A stretch of DNA of 64,000 nucleotides from Labyrinthula sp. Ha (lineage: Eukaryota > Sar > Bigyra > Labyrinthulida > Labyrinthulaceae). Below are positions 1 through 64,000 of the stretch, piece after piece (the stretch's first letter is position 1; each line of letters starts with the position of its first letter). The stretch lies in contig JAALGZ010000010.1 of the NCBI GenBank assembly GCA_015227615.1, positions 1,302,001 through 1,366,000 on the forward strand, read 5' to 3'. Position numbers and translations under genes: made by a program. A model generated the notes under the pieces. That model had not been told where the DNA came from and did no database searches. It saw only the letters and a list, made by a program, of their open reading frames with translations.

Positions 1-549
1 AGTAATCCCATTGTAAGAACTGGAGTGAAATATTTGCATGAAGAAGCTATAAAATATGATGTAAGTGTATATTTTGAAGCCAATGGACATGGAACAGTAT
101 TGTTTTCATCAGAGTTTATCTCTGAGTTGGAACAAGAGACTTCAATTTCTGCAAAGAGATTGTTTTCTTTCTCTAAACTAATAAACCAAACAACAGGAGA
201 TGCTATGGCTGATCTCTTATGTATTGAATCTGTTCTGTATTTACAGGATCTGAGTTATACTTCGTGGAGTTTGATGTATACCGAGTTAGACTCGAAAATG
301 ACGAAAGTTAAGGTAAAAGATAGATATCTTATAGAAACAAATGAGAACGAAACAAAAATAACCTCCCACCCCGCATTACAAAAAAATATTGATCAATTTG
401 TACAAGAAAGTGGGATGAGCTTAGGAAGGTGTTTCGTTCGCCCTTCAGGCACAGAAAATGTAGTCAGAGTCTATGCAGAGGGTGAGAGTAAACAAAAAAT
501 AGAAGTGTTGATTCAAAAAGTTGAAGAGGAGATTTTAAAGTTTCTCTAA
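1..549 (+). CDS. AGM1/PGM3: Phosphoacetylglucosamine mutase, C-terminal part (cut by window start)
   Basis: The frame is open from base 1 and gives the last ~182 residues of an alpha-D-phosphohexomutase. The family converts GlcNAc-6-phosphate to GlcNAc-1-phosphate in the cytosolic UDP-GlcNAc pathway (glycans, GPI anchors, chitin-like polymers). The opening residues carry TGVKYLHEEA followed by EANGHGTVLFS, the typical AGM1 sugar-binding stretch that separates this enzyme from phosphoglucomutases. Near the C-terminus CFVRPSGTEN is the phosphate-binding loop of domain 4, followed by VRVYAE. The start codon and the catalytic serine domain lie outside the window. The stop is TAA at 547-549, and the next gene converges on it 76 bp away. 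No intron is visible in this part. Confidence 0.93.
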   Translation, partial: SNPIVRTGVKYLHEEAIKYDVSVYFEANGHGTVLFSSEFISELEQETSISAKRLFSFSKLINQTTGDAMADLLCIESVLYLQDLSYTSWSLMYTELDSKMTKVKVKDRYLIETNENETKITSHPALQKNIDQFVQESGMSLGRCFVRPSGTENVVRVYAEGESKQKIEVLIQKVEEEILKFL

Positions 550-625
550 TATTCAAATGTTAAGAAACCAAATTTTTAAATCTATCAAATCAACAAAAAA
601 TAATTAGAGTATTATAGTGTAAGAG

Positions 626-1597
626 TCACATATTTTGTTTTTGTTGCAGCTTGGGCAAAAAACTCTGCAGAAATATATTTACTTCAATCGGATTTCTGAT
701 AAAATATTTTGCATAAGTTTTTCTATGTTCAAGTTCTTCTTTTTCACAAACTAATACTGAAACACTGTCGTTGAACTCTAATACTTCTAGAAATCCATCT
801 TCATCAGTTACATCATCTCCTAAAACTACAGGAAAATAGTTTTTTCCTTTGTATTTTAAAAAATTCATAACCCAATCTATTGCTTTTCCTTTATGAAAAT
901 TTGTTTGGGCTCGAACTTCAAACAAATTTTTTCCTGTACCTTTTACTAAACAATACTTTTTACTCATCTCTTCTCCTGAACGAATAAAAACATCTGAACC
1001 TGACAAATCTATATTTTTTTCATTATACAAAGAAACATAATTTTCAATTTCAACTTCTAAACTTTGAATCTCTTTTTCTTCTCTAAATCGATAATGTACG
1101 CTTAGAGCAAACTTATTATCCTCTATCCATAACTTTTCACTTGAGACATGAAAAGAATCTAAAATCTGATTCAAATCAACTTTTACTCTTTGTAACTGTT
1201 CATAAACATTTTCACCTACAGAAAAACCTCCAGTCTCTGAGAAATTTCTCGGAACTTGAATTTCCTGGCCATGAGAAGTTGCTAGAATAATATTTTGACT
1301 GTGAAAATCTTCTTCATTCTCTAAATTTAAAAACTGTTTAATCTTTTCGTTTGATCGACCTGTAACAATTGTTACTGGAAAACTTTTACTAAGTTGTACT
1401 ATTGTTTCTCTTGTTTCAGCGGGCAAGAAAGACTTTTCAGGATCATTTACTATAGGAGAAAGTACACCGTCGTAGTCTAAAAAGAAAAGCGGCTTTAGAC
1501 CGTCTGAGCTGTATAATTTTTCTGCTATTTGAGATAAAATATTTGGAGAAAGAGCATAATTTTCATCAGAGCTTAAATTTCTCTTTTGTTTGTTCAT
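626..1597 (-). CDS. Trehalose-6-phosphate phosphatase (HAD superfamily)
   Basis: A 323-residue protein. Residues ~37-46 read FFLDYDGVLS, the HAD nucleophile motif DxDx with Asp as catalytic nucleophile. VTIVTGRS follows (motif II region), then FHKGKAIDW with the conserved Lys, and GDDVTDEDGF at ~260-269, the Mg2+-binding motif characteristic of the trehalose-phosphatase (OtsB/TPP) family. It should dephosphorylate trehalose-6-phosphate to trehalose in the cytosol. No synthase (glycosyltransferase 20) domain is fused, so it is a stand-alone TPP. The reading frame stays open 34 codons upstream to 1699, but only with a GTG; the first ATG at 1597 places the HAD domain ~40 residues in. The stop is TGA, showing that UGA is a normal terminator in this genome. 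Confidence 0.9.
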   Translation of the reverse strand: MNKQKRNLSSDENYALSPNILSQIAEKLYSSDGLKPLFFLDYDGVLSPIVNDPEKSFLPAETRETIVQLSKSFPVTIVTGRSNEKIKQFLNLENEEDFHSQNIILATSHGQEIQVPRNFSETGGFSVGENVYEQLQRVKVDLNQILDSFHVSSEKLWIEDNKFALSVHYRFREEKEIQSLEVEIENYVSLYNEKNIDLSGSDVFIRSGEEMSKKYCLVKGTGKNLFEVRAQTNFHKGKAIDWVMNFLKYKGKNYFPVVLGDDVTDEDGFLEVLEFNDSVSVLVCEKEELEHRKTYAKYFIRNPIEVNIFLQSFLPKLQQKQNM

Positions 1598-1699
1598 TTT
1601 TTGTCTGCTTTGGTCACAATCTTTTTTTATCCGTTCGTGACACCTAGCTTCTCTGATCACTATCCGTTGAAGATTGCGGAAGCGGATTTTGGGAATCAC

Positions 1700-3232
1700 T
1701 ATTTTCGCATCAAAGGGAATAAATATTTAGAAAGTGTGCAGAAAAAAATAAATGTATTGGTCTTTGAATAAGTCTTGGGAATTCATACCAGAAGTTCCTA
1801 GATGACAATCGTCTTGGTTCTAATATTCAAACTCTGAGCAAAAGCATATCTGATAAAGGAAGAGAAATTGTGTTTATCTGCTTGGTACGAATTATTGAAC
1901 AGTGAGACACTCCTGAAAAAATGAGAGAAACTAAGGAAATAAGTTAGACTTTAAACTGAGCCGATTCAGGCAGCATTCAGTGACGTAAAAGTTGGCACGA
2001 CGATATATTACTCAAAAGAGGCGTCTTGAGAATCAAAGAAGTACTTAAACACTGTTTAGAAATCTTTTTTTTTTGTTTAAGCTGATGTTGATCTTAGTCC
2101 CTTTATTCGCAACGAGTCTAATTTGTTGTTATCTTATATCCTGCAGTTAGCTTAGCTTTATGGTTCTTATCTCAGTTATCATCGCAAGACTGAGTATATT
2201 TTTGTTCCTTAACATATATATATCTAATAATATCCCTCCAATATTTTACGACATTACGATATTAGATAACCGATTGAGTATATGCAGGCTTCATGTATGT
2301 TTTAAGATTAGATGCCTCTCTATTTTCACACCCGGTGCGAACAAGGTTAAGAACCAAGAGATAGTGCTTACTTGCACGGTCGATTTTAATATTAATATTT
2401 ATTAAGCTCGCATAAGAATGTAGAGATAGTGCGCTACAACAATTATTACTTTGGTACTATTTCTTTCATAAAATACGACTAACAAATTTACTAACTTCTA
2501 AAACTCCCTGTTCTCTAAAACTGATCTTCAATTATTGCATCAAGATCTGGTTATTGCAAATTTTCAATTGAGCTTTATTTTGCATTTACAAAGAAACACG
2601 TAACCAGCCTAGTTCACATCCTGGCTTGTAATAGAAATGAAGATATGTAGATTGATTTGCGTATGCAATGTACCTACAGCTTCTTCACGCATAAAAATAT
2701 CATGTTAGGGTCCGTTCTAGGTATTTTTCTTGTGAATAATCAGGATATTGTGTGTTCTACCAGCGCCAGGCAACTTGTATCGCTCTCATTTTACTTAATT
2801 TATTTATCAACTTCTGTAATCAACCAGTCTACAGTAGCGCACCCGATGCTTGGAAATATTAATCCACCTTTAGCACAATTTCTTCTAAAACTAAGCTGTG
2901 TATTTTTTTTTGCTTGGAAGAAATCTACTAAAGTACAAAGTTTAAGCTGAAATAGACTGTCAACTTTAGCAGAAGAAACTGAAGTATTTTTCTAGGTTTC
3001 TCATGGGTCGCTGGGAATCGTCTAGTTTCTTCTACCATTTTATTTTCCTGAGAAACATCGTTTCTCACAAACAATGAATTCAAAAAGTTTGTCTTTGTTT
3101 TCTTAGTTGCCCAAGAATTTCTTGTACACAATTTCCTAAGTCTTCAGCCAACTCTAAATCCCATAAGATGTGGCCCTTTGGGTGTTAATGTCGGTAACCA
3201 TTTTTCCCAAAATTAATGAAAACGAGAAATTG
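1700..3232. other. Intergenic, no gene seen
   Basis: Spacer between the 5' side of the trehalose phosphatase (-) and the THO2 start (+), so it must hold both promoters. Short open frames on both strands have no family signature and non-AUG starts. A five-codon upstream ORF (ATG at 3216, stop TGA at 3231-3233) ends exactly on the inferred THO2 start codon. Confidence 0.6.
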
Positions 3233-6200
3233 ATGAAATATATCACAGAAAAAACGCTAATCAATTGGCAAAGGTAAATTCTTGAACATGTAACCGTTAA
3301 AGCTAAAAAAACAAGAAAAAATAATTTTGAAATGATTAAATTTTAGTGAGGGCAAAAATGTTTTGAAAGTGTTGAAAACAGATGTCAATAAGTCTCGTGA
3401 GGAAACCAGTGAACAAGATATTTCGAAAGTGATGCAAGATGAAGCTTACTTTTCGTTTTGGATGGATTTTTTTGACACGGTAACTGTTAGTGTTGAAGAA
3501 TTAAAAGTTGATGGCTTTTTGAAAGATTTAATGGAAGATGATTCTGTTGATTTGTTTAAGTCAAGTCTCGTACAATCCCTGTGGATTGTTGCATTCAAGT
3601 TTGCAAGGGAGGAGGAAAATAAGGAGCGAATTTTTTCGGTGGTCAAATTAATTAATGAGGCTAATCTCATTGACTATCAAACGGCTGAAAGTTTCCTCCC
3701 TGCGAGCTTTTTGTTTGAGTTTGGTTTGGTTGAAAATGAAGATGCAGATTCTAGTTTACGAGAACATTCACTTCAGACTAGGCGAAATATTATATCCCTT
3801 CATTACACTAATATAATGTATAACCTTATTGAGGAGAACTTAGAGGGTTATAGCAGGGTAGTTTATATTTTTCTGACTCTGAAGACTGTAGTGGATCCGG
3901 CACAACTCGTTGAAATTAAGGATCAGGTGCTGAAACTCGTTGGTTTGTACAAGCTAGATTCAAACACAGTATTTTCTCTCTTGCTGGATGCTCTCACTAT
4001 TGATTTTCCACTTTCAAGATCTGCTATACTCTCATCTTTTACATCGGAGCAACCTGTCTTATTTGACAGTGATAGAATTCTTTTTCCCTTTGGTCAAAAG
4101 TTGCTAATTGATTTAGACTTTGGCTCAACATCAATGGAAACAAATCTTGAAGACCTTCAACAATTTAAGGAAAAGACTTATGCACTCTGTGAAAGAAAAT
4201 TCTATGAGGAACATCTTCACACGTTAGCCGAGTTAACTAGTAAGAACATAGTTCAGGTTGAATCAGTGCTGCCCTTTCTAAACCCGACTGATGAGATGTT
4301 GGTGAAGGATCTGTTACGGAGACAGGAGTACTTGAGTGGAGGAGAAAGCAATAGTATAGATTTTCAAGAATCCAAATTTGAACAAACCACGAGACTTCAG
4401 CGCCAAAAGGCAAGAGTAACAAAGCATAATATTCTGAATGATATATTTGAGAAGACAAACCTGAAGGTAGTTTATATTCAACAGCTATTAAGTCTTGGGG
4501 CATGGAATGAGGCTCAAACCGCAATTGACTTAGTGGATAGAGCCATCAATGCTACGGATGAAAACAAAGTTTCATATCTAGAGGTCAAACAACTGAGCTT
4601 TGCTTTAGGTCAACTGGTCAACCTGAGGATCAAGAGATATTTTACTCCGTTTGAAGGTGATAAGTATTATGAATATCTCATTCGACGCATTGGCAAGCAA
4701 AACTTAGAAACCAGCGATCAATTCTTCAAGAGTAAATCGTTGAAAATTCTATTAAATAAGTTTTTTGAAGAAATTTATCCTGTCCTTATTCGGCTACTGT
4801 TTAGAATAGGTTATAATCTGAAAGCATTCTTGCAGGTTGTCTCTTTACTTGCCTGCGTAGGCCGAAAACAACCTGGACTGCTGTACCAACCTGATTATAA
4901 AGAAAAAGTCTTGTACTTAATAAAAAGATGCTTTTTGCCAGGCCTTTCCGTTGTGGATGCAAAGTTTTTCAAAGGTGATGCTCAAGATTATGACGACTTA
5001 TTTACTGAAGTGCACTACTTTCTATCTAAAATAGTTGGTGAACTTAACTATAAAGAGCGATATGCTATATATGCGTGGGTTGCGGAACAAGGTTTCCGTC
5101 CCGAGCAAAGTATTGTCCTAAATTCAAAGAAAAATGCAAATGTGCAGGACACAAGGCAGAAGCTAAAGAGGCTAGCTAATAGCGATGAAGCAATGAAAAA
5201 GTTAGGGGAAGATCTTAGGCATACGGCCAAAAATGACAGTTTCAACTGTTTTGAAGTGTTGCTAAAGAATGCCATGAGCTATGATAATTTGATCCCCGTT
5301 TTTGCTGAATCCCTCAGGAAAATCAGTCGACTAAGCCACGACGTACTTGGGTTTTCACTTAGCAGGCAGCTGCAAAACTCGTTGAAGGCTCACAATGTTT
5401 CTAATGTGCGAGCTTTGTCTAATTTCGTGTGCTCCCTGGCTAAAGAGTACAGAAATTTTGATCTTTCGCCATTCTTAGATTTAATCATTTCGAACCTCCT
5501 ATATTGTGGCGAAGATCTCGATGGAGATGAGTTCTCTGATGTTATTTTCTTGTTAAAGCAGATTCTTGAGGAATTAGGCGGCAATATTTTTATTTCAGAC
5601 GTAACTGAGTCAATGGCCCAAACCTTGAGCGGTAGACCAATTCTGAAAGAATCAAATAATGAAACAATTAATTACCTAAGAAAGGAAATTGAAGACTATA
5701 ACCGGCGACAAGTAGATGACAAAAAGACATCCTTGGCAAGAAAACTTTCTGTACCTTTGATGCGAGGTGCGAAACCCACCCCCATTATCTTACAACTGTT
5801 CGAGGCGCTAGAGTTTCAGCAGAAACTGTTACTCGAAAGACTTGATAGGTACATGGGTTATTTTAAGGATATTGAGGGTGTTTCTCAAAAGGTAGATATG
5901 TGCAATCAGTGTATTCTTCAACTTGGAGATATTCTTAACCAAGAAATTTACTACGGCTGGATTGAGCAGTATCTCCCTAAGGAGTACTTATACAAAACGT
6001 TAGAATCCAACAATTTAGGACTTAATAGTTTCTTTCTGATATACAGAGCTGTAGCCCGCAAAATTCGATGGAACCGTCTGGAACTTCTCAAGAGAACTAA
6101 AGAAGACACAGTAATGATCGAACCTCCAAATCCAACATTTGCAACCAATAATGGTTTGGAGAATAGTAATTCCTCAACAAAGAAAACCCAAACGGAGCAA

Positions 6201-7967
6201 CCTGCTTCTCAGCAGCCCGGTTTATCCGAGCAAATCATCCAACTTGAGGGTCACTGGGCGTACAACAATACTGAAATGTTACCGCATTTTTTTTCGCCAA
6301 AGGTTTCTTGGGCTAAGGCTCATGTTTCGACTCATTTGATATCACTCTTTTGGAGCCTTAGCGCGATTGATATATATTGTCCACAAGAAAATTATGATGC
6401 ACATAAAAATGTTTTGACTAAAGAACTGAAAAGATTAAGCGAACATGTTGAGCTTATACAAAAATATGTTTCGAAAGATCGAAAAGTTGAAGATCTTGAA
6501 GCTGAGAAACAACACCTAGTCAAAAAGATTGAAACCCTAGAAAAGGAAAGCTCACTTCATGCAGTACATAAGAATTTTGTCCTTATAGACCTGATAAAGC
6601 AACCGCCAAAGTTCCACAGCTTATTTGTATCTACGCAGGGAGAGTCTGATACATCAACAGCCTTCGTTATGAAGGACTTTTTTAAGCTATGTCTACTTCA
6701 GAGGACAAAACTGTCATCACTGGATGCGTTTTATTGCTACCGTTTTCTAACAACACTTGAAAATTTAAAAGTACCAAGACTCTCTCTTGAGTTAGTTGCT
6801 GAAAATATACCACTGCTGTTCTACATTATTTTTCATGGCACTGAGCAGGAGTGCAAGAATGTGTCTTTTTTTCTCAACTTGTTTCTCCAGCATTATTCTT
6901 CAATTGTAGATTCTAAAGGTCGAAAGAAGCTTGATGTAATTTCTGGGCGTTGCACGAGTATATTGGTTGCAGGTCTCACTAGTAAAACGAATCATGTGGT
7001 AAGGTGTAGCATTCTGTTGGGGCTGAGCATTGTAGATCTTTTCCCAACACAGGTTACAGACACATCGAAATTAAAGTTATTAGTGGTTAGTGTTGCAAAA
7101 GAAATTACCAAGCACGGAGGATCAAAGGAACAACTTCTTCTACCGCAGCGATATTTGCTAAAACTTTCTAAGAAGATTTCAACCCAGAGCCAGGGGGCCA
7201 AGAAGAATGATGTTAAAGGTGCTTCTCCTAAGGTATCTACCTCATTGATTGAGAAAGAGACGCAAACCAAAGCAGGTTCACCAGCCAAATTGACCCAAGA
7301 AAACACTGTCTCAAGGAAAAACGGGAACTCTGAATCAGAATATGTTTCCAAGTCTGAAAATTCTGGCCTAAGTAAAAAATCACATTCAAAAAAAAGGGGC
7401 CGAAGTGTAAGTCATGAGCCAGGCGAGATTAGAGGTGACCAAGAAGAAGAAACTGCATCAAACCACAGTAGGGCTGCGCCTCCATTGAAACTCGAACAAG
7501 ATGGAAAAACTCATGTTCATATATCAGAACCCAATTCCAAATATAAGACGGTACGTTCTAGTATGGGTTCAGACGATTCTACAAGAAAGCACGTAAAGGA
7601 CTCTGTACATACAAGCAAGAAAAGGAAGCTGGATTCCAACAAGAATTCAAAAAAAACATCTCGAGCTCCGAAAGGAAAGGAGGGGCGCTCCCAAACTGAT
7701 GCGGCATCGACTGTAGAAGGAAATAGCCATTATTCTAATAGCATGATGCATCTCCCCCCTCCTAGTGAGCCCCTTCCCATTCAGAGAAGAAACGCTCGTA
7801 ATTACGGTACTGGGCAGAGAAGAGAAACACAAAGTCAGAGGGCGAACACTGGTGACAACAGAAACAGGGGAAACAATAGGCGCCAAAATTCAACACAAAA
7901 TCAGCGACAACAGTACACGAGATATACTCATGGTAGAGGAGGCAGAAACAATAAGAACCGGTCCTAG
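3233..7967 (+). CDS. THO2/THOC2: THO complex subunit 2, two exons (3233-3273, 3347-7967)
   Basis: Scaffold subunit of THO/TREX, which couples transcription to mRNP packaging and nuclear export. The long exon shows family signatures: ARKLSVPLMRGAKPTPI and FFSPKVSWAKAHVSTHLISLFWSLSAIDIY (THO2 middle region), and FFKLCLLQRTKLSSLDAFYCYRFLTTL (conserved Tho2 C-terminal domain block). A strongly basic, low-complexity RG/RN-rich tail follows (last ~250 residues), fitting nucleic-acid binding. The long exon has no good start: its first in-frame ATG is at 3432. An upstream exon, ATG at 3233 to 3273, followed by a 73-bp GT-AG intron (3274-3346), restores an N-terminus reading ...LINWQSEGK..., which resembles the metazoan THOC2 start (..IKNWEKSGR..). 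The spliced product would be 1553 residues, close to known THO2 lengths. Splicing is inferred; the rest is seen directly. Confidence 0.9.
3274..3346 (+). other. Spliceosomal intron in THO2 (inferred)
   Basis: The donor reads AAG|GTAAAT and the acceptor ATTTTAG. Removing the 73 bases joins an ATG-started 13-codon exon in phase (split Ser codon AG|T) to the THO2 long exon. Without it the long exon lacks an in-frame ATG for its first ~30 codons. The in-frame stop TGA at 3333-3335 lies inside the intron, so unspliced RNA cannot encode the full protein from the upstream ATG. Confidence 0.75.
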
Positions 7968-8348
7968 TAATAGGGGTGGACTATGTTCCTGTTTTCAGAA
8001 TTAGTCTCTGCTATTTCAGATAAGCACTTATTGCTGGGCGAAACTAACAAGTGAAACAGGATAGGCATTCTCGAATTCTAGAATATCTGTAACCGTAAGT
8101 ATGTAACTGTGCGCGGTGAAAGATGAAAGGTTGAAGTCGTTGATGTTAAACTCGTTCAGCAATTTGCAGCAGACGGATAAAAGAACCAAGGTTTCAACAT
8201 TTGTCCCCACTTTGACACGACACTAGCCAGCTGCACAACTGTCATGTTTGACGTTTAATATATATGTCGTGCTGCAAGTGACTGTCCTCAGCACCCCGTC
8301 GTCTCTGAAGATACTTACATTTGCTTAAACATTGTCAACAGGCTTTGC
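7968..8348. other. Intergenic, convergent 3' ends
   Basis: A 381-bp spacer between the stop of THO2 (+) and the stop of the split host gene (-). I see no gene; it should contain the two polyadenylation regions. Confidence 0.6.
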
Positions 8349-8888
8349 TTAAAACGTTCTTACTTTTTTCAACTGTTTCAGATGGTGAGAACCTACTCTG
8401 TTGTTTAAACCCCGAACTATTACATATAGCTTACTTGGAAGGTAATGTATTAGGCTGCTAAGTATGAAGTTAATTTCGTGGTTTTTCAAGAAGGTAACAA
8501 AAATGTTTAAGGTTCGGATTCTTGTGCAACAATTCAGTAACCTAAAAAACCCTTGGATTAAGCCTGACCCAAATCCATTGAAATCAAAGTGAAGTGTTTC
8601 TAACGAGTTGAACAAATTATGATTTGCAGTTTGCAGAAAGAATGAAACAATAGATCCTGGGTCAAAATTTCCGCTTCTTATATCAAGTTTTTGTATCTGC
8701 AGAATGTTCGCCTCTGTAAAAAGCCTTCCTATTTTGTGCAAGGATATAGTACTATGGGATTGATATAAACATAGCGCACTTCTCGTGGTGTTTTTCTTTG
8801 GAGAAGCTTCAAGTCGAATACCTTGGTTTTCCAAATATATAAAACATGAAGGAGGAATTATGTTAAAAAGTTCTGCTGATATTGAACT
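8349..8888 (-). pseudogene. 3' half of a host gene split by a retrotransposon
   Basis: From the retrotransposon edge at 8888 the minus strand stays open to the stop at 8349, giving ~178 residues with no ATG near their start. The second part has a leucine/isoleucine-rich alternation (IQKLDIRSG, SLETLHFDF, RIRTLNIFV) that suggests leucine-rich-repeat-like units. No named family is recognised. The 5' half lies at 15945-16293, on the far side of the element. Counting one copy of the 4-bp target repeat, both halves are in the same frame and would make a gene of 295 codons including the stop. As it stands the gene is interrupted. Confidence 0.75.
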
Positions 8889-9122
8889 TATTGAGAGTTT
8901 TCCGTCCAGTAAATATACTCTTCTCTAGACGCGGCCGAGTAGCAGTCGTGTAGAGGTAAACGTGAAATATAAAAGTTTGTTCTTCTTTTTGTTACCCTTA
9001 ATAACTTAAAAAGTGTGTGTAATTCTCTAACTACTATGTAAACCAATGACGTGGCATGGTGTAAATGTAAATAACGAAATATAAATAAGAGATATTCAGA
9101 AAAAAGGTAGCAAACCGTAACA
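8889..9122 (-). repeat. 3' LTR of the Ty3/gypsy element
   Basis: A 234-bp direct repeat, nearly identical to 15711-15944. On the element's coding strand it begins TGTTACGG. It is flanked outside by AACT (8885-8888), matching AACT at 15945-15948 beyond the other LTR, i.e. a 4-bp target-site duplication. A short G run (GGGG) lies just inside the LTR on the coding strand and may be the polypurine tract. Confidence 0.93.
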
Positions 9123-9142
9123 TTGCCCCAATATCTCTGAAG

Positions 9143-12100
9143 TTAGAAACCCACTTGGTTCCCTACAGTCAACCAGCCTCTTCTTAGGTTGTTATTTCTT
9201 CCAAATAACTCCCATTTAACAGCATCATTATTGAAAACATTCTCAATTATCTGATAAAGTTCAACTGGTTTTTCTGAATTCCCTCTTCTCACTCCATAGT
9301 AAACTTCTTTACCTATAAATCTTCTTTCTAAAGTATCAGGAAACTGTCCTCTTAAACCAATTAACACTTCTTCAGTACAAGCTCCAGTAACATTTCCAAG
9401 TGTGGATAAAATTCTTCCATCCTCATTCACTTTGACCCAAATGAGTCTACTCAAAAATTTTATTCCATTTTTTGCCATCCATTTAAGTACTAGCTCTCTC
9501 TTCTTAAATACAGTCCAAACAAACCACATATTATTTGGTGGTAATCCATTAACATCCAAGTTTAAAATAGCAGCATCATCCAAAACGTCGTATTCAACTT
9601 TAGGTCCTCTCACAGGATCAGAAGAAAACATCTTAAAAGGAAGGTCCACAATTAAAACATCTGGCTTCTCTTCCTGATTAAAAATGAAATCTTGAACATC
9701 CTTATTGATATATCTCGAACCACGTGGTCTTTTCCAAATATAAAACTCCACATTTAATTCTTGATTAACCGCATGAACCATGTTGATTGTTTTAGACCAC
9801 TTTAACTGATATCCTTTAACGAAGACTTCAACTCCCTCAAATTCATTTTTAACAATAACTTTAAGTTCTTCAAAACCTTCTGAAACATCATGCAAACGTT
9901 TAGAATATTCTTTAATACACCACTTGATCTGTTGTCTAAACTCAGTCAAATCACCATTGTACTCAGGATATTTATCCCACGTACCTTCATCAGCAATCAC
10001 TTGAGAAACTTCAGAATATAACTGCTTCAATCCTTCAATTGAAAATACATCATACACCACAAGTTTCACCTTAAAGCTTTTGCTGTTATTCTTTATGTGT
10101 TGTTCAGCATATCTCCATACATTAAAGAATCTCTTCATACATTTAATTCTGTCATCAAGAGACTTCTTATTTTTTAAATAATATTTTCCAGCTTTTAAAT
10201 TATTTCTTCTCACCACATCTAAATTAACTTTGAGCCCATGCAAATGTTCTAAGCTTTGTCTTCTTAAATACCTTTGAAGGCGATTGTAAATTTGTTGCTT
10301 AGATTTTCCAGGTAACCATTTTTTAAACTCAACAAAGTTTCCCATACCAAACTTAGCAACTAAAACCTTTAAAGTATAAGCTTCAAACAAAGACCAAGAA
10401 TATTGAATCATCAAACCTTCAGCAGTAACTACTATTCTCTGACTCAATAACTTATGCACTAAATCCTCAAAAGTTTCGCGGGCTTGCCCCATCCTAAATA
10501 CACGGCTTAATTCAGATCTATATTTAGCTTCAGGGTACAATAATTTCAAAAACTGCACTAATTCTTTAACAAGAATATTATTTTTATTTTCTTCTAAGTA
10601 TTTTAAAAGTATCAATGGCACATCTTCATACATTATTACTGCTGCTTCCCAAGTATTTCTATCATTGTCAAATCCTCTCCACTTGACACTAACTAAAAAT
10701 TCATTTTCTGTTGTTTTCTTCAAGTCTACAATAGAGTCAACTTCTAGTTTGCCTTTATCTAAAATAAAAACCACAGTAGTGTCTGGAGATGGTAAAAATG
10801 AACTTGGAGCAAATGGCACTAATAAAGATGTATGCCTGATCTTTGTATTTCCCATCAAATCTTTAACTTCAAATAAGTGCTCTGATATTTGCATCGTTAA
10901 TTGATAAGGTCCAGACCATCTAGGACGACTTTTGTCCTTCTGCATATTTCCTAAACCTTTTTCCGACAACCAGACATATTCACCTACATTGAATTGAATG
11001 GGAGTAAGCCTTTTTCCTCTTCTCTTGTTCGCCACATATCTGTATTCAAGTCCTTTTTTATAAGCTGTATCTTGATAGTCTGCTATTTTCTTGGATAATT
11101 TTGCACTTTCCTGTTTCAAAAGATCTAAATCTTTCTCTCCCAGCTTCAAATTACCAGATCCTAATGTTGCAAACTTCACATCTTCACCGTAAATAAGTTC
11201 AAAAGGAGACTTGTTAGGATATCCACGACAAGTAAGTGGGTTAGAGTTCAAGAACCCTTGAACTAAAGTTAAAATACGAGGCCATTGATCCTCTTTCAAT
11301 CCGAACTCAGATACCAATGATCTCAAATTCTTCAAAACTGACTTATTTTGAACTTCAACTGTTCCTGCTGTTTGACTAATATAAGCTGCAGTCATTTTAT
11401 GTAACCCATTGCTTTCTTTCAGAAACCTAGTTACAACTGCATTTACAAAATGGCTGCCTTGATCCGTTACCAAGAAAAACTCATCAGCTAAAATAAAGTG
11501 TGAGTGCCATTTCCAAAGGGCATCCACTACAACTTCAACGTTAGCAGTTTTTGCATAAGTTAATAACGTCAACCTTGTCAAACTATCAATCAAAGTCAAT
11601 ACCCAACCATGGGTATTGATATGTAAAAAGTCCGCATATAAAACTCTGCGAGCTTTATCCCCAAACTCGGTTATATTTAGGGGTCTTCTTACTATTAGAG
11701 ATTTTTCTGGCAGTGACATACACTGCTTTCTAAACCTAGTAATGGTTTTATTTAAAAGCTCTTTATCTTCAGCTTTTATTACATAATTCTTCACTATATA
11801 CTTCCATTCAAACTTTCTTGCCCCATGATTAAAAACTAAATGAGCATGACAAACAGCTACTGGAATTAAACTTCTAGTTAAAAATATTTTTTCATTTTCT
11901 TTTAGAACTTCAGTAAGCGAAGGAATATCTTTCTTCTGATATTTAAATACAAATAAATCATCCATAACTTGCCAATTACTAGCAGGAGGTTTAGCATCAT
12001 GCACTGGATGTCTCATACTAATGTGATAAGAGTCAACGTTTTTCCAGTATTCAGCTTCGTCCCAAGAGGAGTTTATACTAAGTATTTTATTTATTCTATA

Positions 12101-15100
12101 AATATATTTTTCTTCTTCACTTTCCTCAATATAATCAGGGTTCATCCAGCGCGACAAACAGTCGGCTGGAATATTTTTATCCCCATCTAAATGGAAAACC
12201 TTTAATCCTATGCTCATGAAGTCTACACTCCATCTCCCCAAACGACTAGCATAAGCTTTCGTTTTAACTTCTTTAGGTTCAATGATTCCAACCAAGTTGC
12301 GGTGGTCAGTGAATAAGACCTTTTCATGGGAATTGAATAATAAATAGTAAGGGTGTTTTTTCAGGGCCATTACCATCGGGTAAAGTTCCTTAGAAGAAAT
12401 ATGCCAGTTAAACTGGCTACCTCCAAAGCTTCCACTATTAAGAGCAATAACTCTGTATCTTGCTTTAAGAGGGTTTTCAATTTCAACATCGTCAGGAGTT
12501 TGACATAAATATAGACTCCAATATTTGTCACTTGCATCAGCAAAAATATAGATGTTTTCATTTTGGTTATAGTAACCCAAGGAACTAACTAGAGTTTTCT
12601 TCAAAGCTTCTTTGAGTTCAATAAAAGCTGTTTCCATTTCTGAAGTCCACTCTATTAATAAGCGTTTCCTTTCAAGGTTTTTTAGTTTACCAACTAATTT
12701 AAAGTCACCAAGCACCAGTTTTCTTATCCTAGAAAACTCGGGTATAATTCCACACAAAAAATTTGCGGTATACACAAACTGCGCAAGCTCGTGCATATAT
12801 TGAGGTTTGACTCTCTCTAAAAGCTTTGTAGCATAAGTAATATCATAGTTGTATCCTTTACCATTCAAAACTCTTCCACAGAAAGTCGCCTTATTGTCAA
12901 TAAAGCTACATTTTTGGATGTTGATCCTCAAATTACGAGCCTGTATTTGCTTTAAATATTTTTCTAGTATTTTTAATAAACCTTCGAACGTTGGGGACAT
13001 AAGAACAGTGTCGTCTATCCATTGCATGCTGTTTTTAGGCCATAATCCAGCGGGGGACAGCACCTGGTGAATCTGTCGCATGCTAAAGAGAGCGGGGGTG
13101 TTACACCAACCCTGCGGTGCTCCCCGGAAGCTATACGCGACTCCCCAGGGCGTCACAAAGGTAAATAGCCTCCCCGCAGCCTTGTCACAGCGTAGATAGT
13201 CGAAACCAGAAAGTAGATCAAAGGATGAAAAATAATTCATATCCTGGGCTCTGTGTAATTGTAGCTCCAATTTAGGTAGAGTATTAGTAACTTTTTTTGT
13301 AGCATCGTTGAGAGGCCTGAAGTCTACAACCATTCTAAACTTTTTAGGGCCTTTCTTAGGTACTACTAAAGTACTCATGGCCGTTGTAGGATTGGGATTG
13401 ACTTCGATAATTCCGGCATCCAACATCTGTTGGATCCTTTTCAATAAAAAACTCTCCTGCTCATATCCTAAGGGGTGTTGGTTCAAGACCCCAACACTTC
13501 TCCCTTCCTTGAGTTCACACTCAATAGGAGTTAAATTAGAGAGAGAGGTGGGTGATTCTGAATCACCAAATGCTTTGACGTTTCTCTTTAGTAAATTAAG
13601 GAGCTCACTCTTCTTATTAAAATCACCATCAAAATGCTTCAAATTTAAACCTCCAACTTTATCTTCTAAAATATTGGTCAAACGTCTTATATCTTCTTCT
13701 GAACTTATATCTAGGTTTGCCCCTTCATCGATTATTTCGAAATTAATCTCATCATCTTGCTCAGCAAAAATCACTGGATCTTTCTTCATTAATTCCTTTG
13801 GCAAAATAAGTTCATTGATAGTTGTAAATTGAGTTTCTTTCTTATCTAAAGAGTCGTAAAAAATATCTTTTTCATAATAAAAATCCTCAGACAAAGCATC
13901 ATAAAAAACATCATCTTGATTAATGTAAAATACACCTCTAGGTTCTATTGTGGCATCATCAACTTGAATGGTTTTCTCTTCTAACTTCAGAGTTTCTTCC
14001 AGCCAGTTAGCCCAATATTCAAGGGCGTTTCCATTTTGAACCTCTTTAAAACTTTTCTTCTTATTCAGTTTCTGCCTTAGAGACGTTAAGGGATCCAACC
14101 CATGAGATCTTAGTTGATCATTTCCTATAATCAAATCATCCCACTGGGGTACATCCATAAGCATACACTCAACGTTCGTGAAAGTGTAAAAACCACCATC
14201 CAGACGAACAATAACCTTGGCCAAAACACCAAGTTCAAATACCCAATAAATCCTTCCTCCAGCAACTTTTATAGCAAATGGGTTATCAAGAGTGATCGTC
14301 TTCGAACAATATTTTCTGAGACGCAAATTCATAGCACTTTTAAAAGCTCCACTGTCTAAGAGTGCTGTGTATTTTTCTCCACCTTCTTCAAAATACACTT
14401 CAACTTCTGCATCCTCATCTAATTCGCTATAATCATAAACGTGACCAGCAGGGATCAAGTTGGGTTTAAGTACTGTTGTACTTTTTATCATATTCAGTTT
14501 CTTAGGGTTGAAAAGAGTTCTCCTAACAGCTTTCTGACCAGTAAACAGCTCAATATCTGTCGCTGGTTCCAACAGCTGCCCAGAAGGCACAGATTCAGCG
14601 ATATTTTCTTTGCCATTAATAACTTGTTGGCTTACAGGTTTCAAGATGTTACCATCTGATTGACCCACAACTCTGGCAGCTAACTTTTTCGCCGCTCTCT
14701 TTTTCCTTCTTCTCTCCTTATATTTTTCCCGTTTCTGCCTTAATTCTGGCTCCGTTGGGATAGCAGATTTCGGGTTCCCATTTCTTTTAGCAAAGCATTT
14801 AGGTTTTTTATGGCCGTATTCATAACAGTGGGTGCATAAACTGGTAATTAACAACTCAGCTGGCATATCTTGACCCACGTTATTCACAGCTTCAACTTTA
14901 ACCTTAGGTTTTAACTTCTTTGCTTTCGTTTTATTTGATGATTTGAACCTAGATCTTACATGGAGAGGTGGTAAACTATCGAGAACAAAATCTATTAAAG
15001 CAACTCGATTCTTTTGCTTCAACTCTGGTTTAAGCCTCAGGTCTTTTTTTCTGACCCATACATATTCAGGAAGTTTCTCGAAGATAGCTTCAGCAATAAG

Positions 15101-15628
15101 TCCGGGCTTCATTTCAGCCCCTGGTGGCATGATATTCAATAACTCATCCACTTCTTTAAACATAATAACGATTGCTTCTTCTTCAAGAATATCTTCGTTA
15201 AAATAAATATATTTTTTAATTAAATCTTCAGCAGATTTTAAATCTTTTGTTTTCTCCTGTTGAACTTTTTCTTTTAAATACTTAATGATGTCCTGATCTG
15301 TATTGGTCTTTCCTAGAAACTTCAAGTGTTGAAAAGCTTTTCTAGATAGTTTTTGAGCTACAGAAATAAGGCTCTTCTGTTCTCCAGTAAGCCTTTCATA
15401 TTGAAATAGAAAATCTTCTACATCTTCAACATTTAAACTATTTAGCTCGTCCAACTTTACCAAACTAAAATCTTTAAAAGACGTAACTAGTGTCTCCAAT
15501 ACACCCACCATCTGATTAGCCTGCTGTTCAGACACCTCTTTTATTAGGCGAGTTATCTGGGCGTTATTTAAGCTCCTCCCCTCATTATTATCTCCCCTAT
15601 TACTAGGAGATCCAAACAAGGAAGCCAT
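9143..15628 (-). CDS. Gag-Pol polyprotein fused to Myb/SANT-like and MT-A70 methyltransferase domains
   Basis: A single 2161-residue frame. Order, with rough residues: a gag-like region; a CCHC zinc knuckle (~268-281, CTHCYEYGHKKPKC); an aspartic protease (~430, ALLDSGA); reverse transcriptase (~760-960, FDLLSGF, WIDD); RNase H (~1035-1150, FADAS); integrase with zinc-binding and DDE core (~1260-1560); a chromodomain (~1625-1680, VKWRGFDNDRNTWE). Then come a Myb/SANT-like segment (~1745-1800, WSLFEAYTLKVL..WLPGKSKQQIYNRLQRY) and a C-terminal MT-A70 domain (~1985-2160). The last is recognised from KPVELYQIIE, WELFGRNNNLRRGWLTVGNQ and FLSRLIWVKVNEDGRI, which line up with the METTL3-family C-terminus (KPDEIYGMIE, IELFGRPHN..NWITLGNQ). 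Known MT-A70 enzymes methylate adenine N6 in RNA or DNA. Whether this copy is active is not judged here. Confidence 0.92.
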   Translation of the reverse strand: MASLFGSPSNRGDNNEGRSLNNAQITRLIKEVSEQQANQMVGVLETLVTSFKDFSLVKLDELNSLNVEDVEDFLFQYERLTGEQKSLISVAQKLSRKAFQHLKFLGKTNTDQDIIKYLKEKVQQEKTKDLKSAEDLIKKYIYFNEDILEEEAIVIMFKEVDELLNIMPPGAEMKPGLIAEAIFEKLPEYVWVRKKDLRLKPELKQKNRVALIDFVLDSLPPLHVRSRFKSSNKTKAKKLKPKVKVEAVNNVGQDMPAELLITSLCTHCYEYGHKKPKCFAKRNGNPKSAIPTEPELRQKREKYKERRRKKRAAKKLAARVVGQSDGNILKPVSQQVINGKENIAESVPSGQLLEPATDIELFTGQKAVRRTLFNPKKLNMIKSTTVLKPNLIPAGHVYDYSELDEDAEVEVYFEEGGEKYTALLDSGAFKSAMNLRLRKYCSKTITLDNPFAIKVAGGRIYWVFELGVLAKVIVRLDGGFYTFTNVECMLMDVPQWDDLIIGNDQLRSHGLDPLTSLRQKLNKKKSFKEVQNGNALEYWANWLEETLKLEEKTIQVDDATIEPRGVFYINQDDVFYDALSEDFYYEKDIFYDSLDKKETQFTTINELILPKELMKKDPVIFAEQDDEINFEIIDEGANLDISSEEDIRRLTNILEDKVGGLNLKHFDGDFNKKSELLNLLKRNVKAFGDSESPTSLSNLTPIECELKEGRSVGVLNQHPLGYEQESFLLKRIQQMLDAGIIEVNPNPTTAMSTLVVPKKGPKKFRMVVDFRPLNDATKKVTNTLPKLELQLHRAQDMNYFSSFDLLSGFDYLRCDKAAGRLFTFVTPWGVAYSFRGAPQGWCNTPALFSMRQIHQVLSPAGLWPKNSMQWIDDTVLMSPTFEGLLKILEKYLKQIQARNLRINIQKCSFIDNKATFCGRVLNGKGYNYDITYATKLLERVKPQYMHELAQFVYTANFLCGIIPEFSRIRKLVLGDFKLVGKLKNLERKRLLIEWTSEMETAFIELKEALKKTLVSSLGYYNQNENIYIFADASDKYWSLYLCQTPDDVEIENPLKARYRVIALNSGSFGGSQFNWHISSKELYPMVMALKKHPYYLLFNSHEKVLFTDHRNLVGIIEPKEVKTKAYASRLGRWSVDFMSIGLKVFHLDGDKNIPADCLSRWMNPDYIEESEEEKYIYRINKILSINSSWDEAEYWKNVDSYHISMRHPVHDAKPPASNWQVMDDLFVFKYQKKDIPSLTEVLKENEKIFLTRSLIPVAVCHAHLVFNHGARKFEWKYIVKNYVIKAEDKELLNKTITRFRKQCMSLPEKSLIVRRPLNITEFGDKARRVLYADFLHINTHGWVLTLIDSLTRLTLLTYAKTANVEVVVDALWKWHSHFILADEFFLVTDQGSHFVNAVVTRFLKESNGLHKMTAAYISQTAGTVEVQNKSVLKNLRSLVSEFGLKEDQWPRILTLVQGFLNSNPLTCRGYPNKSPFELIYGEDVKFATLGSGNLKLGEKDLDLLKQESAKLSKKIADYQDTAYKKGLEYRYVANKRRGKRLTPIQFNVGEYVWLSEKGLGNMQKDKSRPRWSGPYQLTMQISEHLFEVKDLMGNTKIRHTSLLVPFAPSSFLPSPDTTVVFILDKGKLEVDSIVDLKKTTENEFLVSVKWRGFDNDRNTWEAAVIMYEDVPLILLKYLEENKNNILVKELVQFLKLLYPEAKYRSELSRVFRMGQARETFEDLVHKLLSQRIVVTAEGLMIQYSWSLFEAYTLKVLVAKFGMGNFVEFKKWLPGKSKQQIYNRLQRYLRRQSLEHLHGLKVNLDVVRRNNLKAGKYYLKNKKSLDDRIKCMKRFFNVWRYAEQHIKNNSKSFKVKLVVYDVFSIEGLKQLYSEVSQVIADEGTWDKYPEYNGDLTEFRQQIKWCIKEYSKRLHDVSEGFEELKVIVKNEFEGVEVFVKGYQLKWSKTINMVHAVNQELNVEFYIWKRPRGSRYINKDVQDFIFNQEEKPDVLIVDLPFKMFSSDPVRGPKVEYDVLDDAAILNLDVNGLPPNNMWFVWTVFKKRELVLKWMAKNGIKFLSRLIWVKVNEDGRILSTLGNVTGACTEEVLIGLRGQFPDTLERRFIGKEVYYGVRRGNSEKPVELYQIIENVFNNDAVKWELFGRNNNLRRGWLTVGNQVGF

Positions 15629-15710
15629 AGCTAGTGAATACCAAGATCAGTTCTTTAACAGAAGACGAATACCTCGCACAACTTCGTTTCTACAAAAACA
15701 AATATTGCAA

Positions 15711-15944
15711 TATTGAGAGTTTTCCGTCCAGTAAATATACTCTTCTCTAGACGCGGCCGAGTAGCAGTCGTGTAGAGGTAAACGTGAAATATAAAAGTTT
15801 GTTCTTCTTTTTGTTACCCTTAATAACTTAATAAGTGTGTGTAATTCTCTAACTACTATGTAAACCAATGACGTGGCATGGTGTAAATGTAAATAACGAA
15901 ATATAAATAAGAGATATTCATAAAAAAGGTAGCAAACCGTAACA
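15711..15944 (-). repeat. 5' LTR of the Ty3/gypsy element
   Basis: A 234-bp direct repeat of 8889-9122, oriented with the coding strand (minus), so this is the upstream, promoter-bearing copy. The polyprotein frame starts ~80 bp downstream of its inner edge. It is flanked outside by AACT at 15945-15948. Confidence 0.93.
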
Positions 15945-16293
15945 AACTCAAACGCAATATTATAGAAATCTGCATTCGTTTTTTCTGAAGCTGCTCAATA
16001 AATAACCCAAGAAACTCTCTGTTTGTCATACGCTCAAATGTTATTTCCTGAATGGATTTACATGCCTGGATTATCAGCACTATTTCTTTTGCTAATAATG
16101 CTTTGTTATGACTTTTCTGGATTTGTATTGTCATGAAATGTGTTCTCTCAGAAACAACTTTTTGAGAGAACGCCCAAAGTTCATGTAGAACCTTTTCGAA
16201 CGTGTACTCCGAGGTTATATCTATTTTTATTTCTTCCAAAGTATTTATTGAGCCATAATATGATATTATTGAGTTTCCTGTTTCTGTACTCAT
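15945..16293 (-). pseudogene. 5' half of the host gene split by the retrotransposon
   Basis: ATG at 16293 opens a frame of 116 codons that runs unbroken into the retrotransposon LTR. The residues (MSTETGNSIISYYGS...) include helices rich in Lys, Ile and Leu, but no named domain is recognised. The matching 3' half is at 8349-8888, and the two frames are in register when one AACT target copy is counted, which supports a single ancestral gene. In this allele the product would end inside the LTR. The family is unknown, possibly leucine-rich-repeat-like from the downstream half. Confidence 0.75.
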
Positions 16294-19223
16294 CTTATTC
16301 GCACCAAACCTATATTGTTCAAGAGAGACTGTCTGTTTTGTTTATTGTACTTCCTGGTTTTGGGCATATTTAACGTTACGTTACGGAATGATATTGGATC
16401 TCCAAATTTATATCCAAAGGGAGATAAAGTGAAAGCAGGTTGAGTCATCTTGTTTCTCTTTAACTAACTATACGAGGATTAATAAACCTATTTTTTATCG
16501 CTAATAGTAGTTTATAACTGTTTTCTTTTATGAGAGCCATATTATTATTAGTTTATAGCCTTTGTCATTCTGCAGTTTCTCCCTGTAACATGAAGTGGCA
16601 GTTTCAAGTCCATCCGACATGAGATTTTTCTAGGCCACTAAGAGTATCTAGCTCTGTGTAGAAAATATATGAGCATAGCCCTATTCAAAAATGTTGCTGG
16701 GTTTTTAATTCTTAAAATTATAAAATTATAGAGCACTTCGATTCCTAACTCTAGGTCTACGGATTAATTTATAACTTAGAAGCAAAATTCTCGTGGTAAT
16801 TTTTTATTGGTAATTATTAGAATTTATAAAATTATTTTAACTGATTGCTGCAAATTATTATTTATCACTACAATAATGAGCCAAATGGCTCTGTATGAAA
16901 TAATCCAAGAAGATCTTTCATTGTTGTGCCCCATGAAAACCTCCAAGCACTGTGTCATATAGACCAACTGGATTCAATTCTCCAGCTATTTCTGTGCTTC
17001 ATGGGCACTCTTAGGAGCTCTTAATTCTCTATAAAATGTCTTCCGTGTTCTCTAGTGGTTCTAATCATGGCCATTTAGCCCTATTTTGTGTTGATGATCA
17101 GGTAATAGCAAGAATGAATTCTGGTTCATTTCATTGAAAGTAAGACCCGATGTTTATTATTGGTAATGAAAGTTGAAACAAATTTGAGTTGACTATAGGC
17201 AACTTTGATCAAATTAAAATTCTTGCTGCTGCATGTTGCTCACCAGAGCTTAAATATGTTGTTAGTTTCAGCATTCCCTATTGTATGAGTTAATACTTAC
17301 TTGCTCAATGTATGTGCGCAGTTTTCAATACATATAATAACCCTTTCAGCTTTTTTCAGTTTTCATGACAAAAATGGATTTCTAAATGAGAAGGTTTGCT
17401 CCAAAACTTGCGGCAGATCAAGAATATTTTTTTTTCTCAAAGAATCTGTACAGACTTAAGAAACATATGCCCAGTTCTTGAAAGGGCACACAGATTTTCT
17501 ACCAGAGAATTCGGATGAAACAAGTATCGGTTCAATAATAACATTATAAGCAGTTACTTCTTCATTTTTATTAGCACTCTTAAGGAATGATAAAAGATAC
17601 AATGAAACCAGCTTCGAGATTTTTTCAGTGATGAATAAGCGATGAAAGAATAGATTTCAGGTGAAAGCTCTTCATTTGCAAGGACTCTCTGACTCTGAAT
17701 TATGAAAACATTTTTTATTAACTACCCAGTTTTCTATAATAGTGTACTCTCTGAAAAGCATTATCTTTTTTTCTACTGAACATTTGGAAGTTATATTGAG
17801 TTGCATTACCGATTCGGGAACCAGGATGAAGCTAGCTTCATTTTACATTTCACATTTCGATTTTTTTTAACTTTTGGTGATTTTTCTCATTTTATTTTAG
17901 GATATATCAAAAGAAATTCTTAGGTCTACATTTCATAGCTCAGTCTGTTTAGAATTCAATTAGCTATTGTATCAAGAAATGAATTGGTTGTGCTAATTAG
18001 AACTAAGTAATTTGGATATAGTTTTAAGATTGCTTGACGTAATAAGTTCTGTTGTCCTATCTCGAAACTCTTTCCAGGTTCACTCTGATTAACAAGTTTT
18101 CTGTGCTCTTTTCAATGGAAAAAAGCTCCAGCAATAAAATAGAAGTAAAATGAGGTTTAAGCTTTTATATCATCCAGAAATAAACATGAGTCATTAATAT
18201 ATGCTTCAGATTTGAACCTAAATGTGTAAATGGTACACTCCCTCTGATGCTTTTGCGTTATTTCGCCAACTCCTATGCCTAGTGTAAAAATTCAACTTTG
18301 ACCTTAGGGTATTTACAAAAAAATACATAGAACGCAAGGTTAAACTTTTTACTGGCTCTTGTTTCTCTTCTCAACAGTTGCATGCATATTAAAAATTCGT
18401 GTATGAAAAAGTTCAAAGAAAATTAAAGCATTACAATGATTATGGGCCTTTAGCTACGACAGCTCAGCAGACTAAGCATTAGTTACTTAATTTAATCCTA
18501 AATTCTAAGATTAACCTGAACTTAGAGCTCCTTCTGGGGAGAGAGTTAATATCGCTTAGGACTTTTGTGTATAAAGCAAGTAAGAAACAGTGTAGGTAAA
18601 TGAGCTCAGATATTTAGCTAAGAAGAGGCATTCATTCAAGGTTAATCTAAGTATACTCCAACTCAAAATTAAGACAACTTATTGAATTATATTGATTATG
18701 CCCAACCTACAGATCAGGTTCTTGCACAAAAACCTTAAGTTATCACTGACAAAACCAAAGGTAACAAGATATGTGTTCAGCGAAACTATTTTACTTTTCT
18801 GATTTAAATTATTCAAAAGAGTATCTTGCAAAAAAAGAAGGAGAAAAAGAGAAATAGTCATTATGTTTTCTTCCAAAATCTTTTGAGGGTTACATTTGGT
18901 TCCCAAATAAAGTGTTCTACATGCCCATAAATAGATATTGGTATTAAACGCAGTTTATAATATTTAATACAGTAAAGAGATACAGTAAGAATCCATTCAA
19001 ACCTAATATTTCCTTGGAAATAATAATTTCAATGATATTGTGTAATAATTGTGCCATGGAATTATTTTACTTGTGTCATACACCAGGGAATAAATAAGAT
19101 TCTCAGAATATTCCAAGATCAAAGAATTACAAAAAAACAAGCGGAAATGTTTCGTATTTAATTTTGAATCTCTTCTTAAATCATGAAGGAAGGTATGTCT
19201 TTGATATCAGTAAACAAAGTAAA
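16294..19223. other. Intergenic, ~2.9 kb without a recognisable gene
   Basis: AT-rich sequence between the divergent start of the split gene (-) and the first membrane-protein copy (+). Only short open frames without family signatures are present; no tRNA or repeat was recognised. Confidence 0.55.
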
Positions 19224-20648
19224 ATGAAGCCAAAGACCAAAATAGAAAGACAACTTCCTGCAATCAGTGAAGCAGGAAGCTTTTATGGAAACTATTATAA
19301 AACACAAGGATTTGGAAAAAGCCTTGCTAATACATCCTATGAACATGAATCTACGAATCGTATTTTTGATAGACATTCAAAAGCAACTTTTAACCCAATT
19401 GCTTCCTCCCTTCCCTTCACAGGGCTTCAGCAGCCATCTATAGACTTTGAGGATCTAGCTAATTCTAAAAAAGCTAGTAGTGTAATAGAACTAACCTTTC
19501 TAAAACCATTAAAGCCAAAAAGGAGAAAACTGTTTTCTTTGTGCATTATTCTCATTCTTTTTATCGCTGCTGCTGCGGGATTTTTGTCCGTTAAAGAAAA
19601 AGAAAAGAAGGACAAAAAAGAAACAGAAAGTCAAGAAGAAACCTCTACAGCGAGAGAAGAGCTACTGCGAGCTTGCGAAGGTGATGATGCTGAACTTTCA
19701 AGGTTTCAGATTGCAAGAAACATTGACTCTAAACAACAGAGTGCATTGAGAGTTAGGTTAGAAAACATGGACTTGGCTTGTTTTCCTAGTGATCCTTTTC
19801 GCTATGTTGAAAAGCAACTTACTGGTAGTTTAGAACTATTCAACTGTTCAATTGGGGTGGTTGCAGATGGTGTAATGGCAGAAAATGCTTTTGATAATCT
19901 TGGCTTACGAGTAACTGAAAGCACTGTAAAATATTTTGGTAATCAACGCAATGCGAAGATTCCATTTTTCTACGTTGTAGGTTCTGAAATCATTGAGTTA
20001 CCGCAGAATCTTCTTGTAGATAGTCTTTTCTTGGATAGCTTGGTTAATTTTGAGTTCACTGAAGTTAACACTCAGTTTTTTACAAACTCAGAGTTTTCTG
20101 GAATCTCTTTCTATAGTTTTCTAAACGAAGAACATTTAATCCAGCTACAAAATCATCTCGATGAGCTAGATGAGAAAATTAAGTTTGCGGTTCTTGATCA
20201 AGATAATGTTTTAGTATTTTTCAATAACTCGTTTACAAGTTTTCCTGAAAATTTTCTTGGTGCAGATTATTTTGAGTTTAAGAGTGATGTGTTAACTCTA
20301 GTAATTGAGGAAGATGAACTAAGTGAAATAAAAGAAAGTACTTTTGAAAAGCAAGATGAAGTTTCAGTAAGACTATTTGTTGGAAATGAAAAGAATATGA
20401 AAATTCTTCCCACTGCCTTTCAGGTGCTAAACATTACAGAGTTTGATGTTGGAAGAACACAAGTAAGTTTTGGGTTCTATGATTTTTCAGTACATCCAAA
20501 CCTGAAAAGCATATTTCTTCCTCCAAATCTTGTTCCTCAAGATTGTGACGAAGAGGTTGAATTGAGGTTTCAGCATGGAATTTTCCCTGAAGTTAATCTT
20601 GTTAATGTGAACCTTGATTGCAACATAATAATAATTACACCTCGTTAA
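19224..20648 (+). CDS. Single-pass (type II) membrane protein, intact copy of a tandem family
   Basis: 474 residues from the ATG at 19224, the start chosen because the third paralogue also begins MKP at its ATG. Residues 1-103 are a hydrophilic tail containing IELTFLKPLKPKRRK. Residues ~104-122 form one hydrophobic transmembrane helix (SLCIILILFIAAAAGFL). A charged linker follows, then a ~330-residue ectodomain of repeating short strands (ELFNCSIGVVADGVM, ELPQNLL, FTSFPENFL, ILPTAF). These look like leucine-rich-repeat or beta-solenoid units with conserved Cys (CEGDDAELSR; LACFPSDPFRY; NCSIG; QDCDEE). With Lys/Arg before the helix and no signal peptide, the C-terminus is probably extracytoplasmic. 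No named family is recognised. It is followed by two damaged relatives on the same strand. Confidence 0.8.
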   Translation: MKPKTKIERQLPAISEAGSFYGNYYKTQGFGKSLANTSYEHESTNRIFDRHSKATFNPIASSLPFTGLQQPSIDFEDLANSKKASSVIELTFLKPLKPKRRKLFSLCIILILFIAAAAGFLSVKEKEKKDKKETESQEETSTAREELLRACEGDDAELSRFQIARNIDSKQQSALRVRLENMDLACFPSDPFRYVEKQLTGSLELFNCSIGVVADGVMAENAFDNLGLRVTESTVKYFGNQRNAKIPFFYVVGSEIIELPQNLLVDSLFLDSLVNFEFTEVNTQFFTNSEFSGISFYSFLNEEHLIQLQNHLDELDEKIKFAVLDQDNVLVFFNNSFTSFPENFLGADYFEFKSDVLTLVIEEDELSEIKESTFEKQDEVSVRLFVGNEKNMKILPTAFQVLNITEFDVGRTQVSFGFYDFSVHPNLKSIFLPPNLVPQDCDEEVELRFQHGIFPEVNLVNVNLDCNIIIITPR

Positions 20649-21321
20649 GTATTAGAATATTTGGTTCTTTTTAGAAATTATTAAGATATTATAGTACTTT
20701 ACATCTAGACTTGTATTCAGGGTATACTACTCGGTTCAAAGAATACTACCATTTGAGTATAAAGATAAAAGACACTGTGTATATATCAAGGTATGTTTTC
20801 TCTTATTGCATTAGAACAAAAATGTATATAATGAAAACCACTAGAGAAACACAAAGAGCTCTTTAGGCTGTACTTCTACTTTATACATAAGAAATACCGA
20901 AGGCATTCTTAGATTGAAACCAAGCTATCTCTATAGAAGAGTAGATATAAAATGTTTGACTCATATGGCTCAGAAAAAGTTTTTACTCAGGTATTAAGCA
21001 TATGAGGAAAGAGCTATCAAGCCTAAAAAGCTGATCCGTTACTATTGAATTCAATTCCATGAACGAACTCTAAGAAGAAAAAAAAAGGGTAGTAAAATGG
21101 ATCTGTGTTCCTTTGTCTGTTCTGATGAGAAAGACCTTGGAATAAAAGTTCCAATACACAGGGAGAATATCAATACTTTTAGGTTATTGTGAAGCAAGAA
21201 TAATAAATACTTCTGTAATAGTTCTTGGAACACTTTTGTAGTTAACGGATACCAGACCAATAAACGAAATCAAAGTCAACAGTTTTTATTACGCAATCAA
21301 AGAAAAATGTTGATGTAGATT
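20649..21321. other. Spacer between tandem copies 1 and 2
   Basis: About 670 bp of AT-rich sequence with no gene seen; it would hold the 3' end of copy 1 and the promoter of copy 2. A splice-acceptor-like TTTTGTTCAG lies at 21321-21330, at the beginning of the copy 2 frame. Confidence 0.5.
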
Positions 21322-22645
21322 TTGTTCAGAAACACTATCAGAACAAAACAAGTGGATAACTTGAGCCTATCTTATAAAAGAAACACCATAGGAACATTTA
21401 ACCCTATTGGAACTGTACCATTGACTGAATCTCAAGAACTCTCTGTGGGATCAGAAAAGTTTAGTACTTTGGATGAGAAGAATAGTTTGGTCGTTCCAAA
21501 TTTATCCTTGGAACAAAAGAGATTAACGGGAAAAATTATGGCTAGTGTCTCTTTCTCAGGTATGGTTCTTGCATCTTTTATTCTCAGCGTAACCGTGCTC
21601 TTTGCAAAATTTTCTAATCCAGAAAAAGAAGCTGAAGGGAATGTGGTACAAAATGAACAACCAAAAGAAGGGCTTCTTAAAGGCTGTGCAGGTAGTACTG
21701 CTGAAGTTTCCAGATTACAAATTGCACTCAACATAAATGCAAACCAGCATTCTTCTGATACATTTTTCTTAAGAGACTTGGATCAAAGTTCTTTTCCAGT
21801 TGATCATTTTCGTTACACAAGAACTAAAATTTTTAACAAATTTGAGCTCAATAATTGTAGCATTGGGATTTTTGAAGATGGTGTATTTATAGATTCCGGG
21901 TTAGAAGAACTTATATTATTAAGGGTGTGTAATAGTACTGTACATTTTCTTGAAGATCAACAAGGAGTTAATTTTCATGTAAATTTTATAAGTTCAGAAA
22001 TAAAAGTATTTCCAACAAATATAAAATTTCGAATACTTTCCTTCGACGATATAATCAACTTTAGTTTTTCTAAAGAGACAACTAAATTTCTTACAAGAAA
22101 AAAATATTTTCTCTCAATTTTCAAAATTTCTAAATTGATCAGCATTTAATTTCTTTACAAAATAGTCCAAAAAAACTTGATGAAATAATTACATTTCCTA
22201 GTGTTGGATTCTTACGTTCGGCATTTAGATTCAATAATTTTGCAACTATTCCATTTTTTTTTGTTCCGAGTACTTTGAAATTAAGGGTGATGAATTTCTT
22301 GTACTAAGTTTATACTCTGAAGAAAATCTTAAATTAAAAGAAAACATATTTACAGGAGTTAATAGTCTTCCAATAGCATTTTATTTCACGAATGGTGAGA
22401 AAATTTCTTCTTTACCAGTCAAGTTTCAATTAATAAACTTGATCAGATTGACACTCGCAAGAGATAATATTGTAACATTTGGAAACTATAACTTTTCTGT
22501 TCATCCTAATCTTCAGCAAATTTCTCTTTCTCCTGGAATACTACCAGAAACGTTTGAAAATGAAGTACATCTTAGGAAAAACTATAATATATCTGATGAA
22601 GTGTTTATGTATAATCCCATTGAATGCACAACTAAAGAATACTAG
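21322..22645 (+). pseudogene. Second copy of the membrane protein family, degenerate
   Basis: Homologous to the 19.2-kb gene along its length: the FNPI motif in the tail, a transmembrane helix (SFSGMVLASFILSVTVLFA), LKGCAGSTAEVSRLQIA matching LRACEGDDAELSRFQIA, FPVDHFRYT, ELNNCSIGIFEDGVF. The first part (21322-22149) has no good ATG; the first Met is at 21538, inside the transmembrane region. After ~22100 the homology jumps between frames (HLISLQN in another frame near 22140, then SVHPNLQQISLSPG at 22500-22540). At least two frameshifts therefore break the ectodomain. The end matches the family end. An upstream start exon joined at the acceptor-like TTCAG at 21326-21330 is possible, but the later breaks make it a pseudogene either way. 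Confidence 0.8.
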
Positions 22646-22970
22646 TAAATATATACGCTTTGGGTTGTATGAATAATACTTAACTCATAAAGATAAGTGT
22701 TTTTATATAAATAATGCGTATTATATTAATTTTTATTTTACGCCTTTTTTTTACAAGAAAAGTAGTTCTTTTTAACTAGTCTAAGAATTATGTACGGGCT
22801 TTTTTCCATACCAATACAACTCGGGCATAGAACTGTATCTTGGAACACTTTTTGTTTGACCCAAATGATACTATTATAAAACGAAAACAAAGTTCTTTCA
22901 AACAAAATGCATCTTTGATATTTTATAGTTTCGTATTTATTCAAACAAAGTTAGTTTTGATTGAACTAAA

Positions 22971-24396
22971 ATGAAACCTTCAACAGAACAATTTACAGGA
23001 AGATCAATTCCTGCACTTAGTCAACAAGGAAGTTTTACTCGTGATAAATATATAGAAAACTCCCTTGATCATATTGAACTTGAGATTAATCCAGAAAGAG
23101 ATTCTAGACTTACTTTTGATCCACTATTTACACCGCTTCCCATTCCAGCATTTGACGGTGAAGATTTAAAAGTCAAAGACAACAAGCTAAATACGAAAAC
23201 CAGTGATAATATCGAGCTCTCTTTTCTAAAACCAATAAAATTTAAAAAAAGAAGTTTTTCACTAACTCTTTTTTTTTGTTTTATTTTTTATTGTTGGCAA
23301 CATTGGTTTTTTTCTTCTAGTGAATAGTGGAAATGGGGATGTACAAAAAAATACAAACAGTGAAACAGATGGAAAAACAGAAAAAGAACCAGAAGAAAGT
23401 GGAGAAACAGAAACTCCAACTAATGCAATAAATAGTTGTCAAGGTGAAAAAACAGGGTTATCACGATTATTGATCGCAGAAAAACTTAGGGAAAAACAAC
23501 AGACTAATAATACAATAGTCATTCAGAATATTGTACTTGTTTGTTTTCCTAGTAATCCTTTTCGACATTTGTCAAATCCTATATTTTCAACAATAGAAAT
23601 ATTTAATTCCACAATTGGTATATTTGCAGATCGTGTTTTTGCAGAAGATATTTTTCGAGAAAAATCTTTTTTGGTTATTGAGAGTTTTGTTGAAAATTTT
23701 GGCGATCAAAAAGGAACATTCTTTGATAAAGTTCTGTTTTTAGATTCATAAATTCTTTCTCTTCCGCAGAATATTGTTTGTGATAATCTTGTTTTATCTA
23801 GTATGATTAATTTTGAGCTTACGCTGCAGAATACTCTATTTTTTACGCGCTCTGGATTTAATTATCTTCAGCTATTAAATTTCTTGACGGATGAAGATAT
23901 GAATACATTACAAGAACAACTAGATTCTCTTGGAGAAAAAATTAGTATGCAATTTTTGAGCTTTGAAGTTAATTTCATGACAACTTTTCCTGAAAAATTT
24001 TTCAGTAATCAATACTTTGATTTTTTTGGTTTCGAAGGTGGATTAGTAATTAATGAACCAGATTTAGTTGAACTTCCCGGAAATATTTTTCAAAATCAAG
24101 AAGATATAAAATTAAGAGTTTATTTTCGACCTAGTCAAAGATTTCAAGTTCTTCCTATAATTTTTGAAGATTTAGATCTTATTTCTCTTGATATAAGAGA
24201 TTCGCGTATAAACTCATTTGGATCGGTTAATTTTGCTTTTGTATTTAATTTAGAAGAAATATTTCTTCCACCTACTTTGACTCCAATAGATTGTTCTGAT
24301 ATTCAAGATTTTAGATTTGATCATGGTATCTTTTCTAGTGTTACTTTATATAACCAATTTGCTGATATTATACAGTGTCAAATTCATTTGTCTTAG
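22971..24396 (+). pseudogene. Third copy of the membrane protein family, two lesions
   Basis: It starts MKPSTEQFTG at ATG 22971, like copy 1, and ends with LPPTLTPIDCSDIQDFRFDHGIFS, matching copy 1's LPPNLVPQDCDEEVELRFQHGIFP. There are two lesions. One is a single-base type frameshift in the T-rich stretch encoding the transmembrane helix (about 23265-23320), after which the frame continues as LLVNSGNGD. The other is an in-frame TAA at 23749-23751, where copy 1 has Glu in SEIIELPQN. The remaining frame is otherwise open to the stop at 24394-24396. The homopolymer frameshift could be a sequencing error; the TAA is harder to dismiss. Confidence 0.8.
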
Positions 24397-24658
24397 AATA
24401 AAAAAGTCTTAACATTGAACACGTTTATATTTCCTTAATACAAGATCTGTACTATATACGAAATTTGAACACAAGAAAGTATTCAATATTTCTCTATTTT
24501 AATCCAACTGAATCCCAACTGAAAAATAGGATTCTCCTCATAGATATAAAGTTTATGGAGAGAAAAAGAAGTTGAAATATTTATTTCATTTAATAAATAA
24601 ATTAAAATCATTCACCATAAAAAGTTCTATTTCAACAGAACCAATACTCAGTAGTATT

Positions 24659-25582
24659 TTAACACAATAAATCTTCATCATCACGGAAGTTCAAGTGCGT
24701 ACTATGGTGTGCAAAATTCAAGCAAATTCTAAACAAATTTCCTCCATCACAGGTTTGAATCTGTCCATTTGGATCTTCTCCATTCGTTTCACTAAGTACT
24801 CTGTATTCTTCAGGTGGAGTACCTGGTTCAGGAGGATTAAAGTACCAAATCTCTTGAGGTTCATGTACATAATCTCCGCCATTAGATGGAATAATATTTG
24901 GTACTGGATCATTATAATTCACAACTCTAAACCAATTTGGAAATGTAGATGAAAACCAACTTGCAAATCTGGCATTACCAGTTCTTGGAGTTCCAAAAGT
25001 GTATCCAATAATATTAAATCTTCCTGGATTTCTATCTTCTAAGAATCCAGCACATAAACTAGCCATACTTCCACCTAGAGAATGTCCTACAAGAAAAATA
25101 TCATTAGTTCCTTTTTCATCTGCAAGGTTCTCAATTGCGCTAAGGGTTCCTGAATCTACTTCTTCCCAAGCATCCAAAAAACTTTCTGCTACTCTGCATC
25201 CATTACAGGAAAATCCAGGACGAACTAAACCCAAATTGATCAAATCAATGAGCTGACCTAAACCCTGAGTGTTTCTGAACGAAACTACAACTCGATCCTC
25301 TGCTGGATCGTACCCGACAAAACTCTTGTCATCACCTTCTTCGATTACAGTAACATCAGTTAACGGGTTCAAACGTCTTGACATAGGAGAGATTACATTT
25401 TCACAGTACTGACAACTCCAGTCAAACAAAATCCGGTTTGAGTCACACTGCACAATCTCAGCGTACGCATGAGCTTGCATTGCCTGGTCTTCATCATAGG
25501 ACACACTCTGCACGTTTCTTAGTGTCTGGCTACTTTTTGCACATGAAAAACCAAATAAAGCAGCGGCAACTAAATACTTCAT
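24659..25582 (-). CDS. Secreted class 3 lipase (fungal-type triacylglycerol lipase fold)
   Basis: 307 residues from ATG 25582. An N-terminal signal peptide (MKYLVAAALFGFSCA) indicates secretion or lumenal targeting. GHSLGG at 166-171 holds the nucleophile Ser168. The triad is completed by Asp225 (VVNYNDPVPNIIP) and His296 (HSTHLNF), in the order and spacing of the Lipase_3 (PF01764) family. FRNTQGLGQLIDLI around 103-116 is the region before the lid. Cysteine pairs (SCQYC, SCNGC) fit disulfides in an extracellular enzyme. The frame stays open 21 codons upstream of this Met, but those residues are hydrophilic and would bury the signal peptide, so 25582 is preferred. It hydrolyses acylglycerol esters; the substrate is unknown. 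Confidence 0.9.
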   Translation of the reverse strand: MKYLVAAALFGFSCAKSSQTLRNVQSVSYDEDQAMQAHAYAEIVQCDSNRILFDWSCQYCENVISPMSRRLNPLTDVTVIEEGDDKSFVGYDPAEDRVVVSFRNTQGLGQLIDLINLGLVRPGFSCNGCRVAESFLDAWEEVDSGTLSAIENLADEKGTNDIFLVGHSLGGSMASLCAGFLEDRNPGRFNIIGYTFGTPRTGNARFASWFSSTFPNWFRVVNYNDPVPNIIPSNGGDYVHEPQEIWYFNPPEPGTPPEEYRVLSETNGEDPNGQIQTCDGGNLFRICLNFAHHSTHLNFRDDEDLLC

Positions 25583-28500
25583 ATTCTTTGTCTTTATATT
25601 TGTTTTGAGTTTGTTTTGATTTTGCTTTTCAACAAAGTACAACACAAGTTTTTGGAGACCGGGAAAGTTATAAAGGTAAAACTGGGTATTTGTATAATAT
25701 AGTGAATATATTAACTGAACTTCTTACTAGTTGAAGGTATTCTTGAAGCTAACATACATTTTTCATTCTTCTTTCCTCAGTATGCGGTTTATATTCACCA
25801 TATTATTGCAATAGAATGATCGTGTTCCCGGAGAATGAAAGGGATAACCAGTAGTAATGCTATATTGATTCTTACAATTCATAGTTTTCCGGAATTTGAC
25901 ACAGGACAAATTGTAGAAGTTGGTCTGGTATTGAGGGTGGATTCTTCGAGCCCAGTTATAGATATTATACCAAGTGCAATTTAAAACGCCGATTATTTAA
26001 TATACATTTATTTGACCGCAGAAACCCTGTTGCCCATATTAAGAAATAGGGTGGATAATATATTCGGATAAAATCATATTGTTGAAATTTTAAGTCATTA
26101 TTACAAAAAAAAAAGAACTTAAGATATAAAAATTGTTTTTAATTGGACAGACTTCTCATTCAGAAACATTGGTTTCTCATAAGAGATCAATGATTAGATA
26201 TTTCTTAAACCAAGAGCACACTAATTCTAGAATTCAAAATAACCAATAGTTTACCAATTAGTGGAAACAATAATATGACAACAAAAATTTATCGTAGAAC
26301 ACAAAAGCAAAAAAAATTAATCAATATAATTTGCCTAGATTTTGCTTTCCAAGACTTCACTGGTCAACAAGTTTCTGCTAAATCCCCTTGTTTTTCATCT
26401 CATATAACTTAAAATTCGCGTAGTATCAAATGTTATTTTGCAAAGCTCAGGCTAAGATTGTTCGTAACGTGATAGAACGCCGATAAGACAAGACTTCTAC
26501 CCTCAGCGATAGCCACTATTTAAGTATAAGCCAAGCATATGCATTTAATCATTACGGCATAGGGTTCGCTCAACAACGGTGAAATTGTGTGACACTGAAG
26601 TGACGCCAGTGGTATTATAATTGCGACTAGAAAACCCGATAGAATAAAGTTATTTTTCCTTTATTCTCCACATAAATTACTCTACAGTATTGTCTGCTCG
26701 TAGAATCATATTAGAGTGTTTTAATTAGCACCAACAGCGTCGATACTGTGGGGCAACCCAGTGCAACACACATGCTCCACGCCTAACATAGCTTAAGCTG
26801 AAAGTGCATTGGACTAATTTTAAATTTAAAGGTGGATAAACATAATAATTACAAAAATCACTGACTTCCTTAAATATTTGCTCTCATTTCACGATATCGC
26901 GTTCATATCAGTTAATGAACTGGGATCTTAGCGAAGAATAAAGCAGCTGGTACCATCTGAAAAACAAGGACAGAGGCACAGTGCACCATCCCAAGCTTAG
27001 CTCATTCTTGGCGCCTAAATGCCTCCATTAATGTTACTGTGATTTCTCTATATTTATTTCCATTGGGCATTTTTGCTCCTTTAGAAAAATATTGTACCTT
27101 GGAAGAAAGATTCTCACCAGCAGGTTGTCGTAATGCTTTCAATACACAAGATGATTTTGAAAATCTAGAAGGACAGTTTGTAGCTTTTTGCAAGACTTCT
27201 TTGCCAAGTTTAGTAGTTAAAATTATTTCTTGTTGTTTTTATTGCATGGGGTAACTCTACTACTATCTGGTCGAAGAACCATGAAATCTTCAGCTATACG
27301 TAAAAAAATTAGAAAACAAGTATGTTAACTTGAAACAGGAGTATTTCTGTTTTCTGCAAATAGGCAAGGGGTACTAGCTCAACTTTCCAGATATTTGAAG
27401 TAAAGACATTATAAGTACTTCAAAATTAAAGCTACAGTATCTGCTGTTATTAGACATCTAAAAGAAAGAGAAACTAGTAAATTGACAATGTATTCCTAAA
27501 TATTGAAAAAGATGCATTTCATCTGATACATGTACTTTCATTAAGCTTCGCTGAGGGTTACACACAAGGCTAGGTGTTACCATGCTCCAATGAATACAAT
27601 GCAAAATCTCGATCTCTGTGCTTTTGAAATACATAAACCCATGGCAATAGTTTATCTTCATTTTTTCTGAATTTATAATAATACTTTAGCCATTACTAAG
27701 AGGATATCAAGAAGAGAGCTACCTAAGGATATTGTTTGGACTTGCTCCCACTCTAGAAGAGTTTCATTACAAAAACCTATTACGCTCTATTCGAGTAAAA
27801 AAATAAAGAAATATTCAGATCTATTTTGTAACAGATTTATTCACTGTGCTCAAGTAAATTGGCTTAAACAATTACGGATATCGAAGTTACAAGGATGAGC
27901 AATGTAATATGACCCTTTAAGACAACTATATATCAGCCCAAAGTGTATAATCATGATTTTAGGTAGACTCTTATCAAGTTTATATTGCGTCATCCTTGAC
28001 ACCGATAAAGGCGGAAAAGTGTAGCTAACTTCTTATCTTCTTATCTCAAATTAATAACTACTCAACCCTGTTGGGTCTGATAGCATAGATTTCCAGTTTC
28101 ATTACCATATCTAGAATTCAGACCAGGGGTTAGCGAAAATAAATATAAACTAAGCGACCACTGATTTCTACGACATGTGTATTGACATTTAAGCTTTAAT
28201 ACTATCTACTTCTTCATAAAACTTCTGAACATTGAATTCAAGTTCCATCATTCATCCATTTTAGAAATTTAGAATTTCTTCCCTTTATTAAATTTCCATA
28301 GTCATCTTGTATCGTCCCTTTTTGAGAACAATATCATACTAAATAAAGTAATAGCTATATAGCGGTCTCGGTCTTATATACTCCATTCAAATTCAATTCA
28401 TTTGCTTTCAAATATCTCGCAACCGCTTTTTGATCTGATGTAAGCACTAAGAAAAGTGACGAAAAGCTGTCTTATTTTAGTTTCTCCTGATGTCCAAAGT

Positions 28501-31500
28501 AATATCGTGTGGGCTATCAGTTAAAAGGCTATTTAAAAATCGTAACTCTGCAGGACTATTAGCTAGATGAGCATAACATACTGTTTTCGCACCAACCAAT
28601 ATCAAATTGCCCCAATGATCACAATACCTTAATAAGTATACCGTCTAATAATAGATAGATATGAAACAAGAGTTTAAGTACATTTTAGAAATCAAGGTTC
28701 TTTACTTGCATGGGATCTCTTCATTACAACCTCCAATGTACCAGAGGTTTTAGACAATATATATATAACCACATGAACCCAGGCAAAACCTTGATTTTTT
28801 ATTAATATTTGCTAAGCTTGTCTTATTTCAACAGTAGAAAATACATAATATTTTTTATGAACTGAAATTAAACAAAACACATTAAAGCTATATACATGTT
28901 ATGAAAAAATTAGCTAAGTATTTTCTCTTGAATGTCTGAAGCTAAGTGGGTAGTTGCGACACAGGAATTTAAGCTGAAGATAAAAATTGGTTGGAAGCAT
29001 GGTCATTTAAATACTTTTTATTTCAGTTTGGAGAACAATATCGTTAGTCATTTGAAACCCATGTAAATATCAATACTTTTGTCTCTACAAGACCTTTAAT
29101 TAAACCTCTATATAAATACCATGCGATTGATTTCTTTCCAACTATGTTTCTTCTCTACATTTACCAAATTAATTAAGAATTTGTTGACGATTATATCACA
29201 ATTTTGTTTCTCTGTTGTCTAATTACCAGAATACCGATAGATATCACCTGGTTCAGTATATGGATTAGAATTAACAAACAATAAGTGAAATACAAAACCT
29301 TTGTTATTGCGATACCAACATTCTGCTAGTAGACCAATGCGCGAAATGTAAGATTTGATGTTGACCAAAGAATTTTGAAGAATCGATATCAACACACCAA
29401 GCTACCAAGTATACCTCTTATCGTTCATTGCTAAGACAGAAAATTAACGAAGACTATGGTTTGGAGTAGCTTCTCCCAGTTAAAGTGCTCAAGTATTGAT
29501 TACATGGGCATAATTATAACCGAAACTTACACTTTCCAGAATTCTGCATTATTATACTTGGAATTCGTGCAAAACAGTCGACCATAAACTATCTGATGTT
29601 CATTATTTAGTTATTATGTTTCAAAGATTCCAATACATTTTCTTTGATAGAATGCAACAGAAAGTATTATTACCGCGTCAACTATACAATGTAATATATC
29701 AACTATATATATATATATAAATGTAGCAAATTTCTAATTTCTATTTTTGTCTTTTGTCTAAAAACTGGAAAGGCCAGATAACTTAGAATGTTTTTTTTTT
29801 CTAATGGTAGCTTTTAGAAGATACATAATGCCACATAAACGAACTTTTTATTACCATCCTTACCATCTGGAGCGACATTGGAAACTATTTTCATTAATTG
29901 AGTCGTAATACCTTGTAACAACCCTAGTTAGTCAATTTTGAGTTTCGAATAAAAAAAGTTCACGATACAACGGGTAATTCCATTTCCAAGTAAGAATTTA
30001 ATTTTGTAATTTGGCGCTTCAAATGCTTCAATACAAGTTAAATTTAATTCGTTTTATAGAAAATAATAGACCGTCTTGACAGAGGTATTTTTTTCTATGC
30101 AACACATAGGTGTCTGGTAGGTAGTATAAATGTTTTAATCTATCTTTATAATAAATAATTCACAACTAATATTTGTAAAGAGGAGTATGTTTATTGTATT
30201 ATGTTTATTTTTTTGCTGTCACTGAAATTAGTGAAAATATTTATAATTAATCTTTAAAAAATTCAAAGGAACTTGTCTTAAGTATACTTCTTCTGAGATT
30301 TGTTAGTTATATCTTAATGCTTAATTATAACATAGTTTTAACGGCTATAATATAGGAAACCGACATGAGAACTATATTACGTGGGAATACACACGTAGGT
30401 GTATACCAGGCTTATTATATGAAGTGCACAAGTAGGTGTGCACAGACTTATATAACAGTGAGTATATCACGGATAAATTTTACGTCTTGGGGATAATAGG
30501 TAGGCAGCAAGGTCAAAATGTTGACAAACTGGATTCGTAACTGAAAAGGAATTGCAATAGTAGGTGCGTTTTGCTTACAATAATCACATAATAATATTTA
30601 AACCACATCAATTCTTACTATACTCTGGAAAGATATATAAGCAGAATTAATTATAATGAAAACTAGCTTTATTCTTGCCGTCGAGGTAACAAGAATTGGG
30701 GGTATTTCTAGTTACTTAAAATGAAAATTCTAGCATCTGGTATACCTCAGTTTCAAGAACCAAGCATTTATACCCATGAAGTACCTGTCGCACATAGATT
30801 GGATTGAAACCTATATTAATAGTATTCTGGTCTTTGATAATGCAGTTTTGGAGGAATGAAATTGATGGTATAGTGTTTAGTGGTTTTTCTACTAATTTTG
30901 TGGGTATATGCTGCTCTTAATTTAATCAATATATTATATATTAAGATCTTACGATGTTACATCATTAGCTTTTTCCAAAACTTTATTTCCCATCTACAGG
31001 AGAAACCTCTTATTGTTTGTTCGAATTTTTTGGTTCCAACTACCCATTTCCTAAGATAATATAATCTCTCTTATTCAATAATAATTCAGTTCAAAGTTTA
31101 ATAAGATGGAGTTTTGATTATTTTGCTTACAATTAAGATTAGGAGCATATTTGATGTGGATAACTCTAGGGGTTGTCTAATATCTGCCAAATAGTTATAA
31201 GTGATTTCGTGTTTCTACCCTCCACTTTTTCTAAAACATGATAAGAAAACTGTGTGAATAAATAATTTCCAAGAATCTTTATGTCTAAGTGCCAGTAGAA
31301 TTATCTTATGGAATAACTTACTCGGTACCTGCGAAACTAATGATCTGGCTGCACATATTCAGAGGATTTCGTTGAAGTAACTCAAGACTAAGACATAGTA
31401 TCCTCTAGCATTTCTATATATTCCTGTGGTTTCTAAAGTACTTAATATGAAAAATGACTATGGATGTTATTTAACTTTCATTATATTGTCATTCTTCTTT

Positions 31501-33451
31501 TCAGAGAGAATAATATTCAACGATTTCTGTTGAATTATTCCTACCCTAGGGACTACACCCCTTTCTGTTCAACTTCACCATTCTGAAGAAACTATGATAT
31601 TTGAACATATTAAACTTTAATATATGATCTGACGAGAATTCTAGCTCAGTTTAACTTCTAAAATTTTATATCTTACTGGATTTATTATTTGCATTCATTT
31701 GCGAAATGATCTTCTTATGGAATCAGTGATGTAACAAGAGAGCAAAATTTAAAGTTTTCCCCCAAGATTGCAGGATAGATAAAGTTACACATAGATGGAA
31801 ATGGATACTGGTAGAAGTTATGATCAAGGAAACATTATATATTACGATTTTGATTACGAATAATACATCTGCAATTTTGGTATATATCAATTGATACTGG
31901 CTTTATCTGGATTATGAGCTTGTCTTTATCAATCCATGGACATAGTTCTGATCTATTAAGAAGCAATCAACATGAATATCCTTGCTAAAAAATAATAAAT
32001 ATAGTCTAATAGATTATAAGATATTGCTAAATGCGACAAATTATGTAACAGAGTAACGAATATCTACTTATTCCTTCCATTAAGAGAAGTAGTAAAACCT
32101 GAAACTTGAGTTCTGAATCATATGAAGCATTTCACAGTAACCCAAGGTAATTCAAGCACAATCTTTTCTGATAATATATTTGTTGAGCCAAATACGTTAT
32201 CCTAAAGGGAGGTATTTTTAATAGGATTATGAATTTATTGTTTTGGAAAAACAATGACAAGGTTTATCCTCTTCGTTGTACTGTACAAAGATGCAAGACA
32301 GGTAACCTTCGTTGATTTTCTCTCCACAGAGACTAACTTCAAATTAATTATGCATCTTATTATATAAAGATATTATTTTTTCTTCATTGCTCATTTAAAA
32401 ATCTCCATTATAGTAGTTAAGAAACTAGAAATTTCCATGAACTCTTTAATCACAGGTGTGAGTTTCTGCTGGGCGACAAGAGTACCTACTGTTTGACATG
32501 CTGCGGTATCATTGAATTCATGAGTGCCTCAGTCAAGAATTTGAAAATGAAGGAGATGAATAGGGCTAGGTTTACAAGAAATCCGTTTTTATGTTCTTAA
32601 TCTAATTATTATCGCTGGTCGAGGCTTATGTCTAAGACTTTATCCTTTGTTTAACCCCATATATCCATCTTTGTTAATAAGCTTTCTGTAGATGGTGACA
32701 ATAAAGTAAGATGCACATTAGATCGGTCAATATCACCTTTCGAATCTAGTTGTTTTCGGGTTTCGCATATATATAATTTTGCCTGCTGTCTCCATAATAA
32801 AAAGATAGAAGTCATTAACATCTTTACAATTTTGCCAACCTACTTCCAGTCTCTCCAAGTATGGACTGAAATCTATCCTCTCTAAATGTTGCTCATAGGA
32901 AAAATATCTTAACCAATAGAAGTGTTATTAAGTAAATGAACTAGAAAACAAAAACACTACGAACACAGGCACCAGCTGAAAATACTAAGAACTAATAATT
33001 GGTTATCACTCTTGTTCAATACTAGTAACAGGGCTTCCTATCTACACCCAGTATCAGCTATGAGCACCTACATAGATGTTCTAAGAAGTTCATATCGGTG
33101 ACTATGTAATAAATAAGAGATCTTTCTACACTATCTTCAAGTCTTCAAATACATGCGACTTCAAAAATGTTTCTTTAGTAATTTTCGATGTCTATATTAA
33201 GACCAGCTGCCATAATTTCGTAGATTTCAAAATTCATAAATACATAAATCAAACCACTATATCCAATACGTAAGAACTAAAATTCTACGCTAGGTTGTAG
33301 TTGTCAGATATATTTCTACCGCAGGAAACTATCTAAATCACGATAGGGCAACATAGCTGCCAATTATATACTACTAAAAAAATAACTTTTCAAACATTCC
33401 GCATAATATTTACTGGAAGTTCACACTCAAAGCATCTTAGACGAAATGAGG
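25583..33451. other. Gene desert, ~7.9 kb
   Basis: AT-rich sequence with frequent stops in all frames. Only short frames of about 60-70 codons occur (e.g. 27039-27254 and its antisense) and none shows a family signature. No tRNA, rRNA, tandem array or mobile element was recognised. A pair of small hairpins at 30387-30443 is the only structure I can point to. Confidence 0.6.
30387..30443. repeat. Two neighbouring hairpins with a shared loop core
   Basis: 30387-30404 reads ATACAC-ACGTAG-GTGTAT. 30424-30443 reads GTGCAC-AAGTAGGT-GTGCAC. Both share the core CACA(C/A)GTAGGTG while their outer stem bases differ yet still pair. They stand 19 bp apart inside the gene desert. Confidence 0.45.
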
Positions 33452-34585
33452 CTAAAATTGGTTTTTCTTTAGTTCTAAGTGTATAGCTTCATAGGCACTC
33501 AGCGTCTCAATCCATTCGTTTTGAGCGAAATATTGAGACGCAGTTCTTACCTCTACTGCCCTTTCCTTTGCTAAAATACGTGTAATCATGGTACATGTCA
33601 TAGTATTCTTACATGCATGGAATCCAGTTTTATCAGGTTTTTCCGCCATTCCTACTTTTATGATGACTGCAAACTTATCGTTCCTATAGAGAGCTGTTAT
33701 AACGAAAGTACAAGGCATGACTCCCTTTGATCTAAGGAAAGCAATTGAAACAGCCTGGAAGTCAAATGAAACTTGTTTCAGCTCAGGAGGGTAATAGAAA
33801 GGAACAGTTCTTGTATCAATATCAACCACGTCATATACAATTCCATCCCACCAACTATCTCTAAACGCGCACACCTGGTTCTTATTGTATCTCCAAACAT
33901 TATAGACTGTATCCGCGTATTCTAAAAAATCGACATCCTCTACTTTGAATGTGTACCAGAAGCATATTTGTTTTTTCTTATCGACAGCAAGTTGCTTTAA
34001 GCGAATATTTCCATACTTCACTTTCTTATCCTTGATAACTTTGTTTATTTCATCCCTAGCTTTCTTTCGGTTAGGAATTGTCTGGTACTCTTCAGAAAAG
34101 ACGAAAAGCTTTCCATGCTTCGTTACTTTTATTTCACTAAATAGCTTAAAAGATTTCTTAAAAGTCCAATCTAAATTTCGTTGGAAACTCTCTGTTTCAA
34201 AATAGTTTGAATATTGCCCAAGCATAGCAAACTTTCCAATAATAATACTCTGTGCTTTATATTTTAGCACTTCAGAGCGAAGGATCTCATTTTGCTTCAT
34301 AAGATATGGATCTAACCAGAAAGTGGGTTCTTGGGAATATCTTCTTTCTAAAATTTTCTCTAAGTTACTAAGATTTTCTTGTTGCAGGTGTAATTTCTTC
34401 AGTTCTTGAGTAAGATAAATATTTCTGGCAACTTTGTCTGTATAATTTTGCGTCATTTTTTTTCTGTAATTTTGCATTGCTCTATTCATATACTCCCTTC
34501 TTTCTGATTTAGTCCATGTTACCACTGGTTTGAAATCAGCTTCCAACAAAGAACCGCGTTCATATAACTTTTCCCCGAAGTCCAT
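33452..34585 (-). CDS. bZIP-like protein with an uncharacterised C-terminal domain
   Basis: 377 residues from ATG 34585. Residues ~25-50 are basic (TKSERREYMNRAMQNYRKKM) and run into a Leu-spaced helix (LTQELKKLHLQQENLSNLEKILERR, to ~85), a layout resembling a bZIP basic region and zipper, though not a canonical N-x7-R match. The remaining ~280 residues are globular, with aromatic-rich segments (QICFWYTFKVEDVDFLEYADTVYNVWRY; DSWWDGIVYDVVD; VSIAFLRSKGVMPCTFVITALYRN). The arrangement recalls bZIP plus START-like proteins known from oomycetes and some algae, but that is a resemblance of layout only. It is flanked by the gene desert and a dead LINE, with no neighbour to suggest a pathway. No intron is visible. 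Confidence 0.65.
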   Translation of the reverse strand: MDFGEKLYERGSLLEADFKPVVTWTKSERREYMNRAMQNYRKKMTQNYTDKVARNIYLTQELKKLHLQQENLSNLEKILERRYSQEPTFWLDPYLMKQNEILRSEVLKYKAQSIIIGKFAMLGQYSNYFETESFQRNLDWTFKKSFKLFSEIKVTKHGKLFVFSEEYQTIPNRKKARDEINKVIKDKKVKYGNIRLKQLAVDKKKQICFWYTFKVEDVDFLEYADTVYNVWRYNKNQVCAFRDSWWDGIVYDVVDIDTRTVPFYYPPELKQVSFDFQAVSIAFLRSKGVMPCTFVITALYRNDKFAVIIKVGMAEKPDKTGFHACKNTMTCTMITRILAKERAVEVRTASQYFAQNEWIETLSAYEAIHLELKKNQF

Positions 34586-34939
34586 ATCAATATCCCTTAT
34601 GGTTAGGCTGAAAATCAGTTAAATGAGACTGGAAAACTTCCCTGAAATTTAAATTTATATTATATACAAACTATATTAGCGAAGGCTTCTTCAAGACGTC
34701 AAGTTCTTTCTCTTCTTTGGTCGGAACACTTGTAAACGGTTAGTTTGGGAATGGGTGCGGATTTTTTAATCCAGTCAGAAAATCCTCCTGATCTGATTGG
34801 TCCGAACAAATTCCCAAAATTAAAAATCTTTGGGTAGAAAATAAATGACACAAGTTGTTCATGAGATTGAGTCTACGTCAACTCAGCGCCTCCAGGAGCT
34901 CCAAGACTCCGCGAGCCGTCGAAAAGTGAACATTTAAGT
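34586..34939. other. Spacer between the bZIP-like gene and the LINE relic
   Basis: About 350 bp. It includes the promoter side of the minus-strand gene and perhaps the remnant 5' end of the LINE; the sequence around 34880-34920 is richer in C and G than its surroundings. No coding signature was seen. Confidence 0.45.
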
Positions 34940-37900
34940 ACTTTCGCTCAATGTTGGCGGTCTTGCTCAATGCAAACTCTCTACAATAGTAATATTCACT
35001 TACGAACTTCCATCCCTAATGATCTTTATTCAAGAAGTTGAACAGAATGTTGTTGAAAGACTTGAGAAAGCAAACAAAAACGACAACCACAGCAGAAAAG
35101 GAAGGTGATTTGTATCAAAATCCAACTCCAGTTCCACTGGAGTAGCTATTTTTGTGTGCCAGGAGCTCCTTCCGGATGTAGCTGACACCTACAGAGTGAG
35201 CGACAGGATCCTAGCTGTCAAGATCAGGTCAAGCAACAACAGAAAACTTATTTTAGTAAACGTGTCCGCACCCCAAAATGAACTACCGATCCAGGAAAAC
35301 AAAAAATTCTTAGGAAAGCTACAAGAAAAGGTAATGAAGAAAGTCAACAAGAGGATATTAATAGTTATTGTAGGTGATTGGAATATCCAGGCCAAGAAAA
35401 CATAGATCGATGACAGTAACAAGTATGGATTTTCCTCCAGAAGCAACAGAAATGACAAAATGCTGGAAGAATTTATACTCAAGAACACGATGGACATAGT
35501 TAATCACAGGTTGAAGATAGGAAAGATAGGATCCAGAAGATACGCAACCTTCAAACAATGGAATGAACAGACAAGATAATCAGAACTAGACTTCTTTGTC
35601 ACCAACAAACCCGCAGCAATCATATCATCTAAAGTAAACAGAAAGATCAACAAAGTCACCTGGCTGCATGAACCAAAAGACCACATGGGAATACAAATCT
35701 TCATCAACCTCACACCCACAACACCAAGCCTAAAGACAACACAGAAAAGTATGTATCGACCTATTTAAAAACGCGCAGCAAGCAGTTTCACGAAGCTCTA
35801 CACGGTAAATTATAAAATACAAAACTTGATCCCGAAGATGTGAATTACATTCAACTCACAAGGACAATAAGGGAAGAAGTAAGAGAGCTGGTTCCGCAAA
35901 AGAAACGTAAAGACTTTCACCGAAGAAACTCTCCAGAAAGCCTTGAATTTAGCAAACACAAAAGACAAAGATGTGGTACGACTTCAAAGGAAGAAAGAAA
36001 AAGGATGTCCATAGAAATCAGTAATGCTGCAGTTGCAGAAAGGAATGTGTAGTTGGACGAAATCTGCACAGAAATCGACACAAACTTCAATACCAACAAC
36101 TCCCGTCAAGTATATACAATAAGAAAAATGTTCTAGAGAAAGAAATATAACTTCGAGAGAATAACTAAAGATAGTCAAGTTAATACCGTATCGGCATAAA
36201 AAAGACTGAAGATATTGCAGGAACATATTCATGCGACCCGAAAATATCCAACTCATTGACCACAAAATATAGCTGCAGAAGAAATACAACATTACCACAG
36301 ACAATTCAACTTGAACTTCCAAACCGGCTCCACAGTTTCACGCAACACTCCAAGCAAAGAAAAAAAATATCGATATCCTAAAAGCAATCAAAAACAAGAA
36401 AGTCAGCGAAAATGATGGTGTAGTAAATGGAGTCCTCAAATACTCTAACCAATTCCAAAAAGATCTAATAAAAATTACTCAAAGATTTTTTAGAGAAGGA
36501 AAACTAAATGAAAATTAAGAAGCAGCATTTTGTCAAGGAAAAGTAATATTCTTGTACAAAGGTAAGGGTGAGAAATAAAACCCTTCACCATACAGGCCAA
36601 GAATGTTGCTTCAAATATCTTTCAAAGTTTTAATAAAAATTATCAACTGGCAGCTAGAAAATGTAGTTGAAAAATTACATTCATATAAAACAGGTTTTCG
36701 TAAATATCGTGCCACAACCCACAAGACTGAAATACTGAAATAAATAATTGAGAAAATTGTAACGGAGAACTTTGGACTCAAGGTGCTTTTTACCGTCTTC
36801 AAGTAAACTTTCGGCTCAGTTTCACATAGTTTTATCAGTCTTGCACTTAGGGAACATGGTGTAACTAAATAATTAATAAAAAGATCATGTACCTCTATAG
36901 CTTAGCAAAAGTCAAAGTAGTCGAAGGAGAAAAATAATCCAAAACAACAAGGATCTTAAAAAGAGTTATGCAAGGTGACAGTTTGTCACCAGCCCTATTT
37001 ATCTTGACGTTGAACAGTATTATACATCGCCTAAAAGATATTACATGCGAAAAGTGAATCTACGAAGTGAACAAGTACAAATCTTGGGTTACGCAGACGA
37101 TGTAGTTGCGTTTATTAAAGAGGACTCTCAAGTAATAAATCTTCTCAAAGAACTAGCAAAACTTGAACACATCACGGGTCTGGGAATAAAAATAAACAAA
37201 ATAAAGTTCATGTACATTGAGAAAGTATCTAGGATACAAAAAAATACCTGACGCTTTGATCAATAAACTTCTGTGAAGGTTTAATTGCAAATGATGTGAA
37301 ATTTTTTCCCAACTGCAAGATCCTTGAACTGTTACCGGGCTTCTAGATACTGCGATGGGACAAAGAACCATCCAAGAACAAAGCCCTTGTAGTTCCACGC
37401 GCAGAAGATATATTGACCAGCTTGTTAAGGAAGAAAGTTCTAAATATCGAAGTAAATAACCATACAATACAGAGAAAAACCAAGATGAAGTATCTAGGAG
37501 CAGTCTTTAGCACTTCCGGGATAGATGAAGAAGTAGTCTTGAACAAAATAACGAAAGCAAAGAGTGACCTGAGCCAATTCATCTACCTTCTAAAATCGAC
37601 CATCTTGAATAAGAAAACCAAAAGAAGAATTATCTTGTCACTAGAGCTATCCCCTCTACCATGCAACTGCCAGAACTAGAAAATCACGGTTACTATCAAG
37701 AAAATACTCAATGAACTTTCTAAAAATATAAAAAAGAAAATAGACAACAAGGAGAATATGAACTTCAACCTGTAGGATGGAGACATAAATGTATGTGAAC
37801 CCGCAGAATCAAGAATCCAAGCCTTCAGTGAACAAGAGACTGTGGATGCCCAACTGGACAAAGCACGTGAAACAACTGTTCTAGAACCTGGAACACCACA

Positions 37901-38490
37901 ATATCTCTGGAACAAGCACTTCAGCAAAACATAGTCAGAGAACATCTGCAAAAATATTACGAACCGGTGCTTCCTTACCATAGACCTGCAAATTCAACAT
38001 CAACTTCACGAAATCATAAACATAGCCTAGAAAACAGCACTGTGAGTGGGCGGTTGAGAGGTTCACAACGCCGTGCACCACTGGAATCTTCTCTCACCCA
38101 TCCCACCACACCACCCAGGATAGATGCTGGATGCTCTCTCCTAACCTCAAGCACACCCGACTGACATGGAATTCTCTGCATGTCAAGGAAGAGTACCAAG
38201 AAGCTAGAAAGAGAAAGCCAAGACATAATAAGGACAAGAGAAGCTATCCAACACCAATCTGAAACCCGGGGTCGTCAGAATCTAATAATACACCATCTTC
38301 TTGAACCTGGATGTAGTATAAGAAACTGGGGGCCTTTTAATCGTCGGATCGTGTAACCTTAGTCAAACAGCCTCAAAATTTCATCAATAAGTATATGCCA
38401 CATACAACTGAACAGCTAAAAGATCAATAAGCAACGTAGAAATATCGCAGGGGTTCATAGTCGAGCTTCTGGAACTTGGATGTAGATAAA
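34940..38490 (+). mobile_element. Degenerate non-LTR retrotransposon (LINE): endonuclease and reverse transcriptase remains
   Basis: Translations in shifting frames give a recognisable LINE ORF2. There is an AP-endonuclease start (VLSLNVGGLAQCKL near 34945), GVAIFVCQELLPDV and ILIVIVGDWNIQAK (35140-35400), and ELDFFVTNKPAA (~35590). Reverse transcriptase follows: KNDGVVNGVLKY (~36405), SPYRPRMLLQISFKVLIKIINWQL (~36585-36650), RVMQGDSLSPALFILTLNSI (~36965-37020) and LGYADDVVAFIKED with the catalytic YADD (~37085). Then come KMKYLGAVFSTSG (~37485) and a C-terminal tail to about 38490. At least five in-frame stops and several frameshifts break it, so it is an old, dead copy. No poly-A tail or target-site duplication was identified, so both ends are approximate. 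Confidence 0.85.
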
Positions 38491-41170
38491 AACACGTCTA
38501 GAGAGGAATATATAGCTGAAAACGTAAACCTTGGACAAAAATTTCTGTGAATCATCTAATTGAATGTCTTGAACCATTTGGATTAATATCATCTTGCACC
38601 TGCACCACTGGATCACTCGAACTGACACCTTCTGGTCTTTTACAGTCGTGAGTGTTGTTTTTCTTGTTTTTGGATTGGGATTTTGGGAAATCACAAATTT
38701 TGAAAAATCATTCACAAGATTCAAGACACTATTGGAATAAAAGGGATCCCGCTGCTCAAGAACACCTGTTGATGGAAAAACTTAATTACAACAATAGTTT
38801 CCTGGTAGAGAGCATAGGCAAGACCGCATGCTCGTGCAGGGTTAGATCCTCGGACTCAACTGGCATTACCACGGAACTTCCTTAAAATCTAATCAAATCC
38901 CAAAATTAATTTTACCAGTGACAAAATTTCAAGAGGATTGGGAACAAAGTCAAGCGGATTAAAAGGTACCAAGTTAACAGTAAGAATAAAAAAATTAGAG
39001 TTAACCTGTTTTCGTCTGCTTATTCTATGAAATTATGGCAAATTCTGTATTAAAAAATTAATGCTTGAATTTTGGATTGGCATACTCCTTTAGAGATTGC
39101 TCCATCACTTGGACCTTGAAGAGGTGAGGATACATTTTTATTTTTTTTTCATATCTTAAGTACATATACGTCCAAGTATGTGTAAAATTTAATAAACACA
39201 GGTTTAACTTAAAGCATCAAATATTTTAAGAGCATTATTTTTAGAATATTGAAAGTGAGAAGATTTTGATTTGTGCTGAAGCCAAAATTTAAGAGTTATG
39301 TGCTTTTGACACATCGGAAATTTTTTAGTGCTATAAGAAAACTTTTTCTTTAATTAAAACCCTATTTTGTTTCCTTGCTTAATTTTTTTGACTTCTTGTG
39401 CGATACAAATAAAAAATCTTTGAGTATCACAAGAACATTTATAATATGATGAAATACCTTTGGTTTCCTTGCACCCTCTTCCTGCATGAAAACATTTTTT
39501 GAAATATTATCATGTGGAATTTATTTTCTTTTTTCCGTATTGAAAAATAGCTTGGTCCATTGTGAAAGAGGCTATGAATATATTTCTAATGTTTTCTCAT
39601 GAGAGCATCCAGTCTTAAGCTCTTTTTGTTTTGTAAAGCTTTGTTGTTCTTGAATTTAGCATTGAAATATCTTTTTTGGGTATTCGTTTGCACGATCCGT
39701 TCTGAAAAATAACATCTACATATGCTCTAAATATTATCTCATGGTATAACGTTGAATAGAAGCTTCGATTTAACATTTTACAATTAATTGTATTTTATGT
39801 CAGTGTACTATGAAGCTACTTGCATTTTTTTTTCATTTGTGATTTATTTTTATCGGGTGCTTTTTTGGGTAATCGCTTTGGACAATTAAGTAATTGGGCA
39901 ACTAAGAATTAGAAGTATGTGACTCCAGTGTCAAGAAACTTTATTCATGAAAAAATACTCACTAATCTATTCATAAACTATGGAAAACATATTTAAAAAG
40001 AGAAGTTGAATATGTCTTACTCCGGTAAGATTCGTGCACTGCAAAGTGAGCCCAGGTAATTGCAAATACTTAAGAAATAGTTCTAGGTATCTTGTTGAAT
40101 ATACGCGAGGGTGATGGAATTTAGTTTTTTACTTTTGGGCATTATTATTCACTTCAATCGATTGATTGTACACTAAATCCGGTCAAATAGCGAAAATTTA
40201 TGCTTTGGAAAAATTTTTACATGAACATAAAGGAAAGTATCAAGGGTGCGGTTAAAAAACAACCAGAATCTCAGGAAACGAGAAAAACGTCATCGAGTTA
40301 GTTGAGTGGAACCAAATAAAAGGAATAACCCAACTTAGATGTTTGAAACTTTCGTACAGTTTTTTGGTGCAATATAGATTGGGAAAAAAGAGCACCATAC
40401 AGCTTTATGCTTCATGAAAGATGTAAGAATTTAGTACAATAGATAAAAAACTAAGAATTTGTAGATTGCATTATACTGGAAGTGGTAATTTTACCTTTTA
40501 TTTTAATATTAACCTTGGTTCAAGAATTTCAAATATATATTTTCAAGTTAAAAGTAACAAAAATTAAGAAAATTACAACAAAATTAACGTTAAGCAAAGG
40601 AAGTAGCAAGAGAACTTAGGTGATGAAGAGTTTAAGTTCATTGAAACGATTGGTTTGGCTGATATTTCAGTTATTGTTGCAATTTAATCTTTCATGACTG
40701 CTTTCTATCTCTCTACTTTAATATAGAGCTTATTGTAGATTCATTAGAACAGCTAGAAACGAAGGAAATTTATCTCAATATACCGATATGATTAGATTGA
40801 TGAAGTGTGAAAGAATATACCCCAGCAGGAGATAGATATTTGAACTCTATTACAATAGAGCGACAATGGTTAAACCTATATTACAAGCACTAAATTCTCC
40901 AAAATATCTATAAAGATGCACAAGAAAAACCTACTAGGATTTGATTCAGGTAGATAAAAGAACTATTCTTTCGAAATGACAGTTGTTACAGCTATATGGA
41001 ATTGACGTTAACTATCTTTACTTACTTTTATAGTTTTTTGTCAAGTCGAGTATGAACTCAAGAAACTAGGACTAACTCACTTTTATGTAGTTATTAGTGA
41101 TCGAAGCCCAGTGTTAACTAGGACCACACCAGATCTATGAATCACTCTTATAAGATGTGTTAAGCATTTT
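38491..41170. other. Intergenic, ~2.7 kb, no gene seen
   Basis: AT-rich non-coding sequence after the LINE relic. Short frames only (e.g. 38652-38885), without family signatures. Confidence 0.5.
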
Positions 41171-41189
41171 GCAATCACACTGGGCTCAT

Positions 41190-41340
41190 ATTGAAAGAAT
41201 TTTCAAGTGATGAGCTTCCGCTCTTTATAATTAACATGTCAAAGCTTTTTTTATTGCTTTGATTTAGAATAAGCCCTTGAAACACACCCTCAAAATGTGT
41301 TACATAACCACCAGCAAAAAAATCAAGAAATTTCCTAAAA
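41190..41340. repeat. Probable old fragment of the 42-kb dispersed repeat
   Basis: The stretch around 41218-41320 (CTTTATAA..., TTTTTTTATTG, AGCCCTTGAAA, TGTTACATAACC) aligns loosely, in the same orientation, with 42895-42985 of the repeat (CTTTATAA, TTTTTTATTG, AGCCCTTGAAA, CAGTAACATAACC). Similarity is patchy and the ends are uncertain. Confidence 0.35.
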
Positions 41341-42208
41341 GGATTACTAATAAAGTCAACGATGCTATGCTGGAACCAAGTGGCCATAGTCTAGATATTT
41401 TCACATAACTGGAGTCAAAGGATTGAGGTCTTTAATTCAATGTTGAAAAGAAGGGGTACTAGAAAAAATGCCACAAAAAAAACTGTGGATTAAATTGTAG
41501 AGTATGATTATCAAATAGTTCAAAGTTGTCTGCATGAAATCTTGTTAAACGTAAAAATTTAATCAGGAAGGTATTAGGGGTGTATGAGTAGGTAAACGCC
41601 CTAATGTGTCAAGAATCAAAACATGTATTTTGATATTACCTAATCTTGGACAAGGGAAACTCCAGCTACATCGCTGTAGAACATATTGATCTACAAACAG
41701 TCTATTTCAATCTTCCAGTGTAGGTGCTGTATGTCATTATATATTCAAAATGCCCCTGTTTTATCTGACTTAACTTGAAGCTGTCTTGCAGACACCATGT
41801 GTGTATTAGATACGAAGAGAATCGAAAGTGTATATAACAGTCAACTCTGCATTCTAGATGGAATTTTCATAGACATCACGTCTCTGTTCCTGCTTGGAAA
41901 TAGTGGGAAAGAATAGAAATATCAAGCATAGAAGGATTGAAGTTCTAACCCTATGTATCATTATTCAAGATGTCTAAGGCGCAATCTTACCCATCTGCAA
42001 AGTAAGCGTAACTATTTTTGGCCTGCAAGGAATTATGCATTGAAGCAAGGAAAATTGGTGAATGGTGGAAATAGGCCCATGCAATAGTAATGAAGATACA
42101 AGTTACTCTAAAGAATAATCAAGATGGAGTATTCTTGGATTTTGATTCATCCTTACCATAGGAATCATCAATAAGCTTGAGCACGCCTCGGAAAAGAAAA
42201 CTGAGACT

Positions 42209-43465
42209 CAAAACAGATGAAGGAGGGTCACAGAGTAAGTTGAGCTAATATTTGATGTAGCTTTATGACGTTTTTCTTTTTACTCACCCATACCATTGGA
42301 GTTAGTAGCCTATACAGTGATCTCTAACCCAAACCATATTGAAGGTTCCCACGTACTCATTCAAGCTAAGCTAAGGACTTGATTTAGTTTTTCTTAACAA
42401 AAACACTAGCTGTAGACAGCATCATGGTATTCAATACTGTTCGAAAAACAATCCAAAACCTCTTGTAAAATGAAAAATCCTTTAATTCATTTGACTTCTC
42501 TGTTTGAACAAACCTAACATTCAATTCCTCGTCAATAATATAAGTGAAACTTTTCTCTGAGTAAATTATAGAAACAATGGCCCCATACAAAATATAAGTC
42601 ATTTTTTCAGTGTAAAGTGAAGTTCGAAAGTCCATCCAAATAAAAACCATATTCTTCTTATAGTGCCCCGTATGACCAAAAGCTAAACCTCAAAAGAAAT
42701 AAATCAACAACACAAAAATTATTTAGCATACAAACCTAAGAAAGAAAAGATCTGATCCCTATGCCCCTCGGCAAACTCTTAGACATGTACCTCTTTCAAA
42801 TCCAAAAATAGTACCCAATAACCCTCTCCCATCCAAAAATGCAACACCGCTTGAGCATTTCACATGTACCCATCCAAGAAATATGTCATATTACTTTATA
42901 AAACTTGCTTTAACTTTTTTATTGACTTAATTTTAGCCCTTGAAATGTATTCATTCAGCTAACTAACATCCCAGTAACATAACCTTATGCCATTTCATTC
43001 AGCAAGAACATTGTTGGTGGAGAAAGCGTCATAAAGTTCACACTGTAGCCCCCTTTTTTTCTTAAGTAAATTGCAAAAGCTTTGGAGGATTTGCCTGTTA
43101 TAGTTACTCTTCCAGGTTTTATTTCTTTTTCATCTATTTCTGTATTCTTCATTAGTTTCAGTCTGCTACGTATTTTGGCAAATATTTCTTTTCACACTTA
43201 TCTACTCTGACAAGAAAAGGAGTTTATATCTGTTTCCGACATCTACGTTCCTATTCGCATCCTTTTCCCATTTATGATCATCCTTCACTGGTTTATGTCT
43301 TGAACATTGTCTTTCCTTGCACGTTTGATATCTTGTGGTTCATTTAGAACTTAGCTAGCTCTTTATTTTTTAATTTTTGAAAATCTGTATTGTGGGTAAT
43401 GCAATTAACCTCTGAAAAAATTGAGTGGATACTCCGCAGTAAGAAAAATAACTCGTCCAATTGAG
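42209..43465 (-). repeat. Dispersed repeat, copy A (inverted relative to 62735-64000)
   Basis: The reverse complement of this segment matches 62735-64000 nearly without length change over the first ~930 bp. Position 42209 pairs with 64000 and 43141 with 63066. Identity is very high at the 42.2-42.7-kb side and falls toward 43.4 kb. It carries a minus-strand open frame of ~88 codons (42384-42650) that both copies largely share. No terminal inverted repeats or target duplication were identified, and the repeat may continue past 42209, because the other copy is cut by the window end. The family is unknown. Confidence 0.85.
42384..42650 (-). CDS. Small hypothetical protein inside the dispersed repeat
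   Basis: 88 residues beginning MVFIWMDFRTSLYTEKMTYILYGA and ending TASVFVKKN. The inverted copy at 63606-63824 keeps 72 of these residues with three substitutions, but its upstream part is broken by a stop and the frame restarts at MTYILYGA. Hydrophobic and aromatic residues alternate with charged ones; no domain is recognised. It may be a real small gene carried by the repeat, or a remnant of a larger mobile-element protein. Confidence 0.4.
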   Translation of the reverse strand: MVFIWMDFRTSLYTEKMTYILYGAIVSIIYSEKSFTYIIDEELNVRFVQTEKSNELKDFSFYKRFWIVFRTVLNTMMLSTASVFVKKN

Positions 43466-45060
43466 TCTAGAAGCAAAAGAACTCTTACCGGACCCTCTGG
43501 TCCACGTATCTTACGTTTTGCCCTCACTACTAGAATTAAATATAAAAAGATGAGGAATGAAAGATATTGACCAATATGACAAATATGACCTAAAGATATT
43601 TATAAATAACCAAAATATCATCTACAGTACCTTCTCTGTACTCTAAAATATTTGAACAAAGTTTATATCTGCCTCTATCTCCTGAAGAAACTCATAGAAA
43701 CTTGGTGAATAATACACTTTTTAGTAAGACGTATTACAAAAAAACCTATAGTTTTAAGCTTTTCGTCTAGTCTATAACTGGTATTGCTTTGCTCTGAAAG
43801 TCTAAAGAGCCTTTTTAATTAAACCTTTAGAATCCAGTTAGGCAGACTACACTTTCCTCAAGTGTTTCCTACTTTATCATTTTCTCTAAGTTAGATATAA
43901 AACAAGACTCTTGTGCGAAGCTTAGCAGAATTTTCTTGCTATCGAAAGAGCCGCCTTCTCTGTCTTACTCTTGGTGTTCCAAAATATCTTCAATAGTTTG
44001 AGAGAAAAAGTAAATATTTATGAGATGTTTGCCAAAACATTATAGCTAAGATGTCATAGAAATCATAAAGTAAGAAACGTTAAACTATTTTTTATACCCT
44101 TTTTATGTCCAGTCGTATCCTATATTAGGCTGTAACACATTTCCAGGTGGTGATCAATTTAAACAAGATGGTTCTCTTTCACTCACTCTTAATGCCTCTT
44201 AAACCACACAACGCTAACATAGATAACGGCGTTGATAAAGTTAATTTAGCTCATTTAGAGTTCAGGCATATGATTTTGCTAATTCTATAGATCTAGGAAG
44301 TTTAATTTCTCCATGACTACAAAGGGATACAGTTAGTGGCAAATTAAAAACCTTATGTTGAAGTAACCAATACTTTATTTTAAATTAACATAGGGAATTC
44401 TAAACCTTCACAGTGGAAATAAAAGCTAAAGATAGGTATAACAAAGTCATCAAGTTGGACGGAGTCAAACTAAGTGAGAAGCATTGGTAAGGAGAATACT
44501 TTCAGTCACCTTTTGGGGTCGTGCACTTCACAGTATCTTAGCTTTCAATTTGTATGGGTGTGTCTCCCTTTTCAATAACATGCAAAATGCCTACTAAAAT
44601 CATTCTTTCCCGAAGCGAGAAAATGATAGTTATTGGCGAAATATCAACTTTGTTCAGTACTTATGACGAGTTTCTTGCCAGTTATTCTTTTTAGAAATTT
44701 GGTATTTTCATTACTCCTTTATTACCGTACAACGTTTACAAAAGTTGATTGAACAAAATATTAAAAATGTTTTCATTATAGTGATTTTCTAGTCTAAACA
44801 AGGAAATCGCACCAAAAAGTTTTGTAAACAATTATTGGTGCGTACTACCTTGTTCTTTAAAATTTGAGAACCCTTACTATAATAAAGTATATAAAAGGTA
44901 GTTTACACCAACTTTTAAAGAAGGATTCATAAAAAGTCCGCCTTTAATTATTGTTTTCCCGATTTATTCCCGGATGGTCATTATATCCACTCTTGTCGGG
45001 TAATATTACGCAGGCGGATAAATTAGTCCGATCGGTTCTAATACCCGGAACACTTTGCCG
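43466..45060. other. Intergenic, ~1.6 kb
   Basis: AT-rich and without recognisable genes. The last ~120 bp (44950-45060) are unusually rich in C and G for this window and lie directly upstream of the 45.06-kb gene, so they are probably its promoter or 5' leader. Confidence 0.5.
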
Positions 45061-45822
45061 ATGCCCACTCGGCGAGACACAACGGACAAATATAATAGAA
45101 CAAAACCAAATAAACAACAAAATATGCAACAAATAGAAAGAAGAAACTTTGAAGAAGAGCAAACGGAGCTGCAAAGTGTACCTACTCTGACTGCAAAAGT
45201 AGTGCACTCTCCGCCTAAGTTCCATTTACCAAGACTACTACACAAGAAGTCGAAACGACCTAGTGGAGATTTTAATGAATCGGGACAGCTTACCCAGAAC
45301 TGTTCGGATGAAGGAAATTCATCTGATCAAAACTCAATTCAAATTGAAATTCCTGACGCAGAACCGGTTGGAAAGAGAAAAAGCCATTTCTTTGCTTTAC
45401 TAAAGAATTTGCCACATGCACGAAGCTCCCCAAGAAAGCGAACAACACATCAGAACACTAGTTCAAACTCTTCACAAAATCAAGTTTATAATTCCATTGT
45501 CCAAGATTACGTTTCATGTGAGGAAAATGAGTTCATTCTAAGTAGCTTAAGTCCAGAAGAACGTCAACGAATTGAGTTCGAAGCTGGAAGTCAAAGAGAA
45601 CCTACCCTTCCAACTGTAATTGTCCACCGGCCAATTAGTCTTCCTTTAGATGATAGAGTTGAAGAAACTCAACCAGAAGAAGATGACGATTGGGAACTTT
45701 TTCACAGGTTCATGCCAGATACAACAAGGAATGAAACAGAAACTGATGAACATAGACAAACACCTCCAAGAAGGAATACTAGTCGAAATTTTCACAATGC
45801 CTTTCGTAATTTAGCAGTATAA
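45061..45822 (+). CDS. Hypothetical disordered protein
   Basis: 253 residues from ATG 45061. The composition is dominated by Ser, Asn, Gln, Glu, Arg and Thr, with basic patches (RRDTTDKYNRTKPNKQQN; LHKKSKRPSG; SSPRKRTTHQN) and acidic patches (EETQPEEDDDWELFHRF). No signal peptide, membrane helix or known domain is visible. HSPPKFHLPRLL and NEFILSSLSPEERQRIEFEAG are the most ordered-looking stretches, the latter a likely short helix. It is probably a regulatory or linker protein with short binding motifs. It stands alone, and its 3' end faces the 3' end of the minus-strand gene at 46.0 kb, 182 bp away. Confidence 0.6.
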   Translation: MPTRRDTTDKYNRTKPNKQQNMQQIERRNFEEEQTELQSVPTLTAKVVHSPPKFHLPRLLHKKSKRPSGDFNESGQLTQNCSDEGNSSDQNSIQIEIPDAEPVGKRKSHFFALLKNLPHARSSPRKRTTHQNTSSNSSQNQVYNSIVQDYVSCEENEFILSSLSPEERQRIEFEAGSQREPTLPTVIVHRPISLPLDDRVEETQPEEDDDWELFHRFMPDTTRNETETDEHRQTPPRRNTSRNFHNAFRNLAV

Positions 45823-46004
45823 ATAGTTTTTTTGTTTAGCCATTCATGTTTTGTGTGGTGAAAATAAGTGTAAAAAAATAGTTTTAATATAAAATTTCAC
45901 AATTTAAAACATATTTGCCAAATCTAAACCAATTCATAAAGACATAAATTTCTTATAGTTTACCATACACAAATCGAAAAAATTAGATGAAAGGACACAG
46001 CAAA

Positions 46005-46649
46005 CTAAACAAAAACCCAATCTACAAGTTCAGGTATACGTTCAGGTTCATCATTGAAAATCCACTCGCTCTGAATTTCATCCTTAGTGTGCTCGTAAAG
46101 TAACCGTAATGTAACAGTCTTTTCATCAACAATTTCACCTTTTATTCCAATTTTAACAATACGAAAAGGCTTTTCTGAACTTATCCAGATATTCTTCAAA
46201 GTATTAATTTGAATAATTTGTTTTCCTCCATCTAAGACATGAACATCTTCCTCACGACACCATCGTTTTTGAGCTACTTGAAAATAGGGGGCTAATGCAG
46301 ACTGGGTACAAAACTCTATATTTCTAAAAGCTTTCGTGTTCTTTTCTAAGCAGTCATCTATATTCTCTTTCTCTTCTTTCGATTTGTCAGGACTTTCGTT
46401 TGCATTCGTAAAAATATTCCACAAATTCATAAACAGAGAGGTAGTATCCTTTGAGTAGAGCTGGTTGTTCAAATATAGAGTACTTCTAGGGATATCAAGT
46501 AGAAATTGAGCCAATAGCTCTGATGCGTTTCGTTTAGGCTCCGTTGTTTCTTCCATTCTTCTTCTTTCTTTTTTGTATCGGACGTCCCCAAACTGCATTT
46601 CTTGGCCAAAATAGCCAGCTATTTTTTTAAATTTAACACAAGATGGCAT
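46005..46649 (-). CDS. Hypothetical protein, divergent partner of the AAAP transporter
   Basis: Up to 214 residues. The frame continues upstream of 46649 only with a GTG; ATGs lie at 46649, 46598 and 46556. The first one overlaps the start of the opposite-strand transporter by 7 bp, so 46598 or 46556 may be the real start. It is soluble, with no signal peptide or membrane helix. The N-terminal part is charged, then ELLAQFLLDIPRSTLYLNNQLYSKDTTSLFMNLW. The C-terminal half alternates strands (GGKQIIQINTLKNIWISSEKPFRIVKIGIKG; EKTVTLRLLYEHTKDEIQSEWIF), which could be a small alpha+beta (for example NTF2-like) fold. That is a guess from pattern and no family is recognised. Confidence 0.65.
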   Translation of the reverse strand: MPSCVKFKKIAGYFGQEMQFGDVRYKKERRRMEETTEPKRNASELLAQFLLDIPRSTLYLNNQLYSKDTTSLFMNLWNIFTNANESPDKSKEEKENIDDCLEKNTKAFRNIEFCTQSALAPYFQVAQKRWCREEDVHVLDGGKQIIQINTLKNIWISSEKPFRIVKIGIKGEIVDEKTVTLRLLYEHTKDEIQSEWIFNDEPERIPELVDWVFV

Positions 46650-48280
46650 TACTGCATCAGAACTCACAAATGGTTCTTGTCAAGGAGATTCCACCAAATC
46701 CAAAACCTGATCCGCGAAGGGTAGAGAATGTATATAACTTTAAACTCCTTCCTCCCATATTCAATTATATCTTTGGGGCTGGACTGTTGACATTACCACA
46801 ATCTCTGTTTTATGGGGGTATTATTATGTCCTCGTTTTTTCTAATTCTATGCTCAGCAATTAGCGCCTTAACAAGTCTGTTTCTGTTTGAAGTACAAGCA
46901 CGAGCTCAAGCAATAAAACTTTCTAAAATTTATAATAGCCTTGACCCTTTGGATAAAGAAGCCTATTATAATCCTTTGGATGGAATTGTGGAAATCAAAC
47001 AGCACCGGCAGCTGGAAATCACCCAAATTTGTGAGGTCTTTGGTTTTCAAATTTTGAAAAAGTTATATATTATAGGAACATCTATCTATATGATTTCAAG
47101 CACTTGGATTTACGTTTCCGTATTTTCTACAACCCTTTCAGAAGTTTCTGAAGGAAATGTTTCATACAGAGTTTCAGTTCTACTGTTCTTGTTCTTACAG
47201 ATTCTTTGTGCATTTGCCAAAATTTCCACACTACAGATTTTACAAAAAATTTTAAGTGCAATTGGAATTTTTTCAACATTTATGATGATCTTTATTTCCT
47301 TGTTTACAATTTACAATAAAGTAGGTGAGCTACCGAAGTTCTCAACAGAAGAGTTCTTTTTTAACCCTTCAAAATTTGGGGATGTTTTTGATTCGTTTTT
47401 ATTTGCACAGGTTATACACACAGGAATACCTTTAATTGGAAATTTTGATGGAACAAAGAGAAAATTACCTTTCTTCAATACAATTAAAGTTGCTTTTTTT
47501 ATTACAACTATGTTTTATTTACTTCTTGGCATTTCAACCTCTATTGTATTTGGAGAAGATTTGGAAAGTATTATTTCTAATAATTTCAAAGGATTACGTG
47601 ACCCAAATAGTATTTTGTTTTATGATTCACCTTTTCTTGTGGGTTTATCTTATATAATCCAGTTATTTCCTTGTTTTTCTGTTTTTGCTGCATTTCCTCT
47701 TTATGCTATAGCATTAGGAAATGAATTATATGAAATACTGAATAACTCTTGGGACAAGAAAAACGATATTGCCGATGAGAACTCTTCAGATTTTGACTAC
47801 AATAAACTTGATGCACGAAGTGATCGCTCAGATTCAACTCATATATCTTTTTGGGATTCAGAAGAAGAACTCGATGACTCTGAGATAGAAAGACAAAGGT
47901 TGATCGAAGAAAAGGAACATGAAAACTTGAGAGAAAATATGAAAAGAAGAGTGAGTGAAGTTCAAGTTTCCCAAGATAATATTGGCATAAGATCATTCTA
48001 TACCCGAGGAATTTGTACTATCATACCAGTATTCCTTGGGCTTTTTCTGTCAAATTTGAATTTTATTTTGACAATTGTGGGAGGATCAGCGATTTTTGTT
48101 TCATATTTAGTTCCTACTTATTTATTGCACCAAAGTAGGTTGTATTATAAAGAGAATGATTTGAGACACTACTGGAACATATACAAAATTCCGTTTACTG
48201 AACCCAAGTATTTTTACCTTCTCTATGTATTCTCTATTTCTGCATTGGTGTACTCAATTTATAGTAGACTTCACAATTGA
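46643..48280 (+). CDS. AAAP-family amino acid transporter (SLC32/36/38-like)
   Basis: 545 residues, with ATGs at 46643 and 46670; the second also fits. About 11 hydrophobic helices begin at PIFNYIFGAGLLTLPQSLFYGGIIMSSFFLILCSAISALTSLFLFEV. The GxGLLTLPQ-like motif in helix 1 is typical of amino acid/auxin permeases, which use H+ or Na+ coupling to move neutral amino acids across plasma or vacuolar membranes. LFAQVIHTGIPLIGNFDGTKRKL and FPCFSVFAAFPLYAIALGNEL match mid-family helices. A long acidic, Ser-rich loop (about residues 372-447, e.g. SDRSDSTHISFWDSEEELDDSE) interrupts the last helices and may be phosphorylated; such an insertion resembles fungal AVT-type vacuolar members. The substrate cannot be told. 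The stop is TGA. Confidence 0.87.
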   Translation: MALLHQNSQMVLVKEIPPNPKPDPRRVENVYNFKLLPPIFNYIFGAGLLTLPQSLFYGGIIMSSFFLILCSAISALTSLFLFEVQARAQAIKLSKIYNSLDPLDKEAYYNPLDGIVEIKQHRQLEITQICEVFGFQILKKLYIIGTSIYMISSTWIYVSVFSTTLSEVSEGNVSYRVSVLLFLFLQILCAFAKISTLQILQKILSAIGIFSTFMMIFISLFTIYNKVGELPKFSTEEFFFNPSKFGDVFDSFLFAQVIHTGIPLIGNFDGTKRKLPFFNTIKVAFFITTMFYLLLGISTSIVFGEDLESIISNNFKGLRDPNSILFYDSPFLVGLSYIIQLFPCFSVFAAFPLYAIALGNELYEILNNSWDKKNDIADENSSDFDYNKLDARSDRSDSTHISFWDSEEELDDSEIERQRLIEEKEHENLRENMKRRVSEVQVSQDNIGIRSFYTRGICTIIPVFLGLFLSNLNFILTIVGGSAIFVSYLVPTYLLHQSRLYYKENDLRHYWNIYKIPFTEPKYFYLLYVFSISALVYSIYSRLHN

Positions 48281-50945
48281 TATGCCTTGAAAAAGTCTGT
48301 ATTTGGTTTGTTGCGTGAAGATACTTTATTTTCTTCCTTCTAGAGCATACCTTTTTTCTGCTACTTGCTATATATATTCTAATTATTGGCTTCGGCTACG
48401 CAACTAAGTGAGCTTTCTAAATTATTCAGGTTTGCTAGAAGTTAATGAATGCCATCTATTGAATTGGTCCTTTATATATTTTCTTTGCTAACAAGTTCCA
48501 ATCAGGGTAATCCCGAAATACACAAATCTTCCTTAAACTAACTGCAACATGCATATAGACTGAACTCATCATCAGTACTAAATAAGAGGAAAGTTAGTTA
48601 AATTCTTCCCTGATTTCAAAATAAAATTCAGAGTTTGGCTGTAGTGAGAACTTTTATTGATTTAACTAAGGGCCTGCAGCAGACTTCACGTATAATATCA
48701 AGTGGGAGGCTCCTTTAACTAACGGTTTTGGTTCAGTGCATGTTCTTTCATGTTGTTTAGATAGCAAATCTATAGCCTGTTTTACCTTACTTGGAGCTTA
48801 ACTTAAGATCCAGCTTCTTGGAGTCAATTGAGTAGGTTAGGGGTTTACTTATCCTCTTAGTTGGTTACTTTACTCAATGCAAAACTAAACCTGAAAGAGA
48901 ATACAAGGTTGTTTAAAAGGTTAAAGAGTTGAAACCTAATATTCTTTCTACTTGAAGTTCGCAAGCTTAACATTCCAAGAAAGACCTCTAGTAAGTTTAC
49001 GGACTAAATATCTTAACCTTGTTGCAAATGATAGTTCTCACTGCTATTATTGTTCTACGCTGCTGAAAATGTATTTCGCTTCTGATTAATATTTTTACCT
49101 CATTATTGTGCTTTATCATAACAACATGCCTTTCAATTATAACTCAATTGACATTAACCGGCAATATCGTGCCTGTAAATCCAATTACCCAAATAAGAAA
49201 ATATTAAAAAAGCTAGAGATGTAGAAAAAAACGGAGCACTTTCTGGTTGGCTGTGCAGCTATTTGTAGGACATATTATTTTTCTAATCTGTAGGTGCAAA
49301 CTTTTAAATGTGGGTTGGGCTTCTTGCTGCTCTTCTGAAGAATTAGGCGTTTCAGGTTAAGTTTTTGCATGACGTAAAAAGATCTCATGTGCGCTCAGTT
49401 CTAATGGGGAAGTGAAATGGGATTGCCGCCCGAGGTTAATATGGTAGAATTTTATTTGTTGTTTTTGCTTGGATTATTCACTTTGTTGTTCATTGATTGA
49501 ATGTTGGCTGATGGTGGTTTCTGGAGTTGAAATGAGCTTGGAGTTGTGTAGGTTTTTGTTAAGTAACCTGTGTCCTCGTACTCCTAAACGAATGACTAGA
49601 AACTCCTGTGTTTTGATGAGACTATTCTTTAGATTAGCTTCGTCAAGTATGCAATTTAGGTGTATGGGTTTTGGCCGGAAGGAAAATAAGTGAGTACATT
49701 TTAGACTGTTTCTCAAGTCTCTCTTCTCCTATAATACTCTCAAATATTTCCCTAAAGATTAGTTTTTGCTGTGAAAGGATAGCCTTAGCTATTTGAAATT
49801 GAGTAGATGCGCAATGAATGTAAGTGAAAACACTAAGAGGAAAATTCTCTACTAAAGTTTTGTTAAATCCTTCTCTTAACCTTGCTTCCTCATAAAGCAT
49901 ACTAGAGCTTTAACAAATTCCTGGTGTTTTTGTCGCGGGTAATAGGCTAGAAGGTTAAAGTTTCTTAGCACAGTCCTACACCTTATGCTATACGCACCTA
50001 GCTCCGTTAATGTTTTTTTCATGTATTTTTATCTGCCTTTTCGAACTGAGTATCTCTTCATCAGTTTATTAACTCATGGGTGAGATTTCAGATTCACCAT
50101 CACGCTCTGTGAAGCATGTAAAGGTTGACGAGAACGTCATGGCCTCTAGAATATTATGACTCTTGCTCTTAGAGCAGTCCCAACCACGCTTACTCACACG
50201 ATATATAAGATTTTGCTTCCTTATTTTGTGTTTTGTGTAGTTGTCAGAAGAATTTTTTAGATTCACTCTTAAATTCTTTCAATAAGGTTATTAGTCCTGA
50301 GACAGTAAGACCTCGACTGGTAAGCGAAGATCCATAAATATTTCAGACTAATAGATGTCAGACCAGCTTGAATACCTACTAGGAAAATGTCGAAGAAATC
50401 CTGTAAGAATATGTAACTCTTCCTAAATTTTCCTTCAGACACTATAAATGTAATCTTATTTTAATGTGTTGATGACTCATTTTCAGTCACACTTTTATCA
50501 CTAAGATTAATCTCTGGTAAGGTAAGCAAAGAGGAGAACCTAGCAAGAGATGAAGAAATGGGAAGGAATTGTTTCCTTAACTTCAGGATGAGTTGTTCAC
50601 GGTGTATGAAGTCATTTCCAAGAAATCACAATAGCGAGTAATTGAGTTTACCCTCAGACTATGTCTTGAATTCACATTAGTGCAACTACCTCAAATCTTT
50701 GTATATCAAATTTTCCAAATCATATACATTATTATGTTTCGGAGTTAGTTATTAGTTCATTCATGATAAACTCTTAACTATGTAGTACATTTTCCAGCGC
50801 ATAAAGTAATAAAATGGTCATCATTTCTTAAATTAATTATTATTAGATTCTTCGCTTAAATAATTAAAATCTGTTATCAGAAGGAAAAGGGAAGCTATTA
50901 ATTAACATAGCAGTTACATGGTACATTAACAAGAAGGTAATCATA
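48281..50945. other. Intergenic, ~2.7 kb, no gene seen
   Basis: Short frames on both strands (e.g. 49469-49716, 49643-49900) overlap each other antisense and show no family signature. No RNA gene or repeat was recognised. Confidence 0.5.
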
Positions 50946-51350
50946 TTGCAAAATACATTTGATTATATGAGTTTCAATGGAGCAACGTTACTTGTTATGC
51001 ATAATGATCGATGCATTTGTCTGAAAAGAAGATTGAATTTGAGCACGCAGATGGCTACATCAAGGGTAAAAGATCTTGTGCGCAAGTACAATCCTCTTTA
51101 TCAAATAGCAAATAAACTCTATAGCCTTCATATCAACAGGTCTTATAGAAGCTCTAGGTGTTATAAGATTATGTTCAGCTTCGTTGTTCCACAATACAAT
51201 ATGAAGGGGGAAAACAATTTAACAGAGTTATGCAGTTTCATTCACAAAATGACACAACACATTATGACCCATGATTTTTTGAAACATGTGAAAATGATTA
51301 GAAAGGAAAACATTCAACATATGGAAATCCTGTTCCTTGGCAAGATTTGA
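50946..51350 (+). pseudogene. Possible relic of a proteasome beta-3 (PSMB3-like) gene
   Basis: A frame of 134 codons without an ATG at its head; the first Met is the M of YMSFNG. The segment SFNGATLLVMHNDRCICLKRRLNLSTQ resembles the beta-3 N-terminus ([25 protein letters not shown].Q). The following ~50 residues align without gaps to the beta-3 stretch ending RLYLGLSGLATD..., but identity is low. The last ~25 residues and everything after the stop show no match. Proteasome beta-3 is an essential, well-conserved core subunit, so a sequence this divergent and short cannot be the working gene. It could be an old truncated duplicate, or the similarity could be chance. Confidence 0.3.
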
Positions 51351-54300
51351 AAGAAAACTAGGGCCTTAGAGTATGAAAACAAGAATTTTAAATGAATTCT
51401 TGCAATCATGAATGCGCTTCCAATTAAAAGCTGTTCACTACTAATTCAGATATTACAATGAATGGGTACGTAATGGACTAACTAGATTATATTTTTCTTA
51501 AACAAACCAACTCCTTAAATCAAAGAGTACTTCTCCTCCTCATTAGAGCTGATCCCAGTGGTAGGAATTCCTACTTACACCCTCTCAAACTTTAGACATT
51601 GTTACTCAATATTTATAGATTGTATCAAAGATTTATGCGATTTGAAATAGAAAACTATATTCATCCAGTAGCGCAGAAGGGTGGGAATCTAAGAGAACAC
51701 AGATGCAGTAATGAAACTTCATTTCTACAATATTAATTGTATTCATAGTAGGTGCCCTAAGACAACCCCCCCCCCCTTGGTCAACTTCTCTGTTAATACA
51801 AAATATTAATAAATATTCTCGTAGCTTATAAGCCTATCGCGGATGACAATAAGAATTAGAGCTCTAATGAAAACTTGGGCTGTGTCAAATAAAGTGGAAG
51901 AGCCCAAACTTTTAAGGAAAACCTAAAAAATGCCTTACTTAGCGACCTTTGAATAAGCAACATATCACAAAACTACATAACTGAAATGATAATATACTTT
52001 GTAGAAACTAGAAAAACAGAAAAGATGATGGCTTTGCTGAAGTATATCTGCAAGGTGTTCATCTCATAAAGAAAATAATAGAATGGGCTTTAACGTTAAT
52101 TATTATATATGGTTAATAGAAAATATCCTAAGTATTTGAGGTTACCGACCGCAGGAAGAAAACATGAAAAAATTTTAAATTGCTTAATAATGTAAAGAAT
52201 GAAATGAAAACGTAAGAAATGTACTCGATTGATGAGAAAATTGGGGAAAAGGCTCAGTTATACCTGGCAATGAGAGGCAAAACATGGTTGAGCGTTTTTA
52301 GCATTAAATACGAAGTTTGAGCTACTACCAGAGAGAAACTATGCACAAAACATATAATTTTAAATTGAAAAGAGAGAGTTAGCGCACAGCTTTCATTCTT
52401 TTTTTCTTTTATTTAGATTATTCTCTTTCTATAGACACAATTATACAAGCCAAAGTGAAACTTATAACTATTCATTTGTTGGTTCGACTACAAACTCAGA
52501 AGGCGTAAGATTAACTTCTTAATAAGAAATCAACCAGATATACCAGTTTTGCTCGCGTTTAGGTTAGTCAAAGGAAGAACTCTACTAATTTAAACTATAT
52601 TTCATTCATTCAATGTGTGGCGTGAATTGGGGTAGAAAAGAACCGAGAATTATGGCGTGCTCCGAGTACACGAATTTTCTATTCTAAGCAGAACGAAAAA
52701 AGAAGATGGTATTACCGGTTGTAATATGACAATATTCTCAAGTATCTAGAAACGTTATCTGCTTTTTTTATTTATAAGAAGTTTTACTTTGTGGTTTCGT
52801 GAGAGATTCGATAGTATCTAAGATGCAGTTAGCTGCAACATAAAGTATTTCTACCTTTTCATCACAGGACCTCACTGCTTTTTTGTATTTTTATAAAAAG
52901 AGGGTGGTAAGATATTAATGTTTGATGCGGTTTTCATCTAGGGTGACTTTTGGTACATGTGGAACTAAGGTTTCTTATCGTATAATGCATCATGATTGTT
53001 AACGGTAATTTTCCATTAATTTTCTTACTGTTATTAATGGTAAGGCAAGTTCCAGAGTTATCGTTAAAAGGAATTAACATAAGATTATCAGAATTAACGA
53101 TAAGCATTGTACTTAATGGTATGTACCGGTATGCAAAGTAGATTCAACAAACTCGAAATTTTCTCTTTCTGGTTAAAGCTAGAAAAAACCAAATCCAGAA
53201 AAAATTTTTCCTGTGTGAAGAAATAAGGTAGTGGTAATAGAATTAAAAAAAATAAAAATGGACAAACAATCATTTGTTCACTGAAGGTTCAAGACTAGTT
53301 GTCTTCTAATTGTTAGAGATTACGTTTAGCTGAGCCGTCTGACAGGGGTGTTTCTTAGTGAGGAGAGGCGCTAAGATTGGGCTAAGGCAGAAAAAAAACT
53401 GATCAAATGAACTAAATAACGCTAAACTAATTTTTGAAGTATATTTTTAGATTTTTTTGGTTTTAGCGAAGATAGGTGCATTTCAATATGAAAATTATGG
53501 AAATTTCTTGCTATCGCCATGGTATTACCTCTATTTCCTCAGTTGCAATTTCTTTCAGAGAGCACAACTAGTTCCTTAACATTGTTTATAAAAGACTTTG
53601 TAATATCGCTCTACTCTCTAGGAGTTCATTTTGAGCTGAGATTGAGATAATTTCAAAGGCAAGGTTAGTAGTCCTGAGAAGATTATCATTTGAAATAATT
53701 TGCACATGATGTTGTTTCTATGTTGCATATGGTTCTAATTCAGGTTTTGTTTCATTTTTATTCCTTTACAGGAAGAACATATATATAATATATTATGGAG
53801 ATATGATTTGGAACAAAATCTTAAATTGGTAAAATTATTGGGAACACCAAAAACTATTGTTCTTATCGTGCTTATCGCGGTTAACGGAAACTTCCGTGAA
53901 TTTCCGATCCGCTAAGGATTTCTTATCGTTAACAACGGTAACAAAATTTGGATATTTATTTTACCGTTAGTTAATGTTTATCACGTTAACAAACCCAACG
54001 TACAAGTTTTGTTATTCTCGAATTAGAACTCCCTTTTCAATACCAATAAGAAAATAAACTCATTGCTGGGATTGAATTTACAAGACAACTTTAATTGCCC
54101 AAAATGATTTGGAGCCGTTACATAAGAAAAAAATAGAGGAAAGAAATTTAAAAATCCTTCGAGTTGAAAAGAAAATTGCTTCTAGCAGTATCAAAACAAG
54201 CTTCTTGGCTACAAACAATCGTGCCATAAATAACAATTCATCAAATATTTAAGGTTTTTGCTTTTTTTATTGATCACAAGTTAAAGCTTAGCCAGGATAA

Positions 54301-54361
54301 CTCAGATTCTTTTCTTGTATATAAATTTATACTAACAAACTCTACCTCCAGCGGCTGAAAT
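51351..54361. other. Intergenic, ~3 kb, with a motif-rich stretch
   Basis: No gene seen. It contains a run of ~11 C at about 51766-51776. It also holds a cluster of CTTATCG / TTAACGG-type motifs on both strands between ~52970 and 54000. The last 360 bp are the presumed promoter of the SNF2 gene. Confidence 0.5.
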
Positions 54362-57300
54362 ATGACAAAAATATCCCAGAAACAAATGATGAACTTGGAT
54401 AATATTCTTTTTCATATTGACGCAAACTTATCTAATGAAAAACGTCATCTGAATTCTTTGGAGCTTGCAAGATCTGACAAGATAATCTCATTAGGAGTTT
54501 GTCCGTTAAACAACTCGTTCAAATTGTTAACGGACAAGAAGTTTAACAATGAGGTGACCATGATTTTAGAGAACTATCAGAGTTCGGAACTTTTGGATAC
54601 TTTGACTGAAAAGAGATGGCAAAGATATTATACTGGAAAGTTTGGTGCAAAAAAGCTTCAGGAATATTTTTTAAGCTTGCATCCGAAACTTACTTTAAAT
54701 TCTCAGTTTGATAAAGATGAAGACAAAATAAATGTTGAAGGCCTTTCTATTTCTGATTCTTTTGGAAAATTAACAAGTAGCAACTTTTGGGGGTGCATTT
54801 TACGTGAAATGAATTGGATGGCGAAGGATTTTCAATACGAAAGAAAAACCAAAATATCCAGGGCAAGAAAAGTTGCCAACCAAGCAAAAGCTTATGTTGC
54901 TAAGCTTCAGAAGAGACAGATTTTTATTGAACGTGAAAAGGAAAAAAGGCGTAAGGCCACTATTAGCAAGATTCGAAGAATGATTCAAGATTTCTGGGAA
55001 AAAATTACCAAACTTTTGATGCACGAAAAGGCAGAGGAACTCAAAAAATCAGAAGAGGTAAAAATGGAGAAACAACTTGATAAAATTCTCGCAAAAACTG
55101 CCGCATATTCTTCGCAGTTAGCAGAAAAAATATCCAGGTCGAACTACACGAAGAAACGAATTCGCCCAGTGGAAAATTCATTATCTAAAAAAGTCAAACT
55201 TGAAAAAGAATCTGCCCTAAATCAGGTAAAATATACGACAAATGGGTCAATTTTAAAGTCAATAGAAGCAGAATATAAAGCGTCGTTGCCATTTTTGCTC
55301 GTCAGAAGTGTGACTTTGCGAAATTACCAAAGAAAGGGGTTAGATTGGCTTGTTGGTTTGTATAACAACAGATTAAACGGTATTCTTGCTGATGAAATGG
55401 GACTCGGAAAAACTTTGCAGACCATTGCACTTTTTGCTTATCTAGCAAGCTATAGGAATATTTGGGGTCCACATTTAATTATTGTTCCAAGTTCTGTTCT
55501 TTTAAATTGGGAACTTGAGTTCAAGCGTTTTTGCCCTGGTTTAAAAGTCTTAGCGTATTACGGAACACCAAAGGAGCGAAAAGAAAAAAGAATTGGATGG
55601 AACAGCGTTACTTCCAAAGCCGAAAGTGTACGGTTTCATGTTTTAGTGACTAGTTATAAGCTTGCTGTACAGGATCATTGGGTTATTAAAAGGAAGAAAT
55701 GGTGTTACATGGTTCTAGATGAAGCCCACCATATCAAGAATTTTAAATCTCAAAGATGGCAAACTTTGTTAGGATTTAAAACCAAGAGAAGACTTTTGTT
55801 AACTGGCACCCCATTGCAAAACTCATTGATTGAACTTTGGTCTTTGCTTCATTTTTTGATGCCTAATTTATTTACTTCACATTTAGAGTTCAAACATTGG
55901 TTTTCAAATCCTTTAACACAGTTTATAGAAAATCATTCATCAGCTGTAAAATATACTTCTTCGGTAAATGTGTCTGGAAAAAAAGAAAAGCAGAAACTGA
56001 ATAATTTCACTAATGAGAACTTCATTGAGAATGATGAAGAACTTATGAAAAACCTTAACTCTGGTGCTCCTGGATTTGTTACAAAACTTCATTCTATTAT
56101 AAAACCTTTCATTCTTCGAAGGAAGAAAGTTGAAGTTCTAAAAGAGTTGCCTCAAAAATTTGAGCACAACATTTCAATCAGTCTAAGTCCAAGACAGGAG
56201 AGGTTGTATGAAGATTTTGTCAAACGAAAGCAGACCAAACAGAAACTTGTCAGTGGTGGGTATTTGGGGATGATGCAGGTGATGATGAAGTTACGGATGG
56301 TTTGTAATCACCCTGATATTTTTGAGCCAAGGATGGTCAATTCAGCTCACATTTTGGAACCACTTGTGTTTTCTACTGTTAAATCACAAAAAGTACTGAG
56401 AAATAAAAAGGTTGTTTCGCTGCTGCAAAGTAACAAACATTTTGTTCATCCAGCATTTTATGAGGAAGATGTTTCAAATTTTTTTAACTCTCAATTTGCT
56501 GTTCAGACAAAATCTTTTTCAGCTGAGTTTAAAGAGTGCATTAAAAGGACTAGCACATCGCGATTTAATTCTTTTGACGATAGAAGCAATTTGGATCGAG
56601 TAGCACCTCCAAATATGTTTGATGGAGACTATACTAACCGGCTACAAAATTTTGTTAGCCTAACAAAGAAAAAGAACTTCTCCTTAGCTCAAAAGTTTGG
56701 CTTAATTTTGAGCATAAAAGACAGAGTAAAAAGCTTAGATTTTAGGTTGAAGTCCTCTTTATGCGTCGGGGAGTTAGCTGTGGTAGATACACATAAATGC
56801 ATTGTCTCTTCATATGTACGGAATTCTCAGTTCATTATTAACCCAAGGCTGCAGAAGCTGAACGTAGACGTCAATCAACCTATTGTAGCTGAAATTCTTT
56901 CAAGATCAATAAATATATTTCATGCTATAAAAAAACAACTTCAACTAACTTTTCCAGACAGTAGGTTAACAGAATTTGATTCGGGAAAGCTTATTTACTT
57001 GAAACAATTGTTACAAAATCTGAGTTCATCAAACACGAAGAATAATATAAAGAATAACAAGGTATTAATATTCACTCAGATGACAAAAATGCTCGATATT
57101 CTTGAAATATTTTTAACTCAAAATGGATTCGTTTATTGTAGATTGGACGGATCAACACCTATCAGAAAACGCCAAGCTTTAATGCACAAATTCAATAATG
57201 ATCCCAATCTTTTTGTATTTATCCTTAGTACCCGATCGGGTGGGTTAGGTATCAATTTAACTGGAGCAAATAATGTCGTGTTCTTTGATTCAGACTGGAA

Positions 57301-60169
57301 CCCAACTGTTGATTTACAGGCTCAAGATAGAGCGCACAGAATTGGACAAACTAGAGAAGTTCATATTTTTAGATTAATTTCTACTAAAACCATTGAAGAA
57401 AATATTTTTCTTAAGCAAAAGCAGAAGAGGCAATTAAGCTTTGTTAGTGTTGATTTTAAGAAGATGCGAGATGAGCTGATTCACGGAAAAGGAATAGAGA
57501 GTAATGGAAGCGGAAAGGCGGAATTGGTCGATGAGAAAGAGTTTTTAAATGTAATGACCAAAGTTGAAGATGAAGAAGATCAAATTGCTATGAAGAACTT
57601 AGAAGACGAAACGCGAGCTGACAAAGAAGATTTTGACGATGATTCTCAAGCCATAAAGACAGCTGACACCGGAAAAAATGGGACTATGAAGAAAGCTGAA
57701 AAAAGCCTAGCTGAACTTTACGAGACACTTTCTCCAATTCATCGATATGGCTTAAATTTAATGAAAGGAGGGTTAGTTTCGATTCAACAAGACAAGTTCT
57801 TCTATAAGTTGCCTAGCAAAGATTTTGATAATTCTGAACCACCTGAAGATATTGAAGAAGTTGAAGATGTAGTTTCTGATAGTGATTTGCTGCATGGAAA
57901 AGAAAATGACGAGGAAATCGTTTCAGATCAACTCAAGGCTGCAGAGTATAACGCTATAAAAGACAAACTTAAAGTGGCAACAAAGTTGCGTGCCATTAAT
58001 GGTACATGTTGGGAAGAGAGACAAGAGAGAATTATTTACGATAAAGCAAATAAGTCAGGGTCTAAGACAAATATCAGAAAATATTATTTCAACATTGATT
58101 CTAAAGAAACTACCTACTTAAGGCCTTCAATTTTGGATGCTATGGCAGCGTATAAGAAATCTCAAAGTATTGGATGGTCTGCACTCCCAGAATCTGCATT
58201 GTTATTGATTTTTTTCTTTCTTCGCGGAAGTAGAGACAAGTTCATCACTGCAAAGGTATGCTTGAATTGGTATCTAGCTTCTCGATCGCCTAAATTATCC
58301 CTTTGGGTAATGAACAGTGTTGATTACAATTACAAGCTCAAAACCAAATTCGTTCGAAATAATTTTATCGTAGGTGACTCTATAGAAGTTCTTATCAAGC
58401 CAAAACTCGGGGGTAAGACACAAGAAGAGTTGTACATGCCTGGAGTTGTTTCAGATATCAAGACTCTTGTGTCTGGTGAAGTTCAGTATCAGGTTACATA
58501 TTTGAATGGAGGGATTGAGGATGATGTTAAATACTTTCAGTTGCGAAGGGATTCAGGTTTAAGATACACTTTTTCATACCAAACAACAGAGGTAGAGAAA
58601 ATTAGTAAAGTTAAGAACAAAATTACTGTGCGAAATTTAAACATGGTGCATTCAAGTTCATTTGCGTGCGGTGTGGATGTTCTTGAAATGAGATTTAGTA
58701 CTCTCAGAGCAGCACTTAGACGTGCTCTCCCTGGAGATACGATTGTCCTCAAATCAGGGATTCATAAACAGGATAGAGATATTGTTATAAGGAATCCTGT
58801 TGGGAAAGATCTAGCTGGCATTTCTATTCGAGTAATCGGCGAGCTAAAATATTTTGAAGAGTTGCAGTTGAAAAATATTGTTTACGAAAAAGTGTGGAAG
58901 GATCAACTCGGCTTAAGGCCGTCACTAAGAAATAGGTTGCTTCGAAGCCGATATCAAATTAGTAAGAATACTATTCATCCGCTTGCTAGAGTTCAAATTC
59001 AAGGGATCACTAGTAGGCTAATCATCAATAGTCCCTATGCGAAGCTTAATGGCACTGAGATGGCCAATGATGCAAGAAAAAGGCGTATGAACTTTAAACA
59101 TTACGAACTGGATGATGAGGAAGCCAAACTCGGGTCAATCTTAGTCATGTCGGAGGGAAACATCAAAATCGAACAATTTTCCGGAAACTTGGTTTTCTCT
59201 CAATTTACCCTACTTAAACAGAGGTACAACTTGATTAATCCAAATACTACTTCAGCCCTTCCTCTTATTACTGTTCGCAACTGTCACTACTTTTTACTAG
59301 ATTGCTGTGCTCTGAACACACGGTTTTTCTCTGATCAAATTCTATGCATCAGCAACCCAGGAACTAGCGTGCTAGTTAATAAATCTATTCTGAAGAATGC
59401 TAAAACTTGTGCACTAAATGTATTAGATGGAATCGTGACTGTTTTACAGAGTCAGCTGATATTTAACAATGATTGTGCAGTTAACCTTTCTTATGGTAAA
59501 GTTTTTATTAATCGCTGCTACTTTTCAAACAATAAAAACTGTGCTGTTAGAGTAGTTCAATTTTTTCAAACTGGTGCTTCTGATCGGTTATATAACCTGA
59601 GAAATTTTATTCTTGGATACATGAGAGAGTTGGTTCATCGTGTTGAAAGTTTTCAACTAAATAAAAAATTATTTCTAGTACTCACAGGTAACGTAACAAC
59701 AAGAAAACAGAAAGGAATTTACAATAATCTACCATACCCTACTCTTGAGGTTCACCTTGATGATGCCCTTAATGTAAGGTCCAAGCCAATTTTTCAAATT
59801 GTAGATGATAGCAAAGAAGAAAAATTTCATGAAGGACAGCACAAAGAATTAGATCACAAAAAGGATAAGATGAGTAGATATTTGTTTTGCTTCAATAACA
59901 TGTACTCATTGCAAAGTTCTCTAAAATGGCAACCGGCTATAATTCAAACGAGAGATACCAGAAAACGTGACAGAAAAGGCCTGAAGTCCACGATATTTGG
60001 AAATCTAGCTGCTCTTTCATTAGATGAGATCAGGATATGTGTTGATCAGGTGTTTGATGCAATACTTAGAGATGATTTTACACCTTATCTTGGCACTAGT
60101 GCTCCAACTTCATTAGACAACTCAAGCTGTTCTGACATTCAGCAAACCCCCAAGCTTATTTTACGATAA
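54362..60169 (+). CDS. SWR1/INO80-class SNF2 remodeller fused to WW-like, F-box, Tudor-like and beta-helix modules
   Basis: 1935 residues, ATG 54362 to TAA. Residues ~140-215 form an HSA domain (FWGCILREMNWMAKDFQYERKTK), the actin/ARP-binding platform of SWR1, INO80 and EP400. The first ATPase lobe runs ~315-600: DEMGLGKT at 344, DEAHH at ~453, LLLTGTPLQN. Between the lobes lies a long insertion (about residues 650-880) as in split-ATPase SWR1/INO80 enzymes. The second lobe is ~890-1020: VLIFTQMTKMLDIL, RSGGLGINLTGANNVVF, QAQDRAHRIGQ. An acidic region is followed by a WW-like segment (~1217-1257, KYYFNIDSKETTYLRPS), an F-box (~1272-1312, SALPESALLLIFFFLRGSRDKF), a Tudor/Agenet-like barrel (~1333-1400) and a right-handed beta-helix (~1435-1750). 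F-box plus beta-helix recalls FBXO11. It likely slides or exchanges nucleosomes in the nucleus and may recruit SKP1/cullin. Confidence 0.9.
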   Translation: MTKISQKQMMNLDNILFHIDANLSNEKRHLNSLELARSDKIISLGVCPLNNSFKLLTDKKFNNEVTMILENYQSSELLDTLTEKRWQRYYTGKFGAKKLQEYFLSLHPKLTLNSQFDKDEDKINVEGLSISDSFGKLTSSNFWGCILREMNWMAKDFQYERKTKISRARKVANQAKAYVAKLQKRQIFIEREKEKRRKATISKIRRMIQDFWEKITKLLMHEKAEELKKSEEVKMEKQLDKILAKTAAYSSQLAEKISRSNYTKKRIRPVENSLSKKVKLEKESALNQVKYTTNGSILKSIEAEYKASLPFLLVRSVTLRNYQRKGLDWLVGLYNNRLNGILADEMGLGKTLQTIALFAYLASYRNIWGPHLIIVPSSVLLNWELEFKRFCPGLKVLAYYGTPKERKEKRIGWNSVTSKAESVRFHVLVTSYKLAVQDHWVIKRKKWCYMVLDEAHHIKNFKSQRWQTLLGFKTKRRLLLTGTPLQNSLIELWSLLHFLMPNLFTSHLEFKHWFSNPLTQFIENHSSAVKYTSSVNVSGKKEKQKLNNFTNENFIENDEELMKNLNSGAPGFVTKLHSIIKPFILRRKKVEVLKELPQKFEHNISISLSPRQERLYEDFVKRKQTKQKLVSGGYLGMMQVMMKLRMVCNHPDIFEPRMVNSAHILEPLVFSTVKSQKVLRNKKVVSLLQSNKHFVHPAFYEEDVSNFFNSQFAVQTKSFSAEFKECIKRTSTSRFNSFDDRSNLDRVAPPNMFDGDYTNRLQNFVSLTKKKNFSLAQKFGLILSIKDRVKSLDFRLKSSLCVGELAVVDTHKCIVSSYVRNSQFIINPRLQKLNVDVNQPIVAEILSRSINIFHAIKKQLQLTFPDSRLTEFDSGKLIYLKQLLQNLSSSNTKNNIKNNKVLIFTQMTKMLDILEIFLTQNGFVYCRLDGSTPIRKRQALMHKFNNDPNLFVFILSTRSGGLGINLTGANNVVFFDSDWNPTVDLQAQDRAHRIGQTREVHIFRLISTKTIEENIFLKQKQKRQLSFVSVDFKKMRDELIHGKGIESNGSGKAELVDEKEFLNVMTKVEDEEDQIAMKNLEDETRADKEDFDDDSQAIKTADTGKNGTMKKAEKSLAELYETLSPIHRYGLNLMKGGLVSIQQDKFFYKLPSKDFDNSEPPEDIEEVEDVVSDSDLLHGKENDEEIVSDQLKAAEYNAIKDKLKVATKLRAINGTCWEERQERIIYDKANKSGSKTNIRKYYFNIDSKETTYLRPSILDAMAAYKKSQSIGWSALPESALLLIFFFLRGSRDKFITAKVCLNWYLASRSPKLSLWVMNSVDYNYKLKTKFVRNNFIVGDSIEVLIKPKLGGKTQEELYMPGVVSDIKTLVSGEVQYQVTYLNGGIEDDVKYFQLRRDSGLRYTFSYQTTEVEKISKVKNKITVRNLNMVHSSSFACGVDVLEMRFSTLRAALRRALPGDTIVLKSGIHKQDRDIVIRNPVGKDLAGISIRVIGELKYFEELQLKNIVYEKVWKDQLGLRPSLRNRLLRSRYQISKNTIHPLARVQIQGITSRLIINSPYAKLNGTEMANDARKRRMNFKHYELDDEEAKLGSILVMSEGNIKIEQFSGNLVFSQFTLLKQRYNLINPNTTSALPLITVRNCHYFLLDCCALNTRFFSDQILCISNPGTSVLVNKSILKNAKTCALNVLDGIVTVLQSQLIFNNDCAVNLSYGKVFINRCYFSNNKNCAVRVVQFFQTGASDRLYNLRNFILGYMRELVHRVESFQLNKKLFLVLTGNVTTRKQKGIYNNLPYPTLEVHLDDALNVRSKPIFQIVDDSKEEKFHEGQHKELDHKKDKMSRYLFCFNNMYSLQSSLKWQPAIIQTRDTRKRDRKGLKSTIFGNLAALSLDEIRICVDQVFDAILRDDFTPYLGTSAPTSLDNSSCSDIQQTPKLILR

Positions 60170-60184
60170 TAGATAATTCTTTTC

Positions 60185-61453
60185 TCAACTTCTGACTGTA
60201 TTCATATATTCATTTGTCTCTATAAACTCATTCATACATTGAATACCACACCCATTGTCATTCCAATAACAATCTTCCAAAGACCCGAACTGGAAGTTGC
60301 CCTCCGTATCATAAGGAGTTATAACTCTACCCTTGCAAAATTTTTCTGCCGCGGTTCTAATCTGCCGAAATTTTATTAACTCCTTGCTGAATGTATCATC
60401 TCCAATGTGTTGTATAGTAACCCATAGTTTATACTCGACCAAGAAATACAATATTTCATCCATGAACTCTCCTAGATTATTTATTTTGCGCCTCATATAA
60501 GAGTCAAAGCTTTCTGTTGTCTCTTTTGGTATAAATTGAACGCCTTTGTCATCAAAACCACTTTTCTTTGCTTTGGATACGTACAAAATGTCTCCAAAAT
60601 TTAAATCCAGGAGAATCTTTAGAACAACAAGACTTTCATCAAATCTTTCCACTAACCCAATGAAGTCATATCCCATTAAAGTTTTTTCTAGGCAGCTAAC
60701 TCTTTTTTCTTCGTATTTCTGAAACCAAAATCTTCTTCTGCAGTCTCTATACATTAAACTCATGTAACGAATTATGTATTCAGGTCTGAACATGTTCTCG
60801 ATGTACTTAATCGCAGTACGATCCGAGAACTCCTTTCCCGTTCTAGCAAGTCCAAAATGAAATAGTTGAGATAATATTCTTTCCTCTGGGTTCCGCACAA
60901 AAGTAAATAGAAAAGTGTTCCTTCGCAGATTCTTTTCTAGAACCTGGGGTAGGACATTTGGATGGGGCTGATGATTAGCGAGCACTCGGCATCTCTCTGG
61001 GTTTGCAAGAACTTCAGTTTTATTGGCATGTGATCTAACACCATAAAATCTTCTTTCGTTTTCATTCTGATCTGCAATCCTTCGAGTTATTCCACCAACT
61101 GTTGAGGAAGCACATTTTGGTATCTTCACATAAATGAGATTGCACTGCAATACTTTCTTGGGCCACGCTTTTAAGGAGGAGGCGTTCAATAGTGATATAT
61201 ATTTTTCATGAATTTTAAACCTCTCTAATTTTGACACAAAGTTCTTTGTTTTATAGAGAGAAGTGGAGTTCTCGTCAGTTGACTCTACTGTTAGAAGCCA
61301 TTGAAGCCTTCCGTCCTCGGTAAGAGAAGCCAGTCCAACATCTTCAAACAGTAGCACAGCAAAAACAAGAACAACAACCAAAAAGCAAAACCCAATCATT
61401 GATCTACTTTTACCATTCTTCTTTTTTTCCTTTATTACTTTTATTTTATTCAT
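60185..61453 (-). CDS. Golgi-type sulfotransferase (type II membrane protein)
   Basis: 422 residues from ATG 61453. A short basic cytoplasmic tail (MNKIKVIKEKKKNGKSRS) precedes one membrane anchor (~19-37, MIGFCFLVVVLVFAVLLF), the standard type II Golgi layout. IPKCASST at 111-118 is the 5'-phosphosulfate loop that binds the PAPS donor. FVRNPEERILS at 185-195 is the 3'-phosphate-binding motif. Together they define the sulfotransferase superfamily (family 2, carbohydrate type). HQPHPNVLP and the Cys-rich C-terminal tail (FCKGR, DCYWNDNGCGIQC) suggest a lumenal disulfide-bonded domain. It probably sulfates polysaccharides or glycoproteins, as in algae with sulfated walls; the acceptor is unknown. 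It shares a 239-bp divergent promoter with the peroxidase gene and ends 15 bp from the SNF2 stop (convergent). Confidence 0.87.
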   Translation of the reverse strand: MNKIKVIKEKKKNGKSRSMIGFCFLVVVLVFAVLLFEDVGLASLTEDGRLQWLLTVESTDENSTSLYKTKNFVSKLERFKIHEKYISLLNASSLKAWPKKVLQCNLIYVKIPKCASSTVGGITRRIADQNENERRFYGVRSHANKTEVLANPERCRVLANHQPHPNVLPQVLEKNLRRNTFLFTFVRNPEERILSQLFHFGLARTGKEFSDRTAIKYIENMFRPEYIIRYMSLMYRDCRRRFWFQKYEEKRVSCLEKTLMGYDFIGLVERFDESLVVLKILLDLNFGDILYVSKAKKSGFDDKGVQFIPKETTESFDSYMRRKINNLGEFMDEILYFLVEYKLWVTIQHIGDDTFSKELIKFRQIRTAAEKFCKGRVITPYDTEGNFQFGSLEDCYWNDNGCGIQCMNEFIETNEYMNTVRS

Positions 61454-61692
61454 CCAAGTCTAACGGATATTTTTTAATCTGCCAAGGATAACAAGTTCTA
61501 CCGATAGGTATCGGTACTTCAACTTCCAATCGTCACAACGTATATTATCTACCGGTATTATTTGTTACCTTCTGTATTGCCAATACTGATTTTGATACCA
61601 AATACCTGCTAATAAATTTTATCAACCTTATTGGTAAATATTAATACCTATCGTTAAGAAATATCATTCTTCACAGAAGGAAAGTGTCGGAT
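61454..61692. promoter_or_regulatory. Divergent promoter with a perfect palindrome
   Basis: A 239-bp stretch between the sulfotransferase (-) and peroxidase (+) starts, so it must drive both. It contains TACCGATA-GG-TATCGGTA (61499-61516, perfect 8-bp arms) and TACCGGTA (~61552-61559). Several more TACC/GGTA half-sites follow up to ~61650. This density suggests a binding site for a dimeric regulator; the factor is unknown. Confidence 0.5.
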
Positions 61693-62270
61693 ATGTTGAA
61701 CAGGTTAATGAAAACGTTTGGTTCACAAGGAAATCAGAGATCTACAGGATCAACGTAATAGTTTCATTTTTTTTAATTTTCAGCCCCTTTTATGACTTTA
61801 AACTACAGAATTTGGAAAAAACTGAAACAGTTATGTTTTCAAAATACCAGAATAAAGTCTGTCTTCTAGTAAATGTAGCATCTAAGTGAGGATTGACGGA
61901 TGCTAGTTACAAGCAGCTAGTGTCCGCAGATAAAAAATATAGAGCAGAAGGATTAGAGATCTTGGGGTTCCCTTGTAACCAGTTTGGGAACCAGGAGCCA
62001 GGTTCAAAAGAGCAGATCCGCAAATTTGTCAACAAGTACGGAGTTGAATTTCAAATGTTTACTAAGATTGATGTGAATGGAAGCAACACAAATGAAATTT
62101 GGAGATGGATGAAAAAGGAAAAAACTGGTATTTTAGGTGAGGGTTTGATCAAGTGGAACTTTACAAAGTTTCTCGTGGACATGCATGGTTTCGTGAGGTA
62201 CAGATTTGAACCCAAAGACAGTGTGGATTCAATGAGACCAAAGATTGAGGAACTTTTGAATGAAGAATAA
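61693..62270 (+). CDS. Glutathione peroxidase, selenoprotein, two exons (61693-61703, 61784-62270)
   Basis: A 165-residue GPx4-like enzyme that reduces hydroperoxides with thiols. Exon 1 encodes MLN plus two bases of a Ser codon. After an 80-bp intron, exon 2 continues SPFYDFKLQNLEK..., the GPx N-terminus. The catalytic site reads VNVASK-[TGA]-GLTDASYKQL: an in-frame TGA (61887-61889) sits exactly where the family has selenocysteine or cysteine (residue 39). Gln70 (FPCNQFGNQEPG), Trp128 and Asn129 (KWNFTKFL) complete the active site with family spacing. A SECIS-like stem-loop follows 28 bp after the TAA stop. Because TGA ends other genes here, a changed genetic code is unlikely. The short length, without the tetramer-interface insertion of GPx1, fits a monomeric phospholipid-hydroperoxide type. 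A pseudogene with a chance TGA is the alternative, but the SECIS argues against it. Confidence 0.88.
61704..61783 (+). other. Spliceosomal intron in the glutathione peroxidase gene (inferred)
   Basis: The donor is CAG|GTTAAT. The acceptor follows a strong pyrimidine tract, CATTTTTTTTAATTTTCAG. Removing 80 bases joins ATG TTG AAC AG to C CCC TTT TAT GAC in frame, giving the conserved GPx start (S-P-F-Y-D-F). The intron falls after the third codon, as close to the start as the THO2 intron is in its gene. Confidence 0.78.
61887..61889 (+). other. Selenocysteine UGA codon
   Basis: In-frame TGA at the catalytic position of glutathione peroxidase. The flanking residues NVASK and GLTDASY are conserved, and the frame continues open for 126 more codons. 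Confidence 0.85.
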
Positions 62271-62287
62271 AGAAAATAAGCAAAATG

Positions 62288-62350
62288 GAAGAGGCTTGAT
62301 GACGAAGAACTGTGAAAGTTATACTGTAGTTTTTCTGAGAAGGTTCCTTG
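62288..62350 (+). promoter_or_regulatory. SECIS element in the peroxidase 3' UTR
   Basis: The core fits the eukaryotic consensus. ATGA is at 62299-62302, then a 12-nt 5' strand, AA at 62315-62316 in the apical loop, and TGA at 62336-62338 opposite the ATGA (the non-Watson-Crick quartet). GAAGAACT (62304-62311) pairs fully with AGTTTTTC (62328-62335), with one G-U, and three wobble pairs extend it toward the loop. A weaker lower helix forms between ~62289-62297 and ~62340-62348. It would recruit SBP2/eEFSec to decode the UGA. Confidence 0.8.
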
Positions 62351-62734
62351 CAGAGTGCTTTTTGTGGCTTTTTTGCTCGAAGCCACACATCGGATTCTGT
62401 TTTGGAGCTAAATCTTCTTCCATTTGGCTGTAATATCTTAAGAAATTAGATTCAAATATTTTCTGTAACTTTCAGCTTTCCATTCGTCTATCCAAACCGC
62501 AAGGATTAGACTTGGGTCTTGGAGTAGAAGAAGTTTGTCATTACTTTTAGTATGTATAGTGAAAAGGAAGGTATTTGACAATAAACAAATGTCAGAAGGA
62601 AGCAGTTCTATTGACTTATATTGATACAAGATTTAATCCCACGCATTTTCTTAATTCAGGTTGGATTTAGTTTGGTTACAGAAGGCATCTTCTAAATCCT
62701 TTGTTTCAAAGGTCTTTTAGGCAAATAGTCACCC
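62351..62734. other. Intergenic, no gene seen
   Basis: Sequence after the SECIS up to the dispersed repeat; it should contain the peroxidase polyadenylation site. No coding signature. Confidence 0.5.
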
Positions 62735-64000
62735 CCCCAGATTATGTTTTTTATTGCTTTAGAGTATCATAGTCCACTTTTTTTTTGGATAATTGGATTT
62801 CCCAAGAAACAGATTTTCCAAAATTATAATATCAAGAACCAGTGGAATGCAGGAAAAATCACAACATGTTGAAAGATTGAAGAACCACAATGATTAAGAC
62901 ATGAGCCAGGTAAGAATGTCCATAGATGTGAAAAGGATGTGCATAGGTACATAAAAAATCCCGGAAATAACTAAAATATTTAAGCTCTTTCTCTTGTCAG
63001 ATCATCGGAGTGTGGAAAGAAAACTTTCCTAAAAAATGTTGGAAACGAAAACTAATGAAGAATACAGAAACAACTGAAAAAGAAACAAAACCTGGAAGAG
63101 CAACTATAACAAGTATATTATCTCAAGTTATTACATTTTACTTAGAAATGGAAAGGGGGCTACAGTGTGAACTTTAGGGCGCTTTCTCCACCAACAATGT
63201 TTCTGCTGAATGAGATGGCATAAAGCTATGTTGCTTTGATATTAGTGAATGGAATGAATACATTTAAAGAGTTCAAATTAAGTCAACACAAAAGTTAAAG
63301 TAAGTTTTATAAAGTAATATAACTTATTTCTTGGATGGGTACATGTGAAATGCTCAAGTGGTGTTGTATTTTTGGATGGGAGAGGGTTATTGGGTACTAT
63401 TTTTGGATTTGGAAGAGGTACGTGTCTAAGGGTTTGCTGAGGGGCATAGGGATCAGATCTTTTCTTTCTTAGGTTTGTATGCTACATAATTTTTGTGCTG
63501 TTGATTTATTTCTTTTGAGGTTTGGCTTTTCGTCATACGGGGCACCATAAAAAGAATATGGTTTTTATTTGGATGGAGTTTTGAATTTTACTTTACACTG
63601 AAAAAATGACTTATATTTTGTATGGGGCCATTGTTTCTATAATTTACTCAGAGAAAAGTTTCACTTATATTATTGACGAGGAATTGAATGTTAGGTTTGT
63701 TCAAACAGAGAAAGTAAGCGAATTAAAGTATTTTTCATTTTACAAGAGGTTTTGGATTGTTTTTCGAACAGTATTGAATACCATGATGCTGTCTACAGCT
63801 AGTGTTTTTGTTAAGAAAAACTAAATCAAGTCCTTAGCTTAGCTTGAATGAGTACGTGGGGAACCTTCAATATGGTTTGGGTTAGAGATCACTGTATAGG
63901 CTACTAACTCCAATGGTATGGATGAGTAAAAAGGAAAACGTCATAAAGCTACATCAAATATTAGCTCAACTTACTCTGTGACCCTCCTTCATCTGTTTTG
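62735..64000 (+). repeat. Dispersed repeat, copy B (runs past window end)
   Basis: Inverted copy of 42209-43465. The best-matching side is at the window end (63500-64000, only scattered differences from copy A) and the match fades toward 62740. It includes the 72-codon frame at 63606-63824. The full length of the repeat is therefore at least ~1.27 kb and its outer end lies outside the window. Confidence 0.85.
63606..63824 (+). pseudogene. Shortened copy of the repeat's small protein
   Basis: 72 residues starting MTYILYGAIVSIIYSEKSF, with three substitutions relative to the 88-residue frame in copy A (42384-42650). The upstream 16 codons of copy A are represented here by MVFIWMEF followed by a stop, so this copy is shortened or decayed. 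The function is unknown. Confidence 0.4.

Follow-up and report, generated by a model that had tools for sequence, protein, structure and literature searches.

A chromodomain-bearing Ty3/gypsy lineage with fused p1-like and AMT1-like parts in a labyrinthulid genome

Results

Structure of the element

The window, a stretch of 64,000 nucleotides from Labyrinthula sp. Ha, contains an LTR retrotransposon that runs on the minus strand. Its 5' LTR (15711..15944, minus strand) starts with TG in element orientation and is a direct repeat of the 3' LTR (8889..9122, minus strand). The two LTRs differ by 2 mismatches in 234 positions; a gapped self-alignment extending beyond the duplication gave 98% identity over 244 positions. 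The 4-bp target-site duplication AACT is present on the left (8885..8888) and on the right (15945..15948). Between the LTRs lies one uninterrupted Gag-Pol frame of 2161 aa without internal stop (9143..15628, minus strand, as are all parts named below).

The Gag part of the frame has a zinc knuckle motif, CTHCYEYGHKKPKC, of the form CX2CX4HX4C (14795..14836). This is followed by an aspartic protease (14117..14383; LLDSGA motif and a weak Pfam match, E 0.03), a reverse transcriptase (RVT_1, 12875..13363; Pfam 2.3e-19), RNase H (RT_RNaseH, 12224..12562; Pfam 4e-14) and an integrase core (rve, 11381..11653) that scored 27.3 bits, below the Pfam cut-off of 32.6, with the D-D-E motif present. The motif IDD occurs in the frame as well. 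A chromodomain (Chromo, 10622..10744; Pfam 4.8e-6, 26.8 bits, cut-off 25.1) is located C-terminal to the integrase. The LTRs with a short target-site duplication and the order of reverse transcriptase, RNase H and integrase place the element in Ty3/gypsy, and the position of the chromodomain places it among the chromoviruses. A sequence-only reading of this DNA had listed the same domains; RVT_1, RT_RNaseH, Chromo and MT-A70 were recovered by Pfam, whereas protease and integrase were weaker than that reading implied.

The frame ends with a p1-like module (Myb/SANT fold with p1-specific tail, residues ~1735-1859, 10052..10426) and an AMT1/MTA1-like part (residues ~1910-2159, 9152..9901), in which DLPF (9635..9646) stands in the position of the catalytic DPPW. 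The Pfam match to MT-A70 (PF05063; 2.2e-18, 67.2 bits, cut-off 23.9) covers residues 1990-2158 and profile positions 2-172 of 172. A chance match was rejected on the basis of this near-complete coverage, the significance of the match and the recurrence of the domain. The claim that a Ty3/gypsy element carries an MT-A70 domain was thus borne out by Pfam, and the domain recurs in many related elements. It is also carried by 9 further copies of the window subfamily, read in pieces, which were chosen by domain match and therefore show its presence, not its frequency. The significant PF05063 match and these copies run counter to both of the refutations that the earlier reading had named. The added C-terminus comprises ~430 aa and not ~170 residues as first estimated, because the p1-like module precedes the MT-A70 domain. 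This module, the size of the family and the replacement of DPPW by DLPF in the window copy had been overlooked.

The p1-like module

In the window frame, Pfam matched Myb_DNA-binding at only 0.0038. With a profile of 15 elements, p1 was the best match and the runner-up was over 7 orders of magnitude behind, whereas with the window sequence alone it was only slightly ahead of other Myb proteins (0.0017 versus 0.0039). The profile alignments extend beyond the Myb core into the p1-specific extension; the p1 match of the window sequence alone is weak. A generic Myb/SANT identity was rejected on the strength of the profile result, although p1 hardly leads for the window alone. The p1-like module was found between the chromodomain and MT-A70 in 12 of 12 Pol frames (the window and 11 others), using a profile built in part from those frames. 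The host genome also contains a stand-alone p1 gene (7.1e-36). As far as sequence likeness goes, the fused module resembles the DNA-binding subunit of the DNA 6mA complex, making it a putative DNA-binding part.

Relationship of the MT-A70 domain to MTA1/AMT1

The window MT-A70 domain alone matched MTA1 at 2.3e-27 and METTL3 at 1e-12, with MTA1 ahead by 48 bits. A profile built only from elements scored 216 bits against MTA1 and 140 bits against METTL3, a lead of 76. MTA1 ranked first both by sequence and by model among solved structures, which were the only family references and among which no entry labelled AMT2/5 came up. An origin from METTL3 was rejected, as MTA1 was ahead for both the window sequence and the element profile. 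The domain had been called METTL3-like; by sequence it is closest to Tetrahymena MTA1/AMT1. The earlier proposal had left open a mark on RNA or on DNA; since Tetrahymena MTA1/AMT1 is a writer of 6mA in DNA, the DNA option is favoured over the RNA one. Across the element MT-A70 domains, the KP and F-R-N residues hardly vary. The host genome encodes a stand-alone AMT1 as well (3.3e-73 to MTA1).

Family size and descent

At least 214 places with MT-A70 occur in this one genome; upstream of at least 149 of them lies an element domain. In the Pfam scan, MT-A70 was C-terminal to the chromodomain in the window frame and in all 11 further Pol frames. Among these 11, rve exceeded its cut-off in 5 and the chromodomain in 7, the latter being below cut-off in L013, L012, L022 and L009. 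The spacing from RNase H to MT-A70 was 2.5-3.2 kb in 70 of 71 linked pairs among the matches listed. This consistency and the occurrence on many contigs led us to reject a one-off fusion or assembly artefact. Among the matches listed, 79 of 150 RNase H places were without MT-A70. The notion that about half of the Ty3 copies do not have the domain was nevertheless rejected: p1-like and MT-A70 parts were found in 7 of 8 such places, which were chosen for long frames and whose MT-A70 was absent from the first listing. The eighth, L055, had no MT-A70 match within 5.8 kb and no chromodomain visible by eye in its residues.

The p1-like/AMT1-like architecture occurs in five deep lineages; in lineage E, the protease is located between the two parts. 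Trees of the reverse transcriptase and of MT-A70 gave the same groups, with exceptions, close copies being excluded from both trees and L052, with a broken MT-A70, from the latter. At the level of sequence, the architecture, its five lineages and a descent largely congruent with that of the reverse transcriptase are thus shown. In the MT-A70 tree, the AU test rejected the seven E rows alone as a clade (p 0.0004), because L036 and L045, which entered the MT-A70 tree alone, fall among them.

Pattern queries outside this genome were confirmed for 0 of 38 (A1), 0 of 21 (A6) and 7 of 27 (A7) matches on viral contigs, and for 2 of 75 matches (A6), both bacterial, on genome contigs. The nine confirmed loci contain MT-A70, with no reverse transcriptase, integrase or p1-like match.

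Catalytic motif and selection

The catalytic motif was read in 52 element places, leaving out L001-L004 (the same as L009-L012) and L008 (a host gene). It is DPPW in 33, DPAW in 10 and DPPY in 4 (47 of 52 together). The window subfamily departs from the DPPW of AMT1/MTA1, with DLPF in the window copy and in 6 of 8 further copies, and NLPF and DLNF in the remaining two. In L049 the motif is gone and the MT-A70 sequence is otherwise kept.

Omega for the MT-A70 domain was 0.04-0.13 in same-family pairs with dS >0.3 (21 rows representing 20 distinct pairs, L003 and L011 being one place; no omega was obtained where dS was saturated). For comparison, the reverse transcriptase gave 0-0.22. Within the window subfamily, comparisons with the window copy gave an MT-A70 omega of 0.08-0.18, and all ten pairs together span 0.08-0.31. 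Judged by these codon changes, the MT-A70 domain is shown to be under purifying selection. Constraint on the window subfamily persists without DPPW, so what is essential may be something other than methylation.

Discussion

Proposed role of the fused module

We regard as evenly balanced the proposition that a chromodomain group of Ty3/gypsy elements long ago gained fused relatives of p1 and AMT1 and writes 6mA on its own copies. The fusion would have been acquired at the Pol C-terminus, behind integrase and chromodomain. The integrase would bring the module to the site of insertion, or the module would be released there; together with the host partners AMT6/7 and p2, it would place 6mA at ApT, either on the new copy or in the integrated element. 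Marked by 6mA, the copy would acquire the permissive state that active genes have and remain transcribed; it may escape silencing, as proposed earlier. In the window subfamily (DLPF) and L049 (motif gone), the chemistry may be altered; alternatively, the module may tether DNA or serve as a partner without catalytic activity. More tentatively, a diverse Ty3 lineage might carry a near self-sufficient DNA-6mA writer that marks each new copy as an active gene, at or after integration, with some subfamilies having turned to a non-catalytic partner or tether. The fused parts suggest that 6mA serves the elements either in passing for active genes or in selecting insertion sites.

MTA1 acts with a partner, AMT6/7. 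Of the MTA1c/AMT1 complex (MTA1, MTA9 or AMT6/7, p1, p2), the element has homologues of MTA1 and p1; the AMT6/7 partner was not seen in the elements, which counts against 6mA writing. According to the available text of PMC12695648, AMT1 6mA in other eukaryotes is found at ApT, close to where active genes begin and alongside H3K4me3; p1 and p2 are present only where AMT1 is present as well. The same text provides evidence against our proposal: transposable elements are not enriched in 6mA in the AMT1 species studied so far, and loss of AMT1 alters few transcripts. The preferred context SATS is poor in LTRs (0.60 observed/expected) and reaches 1.33 in element bodies, a suggestive pattern that would agree with marked bodies, although coding sequence confounds it.

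Alternative explanations

The location of the module behind integrase and chromodomain, in the same frame, would also suit a targeting tether that picks the integration site and need not methylate. In this reading, p1 would bind DNA, and the MT-A70 part would attach to the host's 6mA complex or to the sites of that complex, resulting in insertion into 6mA-marked chromatin; chromodomains are thought to steer insertion toward marked histones. The continued constraint on the window subfamily (DLPF/NLPF/DLNF, omega 0.08-0.31) and the retained MT-A70 sequence of L049 agree with this. However, a pure tether would need neither DPPW, DPAW or DPPY, present in 47 of 52 places, nor the near-invariant KP and F-R-N residues, and we consider it rather unlikely. 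It is improbable that the p1-AMT1 chain, not marking element DNA, enters the AMT1 complex of the host and interferes with it. Two subunits of one complex are indeed carried together, and the window subfamily and L049 might act as inactive partners, but most of the places sampled retain the catalytic motif, and 6mA is linked to active genes, not to silencing of transposable elements, in the species studied (available text of PMC12695648).

We find it quite improbable that the enzyme places m6A on element RNA, affecting translation, packaging or stability, given a sequence much nearer to MTA1 and a fused module resembling the DNA-binding subunit of a DNA complex. That the domain is a passenger without present use, carried by chance, is hardly credible: omega is 0.27-0.97, on few changes, in six young pairs from the L018 family, and stops are present in a number of copies, but the deeper same-family pairs (0.04-0.13), the five lineages and the invariant active-site residues speak against it. 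Omega near 1 across families, as expected of a passenger, was not seen.

Comparison with known systems

Like chromoviruses, these elements have LTRs, the order reverse transcriptase-RNase H-integrase and a chromodomain behind the integrase; they differ by the ~430 extra residues of the p1-like and AMT1-like parts. We know of no earlier transposon in which two subunits of a single chromatin complex are carried as a fusion. DIRS elements similarly combine a retroelement with an adenine methyltransferase, but theirs is of the bacterial Dam type, in another element class, and not AMT1; to our knowledge, they do not carry p1. DIRS elements with a Dam-like adenine methyltransferase are mentioned in de Mendoza et al. 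2018 (PMC5890265), where retroelements of more than one class are described with a captured eukaryotic-type cytosine DNA methyltransferase, proposed to act on new copies. The latter are alike in joining a retroelement to a eukaryotic-type DNA methyltransferase, but their enzymes are unrelated to MT-A70; in the main text of that article, MT-A70, 6mA and chromodomain do not occur. In ichthyosporeans, a p1 that has a PHD finger (PMC12695648, available text) is likewise joined to a reader of histone marks, but it is a host gene, whereas here the p1-like module is part of a transposon Pol with a chromodomain. The same text describes MT-A70 families as relatively static since the last eukaryotic common ancestor.

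Natural active-site variants (DPPW, DLPF and motif-less families) occur within one genome. If 6mA aids expression or guides insertion, these families would provide a ready natural experiment. For structural studies, the elements also supply a naturally occurring fusion of p1 and AMT1.

Architecture of the element

The element is read as a single frame of 2161 aa at 9143-15628 (-), enclosed by two LTRs of 234 bp each with 2 mismatches between them; a 4-bp target duplication, AACT, flanks the LTR-bounded unit. Pfam matches above cut-off were obtained for RT, RNase H, chromodomain and MT-A70, and the frame contains a zinc knuckle and the LLDSGA, IDD and D-D-E motifs. Pfam and motifs thus agree with the sequence-only reading of one 2161-residue frame with gag knuckle, RT, RNase H, chromodomain and MT-A70. 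Its integrase and protease are backed by the D-D-E and LLDSGA motifs, but the Pfam integrase match was below cut-off and the protease match, like that to Myb, was weak. The contig measures 1.4 Mb (genome, 50.8 Mb in 153 contigs), and among the neighbouring genes are those for THO2, an HSA-SNF2 ATPase, trehalose phosphatase, a class-3 lipase, an amino-acid transporter and a sulfotransferase.

MT-A70 elements in the genome

The genome was searched with the PF05063 profile (at least 150 scored matches, from 354 candidates) and with the window MT-A70 domain (at least 150, from 416). Merged, these give a lower bound of 214 distinct places. Upstream of at least 149 of the 214, a match to the p1-like module, RNase H or integrase is among those listed; for the other 65 none is listed. 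MT-A70 lies within 2.5 kb downstream in 115 of 150 p1-like places and within 5 kb in 71 of 150 RNase H places (among matches listed). Eight of the other 79 RNase H places, picked for long frames, were fetched; seven contained the module, the exception being a distant Ty3 element (L055).

Locus L026 holds, at 8489-9901, another p1-MT-A70 fragment of a different kind, with a motif like that of L050 and L051. It adjoins a lineage D element; insertions could thus be clustered or nested. A 1.4-kb direct repeat beside the LTR pair of L011 (29-1424 and 5151-6546; 86.6% identity) might be a piece of another element.

Host genes and descent of the module

AMT1 and p1 are, judging by sequence matches, both present as separate host genes besides the element versions. 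L008 (contig C91) is a stand-alone MT-A70 frame with DPPW, of which 314 residues match MTA1 at 3.3e-73 versus METTL3 at 8.1e-36; no RT or p1-like match was found in the 3.5 kb of locus searched around it. L082 (contig C1) is a stand-alone p1 gene (7.1e-36 across 194 residues), all its matches at E 0.01 being p1. Two host frames of 340 and 428 aa (G000:C77:362853-363845 and G000:C121:1129060-1130208) match cytosine-C5 methyltransferases.

The RT tree resolves five groups with 95-100% bootstrap each, their branching order being unresolved: A (L027, L056), B (L024, L053, L054), C (L049-L052), D (window, L020, L023, L025, L028) and E (L009, L012, L013, L017, L018, L021, L022). Groups A-D recur in the MT-A70 tree at 97-100%, C there without L052, which was left out; L049 forms a long branch. 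The E rows come together at 94/85, with L036 and L045 (no RT data for either) nested among them. Host AMT1 and Tetrahymena MTA1 pair separately from all elements (89/92, not decisive with only these two references). The trees are most simply read as a single ancient capture, after which the module and RT descended together; repeated captures are possible.

Of 20 further loci, most of them picked for long frames, 19 have an LTR pair, with identities of 89.8-100%. The pairs of L017 (443 bp), L024 (295 bp) and L027 (124 bp) are 100% identical, which suggests that some insertions are recent.

Catalytic site and selection

At 52 element places the motif is DPPW in 33, DPAW in 10 and DPPY in 4, with single cases of DPSW, NPPW, DPPG, DLPF (window) and none (L049). 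The sequence-only reading had asked whether MT-A70 is absent from all other copies of the family; eight further pieces of the window subfamily cover the motif site, with DLPF in six, NLPF in one and DLNF in one. DLPF is therefore old and shared within this subfamily, not one copy's defect. Four sister pieces carry DPPY (two), DHPY and DFPY. In rRNA adenine methylases of the KsgA/Erm type the motif is N-[LI]-P-[YF]; by this analogy DLPF may still be active. Equally, the DLPF form may be a partner with a lost motif, like METTL14 and MTA9, which are needed. KP and ELFGRNNN, which we take to bind SAM, are intact in the window copy. L049 (C105:221600-227500) has lost DPPW and part of the SAM-side residues; its MT-A70 sequence is still recognisable and the p1-like module is kept. 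Its RNase H-integrase spacing of 1154-1156 bases recurs in 15 places among the RNase H matches listed.

Omega for MT-A70 was 0.04-0.13 in 20 distinct same-family pairs (dS > 0.3; pairs not mutually independent) and 0.18-0.26 in five remoter pairs (dS 1.4-2.3); RT gave 0-0.22. Within the window subfamily, omega was 0.08-0.18 against the window copy, one copy at dS 1.1 included, and ranged from 0.08 to 0.31 when all ten pairs were taken; a stop codon is present in two of the copies. In the L018 family, six young pairs (0.27-0.97, few changes) count against constraint, and fit decay after insertion, as expected. Together, the substitution patterns indicate that the MT-A70 domain of the elements is under constraint.

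In lineage E (noted for L009, L012, L013 and L022) the aspartic protease sits behind the p1-like module and before MT-A70, with none seen ahead of RT. RVP scored 21.7 bits in L022 (cut-off 20.7) and weakly in L013 and L009; L012 and L018 gave no Pfam protease match. LLDSGA is visible in the alignment. Cleavage by this protease could detach MT-A70 as an independent protein.

Possible role of the module

Architecture, breadth, largely joint descent and constraint are established at the level of sequence. On the most likely reading, the p1-AMT1 module would reach a new copy along with integrase and, together with host AMT6/7 and p2, would write ApT 6mA on it; the element would thereby take on the state that active genes have. 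The preferred SATS context is depleted in the LTRs of 19 related elements (0.60 observed/expected) and enriched in their bodies (1.33, against 1.08 in host coding sequence and 0.91 elsewhere in the window). This suggestive pattern is consistent with marks placed on the bodies, although codon use and shared descent are confounders. That the module is instead a tether choosing insertion sites seems rather unlikely to us; the continuing constraint on the DLPF subfamily, and L049, speak for such a role at least in part.

Cytosine methyltransferases are already known from retroelements, and Dam-like enzymes from DIRS elements (PMC5890265, in the parts consulted). The portions consulted of PMC12695648, PMC13297926 and PMC11258239, a narrow coverage that leaves room for an earlier report, make no mention of a Ty3 element with MT-A70. 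We group the element with retrotransposons that carry captured DNA methyltransferases.

Other features of the window

Three consecutive ORFs at 19164-24396 have common sequence blocks and resemble diverged tandem copies: an NCSIG block is found in ORFs 1 and 2, and an IFLPP...DC...F-HGIF block in ORFs 1 and 3; the first is without Pfam match. A 377-aa protein at 33452-34585 (-), also without Pfam match, may resemble the bZIP/START-like proteins found in oomycetes, which could be a clue to the host.
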